NCBI GenBank assembly: GCA_012959275.1
Contig: DUDM01000061.1
Span: forward strand, 1 to 55,024
Source of the DNA: Candidatus Poseidoniales archaeon
GTDB lineage: Archaea; Thermoplasmatota; Poseidoniia; Poseidoniales; Poseidoniaceae
Direction of reading: 5' to 3'
DNA length: 55,024 bases
Positions 1-55,024 of the stretch are shown one piece after another. The notes under the pieces are model-generated. The model worked only from the letters and a program-made list of their open reading frames with translations. It did not search any database and was not told where the DNA came from. Made by a program: the position numbers and the translations under genes. The number at the start of each line of letters is the position of its first letter. The stretch's first letter is position 1.

Positions 1-19
1 GTTCCCTAAGGAATTAGTA

Positions 20-742
20 ATGCTCTCTGAATATTTATCAAATTCTGAACAGTCTATTTACCAATTTTTCAAGTCCATTGATTTGGATGATTCTGGTAAG
101 ATAGATGCATACGAATTCCAAATGGCATTGAAAGAAACAGGGATTGCCGACCTTCCTCCATGGGAAACGAGTTCACTCGTTGCTGTCATTGATGCCGATA
201 ACGACGGACAAATCAATTTACCAGAACTTGATATTGCAATTGCAAAGATTCGCAACGCAACTTCTCCAAAAGAGTCAGACTCAGAGCCAGAACCTGAAGT
301 CATCGAACAAGAATCTGAACCTGAAGTGGAACCCGAGCCGGAGCCCGAAGCAGAGCCGGAGCCCGAAGTAATTCAAGAGGAAGTTCGAGTTATTGAGGAA
401 GCAAGTATCAACCTACATGATTTGGTGCACCAACTTGGAGAAGCAAGGTTTGCCAGCGAGAGGTCAGCAATTATGGATTCAATAGACGGTGGAGCATATA
501 ATTTCTCGATTGAAGTATCTGGTGTAGAGAGAACGCTGGGAATTGGTTTGGATGAATATCTACGCGGTGGGCGTTCATTAGCCGGAAATGTAGTCGGCGA
601 CGATATTGAGGTACTGATCAGAATGCCTTCTTCAAGGAATGAGGAAATGGAGAACATCAAAGGAAGTGTAATCGAATTAACTGCTACTGCAAGCGATTGG
701 AACAATCTCCGAAAGCGTTTGGATATGAATCATATCGAGTGA
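20..742 (+). CDS. EF-hand domain protein with acidic P/E repeat linker
   Basis: Two EF-hand loops (DLDDSGKIDAYEF, DADNDGQINLPEL) followed by PEPEPEVE-type low-complexity linker; full-length ORF. Confidence 0.8.
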   Translation: MLSEYLSNSEQSIYQFFKSIDLDDSGKIDAYEFQMALKETGIADLPPWETSSLVAVIDADNDGQINLPELDIAIAKIRNATSPKESDSEPEPEVIEQESEPEVEPEPEPEAEPEPEVIQEEVRVIEEASINLHDLVHQLGEARFASERSAIMDSIDGGAYNFSIEVSGVERTLGIGLDEYLRGGRSLAGNVVGDDIEVLIRMPSSRNEEMENIKGSVIELTATASDWNNLRKRLDMNHIE

Positions 743-759
743 TTGACATCATTGTGATT

Positions 760-1926
760 TCACAAATGGCGGGCTATGACTAGCCGCTGGACTTCTTGGG
801 TGCCTTCGTAGATTTGAGTTATCTTGGCATCGCGGAAGAAGCGCTCTACTGGGAATTCTTTGACATATCCATAGCCACCAAGGATTTGAACTGCTTTGTC
901 AGCAACCCACATCGCAGTATCGCCTGCGAATAATTTAGCCATACTCGCTTCCTTGGAATGCCTTGGTCCACCTTCTTCGTAGTGCTTTTGTTTGGCAACT
1001 GCTGCCCGATAAACCAATAATCTTGCAGCATCGATTTGAGTAGCCATATCCGAGAGATAGGCTGTAATCATCTGATGGTGGGCGATTGGTTTGCCAAAAG
1101 TTTCTCTTTCTTTGGAATATTTATTGGCGGCTTCAAAGGCGCCTTGAGCAATCCCTAATGCTTGAGCAGCAATCCCAATTCGGCTGTTATCCAAGGCGTT
1201 CATGGCGATTGTAAAACCCTTACCAACATCCCCCAACACATTCTCAACTGGAACTATACAGTTGTCTAGTTCTAAGGAACAAGTATCAGATGAACGGATT
1301 CCGAGTTTATCCTCCTTCTTTCCAACACTAAACCCAGCAAATTCTTTTTCGATGATGAAGGCAGTTACCCCGCCGTGTTTCTTGACTCCGTAATCTGGGT
1401 GGTCTACTACCTTGGCGAAGAGCACGTAAATATCAGCACTCGCACCATTGGTTACCCACATTTTCAAACCATTGAGGATGTAGTGCTTTCCATCATCTGA
1501 AAGTTTGGCTTTACATGACAAGGCAGCAGCATCAGTACCTGCACCTGCTTCAGAAAGCGAGTAAGCGCCAACATCAGTGCCTGTAAGTCTACGGGCATAT
1601 TTTTCTTTTTGTTCATGAGTGCCGTGCAAGGTGATTGTTTTGCAGCATAACCCGACGTGTACCGCATAGAAAACTGCAAAGGAAGGGTCGACTCTTGCTA
1701 ATTCTTCAACGATGATGGCTTCAACTACATCATCGATTGGCACACCACCATATTGCTCTTCTACTGTTATGCCATGAAGGCCAAGTTCCACAAACTCCTG
1801 CCATTCTGAAGTAGGGGCAATCTGTTCATCATCTCTTTTAGAAATTGTTGCGGCTAAAGTGCTCTCTGCAAAGTCCCTGACGAGTTTCCTAATCATTTGG
1901 TATTCCTCGTCCTCATCGAAATTCAT
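760..1926 (-). CDS. Acyl-CoA dehydrogenase
   Basis: Typical ACAD motifs (YSLSEAGAGTDAAAL, MWVTNGASADIYVLFAK, QILGGYGYVKEFPVERFFRDAKITQIYEGTQEVQ). Confidence 0.93.
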   Translation of the reverse strand: MNFDEDEEYQMIRKLVRDFAESTLAATISKRDDEQIAPTSEWQEFVELGLHGITVEEQYGGVPIDDVVEAIIVEELARVDPSFAVFYAVHVGLCCKTITLHGTHEQKEKYARRLTGTDVGAYSLSEAGAGTDAAALSCKAKLSDDGKHYILNGLKMWVTNGASADIYVLFAKVVDHPDYGVKKHGGVTAFIIEKEFAGFSVGKKEDKLGIRSSDTCSLELDNCIVPVENVLGDVGKGFTIAMNALDNSRIGIAAQALGIAQGAFEAANKYSKERETFGKPIAHHQMITAYLSDMATQIDAARLLVYRAAVAKQKHYEEGGPRHSKEASMAKLFAGDTAMWVADKAVQILGGYGYVKEFPVERFFRDAKITQIYEGTQEVQRLVIARHL

Positions 1927-2056
1927 TAGGCAGCCCGAAGAGGGAGAGGGGAGGCTTAGTTATGATTGCATCTAGATGAAGATACAAGTATGCAGACAAC
2001 CGCCTCAATAGTTGGATTAAAATAATGGGCTTCAGTCGGCGGCTCAAGGTGAGTTC

Positions 2057-2461
2057 ATGACAGAGGATGAATATCTCGAGTTTAGTATAGCCCACAAGCG
2101 CAAATATTCGATAAAACATTTGTGGTATCAAGAGAAAGATGACAAGATAACAATTGGCCTTTCTGACTTCCTAGCCAAGGAAATTGGCGAAATATTGAGA
2201 GTCATTCTACCCCATGCAGATGATGAATTGGATGTCGATGATGAGATGTTGAGCATCTGGACAGCAGAACAAAAGATTTCCTTTAGGATACCATTCAGCG
2301 GTTTAGTGACCGAAGTTAATGGTGAAGTAGAAATCACCCCTGATTTAATCAATGATAGCGCTTACGACGATGGCTGGTTGATTATCATTGATCCTCATGA
2401 ATTGGACATGGAGATGTTCCTTGAGCCTGAAGAGTATGTCCAAGCACTTGCAGAGATTTGA
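2057..2461 (+). CDS. Glycine cleavage H-protein-like (lipoyl-domain fold) protein
   Basis: GcvH-like pattern HLWYQEKDDKITIGLSDFLAKEIGEI...IPFSGLVTEVNGEV..TPDLINDSAYDDGWLIII. Confidence 0.65.
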   Translation: MTEDEYLEFSIAHKRKYSIKHLWYQEKDDKITIGLSDFLAKEIGEILRVILPHADDELDVDDEMLSIWTAEQKISFRIPFSGLVTEVNGEVEITPDLINDSAYDDGWLIIIDPHELDMEMFLEPEEYVQALAEI

Positions 2462-2477
2462 ATACTAATTGTATTCT

Positions 2478-3653
2478 TTATGCAGTTAAGGCAGTGACTG
2501 CCTCTAATTTTTCAGGATGGGCCTCAAAGTGGGCCGCCAAATCTGCTAATCCTGCTGATAAGGCATCGGCTACTGCAAACTTAACATCCAGTGGATGCAA
2601 AGTTCCATCCATCACTGCTACACGAATTGAAGCGAGGTTGGACCAAGTGCTCGGTTCACCAAATTCTGGTTTTGGAGTGACTACCAATTCACCAAATTCA
2701 GGTAAGATGATATTTTCAATCAATTCGTATACTGGTGAATCTTCTTGTTCTGGGTCAAGGAATGCTTTTCTTAATTTCTTACGCATCTTCTTTGCTTCAT
2801 CATGAAGAAGGATTGCAGAACTAGGTTGGGATTTTGACATTTTATGGTCGAAACTTTCCATTCTTCCTCCACTTGCTTTCAAGCCAGAGATAATTGGAGT
2901 GTGGAAGCAAGTGGCCTTTGTCCACTTCCATTTGTCTGCAGTTTCTCGCATATACATGTGAGCCTTGCGTTGGTCCATCCCTCCAAGAGCAATGTCAATC
3001 TTCATTTCAAAAATATCGGCTGCCTGCATTGCAGGATAGTAGAATCTTGCGAGGTCTCCATCAGATGAATCCTCATCTCTTCCCATGATAGTAAAGGTAC
3101 GGCGAACTCTCGCAAGGCTCATATTCTTGGAACAACGAAGTACTCTTGCCCAATAATCCCCTGAATCCATAATGGTACTAGCATACTGGAATTGTAATTG
3201 CCCTGCTCCATCTCCTTCGGGTGGATTATTGAGTAATACTCTGAATGTATCTTCCATGTAGGATGCGGTGGTCTGTATTTTTTCCATGTCACCGCCAAAC
3301 TTGTCATTCACCCAAGCATGCCAATCTGCCATAAAAACCAGTACATTTGCTCCTGCTTCAAGTAACCTGTTGAGTGTTAATGAAATCACTTTCCAGCCAA
3401 TATGGGCTTTTCCACTTGGCTCAAAACCAACATAGCAGCGAATAACATCATCTCCTCCAGCGCTTTTTCCATCTAACATTATACCGACGAGGTGATCTAT
3501 TCCCACTACTTCCTGTAGTGCTCCAACCATCCATGCCAAGCGCCTTCTTTGCTCGTTGTTGAGTTCTGAAAAGCGAGGGTGTTTCTCTGTATATGGTGTG
3601 AGGATGGCATCGATGGTACTTTCATTCATCTCCGCCATCGTGGACATCTTCAT
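2478..3653 (-). CDS. tyrS: Tyrosyl-tRNA synthetase (archaeal type)
   Basis: YVGFEPSGKAHIGW class I signature, MADWHAWVNDKFGG, HKMSKSQPSSAI (KMSKS). Confidence 0.92.
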   Translation of the reverse strand: MKMSTMAEMNESTIDAILTPYTEKHPRFSELNNEQRRRLAWMVGALQEVVGIDHLVGIMLDGKSAGGDDVIRCYVGFEPSGKAHIGWKVISLTLNRLLEAGANVLVFMADWHAWVNDKFGGDMEKIQTTASYMEDTFRVLLNNPPEGDGAGQLQFQYASTIMDSGDYWARVLRCSKNMSLARVRRTFTIMGRDEDSSDGDLARFYYPAMQAADIFEMKIDIALGGMDQRKAHMYMRETADKWKWTKATCFHTPIISGLKASGGRMESFDHKMSKSQPSSAILLHDEAKKMRKKLRKAFLDPEQEDSPVYELIENIILPEFGELVVTPKPEFGEPSTWSNLASIRVAVMDGTLHPLDVKFAVADALSAGLADLAAHFEAHPEKLEAVTALTA

Positions 3654-4186
3654 CCCTCAACGAGTTTGCTCAGTTTTTCAGATAATGACATTGCACGGGT
3701 GCCGTTGCCTTCTTCCAACTTCTGCTCAACTTCAGAAATTAACACAAGAGCTTGTTCTTTCACATCATCTGTCATGGTCTTTGACATTTCCATCATTTTT
3801 TTTGCCAATCTGATATTTGAGTTCGCCTTGGAGATTTTCTTACCTGCTTCTTTGGCCTTGTCTCCTCGCTGCTTGGAATTGTAGCCAGTTGCCTCATCGA
3901 GGAAACCCGACCAGCGCTTGCGTGCTTGCATCGCTTGTTCGCGTCCACCATCTGCTTGCAAATATTCGGAAAGGTCATTACCCTTCATTTGCTCAACATC
4001 TACAACCAATTTCCCATCTTCGGAATATGTGGCTTGAATACGGCACAGAATCGAAAATGATGCGGTAAAGCCCCCATCAACCCCACTCTTTACTTCATCA
4101 AAATACTGGCCGCCTAATTTGGCTAAACCAGCATTTCCACCCATCGTTTTTACTAGCCCGCGCTTGACTTCGAATTGTTCCATCAA
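3650..4186 (-). CDS. Conserved hypothetical protein, overlaps tyrS start
   Basis: Complete ORF, 4-bp overlap with downstream tyrS suggests operon. Confidence 0.6.
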   Translation of the reverse strand: MMEQFEVKRGLVKTMGGNAGLAKLGGQYFDEVKSGVDGGFTASFSILCRIQATYSEDGKLVVDVEQMKGNDLSEYLQADGGREQAMQARKRWSGFLDEATGYNSKQRGDKAKEAGKKISKANSNIRLAKKMMEMSKTMTDDVKEQALVLISEVEQKLEEGNGTRAMSLSEKLSKLVEG

Positions 4187-4209
4187 GCCCCTCCAACAGA
4201 CTACATGAA

Positions 4210-5511
4210 ATGACCTTTACGTTGGGAATGGCTGAAATGGAGTATCACCTGCGAGTCTTCATGGCCAGCCTGAGAGCACCTATTGTTGCGTTATTTCTGG
4301 CCCTCTTATTGATTCCTTTCCACGCTTTAGCCCAAGAGGATGAAGAAGAAATGTACTCAATTGCTAAAGCCACTCAAATTGGCGCAATTTCAGATTCAGA
4401 TCTAGGATTGAATGCGGCCCAGTTGCGCCCTCAAGGAGACCTAATTCTAATTGTTGGCGCAGAAGGATATGCTCGTCTAATCGATTCAGAAGAGCCGGAG
4501 TCAAGGGGCAAAGATATCTCATTGACTTCAGGTAAGTCAGAAGATTTCACCGCCTTAGGCTGGCATCCACAGGGCCAATCAGCACTTTTGGTTGGAGAAA
4601 ACGGTCAAATGATGCGGCTCAGCCTTGAGAATTACGCTTTAGAAACCGTCGAAGGAAAGGGCGTCTTGGAAGGCGAGAAACAAACTGCAATCACCTGGAA
4701 CCGAAATGGAGACGTCGCATATCTTGGCGGGGGAAATGGCAGTATTTTCAGATATTCTTCAGCCGATGGGTTTACATTTCTTGATAAGTCCTCAAGTCCA
4801 GTCACGGCAATCGATTGCCATCCAAGTCCAAGCACACGCCTATGCGTGATAACAACTGCAGGTGATGGGGCGGCTGTAATAGATACTGACCATCAAATAT
4901 CTTGGATTTCAAATACCGCAGGAGATACTTGGGTAGACGTGGTTTGTCCTACTGTTTCGAGGGATGTTTGCATCTTGATTGGCAGTGGTAAGAGAATTGC
5001 AGTTCTACATTTGGATGTTGAAAAACCGTCTGCAAGTGCCACTGATACCCCAGAAGTTCTATCATCATTACAGGGTGAATTAACCGGTGGTTCATTGATG
5101 GGAGATGGTAGCATCAGTTTGCACATCGCCCCATATTCAGTAGCAAGTTATGGCCTCGAGGAAGAAATGGCTTGGGCTGTTGTCATGAAGAGTGATGTTA
5201 GTGGCGAAGGTAGCCTAGCAGGCTCGACCATGGTTTTCACTTGGGGTAGTGAAGATACCGATGGTTTTGTTCTTTCTTCCAATGGTTTAATCGCCTCTAT
5301 TTCTCCGCTTAAAGAGGTAGAAGAGAAAGATTTGCTTGGCATGGTTGTCATAGGGATGGTTGCAATCAGCGTCCCTGGGGTGCTATTTGGAATGATTTTC
5401 ATGAATTCTAAAACTTTACAGCGCTGGTGGATGGATATGTCAAGAAAGCGTAGGCAGAAGAAGTTTGACCGTATTCAAGCCAAGCAAGATGCCAACAAAT
5501 CAGGGGATTAG
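4210..5511 (+). CDS. Membrane-anchored beta-propeller (WD40-like) protein
   Basis: N-terminal signal/TM segment, repeated WD-like blades (ALGWHPQGQSALLVGENG, AITWNRNGDVAYLGGGNGSIFRYS), C-terminal TM plus basic tail; start codon uncertain. Confidence 0.7.
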   Translation: MTFTLGMAEMEYHLRVFMASLRAPIVALFLALLLIPFHALAQEDEEEMYSIAKATQIGAISDSDLGLNAAQLRPQGDLILIVGAEGYARLIDSEEPESRGKDISLTSGKSEDFTALGWHPQGQSALLVGENGQMMRLSLENYALETVEGKGVLEGEKQTAITWNRNGDVAYLGGGNGSIFRYSSADGFTFLDKSSSPVTAIDCHPSPSTRLCVITTAGDGAAVIDTDHQISWISNTAGDTWVDVVCPTVSRDVCILIGSGKRIAVLHLDVEKPSASATDTPEVLSSLQGELTGGSLMGDGSISLHIAPYSVASYGLEEEMAWAVVMKSDVSGEGSLAGSTMVFTWGSEDTDGFVLSSNGLIASISPLKEVEEKDLLGMVVIGMVAISVPGVLFGMIFMNSKTLQRWWMDMSRKRRQKKFDRIQAKQDANKSGD

Positions 5512-5523
5512 GATTCTCCTTTT

Positions 5524-5563
5524 GCTGCGAAAGTTCATGAACGCAGCGTCCAGCCCTTGGGCT
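5524..5563. promoter_or_regulatory. Inverted-repeat cluster upstream of acyl-CoA dehydrogenase
   Basis: GCTGCG(5524-5529)/CGCAGC(5542-5547) enclosing the perfect palindrome GTTCATGAAC (5533-5542), then AGCCC-TT-GGGCT (5552-5563). Confidence 0.4.
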
Positions 5564-5567
5564 AGGA

Positions 5568-6752
5568 ATGGTAGATATGGTATACGAGGCCTTGGATTTC
5601 TACGATATTGAATCGGAATGTACAGAAGAAGAAATTATGGTTCGAGACATGGTTCGTGATTGGGTTGATGAAGAAGTCATTCCAAACATCGAGGCAGCCT
5701 GTCGCGAAGGTCGGTTCCCAGAAGAATGGGGTAAAGCACTTGGTGAAATGGGAGTCTTGGGAATGACCATTGATGAGAAGTATGGTTGTGCTGGAATGTC
5801 CTATGTGGCATATGGACTTGTTTGTCAAGAATTAGAACGAGGAGATAGTGGACTTCGTTCATTCGCCAGCGTTCAAGGTTCCTTGGCAATGTTCCCAATT
5901 TCAGCCTTCGGCTCCGAAGAACAAAAGATGCACTACCTACCAAAGATGGCCAGTGGAGAATGGATTGGCTGTTTTGGTTTAACCGAACCGGATTATGGCT
6001 CTAACCCAGGTGATATGATTACCAAAGCGAGTGATCAAGGAGACCATTACTTATTGAACGGGGCAAAAATGTGGATTACCAATGGAACTGTTGCGGATGT
6101 AGCAGTAGTTTGGGCTAAGTTAGATGGCGTAATTCGTGGCTTCATCGTAGAGAAAAATGACCCTGGGTTTAGTGCTCCTGAGATGACTGGAAAGCATTCA
6201 TTGAAGGCAAGTGTTACCAGTGAGTTGGTATTTCAAGACTGCAAAATTCCAAAAGATAGAATGCTTCCAAGTGTGAAAGGATTGAAAGGTCCATTCTCAT
6301 GCTTGAATAATGCCCGCTTCGGTATTTCGTGGGGCGCCATCGGTTCAGCCCAAGCATGTTTTCATTCAGCCAAGGAATATGCACTTTCACGGATTCAATT
6401 TGACCATCCTATCGCTTCCTATCAATTGGTCCAAAATAAATTATCTTGGATGCTTAGGGAGATAACAAAGGGGCAGTTATTGGCTCTAAACCTCGGCAGG
6501 AAAAAAGATGCTGGCACTTGGATTCCTGAACAAATTAGCCTTGCAAAAATGAATAACGTCGATATGGCATTGGAAATTGCTAGAATGGCCCGAGATATAC
6601 ATGGAGCAAATGGTATTCTTGATGAGTACCCAATAATGAGGCACATGGCCAACCTTGAGTCTGTTAAGACCTATGAAGGAACACACGACATCCATAATCT
6701 CATCATTGGTCGTTGGATTACAGGCATTCAATCCTTTACTCGTACTCTTTGA
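5568..6752 (+). CDS. Acyl-CoA dehydrogenase (glutaryl-CoA dehydrogenase-like)
   Basis: GCFGLTEPDYGSNPGDM, KMWITNGTVADVAVVWAK, GANGILDEYPIMRHMANLESVKTYEGTHDIHNLIIGR. Confidence 0.92.
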   Translation: MVDMVYEALDFYDIESECTEEEIMVRDMVRDWVDEEVIPNIEAACREGRFPEEWGKALGEMGVLGMTIDEKYGCAGMSYVAYGLVCQELERGDSGLRSFASVQGSLAMFPISAFGSEEQKMHYLPKMASGEWIGCFGLTEPDYGSNPGDMITKASDQGDHYLLNGAKMWITNGTVADVAVVWAKLDGVIRGFIVEKNDPGFSAPEMTGKHSLKASVTSELVFQDCKIPKDRMLPSVKGLKGPFSCLNNARFGISWGAIGSAQACFHSAKEYALSRIQFDHPIASYQLVQNKLSWMLREITKGQLLALNLGRKKDAGTWIPEQISLAKMNNVDMALEIARMARDIHGANGILDEYPIMRHMANLESVKTYEGTHDIHNLIIGRWITGIQSFTRTL

Positions 6753-6775
6753 ATGATAGAGTAATCACACCTATC

Positions 6776-6898
6776 GCGTGAACGGTTGTGATGATTTTTG
6801 TCGTTCAGTTCACGCTGACCATTCGCATTGCTGCGCAATGCTCAGGGAATGTTCATCAATGGACTGCTGGTCGGCGACTCGTCCACTCTATGGAGTGG
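6776..6898 (+). promoter_or_regulatory. Three consecutive inverted repeats in the ETF leader
   Basis: GCGTGAAC(6776-6783)/GTTCACGC(6808-6815); GCATTGC(6825-6831)/GCAATGC(6835-6841); CCACTC(6883-6888)/GAGTGG(6893-6898). Confidence 0.45.
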
Positions 6899-6905
6899 AG
6901 GTGAT

Positions 6906-7655
6906 ATGATGCCTGAAATCGCAGTTCTCGTTAAGCGTGTACCAGATACCAATGCAAAAATTGCAATTTCAGGGGATAGAGTTGACCTCTCATCAGTCAA
7001 GTGGGTAATGAGCCCATACGATGAATTTGCCTTGGAAGCAGCAATGATGCACAAAGAATCCAATGGCGGTACAGTTACTGCAATCACTCTTGGTACACCG
7101 GATTGCGACAAGGTCCTAAAAGATGCAAAGGCAATCGGAGTTGACCGAATTGTCCGAGTTTGGGATGACTCATGGAGTGACTTGGACTCAAATCAAGTTC
7201 AATCAGCTTTGGTCAGTGCCTTGAAGGAACTTTCAACCGAGGTTGTCTACTGTGGAAAATCTGCTGCGGATACCGGTGCATCATCCACTGGGCCCGGCGT
7301 AGCAGAGCGAATGGGTTGGGCCAGTGTGAGCAATATTATTGGCATCGAATTCGAAGATGCCGGAGTAGAAGTTCTAATTCCACGAAATATTGGTAATGCG
7401 CGAACAGGAGTTTCACTCCCCGCCGTTATTTCCTGTGACAAAGGATTCTGCAAACCCCGCAAACCCAATGTGAAGGGCATCATGATGGCCAAGCGAGCCC
7501 AAGTTGAAGTATTGGGTGCAGATATTCCAACCTCATCAATCAATATTGTATCACATACTCCTCCTCCTCAAAAAGCATCTGGACAAAAGTTCGAAGGTGC
7601 TGGAAATGTCCCTACCGTCGTGGCAGCCTTGAGAAACGACGCCAATGTAATTTGA
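6906..7655 (+). CDS. etfB: Electron transfer flavoprotein beta subunit
   Basis: MMPEIAVLVKRVPDTNAKI, YDEFALEAA, GKSAADTGASSTGPGVAERMGW; ORF opens at 6828 but homology begins at ~6906 after AGGTGAT. Confidence 0.92.
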   Translation: MMPEIAVLVKRVPDTNAKIAISGDRVDLSSVKWVMSPYDEFALEAAMMHKESNGGTVTAITLGTPDCDKVLKDAKAIGVDRIVRVWDDSWSDLDSNQVQSALVSALKELSTEVVYCGKSAADTGASSTGPGVAERMGWASVSNIIGIEFEDAGVEVLIPRNIGNARTGVSLPAVISCDKGFCKPRKPNVKGIMMAKRAQVEVLGADIPTSSINIVSHTPPPQKASGQKFEGAGNVPTVVAALRNDANVI

Positions 7656-7665
7656 GGTGGATTAA

Positions 7666-8598
7666 ATGACAGAAATAATTGTTATAGCAGAGACAAAAGA
7701 TGGCATCATCAGTCCAGTCACCTCTGAATTAGTTAGTGCAGCAATAGTATTGGGTGGAAACCCAACTGTTATTGTTCCTGGAGTTAATGATACAGCAGCC
7801 ACTTCTGGGGCTGCGATTTCAGGTGTTAGCAAGGTCATCGCTTGTGTTGGTGAACAATTTTCAAATTACGATGCAGCCGCATGGGCAAGCGCAATAGATG
7901 CTTGCGCTCCTGCAGGAGTAATAATTTGTGCAGCCACTCAAAATGGCAAGGATTTGGGCAGTCGTTTGGCTGCACGTAGAGCCGTTTCAGTTGTGCAGGA
8001 CGTAGTGGCCATCGATGGAGGAGTCCTGACTTCACCAATTTACTCTGGCAAGGCAATGCAAAATGTTTCACTGCAGGGAGATGCGGTTGTCAGTATCAGA
8101 GCAAATACATTCTCCCCATCTTCAGATGGCGGAAATGCTGAAATCTCTGTGATGAATCAATCTGCTGACCTCAAAACAGCAGTTAGAGAAATGATCGCCA
8201 AAGCAAGTGAACGCTTAGACGTGGCTGAAGCCGATATCATCATCTCAGGCGGTCGCGGAATGCAAGACCCCGCAAACTTTGCGCACTTGGAAAGAGTTGC
8301 AGATACCTTAGGGGCTGCAGTTGGAGCAAGCCGTGCTGCAGTTGACGCTTGGGAGGACATTTCTCACGGCATGCAAGTAGGACAGACTGGTAAAACCGTT
8401 AATCCAAGTCTCTACATCGCAGTAGGAATTAGTGGTGCAATTCAGCACTTAGCCGGAATGAGGACCTCCAAGTATATCGTGGCAATCAACAAGGATGCAG
8501 AGGCTCCAATCTTTCAACATGCAGATTATGGAATCGTTGCAACTTGGCAAGATGCTCTGCCAATTCTTGAATCTGAATTAAAGGCATTACTCGGATGA
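7666..8598 (+). CDS. etfA: Electron transfer flavoprotein alpha subunit
   Basis: ISGGRGMQDPANF, VGASRAAVDAWE, QVGQTGKTVNPSLYIAVGISGAIQHLAGM, IVAINKDAEAPIFQHADYGIV. Confidence 0.95.
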   Translation: MTEIIVIAETKDGIISPVTSELVSAAIVLGGNPTVIVPGVNDTAATSGAAISGVSKVIACVGEQFSNYDAAAWASAIDACAPAGVIICAATQNGKDLGSRLAARRAVSVVQDVVAIDGGVLTSPIYSGKAMQNVSLQGDAVVSIRANTFSPSSDGGNAEISVMNQSADLKTAVREMIAKASERLDVAEADIIISGGRGMQDPANFAHLERVADTLGAAVGASRAAVDAWEDISHGMQVGQTGKTVNPSLYIAVGISGAIQHLAGMRTSKYIVAINKDAEAPIFQHADYGIVATWQDALPILESELKALLG

Positions 8599-8621
8599 TT
8601 AATCAAATAATTAATATTGAA

Positions 8622-9125
8622 TTATTCATCTAATTCTAAGGCATCTCTCGCCGCTTCGGCTTCGTCTTCAAAGCCTGTGGATTCACCCTTTCCAAATTTC
8701 TCCATCAAGGCACCTCGCAGGTCAAGGTCAGGTAAATGGAATTCTGGCATCAGATGCCAAGGTGTTAATTTAGAAAGTGTTCCAAGCAATAACCAACTTC
8801 CTGGAAGCATGAACACTCTTAGTGGTGGAATCACAAGCCCCAATTCACCGAGTTGTTCGGCCGTTTCTTTCAAGTCCTTTGTTGGAACTTCTTTGGCAAG
8901 AGCGATTTTTGCTAAAACAATGATTGCATCCTTTGTTTCGCCCGCCTCTAGAACTGTCCAATCCCAAGCATCCGTGAGTTTTTCCCCCCATGCTTTCGGG
9001 TCCTTTGCAACACCGAGAATTTCTTTTCGATGATCTGGATTAATCATTTTAGCACCTTTCCAAGCCAAGCCTGCAGCACCAATCGCTATTGCGATGGCGC
9101 CTTTTTTTTCTTTTTTACTTGACAT
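8622..9125 (-). CDS. Hypothetical protein with LETM1-like segment
   Basis: LVIPPLRVFMLPGSWLLLGTLSKLTPWHLMPEFHLP resembles the LETM1 'IP..LP...K..P..LP..F' signature; rest unassigned. Confidence 0.55.
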   Translation of the reverse strand: MSSKKEKKGAIAIAIGAAGLAWKGAKMINPDHRKEILGVAKDPKAWGEKLTDAWDWTVLEAGETKDAIIVLAKIALAKEVPTKDLKETAEQLGELGLVIPPLRVFMLPGSWLLLGTLSKLTPWHLMPEFHLPDLDLRGALMEKFGKGESTGFEDEAEAARDALELDE

Positions 9126-9770
9126 TCAACTCACCATTTCATCATCTGCTGCAAATACTATTGTCAGCATTGCATTCCAATCATTATCATCGCTGTCACT
9201 CATTCCATTCAATAATACAACCGTTCCTTGATGTAACATCCAAGCGTCCATGCTACTATTGTAGCCGGCAGTATCACTACTGTTCCCTGGAAACAAATCC
9301 CAATAGTGAGTGAATGTTCCATCAAATTCAGTTTCTTCAGTATGGCTCATTGAATAACCAAAGCCGACTGCAAGCATACTCCAATCGCTGGTATCGAAAG
9401 TGCATCCAATTGCCGGAGAAGTTCCGGTGGTATTTGCAATAATTGTGAAATTGAGGCTACAAGTCTGAGCATCATGATTGCCAGAAGGGTCGCCATTTCC
9501 ATCGAAGGTAATGTTCAGTGTAATATTTGCATCCTCGGCTAATTTTTCGTGCATCAATGAAGTTGCAGTGATTCGCATGCGAGCATTTCCATCAACAAGA
9601 AGGTCATGAGAATCCGGTACACCATCTAAGTCGGAATCATCTAATCCAGTAGCGGTATTAGGCATTAAGGAAATAATGAGGCCAAATAATGCTGCCCCAA
9701 GAAATACTCCGAAGACTAAGGCAGAAGTTACTGCGATGCGCACATCGGCTTGTTGTTGGGACTCCGGCAT
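9126..9770 (-). CDS. Membrane-anchored protein with TSP3-like Ca-binding motif
   Basis: N-terminal TM segment, DDSDLDGVPDSHDLL acidic repeat. Confidence 0.6.
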   Translation of the reverse strand: MPESQQQADVRIAVTSALVFGVFLGAALFGLIISLMPNTATGLDDSDLDGVPDSHDLLVDGNARMRITATSLMHEKLAEDANITLNITFDGNGDPSGNHDAQTCSLNFTIIANTTGTSPAIGCTFDTSDWSMLAVGFGYSMSHTEETEFDGTFTHYWDLFPGNSSDTAGYNSSMDAWMLHQGTVVLLNGMSDSDDNDWNAMLTIVFAADDEMVS

Positions 9771-9824
9771 GAAGGCAAGTCGGGGTTGATTTGCTTTGAT
9801 GCTTGTGCTGAACTGATTTGGTGA

Positions 9825-11684
9825 TTATTCAGGTTCTTCTGGACACATTGGATAACTTCCCGTCATCATCGGAGGCATGAACAAATCATCACAACTCCGC
9901 ATTGAACTAGACAAAGAGAAAATACTCGATTCATCCAATGAAATTGTAACTGATTGCAGACTGACTGCACTTGGTACGTAATCTTCGCCAGTTTGAGTTA
10001 TTACCAACTTCACTCCATCACCGGACTCGATAAAAGCATCCATAGCAAAGAATTGCATTTTGGCAACGACTGTAGAGCCTGGAGTCAAGGACTGACCTTG
10101 CTTACCTCCAGCATGGAATCTCAAATCCATAACAGCATGTCCAAGGTGCATATCGTCACTTGCTCGAAGCATTTCAACGAATAGATGGCCTGAAGTTGCG
10201 GTAAATCCAATTCTTGACTCGATATGAATCGTTGGCATTCCTGTTATCCTTGTATCGTTTTCAAAGCTTGGACATTGAAGAATCGTAGTACTAAAAGTAC
10301 CGATATTAGCGCCACCAGATTGCAACTCACAACCCCCCTCGCCAAGTGAGAATTCAGTCCATTGTGTGTCGATGGGTGGGTATTGCCCCTCTACTCTCCA
10401 TCCGCCCATATTGTCTTGAATTTCAGCGATTAACCTTGGCTGAAGGCCTTCATCATAGAGATAATAGTTGAACCATTCTAGCAAATCATCAGCCCAATCC
10501 CAGCGCAGAGTGAATGGATAGGCTTCTCCCCCTCTGCCCGAACTAAGTCCGGAGTGCCCTGATTCACGGTCTGGATAATCATGGCCCCATTGTCCATAAA
10601 GTCCTTTGACATCGAATCCAGCATCAAGCATAATATTGTGAGTAGGGAATGCCATATGAGGGTCAACATTCCAATCTTGCATTCCATGAATTATGTAGAT
10701 TGAACCATTGTATTCTTCGATAACTCTGTCGAGGAAAAAGCGCTCTTGCCAGTAATCAGAACCCATCCAACTCAAATCATCGCCAGTTAGGTAGGCGCCG
10801 ATTCCAGCGTACATTCCTTCTGCATAGCCTTCACAAGCATTTTGTAAGTCTTCTGAATCACCATCTAGGCCGAAAGTTCCGTAGACTCCGTTGTGCATTA
10901 TTGCGCCTCGGGCTTCCATGCTACCGTTTCGCCACATTAACTCTTGAACTCCAATCAATCCTGACATTGGTACAATTGTCTTCAGGTATTCCGAGCCTGC
11001 TGCTGCGGCATTCCAAGGGGTTGAGCCATCGTATGATTTGCCAATAACTCCCACTGCACCATTTGACCAGCCTTGGCTTCCTAACCATTCTACTGCGGCA
11101 TTGATTCCATATTGTTCATCATGACCCATCAAGTCCATACAATGGTTGGATTCGCCTGTTCCAAAGACCGAAACTTGGGCAACACCGAAGCCATGGGGGA
11201 CGTAATTTTCAATTAGGAAGGCTCCAAGTCTTCCTGCTGGAGTTAGGGCATCTGAATCTCCATCATCATAATATGGACCAATTTCTGCTATTATTGGCAC
11301 TTGACATTCCTCGGGAATCGTTTCAAGATTGAAATCACAGCCTTCCATTTCAGGAAGCCATAGTCCTAGGTGGACTTCCGCAACTCCTGCCACCCCAGCA
11401 CCTCCATCACTGAGGGTAATCTCTGGGACATCTATGAAGACGGATTGTACTGCTGAAATATTATGGCTTCCATTAATCGATACATGTGAATAAACATCAT
11501 CATTTCGATAAAATAATTCTGAGCGAACTTCAACTTCTGGAAGCCAATGGGCTTGCATTTCTTCTTCGATAAAAGTTTCTGGATTTGAGAAACAACCAGC
11601 CAGTGGCAATGCAAGCATCAGCGCCGCGAATAGCAGTGCAGTTGGGCCACGCATACCTTGTCGCCACTTGCTGGCCCACATCAA
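9825..11684 (-). CDS. CocE/NonD-family (X-Pro dipeptidyl-peptidase-like) hydrolase, secreted
   Basis: Lipobox-like N-terminus (LPLAGCFS), GVIGKSYDGSTPWNAAA nucleophile elbow, HGMQDWNVDPH, WGHDYPDRESGH, C-terminal jelly-roll. Confidence 0.85.
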   Translation of the reverse strand: MMWASKWRQGMRGPTALLFAALMLALPLAGCFSNPETFIEEEMQAHWLPEVEVRSELFYRNDDVYSHVSINGSHNISAVQSVFIDVPEITLSDGGAGVAGVAEVHLGLWLPEMEGCDFNLETIPEECQVPIIAEIGPYYDDGDSDALTPAGRLGAFLIENYVPHGFGVAQVSVFGTGESNHCMDLMGHDEQYGINAAVEWLGSQGWSNGAVGVIGKSYDGSTPWNAAAAGSEYLKTIVPMSGLIGVQELMWRNGSMEARGAIMHNGVYGTFGLDGDSEDLQNACEGYAEGMYAGIGAYLTGDDLSWMGSDYWQERFFLDRVIEEYNGSIYIIHGMQDWNVDPHMAFPTHNIMLDAGFDVKGLYGQWGHDYPDRESGHSGLSSGRGGEAYPFTLRWDWADDLLEWFNYYLYDEGLQPRLIAEIQDNMGGWRVEGQYPPIDTQWTEFSLGEGGCELQSGGANIGTFSTTILQCPSFENDTRITGMPTIHIESRIGFTATSGHLFVEMLRASDDMHLGHAVMDLRFHAGGKQGQSLTPGSTVVAKMQFFAMDAFIESGDGVKLVITQTGEDYVPSAVSLQSVTISLDESSIFSLSSSMRSCDDLFMPPMMTGSYPMCPEEPE

Positions 11685-11714
11685 TGTTCGTTTGATGTGA
11701 TAAGTTCAGTGCCT

Positions 11715-12443
11715 TCAGAGAAACATTCCTCTGTGGTCATTTAGAAAGGGGTTGTTTCGCTTTTCTTCACCGATTGTTGTTAGTGGGCCATGGCCAGGAT
11801 AAACTATAGTTTCCTCATCTAATGTGAATAATTGTTCTTCGATGCTTTGTTTGAGTAAAGGCCAATTTCCTCCTGAATTTGGAATATCCGTTCTGCCTAC
11901 TCCTCCAGCAAAAAGAACATCTCCAACGAAGGCATGGTTAATGTCGCAATTATCGAGAATTAAACAAACGCTACCGAGTGAATGACCAGGTGAATGCCTT
12001 ATCTCGAAACTTAAGTCACCACATTCTAACCTATTGCCATGCTCCATTATTTTCGTTGCAACTGCAGGTTCAGGGACATGCAAGTTCCAACGATTCGCAG
12101 ACAATTTTGCAGTTGATTGAAGATTATTATCATCAGGATGCAAATACCAATCCACTTGGTATTCTTCTAGTAGGGGGGGGATGGCTCCTGAATGGTCAAA
12201 ATGGGCGTGAGTATTCCAAAGTGCGATGACTTTTCTTTGCTGTTCGCAATGATGATTATTACTTTCATCTGGACCATCTCCAGATTCTCGGTTAATCCAA
12301 TCGATTAGTCGCTGTGCTTCATCACCTCCATCAATGATGACAGTATCTCCAGACGATAGACATGTGACCACGCTACAGCGCATTTGCAATGGGCCGACAA
12401 AGAATCCTTCGATTAGCGCCTTGGCTGACATAGGCTTAGCCAA
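11715..12443 (-). CDS. Metallo-beta-lactamase-fold hydrolase (glyoxalase II-like)
   Basis: NTHAHFDHSG, HSPGHSLGSVCL, FVGDVLFAGGVGRTD, VYPGHGPLTTIGEEKRNNPFL. Confidence 0.9.
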   Translation of the reverse strand: MAKPMSAKALIEGFFVGPLQMRCSVVTCLSSGDTVIIDGGDEAQRLIDWINRESGDGPDESNNHHCEQQRKVIALWNTHAHFDHSGAIPPLLEEYQVDWYLHPDDNNLQSTAKLSANRWNLHVPEPAVATKIMEHGNRLECGDLSFEIRHSPGHSLGSVCLILDNCDINHAFVGDVLFAGGVGRTDIPNSGGNWPLLKQSIEEQLFTLDEETIVYPGHGPLTTIGEEKRNNPFLNDHRGMFL

Positions 12444-12452
12444 GTGGTATCT

Positions 12453-14045
12453 TCATTCAACGATAACGGTAGTAGTGTCAGTTGTCGTTGCACCATCATT
12501 ATCTTTAACAGTCAATTCAAAATGGTGGGTTCCAACATTCAATTTAACCTTGATTTTGTCAGTTTCACCAATTGTTTTGCCGCTTCTATCCTTCCATGTC
12601 CAGCCTACAACCATGCCATCTGGATCAAAGGATTTACTTCCGTCAAGCAGTGCGGTTGCCGTACCATCTTTGCCCAATTCAATTATCTGGTCGAAGCCAG
12701 CATCTGAAACGGGAGGGATATTGGTGATTTTACTTTCTTCTTCTAAGCCACTTAATAATAAATCTGTATCAATTTGGCTACCAGCCATTTCTTCTATATC
12801 CAAATCTCCACTCAACATGGCTAGTAAGTTACTTTGGCTTTGCTCACTTCCTCCAGATTCTATTTGGCCTCTCTCCTCCTCGGTTAGGAGTCCTGAGATT
12901 GCAGTTTGGTCATCAGCATAAATATCGATTTCTTCCACTTCTGACCCATCATCCATTTGCAAGTCTGCAGTCCATGGGTCATCTTGGTGGACAACTTCCA
13001 TTTCTCGCGGGGTTGCATTTGCATCAAGAATAAGGATAGGTTCTGAATCTGTGTAATCGTTTTGGTCTTCTCCACCAATGGCGATTCTATCACCTGCTTC
13101 ATTTATTGCAAGGTGTTCGACGATTCCAGCATGTTCAACCTGCCATGCTGGCTCATCTTCCATTCCTTTGTCTGGAATTCGGAATAGATTGAACCAACTA
13201 GCAACTAATAAGTCATCATTGATTGTTGCCAAGCATTGGACTGAGTAGGTTGATTTCCAGATTTGTTCGGGTTCCTTATCGATTGAGGCCTTGAGTATTC
13301 TACCATCATATTGAGCCAACCAACAGCCTCGAGAATGGGAGGTGATTGCATCACATCTTGCCGATAATTCAGCCGTCCAAATTTTATTTCCAAGAGGGGT
13401 CCACCATTCAGCCTCAAGTTCATTTTCATCGTTTGCAGCAAGACCAAGAGTTTCCTTAGCAATCACCAAATTACCATCTGCTTGATAGGCTATTGCAGTA
13501 ATCCTCTCGGCAACTGAACCACTTGGTTGACGGGTGAATCGAGTTTCTCCAGTTCTGTCGTAGACCGTAACATTGCCATGGTCATCAGCAACTGCTACAC
13601 AACGACCAGTGCGGTCGACTACAACAAAATTCAACTCGCTGTCTTTAGAAGTAAACAAGATTCTCCCATGGCTATCTAACAAATGCAGACGTCGACCGCC
13701 ATCTATCAAGGCAATTAGCCCTCCACTTTTTGAAACTTCGAGAAGGTCGCATCCCGAAGCAACTTCATGAGACCAAATTATTTCACCATCAGTAGAGATC
13801 ATATGCAAATCGCCATCGCTCATCCCAATGATGAAACGGTCCTTTGAAAGCGCAGCAATGGGGCCAGGGGCGCCATCTGTTTCAATGGTTATTTTATTGC
13901 TACCATCTACATTTGCTAGGTGGAATGATTCTTCCACTTCACCCCAAGCAATATACTCTCCATCACCCGAAAAAGCGATGCCACTTAGTAAGGCTGAAGT
14001 CGCAATTGTGGCAACGGGGTCGATGACGGAAGGCATGATGAGCAA
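12453..14045 (-). CDS. WD40/PQQ-like beta-propeller protein with C-terminal PKD domain
   Basis: Repeated blades (AFSGDGEYIAWGE, GGLIALIDGGRRLHLLD, GRCVAVADDHGNVTVYDRTG) and PKD signature (DAGFDQIIELGKDGTATALLDGSKSFDPDG..GWTWKD). Confidence 0.8.
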   Translation of the reverse strand: MLIMPSVIDPVATIATSALLSGIAFSGDGEYIAWGEVEESFHLANVDGSNKITIETDGAPGPIAALSKDRFIIGMSDGDLHMISTDGEIIWSHEVASGCDLLEVSKSGGLIALIDGGRRLHLLDSHGRILFTSKDSELNFVVVDRTGRCVAVADDHGNVTVYDRTGETRFTRQPSGSVAERITAIAYQADGNLVIAKETLGLAANDENELEAEWWTPLGNKIWTAELSARCDAITSHSRGCWLAQYDGRILKASIDKEPEQIWKSTYSVQCLATINDDLLVASWFNLFRIPDKGMEDEPAWQVEHAGIVEHLAINEAGDRIAIGGEDQNDYTDSEPILILDANATPREMEVVHQDDPWTADLQMDDGSEVEEIDIYADDQTAISGLLTEEERGQIESGGSEQSQSNLLAMLSGDLDIEEMAGSQIDTDLLLSGLEEESKITNIPPVSDAGFDQIIELGKDGTATALLDGSKSFDPDGMVVGWTWKDRSGKTIGETDKIKVKLNVGTHHFELTVKDNDGATTTDTTTVIVE

Positions 14046-14068
14046 CCCCTACGAGGTGTTAGCCCTCT

Positions 14069-15013
14069 TCATTCTATCCACGATAACAATGTGGAGTTTC
14101 CTGCATGACCCCACTCATTTGAAATTGGATCTTTAATGTGAGCCAATAATGCCGATTTTTCAGATTCCGACCAGCCTTGAGTAGCATCTAGTTCAACTGG
14201 GGGAGTAATTCTATCGCGGTCTTTACGAATCCTTTTTTCCGCCTCCATTCTCGGCATTCCAATGAATCCCCAAGGAGTTCTCTTACCCCATTTCTTCTTT
14301 CTTGAAGATGAAATATTTCCCTTTGCTGCCTCGCCAAGTCCTGCATCCCAATCGTCAAGAATTGCCATTAGGTCATTATTGCTACCTTTGATTGGCACTA
14401 TCCCTGCCCCTCTCCTCATCACTTGCCAAGCACTTAGCAAGTCGGACTCACTCTGAATATTTGCGATGACGTTTCCTTGAACGCCACATGGCAGACCTCC
14501 CGGTCCAGGAATTCTCTTCTCCATTAACCAAGCATCCTTTGGAGTAATATGAACTCGAACAGTAATCTCTGGATTACTCAAGTTTACCTTCAATGAAGGA
14601 TCTAATTCTAGCATGTGATGACCTACAGTTCCCGCGAATGTTTGACTATTCCATTCGGTTTTTGAGCCACTGCGTCTACAACGAACCGCGAAAGTCCTTG
14701 CTTCACCTCTTCTCTCATCTCTCTTCAAGGCTGCTGCTGCAACAACTTCAGGATTCAAATCCATCTGGGTTACTGGGTCGCAACCGACCATGCCAAAGCA
14801 TCTTCTAAGAATCCCTTCGACTACATCTCTTGGCCCAGAAGTTGTTGCTAACACTAACGTATCTACGCGGTCATGATAGAGATCGATATTATTGAGAATA
14901 GCTGCTCTGTCAAGAGAGGCAATCAATACTCTCTGAAAATTTCTGCGAACTGGAGCAGACTTCAAACCAAGTTCTCCGAATCTTAGAGCATATGTGTGAT
15001 GTGCATCCGCCAT
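14069..15013 (-). CDS. ThiI-like THUMP protein with degenerate PP-loop domain
   Basis: YALRFGELGLKSAPVRRNF, VRCRRSGSKTEWNS, VNLSNPEITVRVHI, KRIPGPGGLPCGVQGNVIANIQSESDLLSAWQVMRRGAGIVPI; start MADAHH at 15013. Confidence 0.75.
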   Translation of the reverse strand: MADAHHTYALRFGELGLKSAPVRRNFQRVLIASLDRAAILNNIDLYHDRVDTLVLATTSGPRDVVEGILRRCFGMVGCDPVTQMDLNPEVVAAAALKRDERRGEARTFAVRCRRSGSKTEWNSQTFAGTVGHHMLELDPSLKVNLSNPEITVRVHITPKDAWLMEKRIPGPGGLPCGVQGNVIANIQSESDLLSAWQVMRRGAGIVPIKGSNNDLMAILDDWDAGLGEAAKGNISSSRKKKWGKRTPWGFIGMPRMEAEKRIRKDRDRITPPVELDATQGWSESEKSALLAHIKDPISNEWGHAGNSTLLSWIE

Positions 15014-15029
15014 GGCGCCACCTCCTAAT

Positions 15030-16562
15030 TCAATCCTCATTATGGATTTCAATAACATCGTCTATATTTTCACGATTGGCTTTTGCGCTATCATTACGAT
15101 TCTTTTCCAAGGCAGTAAGATATGCATCGTCGATATCTCCAGTGATATATTCACCATCAAAACAAGATGAATCAAAAGTAGACAAGCCTAATTTTCCCTG
15201 ACTACAAGAATCTACAAGGTCTGGTAAAGTCTGATAAATTAGCCAATCAGCACCAATCGCTTCGCATATTTCTTCTGTTGAGCGGTCATGAGCGATGTAT
15301 TCTGCCTTTGCTGGCATGTCAATTCCGTACACATTGGGATAGATGACCGGTGGGGCAGCACTTGCAAAGAACACTCGGGCAGCCCCTACTTCTCTCGCCA
15401 TTTCAACAATTTTCCTACTGGTATTGCCCCTAACGATTGAATCATCGACAAGAAGAACAGTTTTACCTGCGAATTCACTTGGAATAGGATTCAGTTTTTT
15501 GCGCACCGACTCTTGACGAATCATTTGACCAGGCATGATAAAAGTCCTCCCTACATATCGATTCTTAACAAATCCTTCACGGAATGGGAGTTTCAATTCA
15601 TTGGCTAATTCCATGGCCGCAATCCGACCACTATCGGGTACTGGAATCACAACATCGATATCCATATCCGGTGCTTCATGAGGGATTCTCATCGCTAGTT
15701 TCCTACCCATTTCAAGGCGGGCAGCATGGACACTGATTCCATCTATTTCGGAATCCGGCCTTGCAAAGTATACATGTTCGAAGATACAGGGATTCCAAGT
15801 AGGATCTTTAGCGCATTGTTGAGAAAACATCTGTCCATTATGAGCGATAAAGACCGCTTCACCAGGAGCAATATCCTTGACGTGTTCAAATCCGAGGGTA
15901 ATCAATGCAACCGATTCGCTGGCCATCAACCATTCTTCGCGTCCATCCTCTTCTACTCTTCTTCCTAGGCATAGTGGCCTAATTCCGAAAGGGTCGCGGA
16001 AGCCAAGTAGCCCATAACCGGTTATTAGAGAGACAACTGCATATCCACCAAGACAATGAGAGTGTAATTGCGCCACCGCCTTAAAAATTGCTTTTGTATC
16101 CAAGTAAGGATCTCCGCCAATATTCAATTTATGTTGTTTGTGAATTTCATTTGCCAACATATTGAGTAGCACTTCTGAATCAGATGAGGTATTGAGGTGT
16201 CGGAGGTCATCGAGTAAGTGTTTGCGAAGTTCTTCAGCATTTGTAAGATTGCCATTGTGAGCCAAAGCGATTCCATACGGGGAATTAGTGTAGAATGGTT
16301 GTGCCTCTGCTCCTGATGAAGAACCTGCTGTGGGGTAGCGGACATGACCGATACCAATGTGTCCAGATAATCTGTCCATGTGGCGTTGGCGAAAAACATC
16401 GTTAACCAAGCCGTTGGCTTTTCTTTGGTACAATTTCTTGCCATCGCAAGTAACGATTCCAGCCGCATCTTGGCCACGATGTTGGAGAACAGTCAAGCCA
16501 TCATAGAGCAATTGTCCAACCTTGGACTTCTCTGTTGCAACGATGCCGATGATGCCACACAT
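15030..16562 (-). CDS. purF: Amidophosphoribosyltransferase
   Basis: N-terminal Cys Ntn domain MCGIIGIV, HIGIGHVRYPTAGSSSGAEAQPF, PRTase VLLVDDSIVRGNTSRKIV. Confidence 0.95.
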   Translation of the reverse strand: MCGIIGIVATEKSKVGQLLYDGLTVLQHRGQDAAGIVTCDGKKLYQRKANGLVNDVFRQRHMDRLSGHIGIGHVRYPTAGSSSGAEAQPFYTNSPYGIALAHNGNLTNAEELRKHLLDDLRHLNTSSDSEVLLNMLANEIHKQHKLNIGGDPYLDTKAIFKAVAQLHSHCLGGYAVVSLITGYGLLGFRDPFGIRPLCLGRRVEEDGREEWLMASESVALITLGFEHVKDIAPGEAVFIAHNGQMFSQQCAKDPTWNPCIFEHVYFARPDSEIDGISVHAARLEMGRKLAMRIPHEAPDMDIDVVIPVPDSGRIAAMELANELKLPFREGFVKNRYVGRTFIMPGQMIRQESVRKKLNPIPSEFAGKTVLLVDDSIVRGNTSRKIVEMAREVGAARVFFASAAPPVIYPNVYGIDMPAKAEYIAHDRSTEEICEAIGADWLIYQTLPDLVDSCSQGKLGLSTFDSSCFDGEYITGDIDDAYLTALEKNRNDSAKANRENIDDVIEIHNED

Positions 16563-16661
16563 CGTAGTTCCCGATGCGTCCTGTCAACCGCCCTCTTTAG
16601 TCATTCACCCCAATGGAGGCAAAGTCGATGGCCGGCGGATTGATGTTTAAGCAGCATTCCA

Positions 16662-18578
16662 ATGCCCTTCATGCCAGTCGGAATGCCCCCACTCGGCGGC
16701 CCAGTCGGGCGCAGTAGAATGCGTCTTTCAGCCAGTGGATTGGTATCTTGGGAAAGGTGCTCAAGACAGTGGTTCCACCGCACTAAACAGGGTTTATCTG
16801 GCCCTATTAATCCCGAAATGATTCTAGGAATTATCGTCGAGGATGCTCTTGTTTCCTTGCTAATGGAGGACCCTGGGGATCGTGCCCTAGATGCAAAACC
16901 ATGTTGGATTGAATGGCAAGATGATTATTCAAAGCCAAATGATGGAGGTGGTGAGGAACCAGAATCATTGCAAGATATTGAGCAATACCTACTGGCAAGG
17001 ATTCCAGCCTGTGCTGCAAAAGTCATCGAATTAGGGGCCAAGAAATGGAAGGAAGCACCTTTCAGAAGTCCTGAAAGGGATTGGTCCGAGAAATCACAGG
17101 ACTATGTTGAAGCATTATTACTAGCAGGAATAGAATTACAATTGGAAGAGGTAGAAAAATGCCATGCGGCAGGCGGAGGTCCACATTTATCTAAATGGCG
17201 AGAAAATGGAGACCCTCATTTTGTTAGGGCCCCAAGATGGTGTGAAGAGCCACGTTTCCCAATTCCAGAAAAAGTTCCAGGGAATTCTCTCAAATTAGCA
17301 GCGATAAAAATCTCTGAAGAAACTCAATCAAAAGATGAGAGTGAAATCACTTGGTTCGAAGCCTGGAAAATCGCTAGACCATGGGTCAAAGACCCAAGAG
17401 TTTGGCAACCACAGCGTCTCTATCACCCTGATGGCTGGGCAGCGGGGGAACTCGACATGTTATTGAGATGGCAAGGCAAAGCAACTGTAGTTGACATAAA
17501 ATCAGGAGATGGGAGTAGCGGTTGGTCTACAGGATTGGCCAGCCAGTTACAATTCTATCAATGGCTATACCTTCGAACAAGGACAGAGGAATCCCTAATT
17601 AGCGAAGTAGAGGGGATAGAAGGTTGGTATCTGGGTTCAAAAGACCGCCACGAAATCGATATATGGAGCGCGGAAGAATTAATTCAAAAAGATGAGGAAC
17701 TACATTCTATTTGGCAAGCAATGACCAATGCTGATGGCGACAAAGAGACTTGGCCAGAAGCAAATCCATCTGCATGGAAGGGCGAATCTGTTGAGGAAAC
17801 TTGCAAGCGCTGCCATGCCCGTTTCATTTGTGACTTCGTCAGTGAAGAATTGAGCCAAGAGGGATTAATTGCGATTTTACCGCCTAGGATGAAAGAATTA
17901 TCAAGGCAACAAGTGCAAGAAAAATTGCAGGCGCGCGAACCCGCAAGCCCAATTTCTGTAATTCCTAATCGAGTAAATGTTGAAGGAAGAATTTCAGGAA
18001 AGTGGGGCCCAATGTCAAATCATTTTGGTGAACCAGTGCATGGGGCCGTACTTTCAACTGGTGCAAAATCCAGTGTCGTAGTAGAGGAAATGGCCCCAGG
18101 TACCTTCCTTGAATTGAAAGACCTTGCTGATGGGAACTGGCTGATAAAAAATGCAGCACCAGGAGTTTGGCGTAATTCATCTCGGATTTATCTCGATTCA
18201 CGCTCAAGCCTAGTTAAATCCGGAGAAGAAGATGTTGAAGTCACCAGAATAGGCCTTCTCCCAACTCGTGCCAATGTCGATGGCTTGGTGGTAAGTAGGA
18301 GAACTGCAAAAGGGATTCGTATTGACGGTAAGCCGTGGACTATGATGACATGTCATCTTTGGGATGGAAATCACACCATAGAAGTGGTAGTATTTGGCTG
18401 GGGAGTTACAGAAACTTTTGCTGACATTACGGTCGGAGATAGAGTCTTGTTAACTGGAGCGGAATTAGGTTGGAGAGCAGGATTGCCACAATTAAGAATA
18501 TCTCCCCGAAACTCTCGAATCGAAGTCAGGTCTAGAGATTGGCAACCAATGGATGAATTGCCAGATTCAATTCAATGA
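16662..18578 (+). CDS. Cas4/RecB-like Fe-S PD-(D/E)XK nuclease with C-terminal OB-fold-like domain (copy 1)
   Basis: WERCSRQWFHRTKQGL, GELDMLLRWQGKATVVDIKSG, QLQFYQWLY, CKRCHARFIC; C-terminal OB-like VDGLVVSRRTAKGIRIDGKPWTMMTCHLWDGNHTIEVVVFGW. Confidence 0.78.
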   Translation: MPFMPVGMPPLGGPVGRSRMRLSASGLVSWERCSRQWFHRTKQGLSGPINPEMILGIIVEDALVSLLMEDPGDRALDAKPCWIEWQDDYSKPNDGGGEEPESLQDIEQYLLARIPACAAKVIELGAKKWKEAPFRSPERDWSEKSQDYVEALLLAGIELQLEEVEKCHAAGGGPHLSKWRENGDPHFVRAPRWCEEPRFPIPEKVPGNSLKLAAIKISEETQSKDESEITWFEAWKIARPWVKDPRVWQPQRLYHPDGWAAGELDMLLRWQGKATVVDIKSGDGSSGWSTGLASQLQFYQWLYLRTRTEESLISEVEGIEGWYLGSKDRHEIDIWSAEELIQKDEELHSIWQAMTNADGDKETWPEANPSAWKGESVEETCKRCHARFICDFVSEELSQEGLIAILPPRMKELSRQQVQEKLQAREPASPISVIPNRVNVEGRISGKWGPMSNHFGEPVHGAVLSTGAKSSVVVEEMAPGTFLELKDLADGNWLIKNAAPGVWRNSSRIYLDSRSSLVKSGEEDVEVTRIGLLPTRANVDGLVVSRRTAKGIRIDGKPWTMMTCHLWDGNHTIEVVVFGWGVTETFADITVGDRVLLTGAELGWRAGLPQLRISPRNSRIEVRSRDWQPMDELPDSIQ

Positions 18579-18598
18579 AGCATCATGCTTGAAAACCC

Positions 18599-20488
18599 TT
18601 GACGGTAGCAAGCGGTTGTATGCCAGTCAATCATCCGCCAGCAGACGACCCAATTGGCCCCTACAAGAGGCTCTCTCATACTCAATCTGCAATGCTCTCA
18701 AACTGCCCTCGTCAATGGTATCACCGCTATAAACAAGGATTGCGCGGTGAATCTCCCCCAATCCTAGCAATGGGGCGAGCAGTCGAAGAAGCAATTTGTA
18801 GAACTTTGAGAGAATCTCCCGTTCTTGTGCCCATCGATGCTCAATCAGAATGGCTTGATAGTCCACTCGAAGAAACAATTCCTCAATGGGCCGGTGGTGC
18901 TTTACAGGCAGTCAATAGACCAAGCCGTTCACAAGAAGGTTGGCCTTCTCCAAAAACAACAACTTCTCCCAAATCAACTTGGCCAATGTCAAGAAATGAA
19001 ATGAAAAGATGGGCATCTTACCGCCTTGATATTCATTTTGCTCGTTGTTGGGAGGCAGCAGGAAAAGAATGGAATGAAGACCCAAACAAAGTTGGAGACT
19101 GGGATGAATTTACTGCAAAAGATGGACCAAGGGCCCAACAGATGGCATTAGATGGAATTGAATTACACTTGGATGAAGTTCAACAATGTATTGTGGATTT
19201 AAATCCAGAAACATTAGCAAATTGGAGATGCGGTCAATCAAGGCCTCAATGGCCTGCCCCTGATGGGTTTCCATACCAATGGAGCACCCCTCACCCTTGT
19301 GCTAAAGAAGGCGGAACTATCTCGTGGGTAGAAGCCTGGGAAATAGCTAGACCTTGGTTTGTCGACCCAGATGCAGACAGTTTTTCCCTCACCTGTATTC
19401 ACAAGGATTTCTGGTTCCAAGGAGAATATGACCTCGTTTATCGTTGGACAGGTGAGACCAACATAGTCGATATCAAAGCAAGTATTGGAGCAACTGATCG
19501 TTCTGGTGATTATATCAAGCAAATGCGCACTTATGCTTGGCTCTGGTGGGATATGCACGATGGTCAGTTACCAGCAAGACTAGAGATTTGGTACCTTGGA
19601 GCGGCATCAAAAAAGTATGTTCCAGTGCCAGATCAAAAGCAGATGAAAATAATAGGTGAGGAATTACACACTTGCTGGATTGAAGCCCAAGAAGATGATG
19701 CAATAAAGGAAGATTTTCCAATGAATCCTGCGCCTTATCGACAATTTGCAGCGGGTGGAGTCTCTGATGGAGAAGACCTTTCGGGACTAACCCGTTGTAC
19801 TCATTGTGACTTCGTTAACATTTGTCCAAACTCAGGCCCAATTAACCTACCCGCATTCGAAAAAGGATTTGTATCCATCGGGGATATTGACCCATACTTG
19901 ACGGCATGGGGTCGAGTATACAGGTTAGGCGTGGAATTACAATTCCCTTTCACTGCGGATATCAGAAAGCGAGAATTCACCTTGCACATGGAAGATGGGC
20001 AGGTCAATTGTGTTCTTGATGATGATATTGAATTGCCAGAATGGGAGGAAGGCATGGCCATTCGCATCTTTGGAGCAACACCGGCTATCGTCAAGAAGGG
20101 TACACAATGGTGGAAGCGCTTGAAAATTGGTCGAGGTGCGAGCATAGTTCTTGCTGAAGAACGCAGAGATGGCGATTGCCTAACGGCGCAAGTTGAAGCG
20201 ATGGAAGTTTCAGTCAAAGCCTTGGCCTTTTCCTTTGATCATCGTAACACCACTCGAAGTGACGGTAGTAAATCCAAAAAGTGGAGTGCTCGTTTGGTAG
20301 ATGATTCGGGAGTTATTCCGATTGAGGCTTGGGATGAAAAGATACTCTCGATGCTTTTGGATGGTGAACCAGTGCGTGGTAATGTAGTCAAAGCAGTTTC
20401 TTTCAGCGTGGTTGGAAATGCGGCTGGTAAGCCGGTGTTGAGAGCTAAGCAAAACCGTTCTGGGTCTTCGCGCTTGAAAATAGTTTGA
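18599..20488 (+). CDS. Cas4/RecB-like Fe-S PD-(D/E)XK nuclease with C-terminal OB-fold-like domain (copy 2)
   Basis: LSNCPRQWYHRYKQGL, GEYDLVYRWTGETNIVDIKAS, KQMRTYAWLWW, CTHCDFVNICP; C-terminal RPA-like KWSARLVDDSGVIPIEAWD. Confidence 0.8.
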   Translation: MTVASGCMPVNHPPADDPIGPYKRLSHTQSAMLSNCPRQWYHRYKQGLRGESPPILAMGRAVEEAICRTLRESPVLVPIDAQSEWLDSPLEETIPQWAGGALQAVNRPSRSQEGWPSPKTTTSPKSTWPMSRNEMKRWASYRLDIHFARCWEAAGKEWNEDPNKVGDWDEFTAKDGPRAQQMALDGIELHLDEVQQCIVDLNPETLANWRCGQSRPQWPAPDGFPYQWSTPHPCAKEGGTISWVEAWEIARPWFVDPDADSFSLTCIHKDFWFQGEYDLVYRWTGETNIVDIKASIGATDRSGDYIKQMRTYAWLWWDMHDGQLPARLEIWYLGAASKKYVPVPDQKQMKIIGEELHTCWIEAQEDDAIKEDFPMNPAPYRQFAAGGVSDGEDLSGLTRCTHCDFVNICPNSGPINLPAFEKGFVSIGDIDPYLTAWGRVYRLGVELQFPFTADIRKREFTLHMEDGQVNCVLDDDIELPEWEEGMAIRIFGATPAIVKKGTQWWKRLKIGRGASIVLAEERRDGDCLTAQVEAMEVSVKALAFSFDHRNTTRSDGSKSKKWSARLVDDSGVIPIEAWDEKILSMLLDGEPVRGNVVKAVSFSVVGNAAGKPVLRAKQNRSGSSRLKIV

Positions 20489-20509
20489 TTTTTGAGACTT
20501 ATAGGCGCC

Positions 20510-20549
20510 GGTTTCGAACAAGCGCTATGTATCGATTGTGTTCGAAACC
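20510..20549. repeat. 11-bp perfect inverted repeat GGTTTCGAACA...TGTTCGAAACC
   Basis: Arms 20510-20520 and 20539-20549. Confidence 0.8.
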
Positions 20550-20571
20550 TAGCCAACGAACGAAGTTCGTT

Positions 20572-20594
20572 TGGCGCCGAGAGAGAGATTTGAA
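20572..20594 (-). repeat. Duplicate of tRNA-Ser 3' end (23 bp identical)
   Basis: TGGCGCCGAGAGAGAGATTTGAA identical to 20689-20711. Confidence 0.8.
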
Positions 20595-20688
20595 TCCGAC
20601 ATGCTTCACAATCAGCATTATTCAGCGAAGTATTAGGAGAAAAGCTCTCCTTTCGGCGCCACTGAATATAGTTATCACTTATTGAAAG

Positions 20689-20774
20689 TGGCGCCGAGAG
20701 AGAGATTTGAACTCTCGCGTCCAAGGGACAGTGGATTTCGAATCCACCGCGATACCAGGCTATGCGATCTCGGC
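20689..20774 (-). tRNA. tRNA-Ser(CGA), CCA encoded
   Basis: Minus strand GCCGAGA...GTGGA-TTCGAAA-TCCAC (anticodon CGA)...long variable arm...GAGAG-TTCAAAT-CTCTC-TCTCGGC-G-CCA; 7-bp acceptor stem GCCGAGA/TCTCGGC. Confidence 0.93.
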
Positions 20775-20830
20775 TGTTGATGGCGTGCTGATGCGCGTTG
20801 GTCATAAGCGTGATGCCACGGCATCGATAC

Positions 20831-21031
20831 ATGCTGATTAGAATCCTCAACAATGGCGTGAGGACAGAATTAGAATTCGACGGTCCTTGTTCGATTGAAT
20901 CAATAATTCAGAAAATGGGTATTCTTCCCTCAACCGTTTTAGCCATTCATAATGATTCAGTAGTTCCATATAATGCAATTGTAAATGAAGACATTGAATT
21001 GGAATTGATTATCGTTTCTTCTGGCGGTTAA
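20831..21031 (+). CDS. ThiS/MoaD-like ubiquitin-fold small protein (SAMP-like)
   Basis: ~66 aa beta-grasp-like sequence with C-terminal SSGG; start MLIRILNN at 20831. Confidence 0.7.
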   Translation: MLIRILNNGVRTELEFDGPCSIESIIQKMGILPSTVLAIHNDSVVPYNAIVNEDIELELIIVSSGG

Positions 21032-21076
21032 TTTGCCCTGCGCTTGAATAACCGTATTATCAACGAAGTCAGTATT

Positions 21077-22282
21077 TCATCGCCCCTGTAGAACTCCTAA
21101 ACGCTCTGAGACAACCATGTTTTCTTTTGGAGTTCCCATAAAAATGATGATTTCACCGGCACCCAGTTTCTTTTTAGTTGAAGGATTACCCTTTACTTCC
21201 CATCCTTCTCCCTCTATTTTTTCGGGATTCTTTTCTGCGGTTGCAATGAGAAGGGCACCATCGTTTTCAATCATTTCTTTGCGGATTTCTGAAACGGTCA
21301 TGCCTTCTGCCGATGAGCCTTCGGTGACAGTAAATTGTTGGATATCGCAATCAGATAATCCCGAGGTCATCGTATCTACAAGGTGGGCGACTTCAGGTTC
21401 AAAAGCGGCTGATGCAACAAGCCGTCCGCCGATTTCAAATGGTGATGCAACATATGTTACTCCTGATGCTGAGAATGTAGTACGGAGTTCTGGTCTCTGT
21501 ACGTAAACGATTATTCTCAAATCTGGGTTATTTGCCCTGACGTTGAGTGAAGAGATTAGGTTAGTCGTATCTTCAGGGGTTGCAATTATTAGGGTATGTG
21601 CATCTAAATGATTGGCTCTCTGAAGGGCAGGGAGCGCCGTTGGGTCTCCTATGGTGATGAATAATTGGCTATCATCATCGCACAATTCCTTGATCAGAGA
21701 TATGTCATTTTGATCTTCACATATCACTGCTACTTGTCTTCCAGCAGCAAGTAGTTCGGGTATTGCTACCTTAGAAATACTGCTCCATCCGCATACTATT
21801 ACATGGTTTTTCATATTTGTTCCTGTCATTCCCAGCCACCTCAATCTATTGTAGTCCATAACTGCTGATTGTATTCCCGAGAGGACGATGGCGATGAATA
21901 CCATTGTCGTCATAATGAAGGCTCCAGCAGTCAATCTGCCTCCAAGGGAAACGGGATAGTGGTCACCATATCCTATGGTGCCAAGAGTGACGGTTGACCA
22001 CCAAAGTGCGTCATCCAGTCTCTGAATATTTGGTTCGCGAGGGCATTCATCACAGCCTTCAATCACATCCCCTACTCGGGTTGCCCCTGAATCTTTGAAT
22101 TCTTTTTCAAATATCTTAGCCTGTGAGGTTTCAAAACCATATACTGCAAGTGAAGTTGCTAGATAAAGGAAGAAGACGACAATTACAGGTGTAGCGATTT
22201 TAAGCAGGACAATTTGCCTGATTCTTGCAGCCTCGCCCTTAGGAAGCCTAGTTCTTGCAGACTCGGCCTTAGGAATCATCAT
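21077..22282 (-). CDS. Potassium channel with TrkA-N (RCK) domain
   Basis: Selectivity filter TLGTIGYGDHYPV, RCK domain HVIVCGWSSISKVAIPELLAAGRQVAVIC. Confidence 0.92.
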   Translation of the reverse strand: MMIPKAESARTRLPKGEAARIRQIVLLKIATPVIVVFFLYLATSLAVYGFETSQAKIFEKEFKDSGATRVGDVIEGCDECPREPNIQRLDDALWWSTVTLGTIGYGDHYPVSLGGRLTAGAFIMTTMVFIAIVLSGIQSAVMDYNRLRWLGMTGTNMKNHVIVCGWSSISKVAIPELLAAGRQVAVICEDQNDISLIKELCDDDSQLFITIGDPTALPALQRANHLDAHTLIIATPEDTTNLISSLNVRANNPDLRIIVYVQRPELRTTFSASGVTYVASPFEIGGRLVASAAFEPEVAHLVDTMTSGLSDCDIQQFTVTEGSSAEGMTVSEIRKEMIENDGALLIATAEKNPEKIEGEGWEVKGNPSTKKKLGAGEIIIFMGTPKENMVVSERLGVLQGR

Positions 22283-22326
22283 GCCTCACACAAGCATCCC
22301 CTACATGTGCTTTGAGCCGGCAAACC

Positions 22327-23133
22327 TTAGGAATACAACATTGGAGCGTTATCTTCTTCTGCTAATTCGGGTATTTCTCCGGCGACGCCCTTTTCATCAA
22401 GCATTGCCATATGAATGCCCATTCTATCCATTGTAGCAAATGGAATCTCCAATTTCAAATCAAACCATGCAACGAGAGAAGCGAGGAGGCGTTGGGCTGC
22501 AATCGGATCGGCACTAGAACCGAGAGTTGTTGATATAGCACAGGTTGATGAAATCCCAACGACCGGCCCTAGTGAGGATAATAGTCCGACTAAGCCAATG
22601 ACTCCCCCATTTGGTTGGTCTCTTCTGACGTCGGCTGAACTTTGTTCCAATTCAAGTCTTGTTTCGATATCAGAGCAGACCAAGAATACATCTTCTTCTC
22701 CTACTGCAGCAGCCATTCCCGCTAGAATGATTACATGCTGACAGGAAGATTGTTTTGCAAGTTTCAAGATTTCTAACGCACACTCATGTTGGCCACTAGG
22801 GGTGACTGGTTGGCCATCTGCAGTTACTAGAATCAATTCCCCATAATGGTGAAAGGAGATATGTGGGGGAGAAAGTAATCCTTGGCTGTCTAGACTTGCT
22901 TGAGGTGGCATATCAGGATGAATGAGGCGAAGCACTTCCTCGGCTTCACATGATTCTGTTAAACTGTCGATTATCAATTTCCCGACATTGCCAACCCCCG
23001 GTAATGCTGCCAACATTATTCTATGCTCGGGCAGGCTTTGGTGTCCGCTTAGCCATTGCTGGAGAAGTCCCATATTCTCGATGCTCCGCCTATGGTGGAT
23101 AATGATTCGCATCAACATCGCCACGCTAAGCAT
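22327..23133 (-). CDS. PAC2 family (proteasome assembly chaperone-like) protein
   Basis: ALPGVGNVGKLIIDSL, GEDEVFLV-like region, GVIGLVGLLSSLG; downstream of Nop10/aIF2alpha as commonly seen in archaea. Confidence 0.8.
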   Translation of the reverse strand: MLSVAMLMRIIIHHRRSIENMGLLQQWLSGHQSLPEHRIMLAALPGVGNVGKLIIDSLTESCEAEEVLRLIHPDMPPQASLDSQGLLSPPHISFHHYGELILVTADGQPVTPSGQHECALEILKLAKQSSCQHVIILAGMAAAVGEEDVFLVCSDIETRLELEQSSADVRRDQPNGGVIGLVGLLSSLGPVVGISSTCAISTTLGSSADPIAAQRLLASLVAWFDLKLEIPFATMDRMGIHMAMLDEKGVAGEIPELAEEDNAPMLYS

Positions 23134-23146
23134 GGATTAGGGGGCT

Positions 23147-23368
23147 TCATTCTTCTTCCAAAGAAGATTCCTGAATTGGTTTAGGAAGTTTTTTGACCCA
23201 CTCTTTAGATTCAACAGAATGCCTTTGTCTTCTGCGCGAGGCTTGGTGGTCATCAGGAGACCACTTCAATGGCGCAGCAGCCTGTGCTGGCTGTCCACAT
23301 TTTATGCAGGTGGTTGACAAACCATGCGCCCCACAAGTTGTGCAGGTCTGAAGTTTTTGACGAACCAT
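23147..23368 (-). CDS. Nop10-like zinc-ribbon protein
   Basis: CTTCGAHGLSTTCIKCGQPAQAAAPLKWSPDDHQASRRRQR; position next to aIF2alpha. Confidence 0.75.
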   Translation of the reverse strand: MVRQKLQTCTTCGAHGLSTTCIKCGQPAQAAAPLKWSPDDHQASRRRQRHSVESKEWVKKLPKPIQESSLEEE

Positions 23369-23372
23369 TTAA

Positions 23373-24173
23373 TCAGCCCCGTGTTGCACTAGCCACTCCG
23401 CCAGATTCTTCAACTATAGTAATTGCATCTTCGCACAGTGATTCCCAAGCGGATTCTCCACTTTTGTAATCTGGGGCTCTTAATTCAATACGATATTGAG
23501 GGGCACCATCATAATGGCAAGTGATGGAAATTTCATTCTCTTCATCGCTATAGGACTCGGCCGCCTCTAAGGCTCTGCGAATTACCTCGATACCTTCTGT
23601 AGTATGGCATTCCATCAGGAAAGTGCCTTTGATATGGACAAAAGGAGGAATAATATTCTCAATTGCCAATTCGATGAATTGTGCACACCAATCTCCCTCA
23701 AATCCAGAAGCAGAGAGGGCCTCATTATTGATTGCACTTTCTTCAAAAGCAGAATAGAGTGTACCGAATTCTTCGATTAGTTCGCCTGCATACTCTTCTG
23801 TCTTGTTGTGATCCCATTCTACCTTCTCTGCCAAAACTTTCAGCAATTGGTTAGCCCTTTGTTCATTCTTCCAGGCTTGAATAGTATCTCTCCTTCTTTC
23901 ATCAGATACACTTTTTAGGGATAATTCCACGCTTCGTCCATCTTTTCTGGTGCGCAATACTTTGCAAACTAAGCGCTGACCATCACGTACGAAGCCACGA
24001 ATATTCTTGACCCAACCACTAGCGATTTCACCGATGAAGATGAAACCCTCGAGGTTATTGTAGGTGTCTAATTTTGTGTAAGCACCATTTTGCTTGACAT
24101 CTGAAACTGTACAGACAACAAGTTCCCCTTCGCTTGGGAATTCGAGTTCTGCCATTCTGAAGCCTCCGTTCAC
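23373..24173 (-). CDS. Translation initiation factor 2 subunit alpha
   Basis: S1 domain EGELVVCTVSDVKQNGAYTKLDTYNNLEGFIFIGEIASGWVKNIRGFVRDGQRLVCKVLR; likely start MAELEFP at 24155. Confidence 0.93.
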   Translation of the reverse strand: MNGGFRMAELEFPSEGELVVCTVSDVKQNGAYTKLDTYNNLEGFIFIGEIASGWVKNIRGFVRDGQRLVCKVLRTRKDGRSVELSLKSVSDERRRDTIQAWKNEQRANQLLKVLAEKVEWDHNKTEEYAGELIEEFGTLYSAFEESAINNEALSASGFEGDWCAQFIELAIENIIPPFVHIKGTFLMECHTTEGIEVIRRALEAAESYSDEENEISITCHYDGAPQYRIELRAPDYKSGESAWESLCEDAITIVEESGGVASATRG

Positions 24174-24340
24174 TGGAGAGCTTCAACAACAGTGCATCCA
24201 ACCAGGTTTGCATTTCCACCAGCCGGTTGGGCTAGGGTTGCGCCGCATACTCCACAGGAGATGGAAGTTGTGGCACGCTTGAAAATTACAGTTTCGTTTC
24301 CGCAATCGCGGCATGATACCTTGATGAATCCACTTGTCAT
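24170..24340 (-). CDS. rps27e: Ribosomal protein eS27
   Basis: VSCRDCGNETVIFKRATTSISCGVCGATLAQPAGG; start MTSGF at 24340. Confidence 0.92.
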   Translation of the reverse strand: MTSGFIKVSCRDCGNETVIFKRATTSISCGVCGATLAQPAGGNANLVGCTVVEALQ

Positions 24341-24350
24341 ATTATGCACC

Positions 24351-24635
24351 TCACTTGTCGATGAGTTCGAATTTCTTTGCACGTTGACAAGGAGCGTAAT
24401 GAGCCTTGCCGGTTTCTGTACAACGGAATAGAATGTTCACTCTCTTGGTTGGCTTTTCACGGCCTTCAGGCTTCGGGCGAGGGAAACCACGGTATCCTGC
24501 AGTAACTCTGCGGAATCGGCGTTGACCCCACTTCAATTCACTGGCCCGCCTTTTCTTGACACGCTCCACCGTATGCATGGTATGGCGGCCCGCTGAGGGG
24601 CTGTATCGCTTGATCTGTCGGGGCATTTTGACCAT
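24351..24635 (-). CDS. rpl44e: Ribosomal protein eL42 (L44e)
   Basis: MPRQIKRYSPSAGRHTMHTVERVKKRRASELKWGQRRF...LFRCTETGKAHYAPCQRAKKFEL. Confidence 0.93.
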   Translation of the reverse strand: MVKMPRQIKRYSPSAGRHTMHTVERVKKRRASELKWGQRRFRRVTAGYRGFPRPKPEGREKPTKRVNILFRCTETGKAHYAPCQRAKKFELIDK

Positions 24636-24670
24636 TTAGAACACCTTGAGCGAGCGTCCCACAAGGGTTC

Positions 24671-24680
24671 GGTATATATT
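24671..24680 (-). promoter_or_regulatory. TATA box-like element of ribosomal protein operon
   Basis: Minus strand AATATATACC about 36-45 nt upstream of the eL42 start. Confidence 0.55.
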
Positions 24681-24768
24681 GGTGCCGGAAAGAATCCGGC
24701 TAACAAATCGTGATACTGCAAGGCAATACATGGACAATACTTATTGATTATCTACATCGGCACAGGCC

Positions 24769-25560
24769 TTGATGGAAGATTTTCTTCAGGCGGCCTTATT
24801 GTTTTGGCTGCCCTTGATTTGTCTTCCATTTGGCACAGTCTTGGCTCTTTCAAGAAAAGAAGGTAGGCGCCCAGTCATCTCTTGGTCAGTAGTTTTCTTG
24901 GCTTTCATAATGATTTTATTTTCTTGGGTAACTGTGCCTGCATCGGATTCTTCAGCCGGTGGTCACCTGCTTCTTTCAATCATTGGCCCAACAATTTTGA
25001 TGGGCTTAGGTTGTTTCATGATTATCTTCACCGGAAAGATTCCCGTACGCCGCCTTCCTGAACCGGCAAGGCCAGTCGGTTTGCTTTCCTTAATTCTTGG
25101 AGTTTCTTGGTTAGTGATGATGCACTTCAGCAGTCCACCCATCTGGAGGCATCAAGTAAATCCATATTGGTTAGTTTGGTGGCCAACATTCTTGTTATCT
25201 GTTATCCTACTCTCATCCTTTGTCATTGGTGCATTATTGATGGTCGGTGAAAACCGTAGAAAGGAGGCATCATTGATGGTAGTCTTTGGCCTTCTGTTTT
25301 TGGGATTATTACTTGCTGTGATAAACATGGATGGCACCTTTACTACGGCAGAGGAGATGAGATCTCATCTCTGGTTGGTATCTGCAGATATTCTTGGTAC
25401 TGTAATTGGAACTCTCATTGCAGTGGTTATCGTTGCTACCGTTGTAACAAAATATGAGAAGTCCCTTCCAGAACCTAATACTGTTTTGGAATTGACTGCT
25501 GAAGAGAAAGAATTGCTTCTGACGCACCTTGGAAATAATTTGGAAGGTGGCAATAAATGA
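24769..25560 (+). CDS. Multi-TM membrane protein, unknown
   Basis: Several hydrophobic segments; overlaps next ORF by 4 bp (ATGA). Confidence 0.6.
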   Translation: MMEDFLQAALLFWLPLICLPFGTVLALSRKEGRRPVISWSVVFLAFIMILFSWVTVPASDSSAGGHLLLSIIGPTILMGLGCFMIIFTGKIPVRRLPEPARPVGLLSLILGVSWLVMMHFSSPPIWRHQVNPYWLVWWPTFLLSVILLSSFVIGALLMVGENRRKEASLMVVFGLLFLGLLLAVINMDGTFTTAEEMRSHLWLVSADILGTVIGTLIAVVIVATVVTKYEKSLPEPNTVLELTAEEKELLLTHLGNNLEGGNK

Positions 25561-26021
25561 CTCCATTAACCTCCAATAGGAGATGGCCATTGCTGGTTTT
25601 CCCAATGCTTGGTTGCCTTTTGGTTCTGATGTTGGTACTATTTTTATTCGGACTAGGAGATGTTTCTGAGAGTTTCAAAAGATTCACTAATGCATTATTG
25701 ACTAGTTTTTCAGTTTCAGCTGCAGTGCTGGCAATTGCCATGTGGTCATATGCTGATTCGAGGGAACGCCCGATGGCCCCAATTTTTGCAATCGGCTTGA
25801 TGGCTATGATTGGAGGGATTCTTACTTTCACTGGTTTGAGGTTTGCCGGTGATTTGATGCTTGAAGCAAATGGCACGCCGATGGCCCAAATCCTCTACAA
25901 TATCGTTCAACTGCTGGTAATCATCAGTGCAATTGCTATCGCCGGCGGCTTAGTTCTTGGGACAGCCTTTTCTCTCATCACAGCACGTCAACCTGAGCCT
26001 CTGTTTAACGAAGAGGAATGA
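25557..26021 (+). CDS. Multi-TM membrane protein, unknown
   Basis: Hydrophobic segments; translationally coupled to upstream ORF. Confidence 0.6.
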   Translation: MTPLTSNRRWPLLVFPMLGCLLVLMLVLFLFGLGDVSESFKRFTNALLTSFSVSAAVLAIAMWSYADSRERPMAPIFAIGLMAMIGGILTFTGLRFAGDLMLEANGTPMAQILYNIVQLLVIISAIAIAGGLVLGTAFSLITARQPEPLFNEEE

Positions 26022-26107
26022 TTCTAAGAGGGATTGATTGAGTGCTTGGTAATAGTTCAATTGATATATGCGAGGTCGGTGGCCGCCTCGTCCACTAGGT
26101 GTTCGTC

Positions 26108-26287
26108 ATGAGTAAGGGTACTCCATCCATGGGAAAGCGTCAGAAGACGACTCACATCCGTTGCCGCCGTTGCGGCCGTAATGCTTACCACAAGCAGAAG
26201 TCTATTTGTGCCTCTTGCGGCTATGGTGCAACCGCCAAAATACGCAAGTATTCTTGGGCTAAGAAAACTCACAGGCCCAAGGCTTGA
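26108..26287 (+). CDS. rpl37e: Ribosomal protein eL37
   Basis: [53 protein letters not shown]. Confidence 0.95.
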
Positions 26288-26313
26288 TTTCAACTTTTTT
26301 TCGTTGAATCAGT

Positions 26314-28101
26314 TCAGGAGTTGTAGGCGTAAAAATCCCCGTTTGACCTTTGTTCGCGGTCTTTTCTTGAATCTACCTTGTTTATTCTTGGGCGTTTTGA
26401 ATCATGATCACGACGGAATGTCACATTGACTTCTTTCAAAAACCGGTTCATCCCAGCACGCAATTCGAATGGCCCTTCGACATTTCCCCATTTTCCTCCA
26501 TCTCCCTCAAAGACCAACAATGAGTCACTAACGATATCGATGAAGTAGACATCGTGGTCGATAACAAATGCCGACTTTTCGTTGGCTTCCATGGTTCTGC
26601 GAATGGCTTTGGCAGTTTCCATACGGGCATTGGCATCTAAGTGGGCGCTTGGTTCATCAAGCAAATACAGGTCAGCATCTCTGCCCAAACAAATGACAAT
26701 ACTCACAGATTGCAATTCCCCTCCACTCAATTTGTTGGCTCTCTTTTCGAGTAATTGATCAACGCCCAAGGCTCGAACTACGTTGACTCTGAATTCGCCA
26801 GAATGCCACCTTGGTCCGAGTTCTGCATCTAGCCATTCCCTGACCTTCAGGTCATGCTCTGCCTTGACATGTTGTGGTTTATAGGAAATTTTCGCCTCAG
26901 CGGTCACCCAACCTGCATCATATTCCATTTCCCCTGCAATCAATCTTGCCAACGTTGTTTTTCCGGTACCATTCGCCCCTACTACACCAACAACTTCAGA
27001 GCGGTGAATGTTTCCATCTCCGCTGGTTAATTTGAAATCACCTAGGTTCTTTTCCAAACCCCCCCATGAAAGGATGGGCATCCCTCTTTCAGAAGTTCTT
27101 TCAACATGAGTTTGGAAAATGATTGGTTTGTCTCTAATGCGGATGTTCTGCTCGGGTAAGAATCCATCGAGATAGACATTTATTGCAGTCCTTGTCGAGC
27201 GGGCAGGAGTAAATATTCCATATGCCCCTTTCTCGCCATACACAATGTGAATCAAATCGCATAATACATCGAGAATTGCCAAATCGTGCTCGATTACGAT
27301 AACTCTTCGAGTTTCTGCTAATTCCTGTATCAGGCCGACAATTCTCATTCTTTCATGAATATCCAAGTAAGATGATGGCTCATCAAAAAAATAGACGTCT
27401 GCTTCGCGCAATACTGTTGCGCATATTGCCACCCTTTGCAATTCACCACCAGAAAGTTGAGTTAATTTTCTATTGAGTAAATGGTCAATCCCCAATTTCA
27501 CCGTCATCTCTTCAAGGATTCCTCTTTCATCCACACCTTTCAGTAGTTCTTCGACTCCCCCTTCTAACATCTTGGGTAATTTATCGACATACTGGGGCTT
27601 TACTGCAACTGATACACCTGCTTCTGAAATCATAGTTAGGAAATCGCGCAATTCACCCCTTGGAAGGCTTTCGATGACATCTTCCCAATAACAATCATCT
27701 GAATCCCACTCGCCAAGGTTGGGAATAATTTGTCCTGAGAGAATATTTATTGCGGTTGATTTCCCCATTCCATTTGGTCCAAGAATTCCTACAACTTGGT
27801 CTTTTGAGGGAGTTGGAAGGCGAAATAACCTAAACCCATTTTGTCCATATCTGTGGATTCTATCTTCTCCCAATTCACTCGGTAATTGTGTAATGATGAG
27901 AGCATCGTGAGGGCATTTATTGATACAAATCCCACATCCTATACACAACGACTCCGAAATGTGCGGCTTGCCAGTTTTGTCATCTAAGATGATGCACTCA
28001 ACACCGTTTCTAACAGGTGGGCAAAATGCATGGCACTCATCCATGCACTTCTTTGGCTGGCAATTATCTTCTTTCAGAACTGCAACGCGCATGCTCAACA
28101 C
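26314..28101 (-). CDS. Ribosome recycling/biogenesis ABC ATPase (ABCE1/Rli1)
   Basis: N-terminal Cys-rich Fe-S motifs (CQPKKCMDECHAFCPP, CIGCGICINKCP), twin ABC domains (GPNGMGKST, LSGGELQRVAI, GANGTGKTT, LSGGELQSVSI). Confidence 0.95.
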   Translation of the reverse strand: MLSMRVAVLKEDNCQPKKCMDECHAFCPPVRNGVECIILDDKTGKPHISESLCIGCGICINKCPHDALIITQLPSELGEDRIHRYGQNGFRLFRLPTPSKDQVVGILGPNGMGKSTAINILSGQIIPNLGEWDSDDCYWEDVIESLPRGELRDFLTMISEAGVSVAVKPQYVDKLPKMLEGGVEELLKGVDERGILEEMTVKLGIDHLLNRKLTQLSGGELQRVAICATVLREADVYFFDEPSSYLDIHERMRIVGLIQELAETRRVIVIEHDLAILDVLCDLIHIVYGEKGAYGIFTPARSTRTAINVYLDGFLPEQNIRIRDKPIIFQTHVERTSERGMPILSWGGLEKNLGDFKLTSGDGNIHRSEVVGVVGANGTGKTTLARLIAGEMEYDAGWVTAEAKISYKPQHVKAEHDLKVREWLDAELGPRWHSGEFRVNVVRALGVDQLLEKRANKLSGGELQSVSIVICLGRDADLYLLDEPSAHLDANARMETAKAIRRTMEANEKSAFVIDHDVYFIDIVSDSLLVFEGDGGKWGNVEGPFELRAGMNRFLKEVNVTFRRDHDSKRPRINKVDSRKDREQRSNGDFYAYNS

Positions 28102-28138
28102 CTCTGCTCAGACATTCACTCGCAAGCATTCCCATTCA

Positions 28139-31084
28139 TCAATCCGCCGCCTGAGGGGGTTTCTCAATAACCGCTTGACCGGCTTTACTATCGAGCAATA
28201 CTCTTGCTTCTCCGTCTAATGAAATATGCCTTAATGGACCTTCTTCAAAATCAGCATCGTGCGAGTCTAACCACTGCCAATCTACATCCTCATCAACACT
28301 TGTGATTGTTAAATATCCTACATTGAAGGAGACGATATTTTGGAAGAAATGTGTGCCTTGACTTGGTTCAACATGAATATCGTCCATCGCCGCCTCAACA
28401 ATTGCTTTGGCACCACTAATTTGGCCCCATGAAACTGGAATTCCAAGGCTTGGATCAGAAGATCCCCATCTACCTGGGCCGATTAGAATATACGGACGGT
28501 TCTGCTGGGATAACTTAGCATTTATTCGTTCTATAGGTTCATTGAGGTCTCGAGTTTTCAATCGATTTAGTCTTTGAGGATGGACGTATACTATGTCTTT
28601 GATATTATCAATAACACCGGTTCCAAGCGATAGACTGCTTTGGCAAATCATATTTTCACTCTTTAGGTGCGACATCTCCACTTCATATTGGGCACCAATC
28701 GTCAATAAAGGCCGTAATTGCAACATAGCAAAGCAACTCTTGCCTTCACTCTCTTCAATATCAACAGCGAATTCAATTTCAACTGGGCAAGACAAGTGGT
28801 TTTCGCAAGTTTTCAGCACGTGCCTCAAGATGTTTGCCAATGGAAAAGAATCTCTCTTTAGTGGGCCGTGGAATGAAAGAATTCTGGCCCCCGGCAGTGC
28901 TATACCATCTACAACCCTATCATCAGCAGCAACATATGTCGAAGCGATTTGTGATAACCTTCCATGCTCTTCTGCAATTGCAATATCTGAACTAACCATC
29001 AATTCAGTCAACGACTTTGAATCAATGTCCTCTTTAACTCCGGTTCGCAATGCCCAAAACTTGCGTTGGCTCTGCTCTAGCGCGCTGCTTGTAGATGCTA
29101 GTTGAAGCAATCTCTTCGGATGAGCAGGTGAAAACCTCAAGCATTTATCACCAGTTGCTACTGTAACTCCTAGGCCGAGTGCAATTGCTGCAACTCCATC
29201 CTCTGCTTTCATGGGTGCAACAGGGTAGTGATTTCGACTCCTTGCCACCCCTGAAATTAATGGATAGAATAGACCTTGATGTTGGCTTCCGACCAATTCT
29301 TGAATAACCACCGCCATTCTTTCTTCTTCGATAGAATTTGGTGTAGCCGCGACGTAGGCTTTTGCCCTCTTGGAATAAGTGGATGCGAATACAAGCTTCA
29401 CAGCATCTGCGAGTTGTTTTGTCCTAACTTTGTCATCTGGATGATCATTGGGAAGGAAATGAGTATCATATACTCCAGCAAATGGCTGGTGTAATGAATC
29501 TTCGAGAAGGCTGGAAGAACGTACAGCTAAGGGCCAATCAACAATTTCAAGGATTCTACTTAGGACGGCCATATGCTCTTCTTTGAATCGCCCTGCCAAA
29601 AAAGCAGACTTAACCTCCTCATCATCATGATCATCTGAAGCGAACTTTCCCAAATCATTTCTTTCAACAAATTCTTCAAATACATCAGTTGCCACAACCA
29701 TACTTTTAGGCACTACGATATCGATTTCTGGAAAGCGCTCGGCAATCCCGAGATCTGGCATTTTAGAATAGAAGAATGCTAGGCCCCTTCCTTTCCCTCC
29801 CAAGGTTCCGCTGCCAAGTTTCTGGAACCCACCAACCTTTTCAAGCCCAGCAGAATAGTCTCTAATTTCCCTTTTTCGATTTGCTGCAAGGAAGTCGTTG
29901 ATTGAGGACAGCAAGAACTCCCTAACTCCTTCCAATTGTTCGAAATCATCTAATTTTTTGGGCCTTATCGCGGCTGCAAGGCCAAATTCGGTTCTAGTTC
30001 TAAGCCAATGCGAGAAGTGATTGCGTGAGGCATGTCTTCCTACGCATTCAATTGGAACCTTTACGAGTTGATCTCTGAGTTGGCGTAGGTCTTCTGCCTT
30101 GCATATTTCCTCCCCTGCTTCATCTCTGAAAATAAAATCACCAAAACTCATATGTTGTTTCATGAAATTCTGAATCCTTTTTCTCAATGTGGATGATTCT
30201 TTGTGCAAAAAGGTAGTTTTCAAGGCCCTTGCAGGTTCGGCAAGTTCGGGATTTTTACTCTGAAAAAGAATGGGCATATGTGGGTTTCTTGAGCGGATTT
30301 CCTTCACAAGATCCAATCCAGCATTTTTTCGATTTCCCGATTTTGTTGGAAATTCTCCATCTGTGAAAACACCGATGATATTTTCACTATAGCGTTCAAT
30401 ATGCAGCATTGCATCTTCGTGATTGGTTGCCAACAATATCTTTGCTCTAGCCCTAAGGCGTAAGTTTTTCTCAAGTAAGTTCGCTCCTTCATACATTAAG
30501 CGACTTGTCTGTTTAACAAGCATTCTATAGAGAATTGGCAAGTAAGAAGAGTAGAACCTTCGGCTATCTTCAACCAGTAGAATTACCTGAACATCACCCT
30601 TTTCTACATCGTGGTGAACATTTCGCTCATCCTCCATCAATTTGCATATTGCCAATAGAATTCTACTATCTCCATGCCATACGAATGTGTGATCAAGTCC
30701 TGCTCCCTCTCTTAATGTTGCCAATTCTCTTGTGTTGTAGGCTAGTAATACTACACGCAGACCAGGCTGGATGCTCTTTACTTGCTGAGCGAATTCATGT
30801 ACTTTCATCGTGCCAATTCTTAGCATCGTAATGACAAGGTCAATACTGCGCTCTCTCAGCAAGGCAATAGCATCAACAGCATTTGGTGAATGGATGAAGC
30901 GCGGAGCCTGAGTTAAATTCAATTCGCTATATTCTTGGGCAATCAGTTCTGAAAGGTGGCCTGATTCCTCCAAAACGTAATGGTCGAATGGTGAAGAGAC
31001 GATCAAGACCTCTCTAATCTTGAACGGCGTTAGGCGCTCAAAGCGCCGCAAGTCTGAATCACCACTCTCCACGTGTACAACCAC
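28139..31084 (-). CDS. Receiver-like domain(s) fused to PEP/pyruvate-binding (PPDK N-terminal, ATP-grasp) domain
   Basis: REC-like N-terminal part (IGVFTDGEFPTKSGNRKNAGLDLVKEIRSRNPHMPILFQS), PPDK-N motifs (GGKGRGLAFFYSKM, WPLAVRSSSLLEDSLHQPFAGVYDTHFLPN, VIQELVG). Confidence 0.78.
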   Translation of the reverse strand: MVVHVESGDSDLRRFERLTPFKIREVLIVSSPFDHYVLEESGHLSELIAQEYSELNLTQAPRFIHSPNAVDAIALLRERSIDLVITMLRIGTMKVHEFAQQVKSIQPGLRVVLLAYNTRELATLREGAGLDHTFVWHGDSRILLAICKLMEDERNVHHDVEKGDVQVILLVEDSRRFYSSYLPILYRMLVKQTSRLMYEGANLLEKNLRLRARAKILLATNHEDAMLHIERYSENIIGVFTDGEFPTKSGNRKNAGLDLVKEIRSRNPHMPILFQSKNPELAEPARALKTTFLHKESSTLRKRIQNFMKQHMSFGDFIFRDEAGEEICKAEDLRQLRDQLVKVPIECVGRHASRNHFSHWLRTRTEFGLAAAIRPKKLDDFEQLEGVREFLLSSINDFLAANRKREIRDYSAGLEKVGGFQKLGSGTLGGKGRGLAFFYSKMPDLGIAERFPEIDIVVPKSMVVATDVFEEFVERNDLGKFASDDHDDEEVKSAFLAGRFKEEHMAVLSRILEIVDWPLAVRSSSLLEDSLHQPFAGVYDTHFLPNDHPDDKVRTKQLADAVKLVFASTYSKRAKAYVAATPNSIEEERMAVVIQELVGSQHQGLFYPLISGVARSRNHYPVAPMKAEDGVAAIALGLGVTVATGDKCLRFSPAHPKRLLQLASTSSALEQSQRKFWALRTGVKEDIDSKSLTELMVSSDIAIAEEHGRLSQIASTYVAADDRVVDGIALPGARILSFHGPLKRDSFPLANILRHVLKTCENHLSCPVEIEFAVDIEESEGKSCFAMLQLRPLLTIGAQYEVEMSHLKSENMICQSSLSLGTGVIDNIKDIVYVHPQRLNRLKTRDLNEPIERINAKLSQQNRPYILIGPGRWGSSDPSLGIPVSWGQISGAKAIVEAAMDDIHVEPSQGTHFFQNIVSFNVGYLTITSVDEDVDWQWLDSHDADFEEGPLRHISLDGEARVLLDSKAGQAVIEKPPQAAD

Positions 31085-31127
31085 TGCCCGTCATTGGCAT
31101 CAATGTTGCTGAGTAGAGGTTGTCAAT

Positions 31128-32456
31128 TCAGACTCTAGGCAATAAGCCCACTCTTGCCAATCCATCCCAAATCGGAGTTAGGAACCGAGGTAGAATCCGG
31201 TGTTTCAAGTAAACGGTTGCAGCGAGAATTAGTTTCTGAGGTTTTGAAAGACCCACTCTTGATGTGAAAACGTCGCCTTGGCGTTTGACGATTCCATTCA
31301 GGATTTTCTCGTAGAATGCAATCATCGCAGCGGGAGAGTATCTGGCTCTACGAGGTAGGAGTGGCAACAATTTCCTCGCCTCCTTGAGATAACTTCGAGC
31401 ACGTTTTGCATATTCTTTGGTATATGGCTCCCATTGGTTATTCAAGAGAACACGACCTTCTGTGAAATGCTCAACATCTATATTGTTTGATTCAAGTTCA
31501 TCTAGAGGTAGATATACTCTGTTGCGGCCAATATCTTCCCCTACATCTCTGAGAACATTGATTAATTGCATAAAAACACCCCATGACTCAGCATATTTCT
31601 TTGCTCTTTCATCTTCGTAGCCATAAATCTCTATACACATTAAACCGACAACACTAGCTACTCTATAGCAATATAAGTACAAGTCATCGAATGTTTTGTA
31701 GCGATTGATGAACAAGTCTTCCTCCATTCCCGAAATCAAGTCATCAAAGTGTTCTCTGGAAATCCCATAATTCTTGACAGTGTCCTTCAAGGCAAGAAAT
31801 ACTGGGTCGGTTGAAGATAATTCATTGTAGCATGTGGAGAGTTTTTTGCGGAAGAAAAACAGTTGAGTTAATTTGTTTTTGTATGCATCTTCATTGATTA
31901 TTGTGCTTCGCCCATAAAGTTCCTCTAGGCGTAATCTGTATTGAGCAGCTTCAGGGTCTTCTTCTCCTTTGCCCCCTGGAAACCTGTCGGACCAATCTCC
32001 ATCAGCGATATCATCAGCACGCCTACAAAATGCATAAACAGCGCACATTGCTAATCGTTGTTCATCTGGGAGATATTTGAATGAATGGTGAAAATTCCCT
32101 GCTTCTCGAATTGTTAACTCCTCACAATAATTGTATGCCAAATGAAGCAATTCAGAAGGTGGAGTCCGTTCCCAAATCGGCGCATTGAGGTTTTCAAATG
32201 GATCCACCAATTCATTTTGTGGATTTGTTATTCCAATGAAGGCTGCACCTTCTCGTAAAGCCTCCATTGCTGTGATTGAAACGGCTTTAACCGCATCCTT
32301 AGTCAAAACTACTGCTGCTCGAAGTGTCTCAAGTGTGCTATTTTTGGGACGATATGAGTCTTTTCGGTTTGGTGCAGCACCAAGGAGTGGAGTCAGTAAT
32401 CCCTTCCTATCACCGCGCTCAAGCATGCTAATCGCCTCGTTCGTATCAGCCATCAC
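31128..32456 (-). CDS. Squalene/phytoene synthase family, HpnD-like
   Basis: YAFCRRADDIADGD and LRDVGEDIGRNRVYLP (aspartate-rich motifs). Confidence 0.85.
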   Translation of the reverse strand: MMADTNEAISMLERGDRKGLLTPLLGAAPNRKDSYRPKNSTLETLRAAVVLTKDAVKAVSITAMEALREGAAFIGITNPQNELVDPFENLNAPIWERTPPSELLHLAYNYCEELTIREAGNFHHSFKYLPDEQRLAMCAVYAFCRRADDIADGDWSDRFPGGKGEEDPEAAQYRLRLEELYGRSTIINEDAYKNKLTQLFFFRKKLSTCYNELSSTDPVFLALKDTVKNYGISREHFDDLISGMEEDLFINRYKTFDDLYLYCYRVASVVGLMCIEIYGYEDERAKKYAESWGVFMQLINVLRDVGEDIGRNRVYLPLDELESNNIDVEHFTEGRVLLNNQWEPYTKEYAKRARSYLKEARKLLPLLPRRARYSPAAMIAFYEKILNGIVKRQGDVFTSRVGLSKPQKLILAATVYLKHRILPRFLTPIWDGLARVGLLPRV

Positions 32457-32471
32457 CTTTCAGGGCATCGG

Positions 32472-33452
32472 TTAAGTGAGTTTTTGCTGACTTCTCTTAT
32501 ATTTTTTCTCTGCCCTTCGCCATTTTCTCCATGTTGAGAATAACATTTGTAGTTGAGAAAATTTACTGACTCTTGGCCTTTTCTTGAAAGTGTCAAATTT
32601 TTGTCGACGTATCGACTTGAGGATTGATTCCCCTCCCTTGGTAAACATCTGCAGATCAACCGCTAAGCGTGGGTCGATTTGCGGCCATAATTTTCGACCT
32701 TCATCGAAAAGGGATTGTGCCCTTTCTACCTGAAAAGAAAGTAAGTTCCTCCATTGTTCGTTGACTACTCGCTGTTCATACATCTCAATGGTATAACCGA
32801 ATTTCTCCATTTCATCTAGGGGAATGTAAATTCGGTCTTGATCTAGGTCTCTGGAGATATCTTGCCAATGATTTGCCAATTGCAATGCAGTACAGGTATT
32901 ATCTGCAAGCCCCCTCATTTCTTGATTATCATGCCCATATACATAGAGAAACATGTGTCCAACAGGGTCCGCTGAATGTACGCAGTATTGCTTCAACTCA
33001 GCCCAATCATTGCATCTATTTGTTGATTGGTCCATTTTGAAAGCCTGAATCAGTTTGATGAAAGGTTCTACTGGAATGTTTTTTTCTTTGGCTGTATGCT
33101 GAATTGCAATATGAATAGGATGTTTTGCTGAGCCTGTCCACTCATTTTCCGCAGCCCTTTGTAAATCATCTTGCCATTCTTGCAATAACAGAAGGCGTTG
33201 GTCTGGGGGGAATGGGGCATCATCTCCGAGGTCATCACCGTAGCGACAGAAGGCATAGATATTCTCGATATGTTGCTTAATTTCTTTGGGTGTAAACCAA
33301 TTAGAAATCACGAAGTTTTCGTAATGAGACTTTGCGATTAGAGTACAATATGATTGGGCTTCTACAAGTTCTCTATAGAGATTATAGCCGGCTAATTCAA
33401 CACTGCCATCAGGTGAAATTTGATGTTCACCCCAGTTGAATTTTTCACCCAT
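32472..33452 (-). CDS. Squalene/phytoene synthase family, HpnC-like
   Basis: AKSHYENFVISNWFTPKEIKQHIENIYAFCRYGDDLGDDA and NHWQDISRDLDQDRIYIPLDEM. Confidence 0.85.
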   Translation of the reverse strand: MGEKFNWGEHQISPDGSVELAGYNLYRELVEAQSYCTLIAKSHYENFVISNWFTPKEIKQHIENIYAFCRYGDDLGDDAPFPPDQRLLLLQEWQDDLQRAAENEWTGSAKHPIHIAIQHTAKEKNIPVEPFIKLIQAFKMDQSTNRCNDWAELKQYCVHSADPVGHMFLYVYGHDNQEMRGLADNTCTALQLANHWQDISRDLDQDRIYIPLDEMEKFGYTIEMYEQRVVNEQWRNLLSFQVERAQSLFDEGRKLWPQIDPRLAVDLQMFTKGGESILKSIRRQKFDTFKKRPRVSKFSQLQMLFSTWRKWRRAEKKYKRSQQKLT

Positions 33453-34949
33453 CTACCAGGTCCTCCAACTATCGTCTCTCCTTTTAGGAGGGCTTGGCCA
33501 CCATCGCCATTTTTTCTCTGGATTCCAATTTTCATTCAATAAACTCGATGCTGCCAGCAATCCGCTTCGAACTGCTCCTTCCATCGTTGAGGGCCAGTCG
33601 GTATTTGTCCATGCTCCTGCGATGTAGATGCCATCTTTTGCAATCAAATCTTGGCTCAATCGGTATTTTTCACTTCCAGGAAGAGGAGCAAATGTCGCCT
33701 TACGGTTGCGGATTACAACAAATGAATCGGGTTCATTCCATAAATGGGGGTAGGTTCCTTTTACAACTCTTCGATATTCCTCAAGGAATTGTTCATCGTC
33801 CCAGTCCAGCCATTTATCACCGCAACTAATCGGAACAGAAACCCATTGGCCAATACCTTCAGGCATTTTCTCTTCATCAATTTCAGAATTCTTATTGAAC
33901 AGCATTTGGATTATCGGTTCATCAACACAAACTGCAAAAGTGAATGATTTGGGTAGAACTTCAGCGGAATGTAATGCATGGATTCCAATCAATGACCGAT
34001 ACTCTAAATGGTCTACTGCTTCAACAATTTCAGAGAACTCTGATAGTAATCTCCCTGTCAAGTGATGTGGTAGTGCTACAACAATCTTTTCACATGAAAT
34101 GATTTCTTTACTCAAGCATACTTTAAGCCCATTTTCTTTTGAAATTGAATTTACTTTAGTAGACAATTTCACCTCTACTCCCGATTCTTCAAGTGTTCTC
34201 AAAAGATGGGGGTGTAATGAATCTGAAAGGTCCGAGGTGAATGCCCCTACATCGAAGGCATGCGCATCACCGAATAATCCGCGCTGGAAAAGGAAAGCAG
34301 AGAGGGCTGCACTCGCTTGTGAAACAGGAATATTCAATGCTGCGAGAACAAAGAACCCCCAGAAGCGATCTATGGCTCTTTGACTCTGACCTTTTTCTAT
34401 TAGCCATTGTTCAAAATTTAAGTCATCAAGGGCTGACATTTGTTCTGGAGTCATTTCTGATAATTCTTTGATGACCTTCCTCATTGCGATTTTATCAGAT
34501 AAACTAAGAAAAGGGAATTTAATCATTGAACCAGCCATATGGTTAGGAGGTTCTAGACGGCCATCGCTTAGTGAAGCGATTCGCCCCCCACCGACTTGCA
34601 AAAATGGCAAATCTGTTTTTGCTTGTAACTTGATGCTATCGCGGGCACCACACCTCGCTAATAATTGTAAAAAACAATCATATACGCGGAAGCAAGCATG
34701 CTGGCAATTATCGAGCAGCAAGCCGCTTTTCGGGTCCTTGATACTTGAGACTCTGCCGCCAAGTTGGGCTCTCGATTCAACTAGAATAACTTCGTCTTCA
34801 GGGGAGGAATCTGCGATAGCAAGGGCTGAGGCTACTCCAGATAGCCCCCCTCCTACCACAACGATGCGAGCCATATTCCCAAACCGTTCGGAACTGCCAA
34901 AGTGAATCAACTCTTGCTTTGTCAACTCCCTTTTCCGCATCTTTTTCAA
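33453..34949 (-). CDS. FAD-dependent amine-oxidase-like protein, HpnE-like
   Basis: VVVGGGLSGVASALAIADSSPEDEVILVESRAQLGGRVSSIKDPKSGLLLDNCQHACFRVYDCFLQLL; adjacent to HpnC/D-like genes; start likely downstream at MARIVVVGGG. Confidence 0.85.
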   Translation of the reverse strand: MKKMRKRELTKQELIHFGSSERFGNMARIVVVGGGLSGVASALAIADSSPEDEVILVESRAQLGGRVSSIKDPKSGLLLDNCQHACFRVYDCFLQLLARCGARDSIKLQAKTDLPFLQVGGGRIASLSDGRLEPPNHMAGSMIKFPFLSLSDKIAMRKVIKELSEMTPEQMSALDDLNFEQWLIEKGQSQRAIDRFWGFFVLAALNIPVSQASAALSAFLFQRGLFGDAHAFDVGAFTSDLSDSLHPHLLRTLEESGVEVKLSTKVNSISKENGLKVCLSKEIISCEKIVVALPHHLTGRLLSEFSEIVEAVDHLEYRSLIGIHALHSAEVLPKSFTFAVCVDEPIIQMLFNKNSEIDEEKMPEGIGQWVSVPISCGDKWLDWDDEQFLEEYRRVVKGTYPHLWNEPDSFVVIRNRKATFAPLPGSEKYRLSQDLIAKDGIYIAGAWTNTDWPSTMEGAVRSGLLAASSLLNENWNPEKKWRWWPSPPKRRDDSWRTW

Positions 34950-35031
34950 CCCGAGTTAATTGGCTTCAGCAGGCATCTTGCGTAGCAAGCGTTTTACAAG
35001 GGCCGGAGACAGCAGGGGTTGGGGATGAGTC

Positions 35032-36558
35032 ATGCAGTGTACTTCCTGTGTTTCAGAGATTCCCGATGACAGTATTTTTTGCACTGAGTGTGGCTCTCGT
35101 CAAGATCTCTCAAAAGCTTCACTTCCGGGGCAAGTTGGCCTGGCTGGTGGAGAAGTATCAGGAGGCCGCGGATTTGGTGTTGTCAGTGGTGAAGCAATTC
35201 GCCAGGAAAGAGAGCAACAACAAATGCAGCAAGGACAACTACCCAGTGGAATCCTAGACCAAATAAACCAACAAAATGTACCACCTCAACAGTTTCCGCC
35301 CGACCATATGTTAGACCAAATGCAGCAAGGACATCAACCAGTAATTCAGGACCCTAATGCCCAACCGATGTCTTCTTTGCTAGACCAAATGGCGACCGGA
35401 ATTCCTTCATTAGACCAGCCACACCTAGATGCTGCTGCCATCGAAGCGGCTTCATTGCAAGGCATGCCTCAGCCTGATTTAGGTGCATTAATTCAAACTC
35501 CACAATCATTGCAGTCTACATACAACCCCTCTGTTAGTCCAACTGATGAGATGGTCAATAGATTGAGTATTGCTGAGAAGGAAATCAAGAATGAGCGTCG
35601 AGGTCAATGGCTGCAAATGAATCAAGATAGCGCTTCATCTGTACTTGCTCAAATCAGTGGTGAGTTACCTGCGCATTTACAAGAGGAGGCGAGTAAGGCG
35701 GCCGAATTCCTGAAAGAAACTATCGGGGGTGGTGAAAATGAAGCCAGCATCGATAAAAGTTTGTTGCGAAGAATGGCCGAAGTTTCAGTTCGCCGAGTTG
35801 CAAGGAAGCGCGGGGTAGCAGTTGAAACTCCACAATCTAAAACGGAGTCTGACTTACTAATTATCAATATCACTTATGTTGATGATGGCAGAGTATTGGA
35901 TACTCCTGAAGACCTTGCCCGTGCATTTCAACATGCAATTTCAACGGAATTAGCATTGAAAGGAATTGACCTATCTGCAGAAATCAACCTCTTCCGTTCC
36001 AAAGATGGTGAAGTTGAATTGGTTCATGGAAAGACTTCAACTCCTGAACCTGAAGACGAAGAGGAAATGTTTGCATGCGAAATGTGCGGAGGATTGGTAG
36101 TAGAATCTGATTCGAAGTGCAGTCATTGTGGTGCCGTATTTGAAGATGAAGTAGATGATTCATCCAATGGGCCTCCCGGCCCTGGAAGTAGGGGAAGCGG
36201 CCCACCGGGCCCCGGAAGTAGAGGCTCTGGTCCACCTAGCGGAGCCAGAGGTGGCCCATCAGGGCCAGCAAAGGGCGGTCCACCCGGTAGAGGCGGAGGC
36301 CCACCCGGTGGTGGTGGCGGCCCTTCAGGTCCTGGAAGAGGAGGTCCCTCACGTTCGGGTCCTCCCGGTGGTGGTGGCGGCCCTCCAGGTGGTCCAAAGC
36401 AAGGCGGTCCAGCCGGTAGAGGCGGTGGCCCTCCAGGTGGTCCAAAGCAAGGCGGTCCACCCGGTAGAGGCGGTGGCCCTCCAGGTGGTCCAAAGCAAGG
36501 CGGCCCCCCTGGCGGTCCGAAGAAAGGTGGCCCTCCAAGAAAGGGCCCACCGCGATGA
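35032..36558 (+). CDS. Double zinc-ribbon protein with Gly/Pro/Arg-rich C-terminal tail
   Basis: CTSCVSEIPDDSIFCTECGS and CEMCGGLVVESDSKCSHCG; tail of GPPGGPKQGGPPGRGG repeats. Confidence 0.75.
   Translation: MQCTSCVSEIPDDSIFCTECGSRQDLSKASLPGQVGLAGGEVSGGRGFGVVSGEAIRQEREQQQMQQGQLPSGILDQINQQNVPPQQFPPDHMLDQMQQGHQPVIQDPNAQPMSSLLDQMATGIPSLDQPHLDAAAIEAASLQGMPQPDLGALIQTPQSLQSTYNPSVSPTDEMVNRLSIAEKEIKNERRGQWLQMNQDSASSVLAQISGELPAHLQEEASKAAEFLKETIGGGENEASIDKSLLRRMAEVSVRRVARKRGVAVETPQSKTESDLLIINITYVDDGRVLDTPEDLARAFQHAISTELALKGIDLSAEINLFRSKDGEVELVHGKTSTPEPEDEEEMFACEMCGGLVVESDSKCSHCGAVFEDEVDDSSNGPPGPGSRGSGPPGPGSRGSGPPSGARGGPSGPAKGGPPGRGGGPPGGGGGPSGPGRGGPSRSGPPGGGGGPPGGPKQGGPAGRGGGPPGGPKQGGPPGRGGGPPGGPKQGGPPGGPKKGGPPRKGPPR
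36379..36522 (+). repeat. 48-bp tandem repeat (~2.8 copies) encoding GPPGGPKQGGPxGRGG
   Basis: GGCCCTCCAGGTGGTCCAAAGCAAGGCGG starts at 36379, 36427 and 36475. Confidence 0.85.
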
Positions 36559-36580
36559 TTGTTATTCTTCAACTGATTAA

Positions 36581-37498
36581 TCAGCGAAGTCCTGCTTCTT
36601 TCAAAGCATTGAGTAAAACTTGTCCGATTTCAGATGGGTCCTTTGCAATATGAATCCCTGCGGCTTCAAAGGCTGCGAATTTATCCGCTGCTGTCCCTTT
36701 GCCACCTGAAATAATAGCACCTGCATGACCCATCCTCTTACCAGGAGGGGCTGTTGCACCGGCTACGAAACCGACTATTGGTTTGCTTACATTTTCATCG
36801 GCCCACTGAGCTGCGTCTTCTTCTGCAGTTCCACCAATTTCTCCAATCATAACTATGGCTTTGGTTTGAGGGTCGGCTTCGAAGGCCGCTAAACAATCGA
36901 TGAAACCAGTTCCATTGACTGGGTCTCCGCCAATACCAACACAAGTTGATTGGCCTTCATCGATGCTCATTGTTTGAGCAACTGCCTCATATGTCAATGT
37001 TCCAGACTTGGAGACGATACCGATTCTACCCTTAGCGTGGATATGACCCGGCATGATGCCGATCTTCGCACCACCGGTTTCACCTGGGGTGATGATTCCT
37101 GGACAATTTGGACCGATGAGGCGAACTCCAACTCGCTCGTTAACATAGGCTACGGCTTTGACCATATCGAGGGTCGGAATCCCTTCTGTAATGCAGATGA
37201 CCACTCCTTCTCCTTTACTGCGGTCGAATGCATCAGCGGCTTCCATTATCGCTTCAGCAGCAAATGGAGGTGGAACATAGATTACGCTTGCATCAGCATC
37301 GGTTGCTTCTACAGCATCCAAAACGCTGTCGAACACTGGGATGTTGTCCAAGACAATTTGGCCACCTTTGCCCGGAGTTACTCCTCCAACTATGTTGGTA
37401 CCATACTCGATCATCATTTCAGCGTGAAACATTCCTTGCTTACCTGTAATTCCTTGGACCAGTACTTTTGCGTCTTCTTCAATCCAAATTGCCATCAC
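36581..37498 (-). CDS. sucD: Succinyl-CoA ligase alpha subunit
   Basis: [45 protein letters not shown]. Confidence 0.95.
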
Positions 37499-38706
37499 AC
37501 ACCACCTCCGATTAGTTGAACTATTTTTTGAGCACCTTCGGCTAAGGTTTCAACGGAATGGATGTCAAGGCCACTTCCACTCAGAATATTTCGGCCTTCT
37601 TGAAAGTTCGTTCCAGATAACCGAACTACCAGTGGAACTTCCAGACTTAATGATTCAGTTGCTGCTATAATTCCGCGTGCGATGATATCACAACGCATTA
37701 TTCCGCCGAAGATATTGACCATGATGCCTTTCACATTGGGGTCATCAAGAATAATTCCAAAGGCGGTCTTAACCGCCTCTTCATCAGCACCTCCTCCAAC
37801 ATCTAGGAAGTTCGCTGGGTCGCCACCATAGAGTTTGATTACATCCATTGTAGCCATTGCAAGGCCAGCCCCGTTGACTAAGCAACCGATTTCCCCATCT
37901 AGTTTGACATATGATAAACCGGCTTGTTCGGCTTTAATTTCGGTTTCTTCCTCTTCAGCAAGGTCGCGCATTTCGTTGAATACATCTGGGTGGCGGAAGA
38001 ATGCGTTTTCGTCAAAACTGACTTTTGCATCAAGGGCAATGATTTCATCATTTTCGGTTCGTACTAATGGGTTAATTTCAACCATGGCGCAATCTTTTGA
38101 GACGAATAATCCATACATCGCACGCAACATCTTTGCGAATGAGCGAGAGGCCATTTTTGAAAGTCCGAGTTTTCTTGCTAAATCTCCAATTTGGAAACCA
38201 AGTAGACCAGCATTTGGGTCGACCCATATCTTGTGAAGTAATTCGGGAGTGTTCTCAGCAACCTCTTCTATATCCATTCCACCTTCGGTAGATGCCATTA
38301 TTAGAACAGATTTTTCTTCTCTGTCTACCAACAGTGCGAGGTAATATTCATGAGCAATTGAGCAACCTGCCTCGATGTATAGGTTTTGAACGAGTTTACC
38401 TTCTTCTCCGGTTTGCTTAGTGACTAAGACATTGCCCAGCATATTGCTCGCTTGTGATTCTACATCTTCACGAGAGCGGGCTAAATGAACTCCTCCTTGC
38501 ATCACCATTTCACGGGATTGAGGGTCGATAAGAGTGCCTTTTCCTCGCCCACCCGCATGGATTTGACATTTTACAGCAACAATGCTTGAGCCAAGTGTAT
38601 CCCAGCCTGCAAGCGCTTCTTCAACTGAAGTTGCGTGAACGCCCTGTTGCACACTGATTCCATGTTTTGCAAACAATGCCTTTCCTTGGTATTCATGAAT
38701 ATTCAT
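37495..38706 (-). CDS. sucC: Succinyl-CoA ligase beta subunit
   Basis: [19 protein letters not shown] start at 38706, [34 protein letters not shown]. Confidence 0.95.
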
Positions 38707-38810
38707 GTCTCTCGCCGAACCTGCGACCGATAGGTCCTCCTTGAACATCGCGCCCATCACACATCAGCGGGTGACAAGTCACTTGAACCACGTCAGACCC
38801 CCCACTGACC

Positions 38811-39812
38811 ATGTCAATGCAGGTAGTGGTGCTGGCTGGGGGTATTGGAAGTCGTCTACGACCTTGGACTAACTCCATCCCAAAACCTCTTCTTCCTCTC
38901 TTGGATATGACCTTGGTAGAGCAAGTAGTCTCTGGGATTCCTACTGAATTAGTTGACCAGGTAATCATCGCTGCCGGATACAAAGTGTCGCAGATGAGGG
39001 AATACTTCTCAAAGGCGGATTTAGATTATGATGTTGTTATCGTACCTGAAGATGTACCATTGGGAACGGGTGGGGCTTTGAGGAATTGTATGGATCATGT
39101 CAGTGGAACCTTTGCTTGTTTTAATGGCGACGTAATATCATCGCTCGATGTCGGTGCGATGTTAAATCAACATAAACAAATGAGTGTACAAGGAACACTT
39201 GGATTATGGGAGGTTGAGGACCCAACAAGATTTGGAATCGTCGGATTGGATGATAACAAAATGATTACTAGATTCAAGGAAAAACCCAAGCCTGAGGAGG
39301 TATTTAGCAATTTAATCAACGCTGGTTCCTATATCCTTGAGGAGGAAGTCTTTGCCATGATGCCTGAAGGTAAATTTAGCATCGAGAGGGAGATTTTCCC
39401 AATATTAGCAGAGCAAGGTGAGTTGAGCGGATTTCCATTTGAGGGTTATTTTATCGACGCCGGCACTCCAGATTCATGGCTTGATGCAGTAGAGGTTGCA
39501 GTCGCTAATTCACGGCATAATGCAGGTCAAGTGGTAGATGGTTCTTGGTTTGCATCACAACCATCAAAAAATGTCCAAGGTGGAAGTATGATTTCAGATT
39601 CTGTCGAAATCCAAGAGAATTGTTCCCTCACTAGAAGTTCAATCCTCAGTGGTGCAACAATTGGCCGCTCCTCGAAAATAGAAAACTGTTTGATTGGCAA
39701 CAATGCATTCATCGGTGAAGAATGTTCATTGGAGGGAGTTATAGTCGCCCATGATGGAAATGTACCAGCTGGAACAAGTCTGTGTGGAGGAACTTGGCCG
39801 CCCTCAGATTGA
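38811..39812 (+). CDS. NDP-sugar nucleotidyltransferase with left-handed beta-helix-like C-terminus
   Basis: VVLAGGIGSRLRPWTNSIPKPLLPLLD, PLGTGGALRNC, FNGDVISSLD. Confidence 0.9.
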   Translation: MSMQVVVLAGGIGSRLRPWTNSIPKPLLPLLDMTLVEQVVSGIPTELVDQVIIAAGYKVSQMREYFSKADLDYDVVIVPEDVPLGTGGALRNCMDHVSGTFACFNGDVISSLDVGAMLNQHKQMSVQGTLGLWEVEDPTRFGIVGLDDNKMITRFKEKPKPEEVFSNLINAGSYILEEEVFAMMPEGKFSIEREIFPILAEQGELSGFPFEGYFIDAGTPDSWLDAVEVAVANSRHNAGQVVDGSWFASQPSKNVQGGSMISDSVEIQENCSLTRSSILSGATIGRSSKIENCLIGNNAFIGEECSLEGVIVAHDGNVPAGTSLCGGTWPPSD

Positions 39813-39837
39813 ATAATCGGAACCTCGGCGCAGGTCT

Positions 39838-40509
39838 ATGTCCAAACCGCTGATTGTAGTCAATTTCAAAACTTATGAATCCGCACACGGCCTTGCCGCA
39901 GTTGAATTAGCAAGGGCAATGGAAGTCGTCAACACTGAAGTCGAGACTGCAGAACTCGTTGCTGTCGTCAGTGCATTCGATTTAGCATCAGTCATTGCAG
40001 CTGCACCTACTCTTGACGTTTGGACCCAACACCTTGACCCAGTTGGATTTGGCTCCAACACCGGCTGGTTACATCCTTCAACTGCAATTCAGCATGGAGC
40101 ATCTGGAACAATAATCAATCATGCAGAACACAAGGTTTCAATTGAGCACGTAAAGGAATTGATTTCCCAACTCCCTATTGATTTCCCAGTATGCGCTTGT
40201 GCTGCCGATTTAGATGAAGCAAAGGCATTAGCAGCACTTTCTCCAACAATGATTGCAGTTGAACCTCCTGAATTAATCGGCGGAGATATCTCGGTAACCA
40301 GTGCTGACCCAGCAATTGTATCAGATACAGTTAGTCTAGTAAATTCGGTGAATCCACAAGTTGTAACTCTTTGTGGAGCAGGAGTAAAGAATGGGCAAGA
40401 TGTTTCAACCGCAATCGAATTGGGGACCTCTGGAGTATTGCTCGCAAGCGGAGTAACTAAGGCTGAAGACCCTTTGTCGGTTCTTCGTGACCTAGTATCA
40501 AGCCTTTGA
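39838..40509 (+). CDS. tpiA: Triosephosphate isomerase (archaeal type)
   Basis: VVNFKTYESAHG, WTQHLDPVGFGSNTGWL, NHAEHKVS, VAVEPPELIG-like, CGAGVKNGQDVSTAIELGTSGVLLASGVTKAEDP. Confidence 0.93.
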   Translation: MSKPLIVVNFKTYESAHGLAAVELARAMEVVNTEVETAELVAVVSAFDLASVIAAAPTLDVWTQHLDPVGFGSNTGWLHPSTAIQHGASGTIINHAEHKVSIEHVKELISQLPIDFPVCACAADLDEAKALAALSPTMIAVEPPELIGGDISVTSADPAIVSDTVSLVNSVNPQVVTLCGAGVKNGQDVSTAIELGTSGVLLASGVTKAEDPLSVLRDLVSSL

Positions 40510-41502
40510 ATTAACATATGCCTGCTCAGCTGCGGCTTGCAGTAACTTTGCACTCTCCATATCTTTCCCGCCTGGGCATGTGAATCGAAAGCCACAGTCC
40601 TTGCAACGCCATTTTTTTTCAGCAAGAGGAATTCTATCGAGGTTGAGCATAGGCCCAGCACTACGCACTAAAGTCCTAGCAGCCGAAATATCTGAGCGTA
40701 TCATTTGTCGAAGTATTTCAGTATCGTTCTTTTTCACCTGCCGTCGCCAAGTCCTCCAACCCTTTTTCTTTGAATGTGAAATACGGGCAATTTCGTAGGA
40801 TTCTTCGCTATCAGGCAAGGTCGGTTCTTCAAGAGCCCATTTGACCATTCCTAGAAGTTCAACTTCTCTCGCTGCATCTGGAAGGTGTTTCCAAGAATCA
40901 CTCAATAGTCGAATCAATACCCAGCGTTGAGGTCCTTTAATGATTAAATCGGGAGTCAAGTAGGCTAGGCCTTCCTCGGTTCTCGATAATTCGAACGGGT
41001 CAAGGGGTTGCCATTCTCCTGAAAATCTACAAGAAAGTAATTCACCAATTAACGGATGATTTAGAGCCCGACGAAGGATCAAATCGCCATCTTCGAGCAA
41101 TCTTGCAATGGAGTCAGGAGTTGGAGTTCTGTATAGAGCAGTTGGCCTTTGCAGACGACTTTGTAATTTCGCCATCTCATCCTGTTGAGAAGAGATACTA
41201 CGTTGGAAGCGTCGTTCCATCTCGCAATGTGCTGTATTGATGGACCAGCAAATTCCAGCATGAGCATCGAGCATCCAGGCTCTCAAAGTGTCCTTAACTG
41301 CACGTTTCAACAATTCATTTGCCGGAGCCCAGCGGCCTTGTTTCCACAACCAACGGCGTGGTCTATCCAGCACCTGACGGCCACCTCTTCCTGCAACGTA
41401 TTGTAGTAAATAGCGGCGAGGACAAGATTGAATCCAACGGCTTCTACTTGCACTCCAAACGGGAACCCAATTTCGTGCTTGTTGCTTCACTTCGCTGACC
41501 AT
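40498..41502 (-). CDS. Degenerate Cas4/RecB-like Fe-S PD-(D/E)XK-family protein
   Basis: SRSRWIQSCPRRYLLQYVAG and WRCKDCGFRFTCPGG cysteine framework; TPDLIIKGPQRWVLIRLLSD replaces the usual D..(D/E)xK. Confidence 0.65.
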   Translation of the reverse strand: MVSEVKQQARNWVPVWSASRSRWIQSCPRRYLLQYVAGRGGRQVLDRPRRWLWKQGRWAPANELLKRAVKDTLRAWMLDAHAGICWSINTAHCEMERRFQRSISSQQDEMAKLQSRLQRPTALYRTPTPDSIARLLEDGDLILRRALNHPLIGELLSCRFSGEWQPLDPFELSRTEEGLAYLTPDLIIKGPQRWVLIRLLSDSWKHLPDAAREVELLGMVKWALEEPTLPDSEESYEIARISHSKKKGWRTWRRQVKKNDTEILRQMIRSDISAARTLVRSAGPMLNLDRIPLAEKKWRCKDCGFRFTCPGGKDMESAKLLQAAAEQAYVNSKA

Positions 41503-41545
41503 GAAGAGAAATCAATAACGTCAAGGGTATTGAAGAAGGCGGTCC

Positions 41546-43912
41546 CTAAAAGAAGCCAATATTTTGAGCATCTAAGAATACAGACATCATCATCCACAAG
41601 GACAATGGAATCATGATTACGCCGTATGCCCTGAGTAAATCCGCTCTTCCATATTTTCCCAAGAGTACCGAAATTCTACCTGCCATCGATGAAATCATCC
41701 TAGCAACCAATACTACTGTGCCAGAAGTTATTATGCAGCCAATCAGCATAAGTAAGCCCATGCTTATTCCATAACCACTGGTCGTCAATGGGGTAGAAAT
41801 CATTTGAGGAATTAACATCGGTGATGTCATCCAAGAAATCAATCCAACCCACAAACCTAGTTGGAATTCGAGACGAAATTCTTCTTTAGGTTTCCAAAGG
41901 CGGTAGATGCGTGGAGAAAATCCATAGAGTACATTTCCAAGTAACTTGACCTCTAGGGCACAACCCCAAATCATTGTTGCAATCGCTTGGTAAATCAAAT
42001 AACTAGCGATTCCTAACTGGACAAGATACCAAGCCTCTCCACTTAATCCCGTCATTCCAAGAATTGCTACGGGTAAGGCAAAAACTAGGAAACCAAAACC
42101 AGCCGTCAAAACAGTCCCGCCCCAATTTGCACCTGGCGGCAATGGTTCCTCAGGACGCTGCCAATCACTGGTTGGCAAGGAAATCAAAATTAGCGGGAAA
42201 AATGCAGTCCAAAGTAGAGCAATTAGCATCATTGGGCCATTACCAGAGCCTTCTGAAATACCATCGAGTGCTACTTCAACATCTTCGAGAGTAGTACTTT
42301 CTTCCGTCCACCATGCTACATGACCGGAACCATCGATGAGGATTAAGCCATCAGCCATACCAGTAGGTAGACTGGCTGCGACACCTCCATCGTGTTCATC
42401 GAGCATTATCGCCCATTTCCCATCGACCTGTTCATTGAGGGCTTCCAATTCAAAGGGCGCAACTTCTTCTCCGGTTATCAGCATAGCAACACTCATTCGG
42501 TCAGATAGTTTGTCCTGAACCATTTCAAGAACTGATTGATGAGAATACACATTTGGAGAACCTACGATACTAACCGCAATCAGAGTTGCTTCCTTATCCT
42601 CCAATAGATTATCCAAAGACATCGCACTACTATTGTTACCTGCGGTATTCAGAACAAATTGGGGTGCCGGCCAATCATTGTCAATGCGTTCATCGGACGC
42701 TCCCAGATTAGGCATTTGGGAAGTTAGAGGTATCAAAAGGAGGGACATTACCAACATCAACACCATCAAAGGAACTGGAAGAATAATTGATTGCTTTATA
42801 TTCCAGCCTAACCAAAGTAAAACAGAAAGAAATGCCGTTGGTGCTAACCAATATATCGCATTAAAACCATCTTCTTCGGCCCCTTCATCCACGATATGCA
42901 GCCAGCCTTTGAAGTGGCATTCACCAACCATTGTGGTATGGTACCCATCATTTGTCTCCATGCAAAATTGAAGTAAATAATGACCCTTGCCTAATTTAGG
43001 AGTCACATATGTATAAGCGGTTCGAGATTCCTCGACGGTTCGGACATCTTGGGGGTCAGTGAATATTTCAAGAATAGATTCTCGGTCCATAGGCCTTCCA
43101 TCATCGGAATCAAGTGGCCCCCAAACTTCCAACTCGATGCTCCTATATCCTTCCATTCCCCAAGGTCCTAAGGCAATAAAGTCAACATGTGCAAAACCGA
43201 GGTCATCGTAAAGTACACGCGCTTCAGGTTTGAGAAGTTCCCCTTCGAGGACAATTCCGCCGTCGTGGACAATTCCGTTCCACCACAAATCGATTGGTGC
43301 GGTGCAGTCATGCATAACAGATAATGTGACCTCGATAACATCTCCAACGCTTAGATTAAGATTAATTTGAGTTCGATCAAACGTGAAGTTATGAGCCCTA
43401 GTTATCGTTTCTTCTCTAACAATAATCGATTCTGATTCATCAGAATAAACTACTTCTCCACCAGCCTTTACATCCAGAAATATTTGGGTTGGTCTAGTTT
43501 GAATAGCACAGGATGCCAATGGGATGAGGTCGGTTGCGGTGACATGAATAAATCCAGAAACATTGATTTCTGCATCAATCGCCTCAACCAATGGGGGAGA
43601 TTGGATTGAATCGAAAATAGTTCTACGAGTAGCAGAACCTCCAATTCTCATATTACCAGCAGGTTCAGTAGGATAAGGGTTGAGAATAGATAAATGGGTA
43701 TCTGAAGCATCACTGCCATTGAAAAACAATCTATTTTTTTGTGGAATTAGCCATTCCTCTTCACCATGCAGCCAGTCCTTGCCTGCGGCAGATGCATTAG
43801 AAGAAACTACACCAAAAAAGGATGAACCAACAAAGAAACACAGTAACAGGATGCCCAAGGCCTTACCTGTGCTGTGCTTCATATTGACTGCGTGCAAGAC
43901 TCTATTCAACAA
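41546..43912 (-). CDS. Large secreted/multi-TM protein with thioredoxin-like internal segment
   Basis: Signal peptide, long extracellular region, multiple TM helices. Confidence 0.6.
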   Translation of the reverse strand: MLNRVLHAVNMKHSTGKALGILLLCFFVGSSFFGVVSSNASAAGKDWLHGEEEWLIPQKNRLFFNGSDASDTHLSILNPYPTEPAGNMRIGGSATRRTIFDSIQSPPLVEAIDAEINVSGFIHVTATDLIPLASCAIQTRPTQIFLDVKAGGEVVYSDESESIIVREETITRAHNFTFDRTQINLNLSVGDVIEVTLSVMHDCTAPIDLWWNGIVHDGGIVLEGELLKPEARVLYDDLGFAHVDFIALGPWGMEGYRSIELEVWGPLDSDDGRPMDRESILEIFTDPQDVRTVEESRTAYTYVTPKLGKGHYLLQFCMETNDGYHTTMVGECHFKGWLHIVDEGAEEDGFNAIYWLAPTAFLSVLLWLGWNIKQSIILPVPLMVLMLVMSLLLIPLTSQMPNLGASDERIDNDWPAPQFVLNTAGNNSSAMSLDNLLEDKEATLIAVSIVGSPNVYSHQSVLEMVQDKLSDRMSVAMLITGEEVAPFELEALNEQVDGKWAIMLDEHDGGVAASLPTGMADGLILIDGSGHVAWWTEESTTLEDVEVALDGISEGSGNGPMMLIALLWTAFFPLILISLPTSDWQRPEEPLPPGANWGGTVLTAGFGFLVFALPVAILGMTGLSGEAWYLVQLGIASYLIYQAIATMIWGCALEVKLLGNVLYGFSPRIYRLWKPKEEFRLEFQLGLWVGLISWMTSPMLIPQMISTPLTTSGYGISMGLLMLIGCIITSGTVVLVARMISSMAGRISVLLGKYGRADLLRAYGVIMIPLSLWMMMSVFLDAQNIGFF

Positions 43913-44049
43913 CCCTACGCTTCAGTGTCCACCCCAACATTGCGATTCTGACCTGTCAATAATCATCCGAAGCAAGTCGGACTCTCGTGGATTAGTATTC
44001 GGTGAAAGAAGCACTTTGTCTATGGTAGGTAGTTAGAGGTAAATGCGCG

Positions 44050-44544
44050 CTAACCTCCATCTGTACTATTGTTGTTCAAGTCACCAGATGTTGTGTTATT
44101 ACCGGAATCAGACCCATCACTGTTTGAATCATCCGTACTGGTTTCAGGATTATCGACATAACCATCGCAGTCATCATCTCCAATCTCTGCTTGAGCATCG
44201 CAAGTCTCGCTGACTACATCCATGAAGACCACCATGTAGTACCCGAACAGAAGCACGAGAATCGCGATGAAGGACGGAAGCACCCAGTTCCTATCTTCGG
44301 GAATGAAGTATGATTTGAGATTAAATGGCTTTAATTCTCCATCACCTTTCTTCGGCTCGACCTTCTTACGTCGCCTCACTGCTCTGTGTTTCTTCTCCGG
44401 TTTCGGTTCTTCTTCCGGCAATTCTTCCATCTCTTCCTCCACTGGTTCCGAATCTTCTTCCATCTCTTCCTCCACAGGTTCCGATTCTTCTTCTGGCAAT
44501 TCTTCCACGTCTTCCTCTTCCTCTACTGTGTCATCTTTGCTCAT
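44050..44544 (-). CDS. Acidic (E/P-rich) single-TM protein with Ca-binding-like motif
   Basis: EEEEDVEELPEEE repeats, TM helix WVLPSFIAILVLLFGYYMVVF, IGDDDCDGYVDN. Confidence 0.6.
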   Translation of the reverse strand: MSKDDTVEEEEDVEELPEEESEPVEEEMEEDSEPVEEEMEELPEEEPKPEKKHRAVRRRKKVEPKKGDGELKPFNLKSYFIPEDRNWVLPSFIAILVLLFGYYMVVFMDVVSETCDAQAEIGDDDCDGYVDNPETSTDDSNSDGSDSGNNTTSGDLNNNSTDGG

Positions 44545-45846
44545 TCAGGCCACCCCCTTATCGGTGAAAATTACCACTATCAATGTCGCTACTACTAAGA
44601 ACACGGCAAATCCGATATTCGTCCACCGCTCAAGTTGTTTTGGATCTCCTTCTATTATCCAAGTTGGATTGAAATCATCCTCAGGAGGTTGCATGGCAAC
44701 TAGAACTCTCTTTTCAATTTCAAATGCTAATACTGCACCAAGGAGGAAGCCTGAGACTAATTGGGAAATTCCCAATATCGGTTGAAGTATTTCTGTGATG
44801 GTGGATACCGAGCCAGCCAGCGCCATGATTATCATCGCTCGGCTACCGCGCGGAAGATGGTTTGTTTGAACAAAACCAAATTTCACGCAGAGGAAGAGAA
44901 TAATCAATGGTCTAGCTAATGATTGCATCACCCCGTGTGTCAACAGCGCAAATGATTCTGAAACCGATGCTTCGTTCAAAATTGAGCCAACCAATTCGTA
45001 ATCTACCGATTCCGACTGATAGAAGTAGTATCGTATCATTCCTGCGAACAGCACGAAAACAAGGAAGCCACCTAACAATTTTGAGCCTTGTTTGTTCAAG
45101 TGCATTAGTGCACCTATGAATAATACGAATAAGGTCAAGCCGACGGTCACCAATTCAAAATTCCATGTAAGTGAAGTGAATAGAGGGAAGGGATGTGCAT
45201 AGGCTGGCCAATACGAATAGAACATCTCACCTTCAGTGAAAATGCCCATCCAGTCGAACCAGTTCTTGCCAGCCCACAGAGTGACTGCCATGATGGCGAA
45301 TAGACCAGCCTTATCGGTGGTCTTCTCAAGATTGTCTTCACCGCTGGTTTCAGAAGTCAGGAAATTCCAGCCTATGTAGGTATAGATTATCATCATGATT
45401 ATCACCGCCGGAGACATAGCGAACCACAGCCCCCATCCGGTCTCAGAATAGGCCGGAGTGCCATGTACAAACCATGCTTCCAGGAGATTTATTATCAGTA
45501 GAGCAACGAATATCTTGAGATATGTATCTCCTTTCTTGAACCACGGCATCGGAACGGTGAACATGGCTAGGAAAAAGGCCAGTACTCCAATTCTCCATAA
45601 ATTCCAAACTAGAACACCCATCAAATCAGTGACGAAGTCACCACCTTCTTGGAAATTATATCCAAAGGCCCCTGAAGCCCATTGATAGCCAAGGTGGCAT
45701 AGTAGGAACCACAACATGAATGTCGCCCCCATACGCTGAGTCCATGTTCTGTCATCCTTCTTGAGATGAAGAATCAAGATGAATGTCAATAATAGACCAT
45801 CTAACAAAGCGCCAACAACGGATAATGCCTCAACCATATTCGACAC
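44545..45846 (-). CDS. Multi-TM membrane protein, unknown
   Basis: About 10 hydrophobic segments. Confidence 0.6.
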   Translation of the reverse strand: MSNMVEALSVVGALLDGLLLTFILILHLKKDDRTWTQRMGATFMLWFLLCHLGYQWASGAFGYNFQEGGDFVTDLMGVLVWNLWRIGVLAFFLAMFTVPMPWFKKGDTYLKIFVALLIINLLEAWFVHGTPAYSETGWGLWFAMSPAVIIMMIIYTYIGWNFLTSETSGEDNLEKTTDKAGLFAIMAVTLWAGKNWFDWMGIFTEGEMFYSYWPAYAHPFPLFTSLTWNFELVTVGLTLFVLFIGALMHLNKQGSKLLGGFLVFVLFAGMIRYYFYQSESVDYELVGSILNEASVSESFALLTHGVMQSLARPLIILFLCVKFGFVQTNHLPRGSRAMIIMALAGSVSTITEILQPILGISQLVSGFLLGAVLAFEIEKRVLVAMQPPEDDFNPTWIIEGDPKQLERWTNIGFAVFLVVATLIVVIFTDKGVA

Positions 45847-45916
45847 AGGACTATTAAACCTATTAACCTTCTACCGACAATATAATCAAAAATGCATTTA
45901 TTAAGCCGCCTGATAG

Positions 45917-46807
45917 ATGTGGGTGCTTCTGCATCCAAGCAGAAACCCTCAAATCACCAGAGCAAAAGTTCGCTTCGTGGAAGAGGTACCCAATAGAGAA
46001 GCCGGCAGTGGTATCGGTGATAGTTACCTCTACAAGAGTGAAGAAGGAATTTGGAAAGGCAGCAGAAGCCGCGCCCTTATGTCGGTGCTCAGGGGCCTTG
46101 GATGGAATCTCGCGGCACCTCTGCACATTGAACCCTGCCAATTTGGGCTCAGCAATCACAATTACAAGATTTTTTGCGGCGACTTTGGTCCACTCCTTCT
46201 GAGGATATTCGGGCCGAGCGTCGGAGATACCAACCCAGATGAGAGGCACATTCAGGACTCTGGGTTCGGAGCACATGTAGTGCAGCGTCTTGATTGGGGT
46301 AGACTTGAGACGTGGTTGCCAGGACGGACGATGCAGCGCGGAGATTGCGACAACAACCAGATGTTAGCGGCGCTCGCCCATGAATTGCGTCGCCTGCATA
46401 CGGTGGCTGGCCGGAACCACAACGACCTGAACTTCACCAATGTTCTGGTATGCGACAGTGTAGACTCCCTCGTCATTCACCTTCTCGACTTCGAATATGC
46501 TGGTCCACTTGATCCACCCTTCGACGTCGCCAATTTCTTCTGTGAGTGGATGTATGATTACCAATCGCCTCGGTGGTTTGAGCCAGATTCGACGCGCTTC
46601 CCGTCTGACGCACAGGCTCGCTCCTTCGTCGCACAATATTTGGAAATCACCGATTGCACCGATGGAGAAGTGTCTGCCTTTCTGAAAGAGGTCCAGACGC
46701 GGATTCCGTCCGTACATACATTCTGGATAGATTGGGCCATGAAGAATTTCTCAGATCTAGATGAGTATGTACAATACGCCGAGCAGCGCCAAATCCTTGT
46801 GAAATGA
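45917..46807 (+). CDS. Choline/ethanolamine kinase-like protein
   Basis: FGLSNHNYKI, GRLETWLPGRTM, HNDLNFTNVL, HLLDFEYAGPLDPPFDVANFFCEWMYDY. Confidence 0.82.
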   Translation: MWVLLHPSRNPQITRAKVRFVEEVPNREAGSGIGDSYLYKSEEGIWKGSRSRALMSVLRGLGWNLAAPLHIEPCQFGLSNHNYKIFCGDFGPLLLRIFGPSVGDTNPDERHIQDSGFGAHVVQRLDWGRLETWLPGRTMQRGDCDNNQMLAALAHELRRLHTVAGRNHNDLNFTNVLVCDSVDSLVIHLLDFEYAGPLDPPFDVANFFCEWMYDYQSPRWFEPDSTRFPSDAQARSFVAQYLEITDCTDGEVSAFLKEVQTRIPSVHTFWIDWAMKNFSDLDEYVQYAEQRQILVK

Positions 46808-46859
46808 GATATTCTTTCTCTAACTCTTGTGCGTCCGTTGGAGTATCCTGAGTGGATGT

Positions 46860-46875
46860 GGACGCTTGTGCGTCC
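46860..46875. repeat. Hairpin repeat GGACGCTTGTGCGTCC
   Basis: Perfect 6-bp arms, TTGT loop; half-copy CTTGTGCGTCCG at 46826-46837. Confidence 0.85.
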
Positions 46876-46896
46876 GGACCAAACTATTCGAATTAC

Positions 46897-47535
46897 TCAA
46901 TTTTGCCCAGTCTCATTCCACTTATACAGAATCTCCTGAGCCGAGGAATAACCATCGCAAAGGAATTGCACCTTTCCATCGCTTTCCAACACCAGACTTG
47001 GAAATGAATAGGCTCCAATTCGCCGCCGAGTGTTGAACCCTGCCTGTAATTTTGTTTCAACCTCTGCTGAGATTATTTCCGCATGGAATTCCCCTTCGTC
47101 AAGACCGAGTTCTGTGGCTAGAGAGCAAAGAACTTCTACATCTGAGGGATTTCTTGCTTCTAAGTAGTAGGCTTGTTGAATTCGGTCGAACATCTCTGGG
47201 CCCTTGTCTGCTGCCGCTATGACGGCACGACAGGCAGGGTAGGTCGACCTGCGCGGTTGACAGTTCTCCCAGAAGTCCCAGTTGAATTCCGCTCCAGTTC
47301 TGTCGTTGACTTGACGCCAAGCCTCTTTGACGTAGGACTTTGTTTCCTCAGGCATAGGCTCATCCGAGTCTCTTGCAAGTCCACCCATCACGAATTCTAT
47401 TTTCACATCCTCACTAATTGCTTTGAAAACTTCATCTCTTGCTTCTCTGAAACCCCAGCACCACGAGCACATTGGGTCAGCCACATAGTAAAGGACGGAT
47501 TCATTTGGGATGCGATCACCTTCGACTCTCCTCAA
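46897..47535 (-). CDS. DsbA-family thioredoxin-like protein
   Basis: VLYYVADPMCSWCWGFREA (CxxC after beta strand), YSFPSLVLESDGKVQFLCDG. Confidence 0.85.
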   Translation of the reverse strand: MRRVEGDRIPNESVLYYVADPMCSWCWGFREARDEVFKAISEDVKIEFVMGGLARDSDEPMPEETKSYVKEAWRQVNDRTGAEFNWDFWENCQPRRSTYPACRAVIAAADKGPEMFDRIQQAYYLEARNPSDVEVLCSLATELGLDEGEFHAEIISAEVETKLQAGFNTRRRIGAYSFPSLVLESDGKVQFLCDGYSSAQEILYKWNETGQN

Positions 47536-49115
47536 CGCATTCGTACTACTTCTGCATCATCGGTTCCTAATGGTGGGTTCTGCCAATCAGCGTCACCTGG
47601 TAATATCATTTCATCGCCCAATGAAGTCAATATTCGAGCAATTGCGAGCTGTTCGTTTCGCAGGGTATCCCACTCAATGCTGTCATCCTTCCACCGCTTC
47701 CATCGTCTGATGACTCTCCATGAACGGGAAGCATTTGCCTGAAGTACAAGATGCGCTCTCCCTGTCAGTGGCCAGAATAATATCAATATCATCCCTACAA
47801 CAATTAAAGGAATATCCGTCAGATATACCAGTAACCAATGCGAAGCAAATAATTCTCTAACCGCACTATTTTCTCCAAGTAACATCCAGATCGTTGCTAC
47901 CGTTATCATCACCCACCAAATTGGGAACAGAAGAATAGAGGAATATACCTTAATCGAACCCAGTGCTGCCTGAGAGGCATTTTTTCGAATAGCGAGGTTG
48001 GTCAGAAGTCGATTGGCATAGTATGGAGGCAATGTACCTAGGATAGCACCCCACGTGACTATTCCTAACATCCAACTCACCGACCACAACCATCGAATGT
48101 TATTGGCGATATATTTCTTGGCCGTCAACTCCTCAGGTTTGGCATCGATATCCAGTGGATGGAGCCCCAACTGGTCCAGATTCTCAAAGTGTGCAGTCGC
48201 CCTTGTTTCAATTTCAGTGGTTCTTTCTGAATCGTGCTTTGCAAGATATTCCCAACCTGCTCTCAGTCGTCTGGCTCCGAGTACAGATTCTGCATATGAT
48301 GGCTTACTTATTGCATCGACACTAGCCCGAGAACGCTCAGCATGAACAATGCTTCTCGCTCTCCATATCAGGTGCCTGTTTTGCCAAGAAGAGGTTGCAT
48401 GGCTGGCTCGCTTCAATTCGTTTTCGATATCCGAAGTCACTTCCTTGACCCATGTTCTTCGCTCAGTTTCATCAGCCGCTGCATCACCACTTCGTTCAGG
48501 GAGTGGGGGTAGGTCCATCGGCCTCTCAACGATGACTGCAGCCCTTTCTCGGAAAGTATGCGCTTCGGAATAGTGGAGGCCAACTGGAATCAATGACGGG
48601 GGTGCTAATCCTTCCTCCTCACTCTGTTCAATCGCCATCTCCATGATTCGAGCAGTGCCAGTTCGGACGCGTTTAACATCAGATTCAGAGTGGGTTGTTC
48701 CTTCTGGGAATATTATCAGTTTTCCACCTCTGGCTACCGCTTCGGCGACTAAGGAAAGTTGGTTTTCATTGTGTTTTTTTGAATCAGTCCCATTACTTTT
48801 TACATCTGAAGAGCGCATTATCGGCAGAGCACCTGAAGCCCTCATTATAGTGCCTAGAATTGGCACCTTGAACAGTGTATGCTTGGCTATCAATGACATC
48901 TTTCCAGGAAGGGTGGCCATCATCAGCATTGGGTCGATTAATCCTGATGGATGCCATGCGATGAATACGGCTCCACCCTCAGAGGGAATGTTCTCATTAT
49001 CGACCACATCCACTTCCCTGAACCATACTTGGACTATCTCTCTCGCCACTACTCGGATGCTACGATATGTCAAATTAGGCCGTTGCTGATTGGCTGGGTC
49101 TTCGGGCCATCGCAT
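47532..49115 (-). CDS. PlsC-like (glycerol-phosphate) acyltransferase with C-terminal TM region
   Basis: FIAWHPSGLIDPMLMMATLPGKMSLIAKHTLFKVPILG, IIFPEGTTHSES. Confidence 0.85.
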   Translation of the reverse strand: MRWPEDPANQQRPNLTYRSIRVVAREIVQVWFREVDVVDNENIPSEGGAVFIAWHPSGLIDPMLMMATLPGKMSLIAKHTLFKVPILGTIMRASGALPIMRSSDVKSNGTDSKKHNENQLSLVAEAVARGGKLIIFPEGTTHSESDVKRVRTGTARIMEMAIEQSEEEGLAPPSLIPVGLHYSEAHTFRERAAVIVERPMDLPPLPERSGDAAADETERRTWVKEVTSDIENELKRASHATSSWQNRHLIWRARSIVHAERSRASVDAISKPSYAESVLGARRLRAGWEYLAKHDSERTTEIETRATAHFENLDQLGLHPLDIDAKPEELTAKKYIANNIRWLWSVSWMLGIVTWGAILGTLPPYYANRLLTNLAIRKNASQAALGSIKVYSSILLFPIWWVMITVATIWMLLGENSAVRELFASHWLLVYLTDIPLIVVGMILILFWPLTGRAHLVLQANASRSWRVIRRWKRWKDDSIEWDTLRNEQLAIARILTSLGDEMILPGDADWQNPPLGTDDAEVVRMR

Positions 49116-49220
49116 CAGGAGGTGTTAGGCTTCTCTCTTTTGAGTACATCACCATACAGCAGGAAAAATATGGCTATTCTGAATCCTGAATCCTTTCTAG
49201 ATTGGGCGCCAGCGGGAGTG

Positions 49221-51251
49221 CTACTCTTCAGCGGATAACTGACCGCGAATACGCGCATCTTCCTCTGCAGCCACCCGCATACCTTCCTCAAGGTCGACGC
49301 GACTGGTCATATAGGTCCCAATCAAGATGACTATGGTTATCGTCAAGATGGCCACACGGCTGTCGTATTGCGATACTGCCAAGGCATAAAGGAATGGCCC
49401 AATCATCGCTGCAGCCTTGCCAATGAAACCAAAGAATCCGAAGAATTCTGTTGTTCGAGTTTCTGGAATCAACTTGGTGAACATCGAACGTGCCTGCGCA
49501 CCAGCAGCACCCATGGCACAACCAACGAACAGACCGAGGATTATCCATTGAAGGTTAACACTCAAACCGAGAGGTTTCCAGACATTCTCTCGTAACGTGG
49601 CTGGCCACCAATCGACGATTCCACCTTGGTCTACCTGAGTGGGATGCTTCTTGCCGATCTCTTCTTGTCCCGTTATGTTTTCATTTCCTCCTACGAAAAT
49701 GATGGAGAAACGGTGGTCATCTGTTTCAGCAAAGGCTGCAACCATGGCTGTAGCGTTCTCAATGCCGATATGCTTGATTCCGGCCTCTTCCTCTGTAGCA
49801 GCCTTATCAGCCATTAATGAGGCAGCGAAGATACCCCCTCCTACTAGGATGAAACAGAGTGCCAGACCCAGCCACCCCATCTCACGGGAGAGGATATACA
49901 TCATAGTTGCTCCAAGACATCCGGTGACAACGATGATGAAGACACAGACGAGTAAGCCATTACCAAACGAGGATACTGAAGAGGCTTCCTCAGAATAATC
50001 AGTTGCAGGGAAGTGGGGTTGGAAATTATCACGGAAAGCCGTATCACCAGCGCCCTCCTCAGAGACCCAGCCCTCATATCCACGGTCATACAATGTGGTC
50101 AATTCATACATCTTGCTCTCGTTATTCCAATCAAAAGTGAAGTCATAGCGTTCAGCATCAGTTTCTCCCTCAAGTTCAAGCGGCGCGAAACCAGCAGCAG
50201 CGACCGCCACGAAGCAATAGATAAACAGGGCCAGCATCAATGAGAACTTAGTGCCCTTTCGGTCGGCCAACTTTCCAAATAATATCGACATTGGAATTGC
50301 TACAATATTTACTGTGAGCAATAATGCGATGTTCATCGATTCATTGATTCTAAGAACCACCTCACCGAAGACACTAGCCATGGCTGCAATCGTGTTAACA
50401 CCATCGTAGAATAGCAGGTAAGCAGCAAGATAGAGAGCGAGGACTCGGAATTTCTTGATTTCTTTGAAGGTTCGTCCAACTTCAGCATAAGCGAATAACG
50501 TGGCCTTCCTTAAGCCCGGCCATTCCATCTCCGATGTTATCTCTGGCTCAGGCGTCCATTTGAACATCAATGCACCAAAGCCCCACCACCATAATGAGGA
50601 AGTCACAAAGATGACTGCAAGTTTGAAATTGGTATCCCACGGGCTAGCTAGAAGTATTCCCAAATGTACCAGAAGCAATAGTGAGCCACCCATGAATCCG
50701 TATGCATAGCCCCAAGATGAAACATGGTCCATGCAGCGTTTATCTGCAAGATGTGGCATGAAGGCGTAATAGATGACGTTACCACCAGTGAAACCGATGG
50801 AACCGATGACATACATGACCGCCAACACCATGTATCCGTCTGAACCAAAATATGGCGCTGCACCCATCATTGCGGTGAAGATGACACCAACCGCAGTGTA
50901 CCATTTCAGTAATTTCTTCTTGATAGGCATCCGGTCAGCGATGACACCTAGAGCAGGTGCCGTTATCGCCACAATTCCCATTGCAAACATCAGTACGATG
51001 GCGTAAAATGAGTCTCCAGTGACCTTGAATCCAAAGAAGTCGCTCTCACCACCTGTGGCTTGATTGAACAGACTACCCATCAGAGCAGGAGCGATAACCG
51101 TCATCACGGTTAGGGCATAAGCCTGATTCGCCCAGTCATAGAAATACCAGCCTTTCAGTGCATCCTTTTTTTCAGGAGTCATTGCTTCGATAGTTTCTTT
51201 CACTGACATTGAACCAGTTTCAGAAATTGTTCCGTTCACGGTAGCACTCAT
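49221..51251 (-). CDS. MFS transporter (UMF1/Atg22-like)
   Basis: GWYFYDWANQAYALTVMTVIAPALMGSLF, GVIADRMPIKKKLLKWYTAVGV, 12-TM-like pattern. Confidence 0.82.
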   Translation of the reverse strand: MSATVNGTISETGSMSVKETIEAMTPEKKDALKGWYFYDWANQAYALTVMTVIAPALMGSLFNQATGGESDFFGFKVTGDSFYAIVLMFAMGIVAITAPALGVIADRMPIKKKLLKWYTAVGVIFTAMMGAAPYFGSDGYMVLAVMYVIGSIGFTGGNVIYYAFMPHLADKRCMDHVSSWGYAYGFMGGSLLLLVHLGILLASPWDTNFKLAVIFVTSSLWWWGFGALMFKWTPEPEITSEMEWPGLRKATLFAYAEVGRTFKEIKKFRVLALYLAAYLLFYDGVNTIAAMASVFGEVVLRINESMNIALLLTVNIVAIPMSILFGKLADRKGTKFSLMLALFIYCFVAVAAAGFAPLELEGETDAERYDFTFDWNNESKMYELTTLYDRGYEGWVSEEGAGDTAFRDNFQPHFPATDYSEEASSVSSFGNGLLVCVFIIVVTGCLGATMMYILSREMGWLGLALCFILVGGGIFAASLMADKAATEEEAGIKHIGIENATAMVAAFAETDDHRFSIIFVGGNENITGQEEIGKKHPTQVDQGGIVDWWPATLRENVWKPLGLSVNLQWIILGLFVGCAMGAAGAQARSMFTKLIPETRTTEFFGFFGFIGKAAAMIGPFLYALAVSQYDSRVAILTITIVILIGTYMTSRVDLEEGMRVAAEEDARIRGQLSAEE

Positions 51252-51412
51252 GAACCTGCCAAATACTCAAAGGTTGTAATAATTCTGCCGGACATATAAC
51301 TGAACAGGGCATTCCTATATCGACAAGAAGGCGCCAATATACGCTCTCAAGGTATGTGAGATTTCATACTGGAAGCCCCTACAACGGGTTATTCTGATAC
51401 AGAGGGCTGCAA

Positions 51413-51425
51413 GCGTTTGTGCGTC
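51413..51425. repeat. Hairpin repeat variant GCGTTTGTGCGTC
   Basis: Diverged copy abutting the amt stop codon. Confidence 0.55.
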
Positions 51426-52639
51426 TATTCTGTGTATGCAGCCTCACCGTGAAGAACCATATCAAGGTCAGCTTGTTCAGCCTCATCGCTCACTTTCACG
51501 GGTGTCACCTTGTCGATCAACATGAGCATGCCATAGGTGAATGCGAATGCCCAGACACAGGCCAGAGCTAATCCGGCCAACTGCACCAAGAAGAAGGTCT
51601 GGTCACCATGATAGAGACCGTTTTGCCCACCGATGCTCTCAGAGGCCAGAACACCCAGCATAACGATTCCCAGAGCACCACCAACGCCGTGAACACCCCA
51701 GACGTCGAGAGCATCGTCCAATCCCTTCTTCTTTCGGAATACCACGGCATAGTAGCACACTAGACCAGCAGCCACCCCGATAATCATCGCACTTTGAGGA
51801 GTGACGAATCCTGCAGCGGGTGTTATCGTGGCCAATCCAGCAATCATACCGATGAGTAACTCCACGAATGATGGTTTTTCATCATTGTACCAAGCCAGGA
51901 GCAGCCATGTTATTGCAGCGAATGCAGCCGCAATCTGAGTGTTGATGAAGGCGACCGCTGTGACTTCGTTAACAGCCAGCGCGCTGCCGGCATTGAACCC
52001 GAACCAGCCGAACCAGAGGAGCGCAGCGCCTATGGCGACAAAGGGGACATTATGAGCGCCAGTGTCTTGGACCTTCCTTTTCCCTACGTAAATAACACTG
52101 GCTAGGGCCGCCATACCCGCTAAGGTGTGCACCACGATGCCGCCGGCGAAATCAAGCACTCCCCAATCAGCCAACATACCTCCACCCCATATCATGTGGA
52201 CGAAGGGGTAGTAGACGAGAATCTGCCAAGCCACTAGGAAGATAAGGTAGGCCTTGAAGGTTATTCGGTCGACAAAAGCACCGGTGATGAGGGCTGGTGT
52301 GATGACCGCGAACATCATCTGGTAGACTACGAATAACAATAGCGGAATGGTTCCTTCAGCACCTCCGTAGAGGTCAGATGGCCCGATGCCTATCAAGAAA
52401 GCCATATCCAAATCTCCGATGATTCCAAACAATGTATCGCCACTGAAACACAGTGAGTACCCCACAGAGACCCAGAGTATCGTCGAGATACCCATCGATA
52501 CATAGGACTGCATCATCACTGTCAGGACGTTCTTTTTGTTCACCAGACCGCCATAGAAGAAGGCCAATCCGGGTGTCATTATCATTACTAAAGCGGTGGC
52601 TATGAGCATAAAGCCCGTATCGCCAGTATCTAGAGGCAT
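51425..52639 (-). CDS. amt: Ammonium transporter
   Basis: MTPGLAFFYGGLVNKKNVLTVMMQSY, DFAGGIVVHTLAGMAALAS, WFGWFGFNAGSALA, DDALDVWGVHGVGGALG. Confidence 0.96.
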   Translation of the reverse strand: MPLDTGDTGFMLIATALVMIMTPGLAFFYGGLVNKKNVLTVMMQSYVSMGISTILWVSVGYSLCFSGDTLFGIIGDLDMAFLIGIGPSDLYGGAEGTIPLLLFVVYQMMFAVITPALITGAFVDRITFKAYLIFLVAWQILVYYPFVHMIWGGGMLADWGVLDFAGGIVVHTLAGMAALASVIYVGKRKVQDTGAHNVPFVAIGAALLWFGWFGFNAGSALAVNEVTAVAFINTQIAAAFAAITWLLLAWYNDEKPSFVELLIGMIAGLATITPAAGFVTPQSAMIIGVAAGLVCYYAVVFRKKKGLDDALDVWGVHGVGGALGIVMLGVLASESIGGQNGLYHGDQTFFLVQLAGLALACVWAFAFTYGMLMLIDKVTPVKVSDEAEQADLDMVLHGEAAYTE

Positions 52640-52733
52640 AATTCCTACTGTTTGAGCCCACTTTTAGTCATGTGGGGTGGTTTGGCATGTTAGAAGGGCG
52701 TTTTTACCAGTCTCTGGGCCAAGTCTGGGAGTA

Positions 52734-52747
52734 GACGCTTGTGCGTC
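52734..52747. repeat. Hairpin repeat GACGCTTGTGCGTC
   Basis: Perfect 5-bp arms, TTGT loop, in the amt/small-ORF intergenic gap. Confidence 0.85.
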
Positions 52748-52778
52748 CGGTAATATTTGGAATACGTAGCAGGGCAGA

Positions 52779-53042
52779 TTAAATCTTTTCCGAGATTGCA
52801 AATTCGAGAATTTTCTTAAAAAGTTTGATATTAGAAGAATGCTTCATGACAATGCAATAGAATTCTCCAATTGCCTCAGAAATTTCATCATTTCCGAATT
52901 TTTCCCAAATTTCATCTAAGTCGGGGTAATCGAAATCGGAGTGATAATTGATTATATCTTTTTCAAGATGTTTTACAGAATTCATAAAATCTTCATAGTC
53001 TTTTCCTAAAATATGTTCGCTCATTTTTATCGCCTCTTTCAT
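52779..53042 (-). CDS. Small hypothetical protein (87 aa)
   Basis: ORF overlapping upstream ORF by ATGA. Confidence 0.6.
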   Translation of the reverse strand: MKEAIKMSEHILGKDYEDFMNSVKHLEKDIINYHSDFDYPDLDEIWEKFGNDEISEAIGEFYCIVMKHSSNIKLFKKILEFAISEKI

Positions 53043-53659
53043 TTATCCAATTCATTCATTTTCTTTAACCTTTCAATCGTTAATTCATGTACACTGCCCA
53101 TGTCTTTACAGAATGGACAAGGCTCGCTAGGGTCGGGATGGTGAGTGGCGCAGAATGTTCGTCCACACCTGCACCGCTTTGTGCTTGCTTGCGCCGCTGC
53201 ATCGCACTTCTTTGACCCCGGTAGACCCATGCAGACGGTCACCGCTTCCGAGGCGTACTGATCTGCCTGAGACAGGCTTCTGAAGGCCGCCATTCGAGGT
53301 GCGGTTGCAGGAACCCAATGCCAAATGAAATCGTCTGTGATGTTCTCCTTTATCCATCGCGTGCTGAGCGATGGCGGGGGTATCGGCGTCCAGACTCGGT
53401 AGGGGTACAGATGGGCGCTCTCCTCATCACCCTCGTAATACTCGAATGCCGGTTCTACTTTCATTCTCTCCTCTCTTGAGTCGGATATTTCTTTTTTCAC
53501 TTTAGATTTCTTTTGATGCCAAGGTTTGAACCTCAGGTTGCATTTCCAAACCCAACCCATCTCTGATCCTTTTTCTTCAGCTGTAACTCCATCTCTGAAG
53601 AACAGCCTCAACGGTGTTTCACAGATGTTACAATCCGGGATGTTGTCCTCTAAACTCAT
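53039..53659 (-). CDS. Cys/His-rich putative zinc-binding protein
   Basis: CNICETPL, CRCGRTFCATHHPDPSEPCPFC. Confidence 0.65.
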   Translation of the reverse strand: MSLEDNIPDCNICETPLRLFFRDGVTAEEKGSEMGWVWKCNLRFKPWHQKKSKVKKEISDSREERMKVEPAFEYYEGDEESAHLYPYRVWTPIPPPSLSTRWIKENITDDFIWHWVPATAPRMAAFRSLSQADQYASEAVTVCMGLPGSKKCDAAAQASTKRCRCGRTFCATHHPDPSEPCPFCKDMGSVHELTIERLKKMNELDK

Positions 53660-53793
53660 TCTTCTGACTCCTTTTCTTTATTTTTCATTTCCAACCTTGA
53701 AATCTTCTCCCACATGATGACAATCATGAGAATTTCCAAGAATGTCCAGTATTCATGCGCATAGGGGGCCATTTCTAATAACCAATTAAACAT
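53656..53793 (-). CDS. 45-aa putative single-TM small protein
   Basis: MFNWLLEMAPYAHEYWTFLEILMIVIMWEKISRLEMKNKEKESEE; ATGA overlap with the 53659 start (manual translation). Confidence 0.5.
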   Translation of the reverse strand: MFNWLLEMAPYAHEYWTFLEILMIVIMWEKISRLEMKNKEKESEE

Positions 53794-53875
53794 ATTTTTT
53801 CATCTCCAATTTTTTCATCGCTGGCGTATCAGACTCATTTTCATCACTTGCATTAATCTTCAATTCAATTTCCAT
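53786..53875 (-). CDS. 29-aa putative leader/small protein
   Basis: MEIELKINASDENESDTPAMKKLEMKKYV; overlaps start of the 45-aa ORF (manual translation). Confidence 0.3.
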   Translation of the reverse strand: MEIELKINASDENESDTPAMKKLEMKKYV

Positions 53876-53940
53876 GAATCCTCATAACCAGCGGAAAAAG
53901 TATTTATTTGCTACCTATATTAACCCAACGAGCAAAGTCT

Positions 53941-53955
53941 GGACGCTTGTACGTC
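53941..53955. repeat. Hairpin repeat GGACGCTTGTACGTC
   Basis: One-base variant of the consensus. Confidence 0.8.
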
Positions 53956-53971
53956 TCATTTGTTGCTGATA

Positions 53972-54850
53972 TTACTGAGTTCCATGGGTGATAGGTTCCG
54001 GGTCAATTCCGGGTTGATAAAGACGGAATTTTCTATCTTCGGAGAAGAACAGGTCATATTCTCTATCATCATGCAAATTATGAGAAAGTCTGGTCTTGAG
54101 ATTCGTGGTCATCATATAGGCGTGGCAGTTGATTGCGGTTTCAGTATAGGCTGGATACTTGTCATCATACCACTCTCGAATTTCATTTCCAGTCAGAAAT
54201 TGCCCCTGCTGTATGTTCATGTCTGCCACCATCTCATGCATGCAATCGACTAATGTAGTCGCGTAATGTTTCTGAAAAGCACGGCGGTATTTTGCATATT
54301 CCTTTTTGCGTACGGTGTGCTCTCGGTCGGTCCCGGTCTGCTCACCTTTACCGGAGATGCATTCGATGCCAATCCCCTGATTACAATACTCACAAGGTAC
54401 AGCATCACATATCACCCTGATAAATTCCAACTCTGATGAAATCGGCATCTCGGTTGGACCGGGGTTTCGCCATTGGAAAACTTCAGTCGCCGCCCATAGG
54501 CAGTAAAGTGAATCCTCTGTTGGTGGCTCAATCCCGCCTTGCCAATGCGAACCGAAGTTACCCATTCTCTGAATGTGCTCTAGGTAATGCCCCAATCGTA
54601 TAGGAATTCTCGACCTGACCGAAGTAAACATGTCGTTGGTTGACTTCATTGGATGCCGTTCAATTTCAAACTCATCGGCCAATGACTCGACGATGACTTC
54701 CCAGAACTTCCGCAGATTGTTCAGTGCACCTTCTGGGTCTTCCTCGGCATATTTTTCTGCCCGGGATAGATATTTTTGCAAAGTTGCCGAAGTGTCTTGA
54801 GCGGGCATCGAGTTCTCCATTATTTTCAAACGTTTAACCATTGCACCCAT
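53972..54850 (-). CDS. DUF4145-like protein with C-terminal extension
   Basis: AEKYAEEDPEGALNNLRKFWEVIVESLADEF...RLGHYLEHIQRMGNFGSHWQ...ATEVFQW. Confidence 0.6.
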   Translation of the reverse strand: MGAMVKRLKIMENSMPAQDTSATLQKYLSRAEKYAEEDPEGALNNLRKFWEVIVESLADEFEIERHPMKSTNDMFTSVRSRIPIRLGHYLEHIQRMGNFGSHWQGGIEPPTEDSLYCLWAATEVFQWRNPGPTEMPISSELEFIRVICDAVPCEYCNQGIGIECISGKGEQTGTDREHTVRKKEYAKYRRAFQKHYATTLVDCMHEMVADMNIQQGQFLTGNEIREWYDDKYPAYTETAINCHAYMMTTNLKTRLSHNLHDDREYDLFFSEDRKFRLYQPGIDPEPITHGTQ

Positions 54851-54944
54851 TGAAGCACAACCCGATTACCGAAATTTCCGCTTCTACTTCTCAAACAGAT
54901 AATTGTGACCAAACTTAGCGCACGGACAATGGAGGTGGGTTTGT

Positions 54945-54956
54945 ACGCTTGTGCGT
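54945..54956. repeat. Hairpin repeat ACGCTTGTGCGT
   Basis: Copy of consensus (context GTACGCTTGTGCGTCC). Confidence 0.8.
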
Positions 54957-54989
54957 CCAGAAATATCTAGTGCTCGTAGCGGAAGGTGA

Positions 54990-55009
54990 GTGAATTGTTT
55001 GCAATTCAC
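54990..55009. repeat. Perfect 8-bp hairpin GTGAATTG-TTTG-CAATTCAC
   Basis: Arms 54990-54997 and 55002-55009. Confidence 0.75.
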
Positions 55010-55024
55010 GAAGTCCATAACTCA

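Follow-up and report, generated by a model that had tools for sequence, protein, structure and literature searches.

The distal end of a 55,024-nucleotide contig from a Poseidoniales archaeon probably holds an array of gene cassettes, joined at a dif-like crossover site and built, shuffled and exchanged by site-specific recombination; such arrays appear in a few genera of Poseidoniaceae. This reading is based on the architecture of the site, its orientation, homology breakpoints, reordering of cassettes and transfer between genera. The whole contig (DUDM01000061.1; contig C61 of genome G000) is referred to here as the window; the genome is 1.92 Mb and 77% complete. Poseidoniales (Marine Group II) are abundant uncultured archaea of the surface ocean, and the reasons for their accessory gene variation are poorly understood.

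A first-pass annotation of the window reported a hairpin repeat dispersed between accessory genes. The repeat is real: every copy named there is found, above chance. With up to three mismatches, the 16-mer has six matches in the window against 1.09 expected, and none of 100 shuffled sequences reaches six. All copies are intergenic and share one orientation, as had been claimed, and at the same threshold the first 46 kb contain none. A possible decayed site at 45915..45942 (+ strand; candidate at 45922), which may mark the array edge, scores only 12.1 bits and is within scan noise.

The hairpin is present as described, and the best copies fold as a perfect 6-bp stem with a 4-base loop; its extent had been set too small, as conservation runs over 28 bp. 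In an alignment of 56 copies, taken from seven genomes of the two genera g1 and g2 and from G040, the one genome that represents a third genus (g10), information is clearly above background from position -7 to +20. The site consists of two 11-bp inverted arms around a 6-bp spacer (GGRTNTGGACG - CTTGTG - CGTCYANACC). Mirror symmetry is found at most positions; two central positions do not match, and the spacer therefore has direction. This asymmetric spacer is near-invariant and its conservation exceeds that of the arms, an estimate that is biased towards intact cores because loci were fetched by core match and divergent sites are under-sampled. When the arms alone are scanned and the spacer is ignored, CTTGTG is recovered in almost every strong match; it is also kept in some additional sites (L043, L137) that came to light solely when the fetched contigs were scanned. 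For archaeal dif sites, a pair of 11-nt inverted repeats around a 6-nt spacer has been described (PMC8371274), and the present site has this Xer/dif-type layout in arms, spacer and total length.

In the window, all sites are on the plus strand and the cassettes on the minus strand. Site 5 (54937..54964; GGGTTTGTACG CTTGTG CGTCCAGAAAT; 32.7 bits), with the motif copy GTACGCTTGTGCGTCC at 54943-54958, lies 60 bp from the contig end. Cassette A (53942..54943) encodes a 292-aa protein (53972-54850) annotated at first as DUF4145-like; it matches DUF7669 (PF24706) and no DUF4145 model. Site 4 (53935..53962; AAGTCTGGACG CTTGTA CGTCTCATTTG; 24.3 bits; motif GGACGCTTGTACGTCT at 53941-53956) is 17 bp past the stop of this ORF. 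Cassette B (52734..53941) had been credited with four small ORFs, of which two are supported instead: a 206-aa, weakly TerY_C-like protein (53039-53659) and an 87-aa ORF (52779-53042). Site 3 (52727..52754; GGGAGTAGACG CTTGTG CGTCCGGTAAT; 32.4 bits; motif AGACGCTTGTGCGTCC at 52733-52748) is 32 bp past the stop of the latter. Cassette C (51412..52733) carries the ammonium transporter gene amt (51425-52639). Its end is marked by the diverged site 2 (51405..51432; motif 51412-51425; 12.4 bits), which contains the amt stop codon. Cassette D (46861..51411) contains MFS/ATG22-like (49221-51251), acyltransferase (47532-49115) and DsbA-like (46897-47535) genes. Site 1 (46854..46881; GGATGTGGACG CTTGTG CGTCCGGACCA; 38.8 bits; motif GGACGCTTGTGCGTCC at 46860-46875) follows 23 bp after the DsbA stop. 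Together with a second, damaged site in which one arm is changed (46815..46842; motif 46822-46835), it bounds a gene-less mini-cassette of 39 bp (46822-46860).

Beyond the mini-cassette lies a choline-kinase/APH-like gene (45917..46807, plus strand), which is inverted relative to the array. It is followed by a conserved flank of 433-aa and 164-aa genes (44050..45846, minus strand), common to G001:C4 and G005:C39. Besides an ammonium transporter, the cargo in or beside arrays includes lipid, membrane and redox enzymes as well as many unknown proteins.

Contigs with several sites keep to one orientation throughout (12 contigs, 20 extra strong sites, none discordant). Reading the window genes forwards, a site usually lies about 0-50 bp after a stop codon. 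This position, together with the perfect stem-loop of the best copies, would suit a transcription terminator or an RNA 3'-end processing hairpin, as the first-pass annotation proposed. Such a role is very improbable: none of 53 sites has a run of four T in the 20 bases that follow on the gene strand, the exact motif is missing from 167 of 174 family genomes, the roughly 7-15 copies per genome occur in few genera, and termination leaves the homology breakpoints and cassette transfer described below unexplained. A recombination site explains the repeat better than a terminator does, and the further proposal of a protein-binding palindrome holds insofar as a recombinase site is one. Sites also pile up at contig ends (14 of 53 within 300 bp, against 4.3 expected), as if populations differ there.

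The distribution of the site is narrow. A search of the genome and its relatives, which the first-pass annotation had suggested, finds only seven copies of the 12-base core in the whole genome. Four are in the window, C27 has two and C14 one; variants occur elsewhere, for example at the end of C3. The core is not a genome-wide signal. Exact cores occur in seven of 174 family genomes, and sites are essentially confined to two genera of Poseidoniaceae and one genome of a third. For the remaining genera, as for the other family, near matches are not clearly above a reversed-pattern control. Nor did a search for these arms around any spacer reveal a dif common to the family, as matches to the arms consensus in other genera are at control level. 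A scan of 85,488 species with a stricter pattern matched 20 contigs; every contig among them with at least two sites belongs to Poseidoniales or to an archaeal bin that matches the genomes analysed here, and the matches outside Poseidoniales are single and isolated and are read as chance. These genome-wide statistics come from pattern searches, and the genomes are fragmented and 57-91% complete. A plasmid collection searched for the site gave no matches. Viral carriage was considered and set aside: core matches in IMG/VR are single ones that chance can account for, and viral contigs lack two recurrent flanks. One site-bearing contig, G002:C22 (L192; JAOMAZ010000029.1), matches a public record labelled Deltaproteobacteria AH-558-G13; the label is read as wrong, since G002 falls in the genus of the window and has its core genes.

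Homologous DNA of different genomes starts or stops at the site. Relative to the site, homology extends from -1500 to +18 between L048 and the window, from 0 to 228 between L059 and L136, from 0 to 139 between L047 and the window, from 0 to 88 between L049 and L056, and from -48 to 13 between L044 and L139. Chimeric contigs could mimic some of these breakpoints; independent assemblies agree nonetheless.

Cassettes are also reordered beside the same chromosomal flank. The 433-aa gene directly adjoins the array in both the window and G001, a congener of the window genome. In the window the order beside it is A, B, amt, MFS-PlsC-DsbA, mini-cassette and choline-kinase-like gene; in G001:C4 it is PlsC-DsbA, DUF4190 and B, and the homologue of the choline-kinase-like gene is found in another site-bearing array of that genome (C22). 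One array appears to split a gene pair, PolC and the gene for a 311-aa protein. The two are adjacent and convergent in G003, G006 and G016, whereas in G001 both are found close to contig ends, each next to a site, which is what an intervening array would produce. From the PolC stop as far as the site, G001 and G004 have identical sequence; beyond it they differ. In G004, about 1 kb with no recognisable site is inserted between the two genes (L165, G004:C11, 1010-2009); this is perhaps a cassette with decayed sites.

Some cassettes are common to more than one genus. A complete cassette of 450 bp, with a DUF4190 gene between two sites, follows a malic-enzyme gene in G006 and DsbA in G001, which belong to two genera. 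The sequences beyond its two sites are unrelated, and the second site is decayed in both. The amt cassette is present in three of 174 family genomes and has 87% nucleotide identity between g1 and g2, compared with 63% identity for the PolC protein. Between genera, cassette A is about 91% identical over its start, counted from the site onward. The homology breaks at the site, the reordering of cassettes beside one conserved flank and the cassettes common to two genera support well the suggestion, already made in the first-pass annotation, of a recombination site joining gene cassettes. A third-genus amt copy (L172, G124:C157) has no dif-like site and is flanked by a 163-bp direct repeat (6978-7140 and 8468-8630; 98%), an arrangement that would fit another route of arrival, with duplication at the ends.

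Two types of gene-less mini-cassette are observed. The 39-bp unit of the window recurs in G000:C27 and G005:C87. The second type is about 59 bp long and is built around a CCCGGG hairpin; when this hairpin was searched alone in 324 genomes of the order, it was found only in G006, G016 and G040, all of them site-bearing, mostly beside a site or half-site. At G016:C60:28507, G016:C100:9629 and G006:C46:15 (L207, L209, L213), the hairpin module is followed by half-sites (GACGCAC, with unrelated sequence after), which are possibly traces of insertion into non-consensus targets.

The recurrence of these mini-units between genomes would also fit a passive REP- or MITE-like palindrome, with genes rearranged by ordinary homologous or illegitimate recombination and no dedicated site-specific reaction. 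As with REP elements, the copies are short palindromes that lie between genes and near gene ends. This explanation is unlikely, since the breakpoints fall repeatedly at the site although 28 bp is a short length for homologous recombination; orientation is never mixed; and the spacer is conserved beyond the arms, as strand exchange would need. Unlike REP elements with their RAYT enzymes, the sites mark cassette boundaries in a fixed orientation, and no Y1 transposase is found in nine genomes.

Under site-specific recombination, a cassette would comprise one or a few genes, usually ending right before a 28-bp site. A tyrosine recombinase would bind the arms of two sites, synapse them in a single orientation and exchange strands across the spacer. 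A reaction between two direct sites would excise the cassette as a circle carrying one site; in the reverse reaction, the circle would be inserted at another site or, in rare cases, at a non-consensus target, for example the end of PolC. Through its asymmetry, the spacer would hold all sites of an array in one orientation.

The most plausible candidate for the enzyme, by elimination and at somewhat under even odds, is a chromosomal XerA homologue. All eight g1 and g2 genomes contain a syntenic tyrosine recombinase gene next to a RimK-like gene; the best match of the recombinase in the PDB is Thermoplasma XerA, and it is called a XerA homologue here because it scores 182-196 bits, under the NCBIfam XerA cut-off of 220. 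The gene is interrupted in the G016 assembly. No other site-specific recombinase was seen in every one of the eight genomes. G005:C16 carries an additional XerA, which has the same XerA/RimK-like pairing and probably comes from a contaminating relative. What counts against the site-specific reading is that no recombinase gene adjoins any array; the linked recombinase that the first-pass annotation suggested looking for is not found.

A dedicated phage-type tyrosine recombinase or serine recombinase, carried by an element absent from the assemblies, is nearly as likely to work the same cassette system. Sites occur in about three genera, and the XerA homologue is a core gene, present in every genome searched, including G003, which has no detectable sites; XerA alone therefore does not account for the site distribution. 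Serine recombinases are found in three of the eight genomes, and because the genomes are incomplete a dedicated enzyme may be missing from them. Against this, the XerA homologue is the sole PF00589 or PF00239 match in G001, G004 and G016, and no SSV-type integrase was found. The other tyrosine integrases (325-346 aa; L130, G000:C43, 1510-3182, and L129, G005:C88, 4046-5657) lie beside tRNA-Glu at the same chromosomal spot with no sites nearby; they look like ordinary tRNA-targeting integrases and were set aside as array enzymes. They possibly belong to a tRNA-targeting element such as the Charybdis proelements, which have been reported in Marine Group II (PMC12324425).

The recombination-site reading can be compared with known systems. 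Archaeal Xer/dif (XerA and dif of Pyrococcus and Thermoplasma) has the same 28-bp arrangement of arms and asymmetric spacer, and the host has a XerA homologue. In contrast to the single chromosomal dif, the present site has many copies per genome in gene arrays and is missing from most genomes with a XerA homologue; action of XerA on it is putative. A dif for chromosome dimer resolution would be a single site conserved across relatives, whereas here there are multiple sites and the arms are not conserved in other genera. The pdif/dif modules of Acinetobacter are also genes bounded by Xer-type 28-bp sites and moved without a recombinase of their own, with Xer dependence putative in the present case. 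Site-bounded genes and mobility are common to both systems; the orientation pattern differs. Flanking sites in Acinetobacter are mostly opposite in orientation and on plasmids (PMC7399989), whereas in Poseidoniaceae, which are archaea, all sites are direct repeats and lie in chromosomal contigs.

Like the present arrays, integrons and CALINs (archaeal integrons among them) consist of directly oriented cassettes in which a site follows the gene, and they undergo shuffling and transfer. They differ in having a folded attC; the site here is a minimal, double-stranded-type 28-bp site, and neither IntI nor attI was found. An attC is 57-141 bp long, and the stop codons of amt and the DUF4190 gene lie inside the site, which leaves no room for one. 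Paired R boxes of attC (RYYYAAC / GTTRRRY) anchored at the site are found at none of 53 sites. A search for IntI in these incomplete genomes found only the XerA homologue and the tRNA-Glu-associated integrases, far under the TIGR02249 cut-off; the Xer homologue scores 100-105 bits on the integron-integrase model, where the cut-off is 265. Although archaeal integrons exist (PMC9668308) and the cassettes are directly oriented and mostly single-gene with a site just past the stop codon, an integron of known type, in the form of an attC cluster without integrase (CALIN), is scarcely credible. The cassette system is integron-like in its working and is not an integron.

Xer/dif modules and integron-like arrays are already known kinds, and the Poseidoniaceae arrays are a variant. 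In the part of the literature covered, no report of such a system in Poseidoniales or any archaeon was found. A 28-bp site marking cassette boundaries would allow part of the mobile gene pool of Poseidoniales to be mapped straight from metagenomes, and would account for assembly breaks at these places. More tentatively, the arrays may represent an archaeal form of cassette capture independent of integrons, in which, in abundant plankton of the ocean, a housekeeping XerA uses arrays of minimal dif-like sites to shuffle and transfer single-gene cassettes. If XerA drives the system, a chromosome-maintenance enzyme would be doing the job of an integron, which bears on the origin of integrons from Xer recombinases.

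A flank of 18-20 bp (ACTCCCAGACTTGGCCCA) recurs right beside many sites in genomes of three genera. It is found at 52710-52733 in the window and at L009, L040, L051, L053, L054, L137, L138 and L171.
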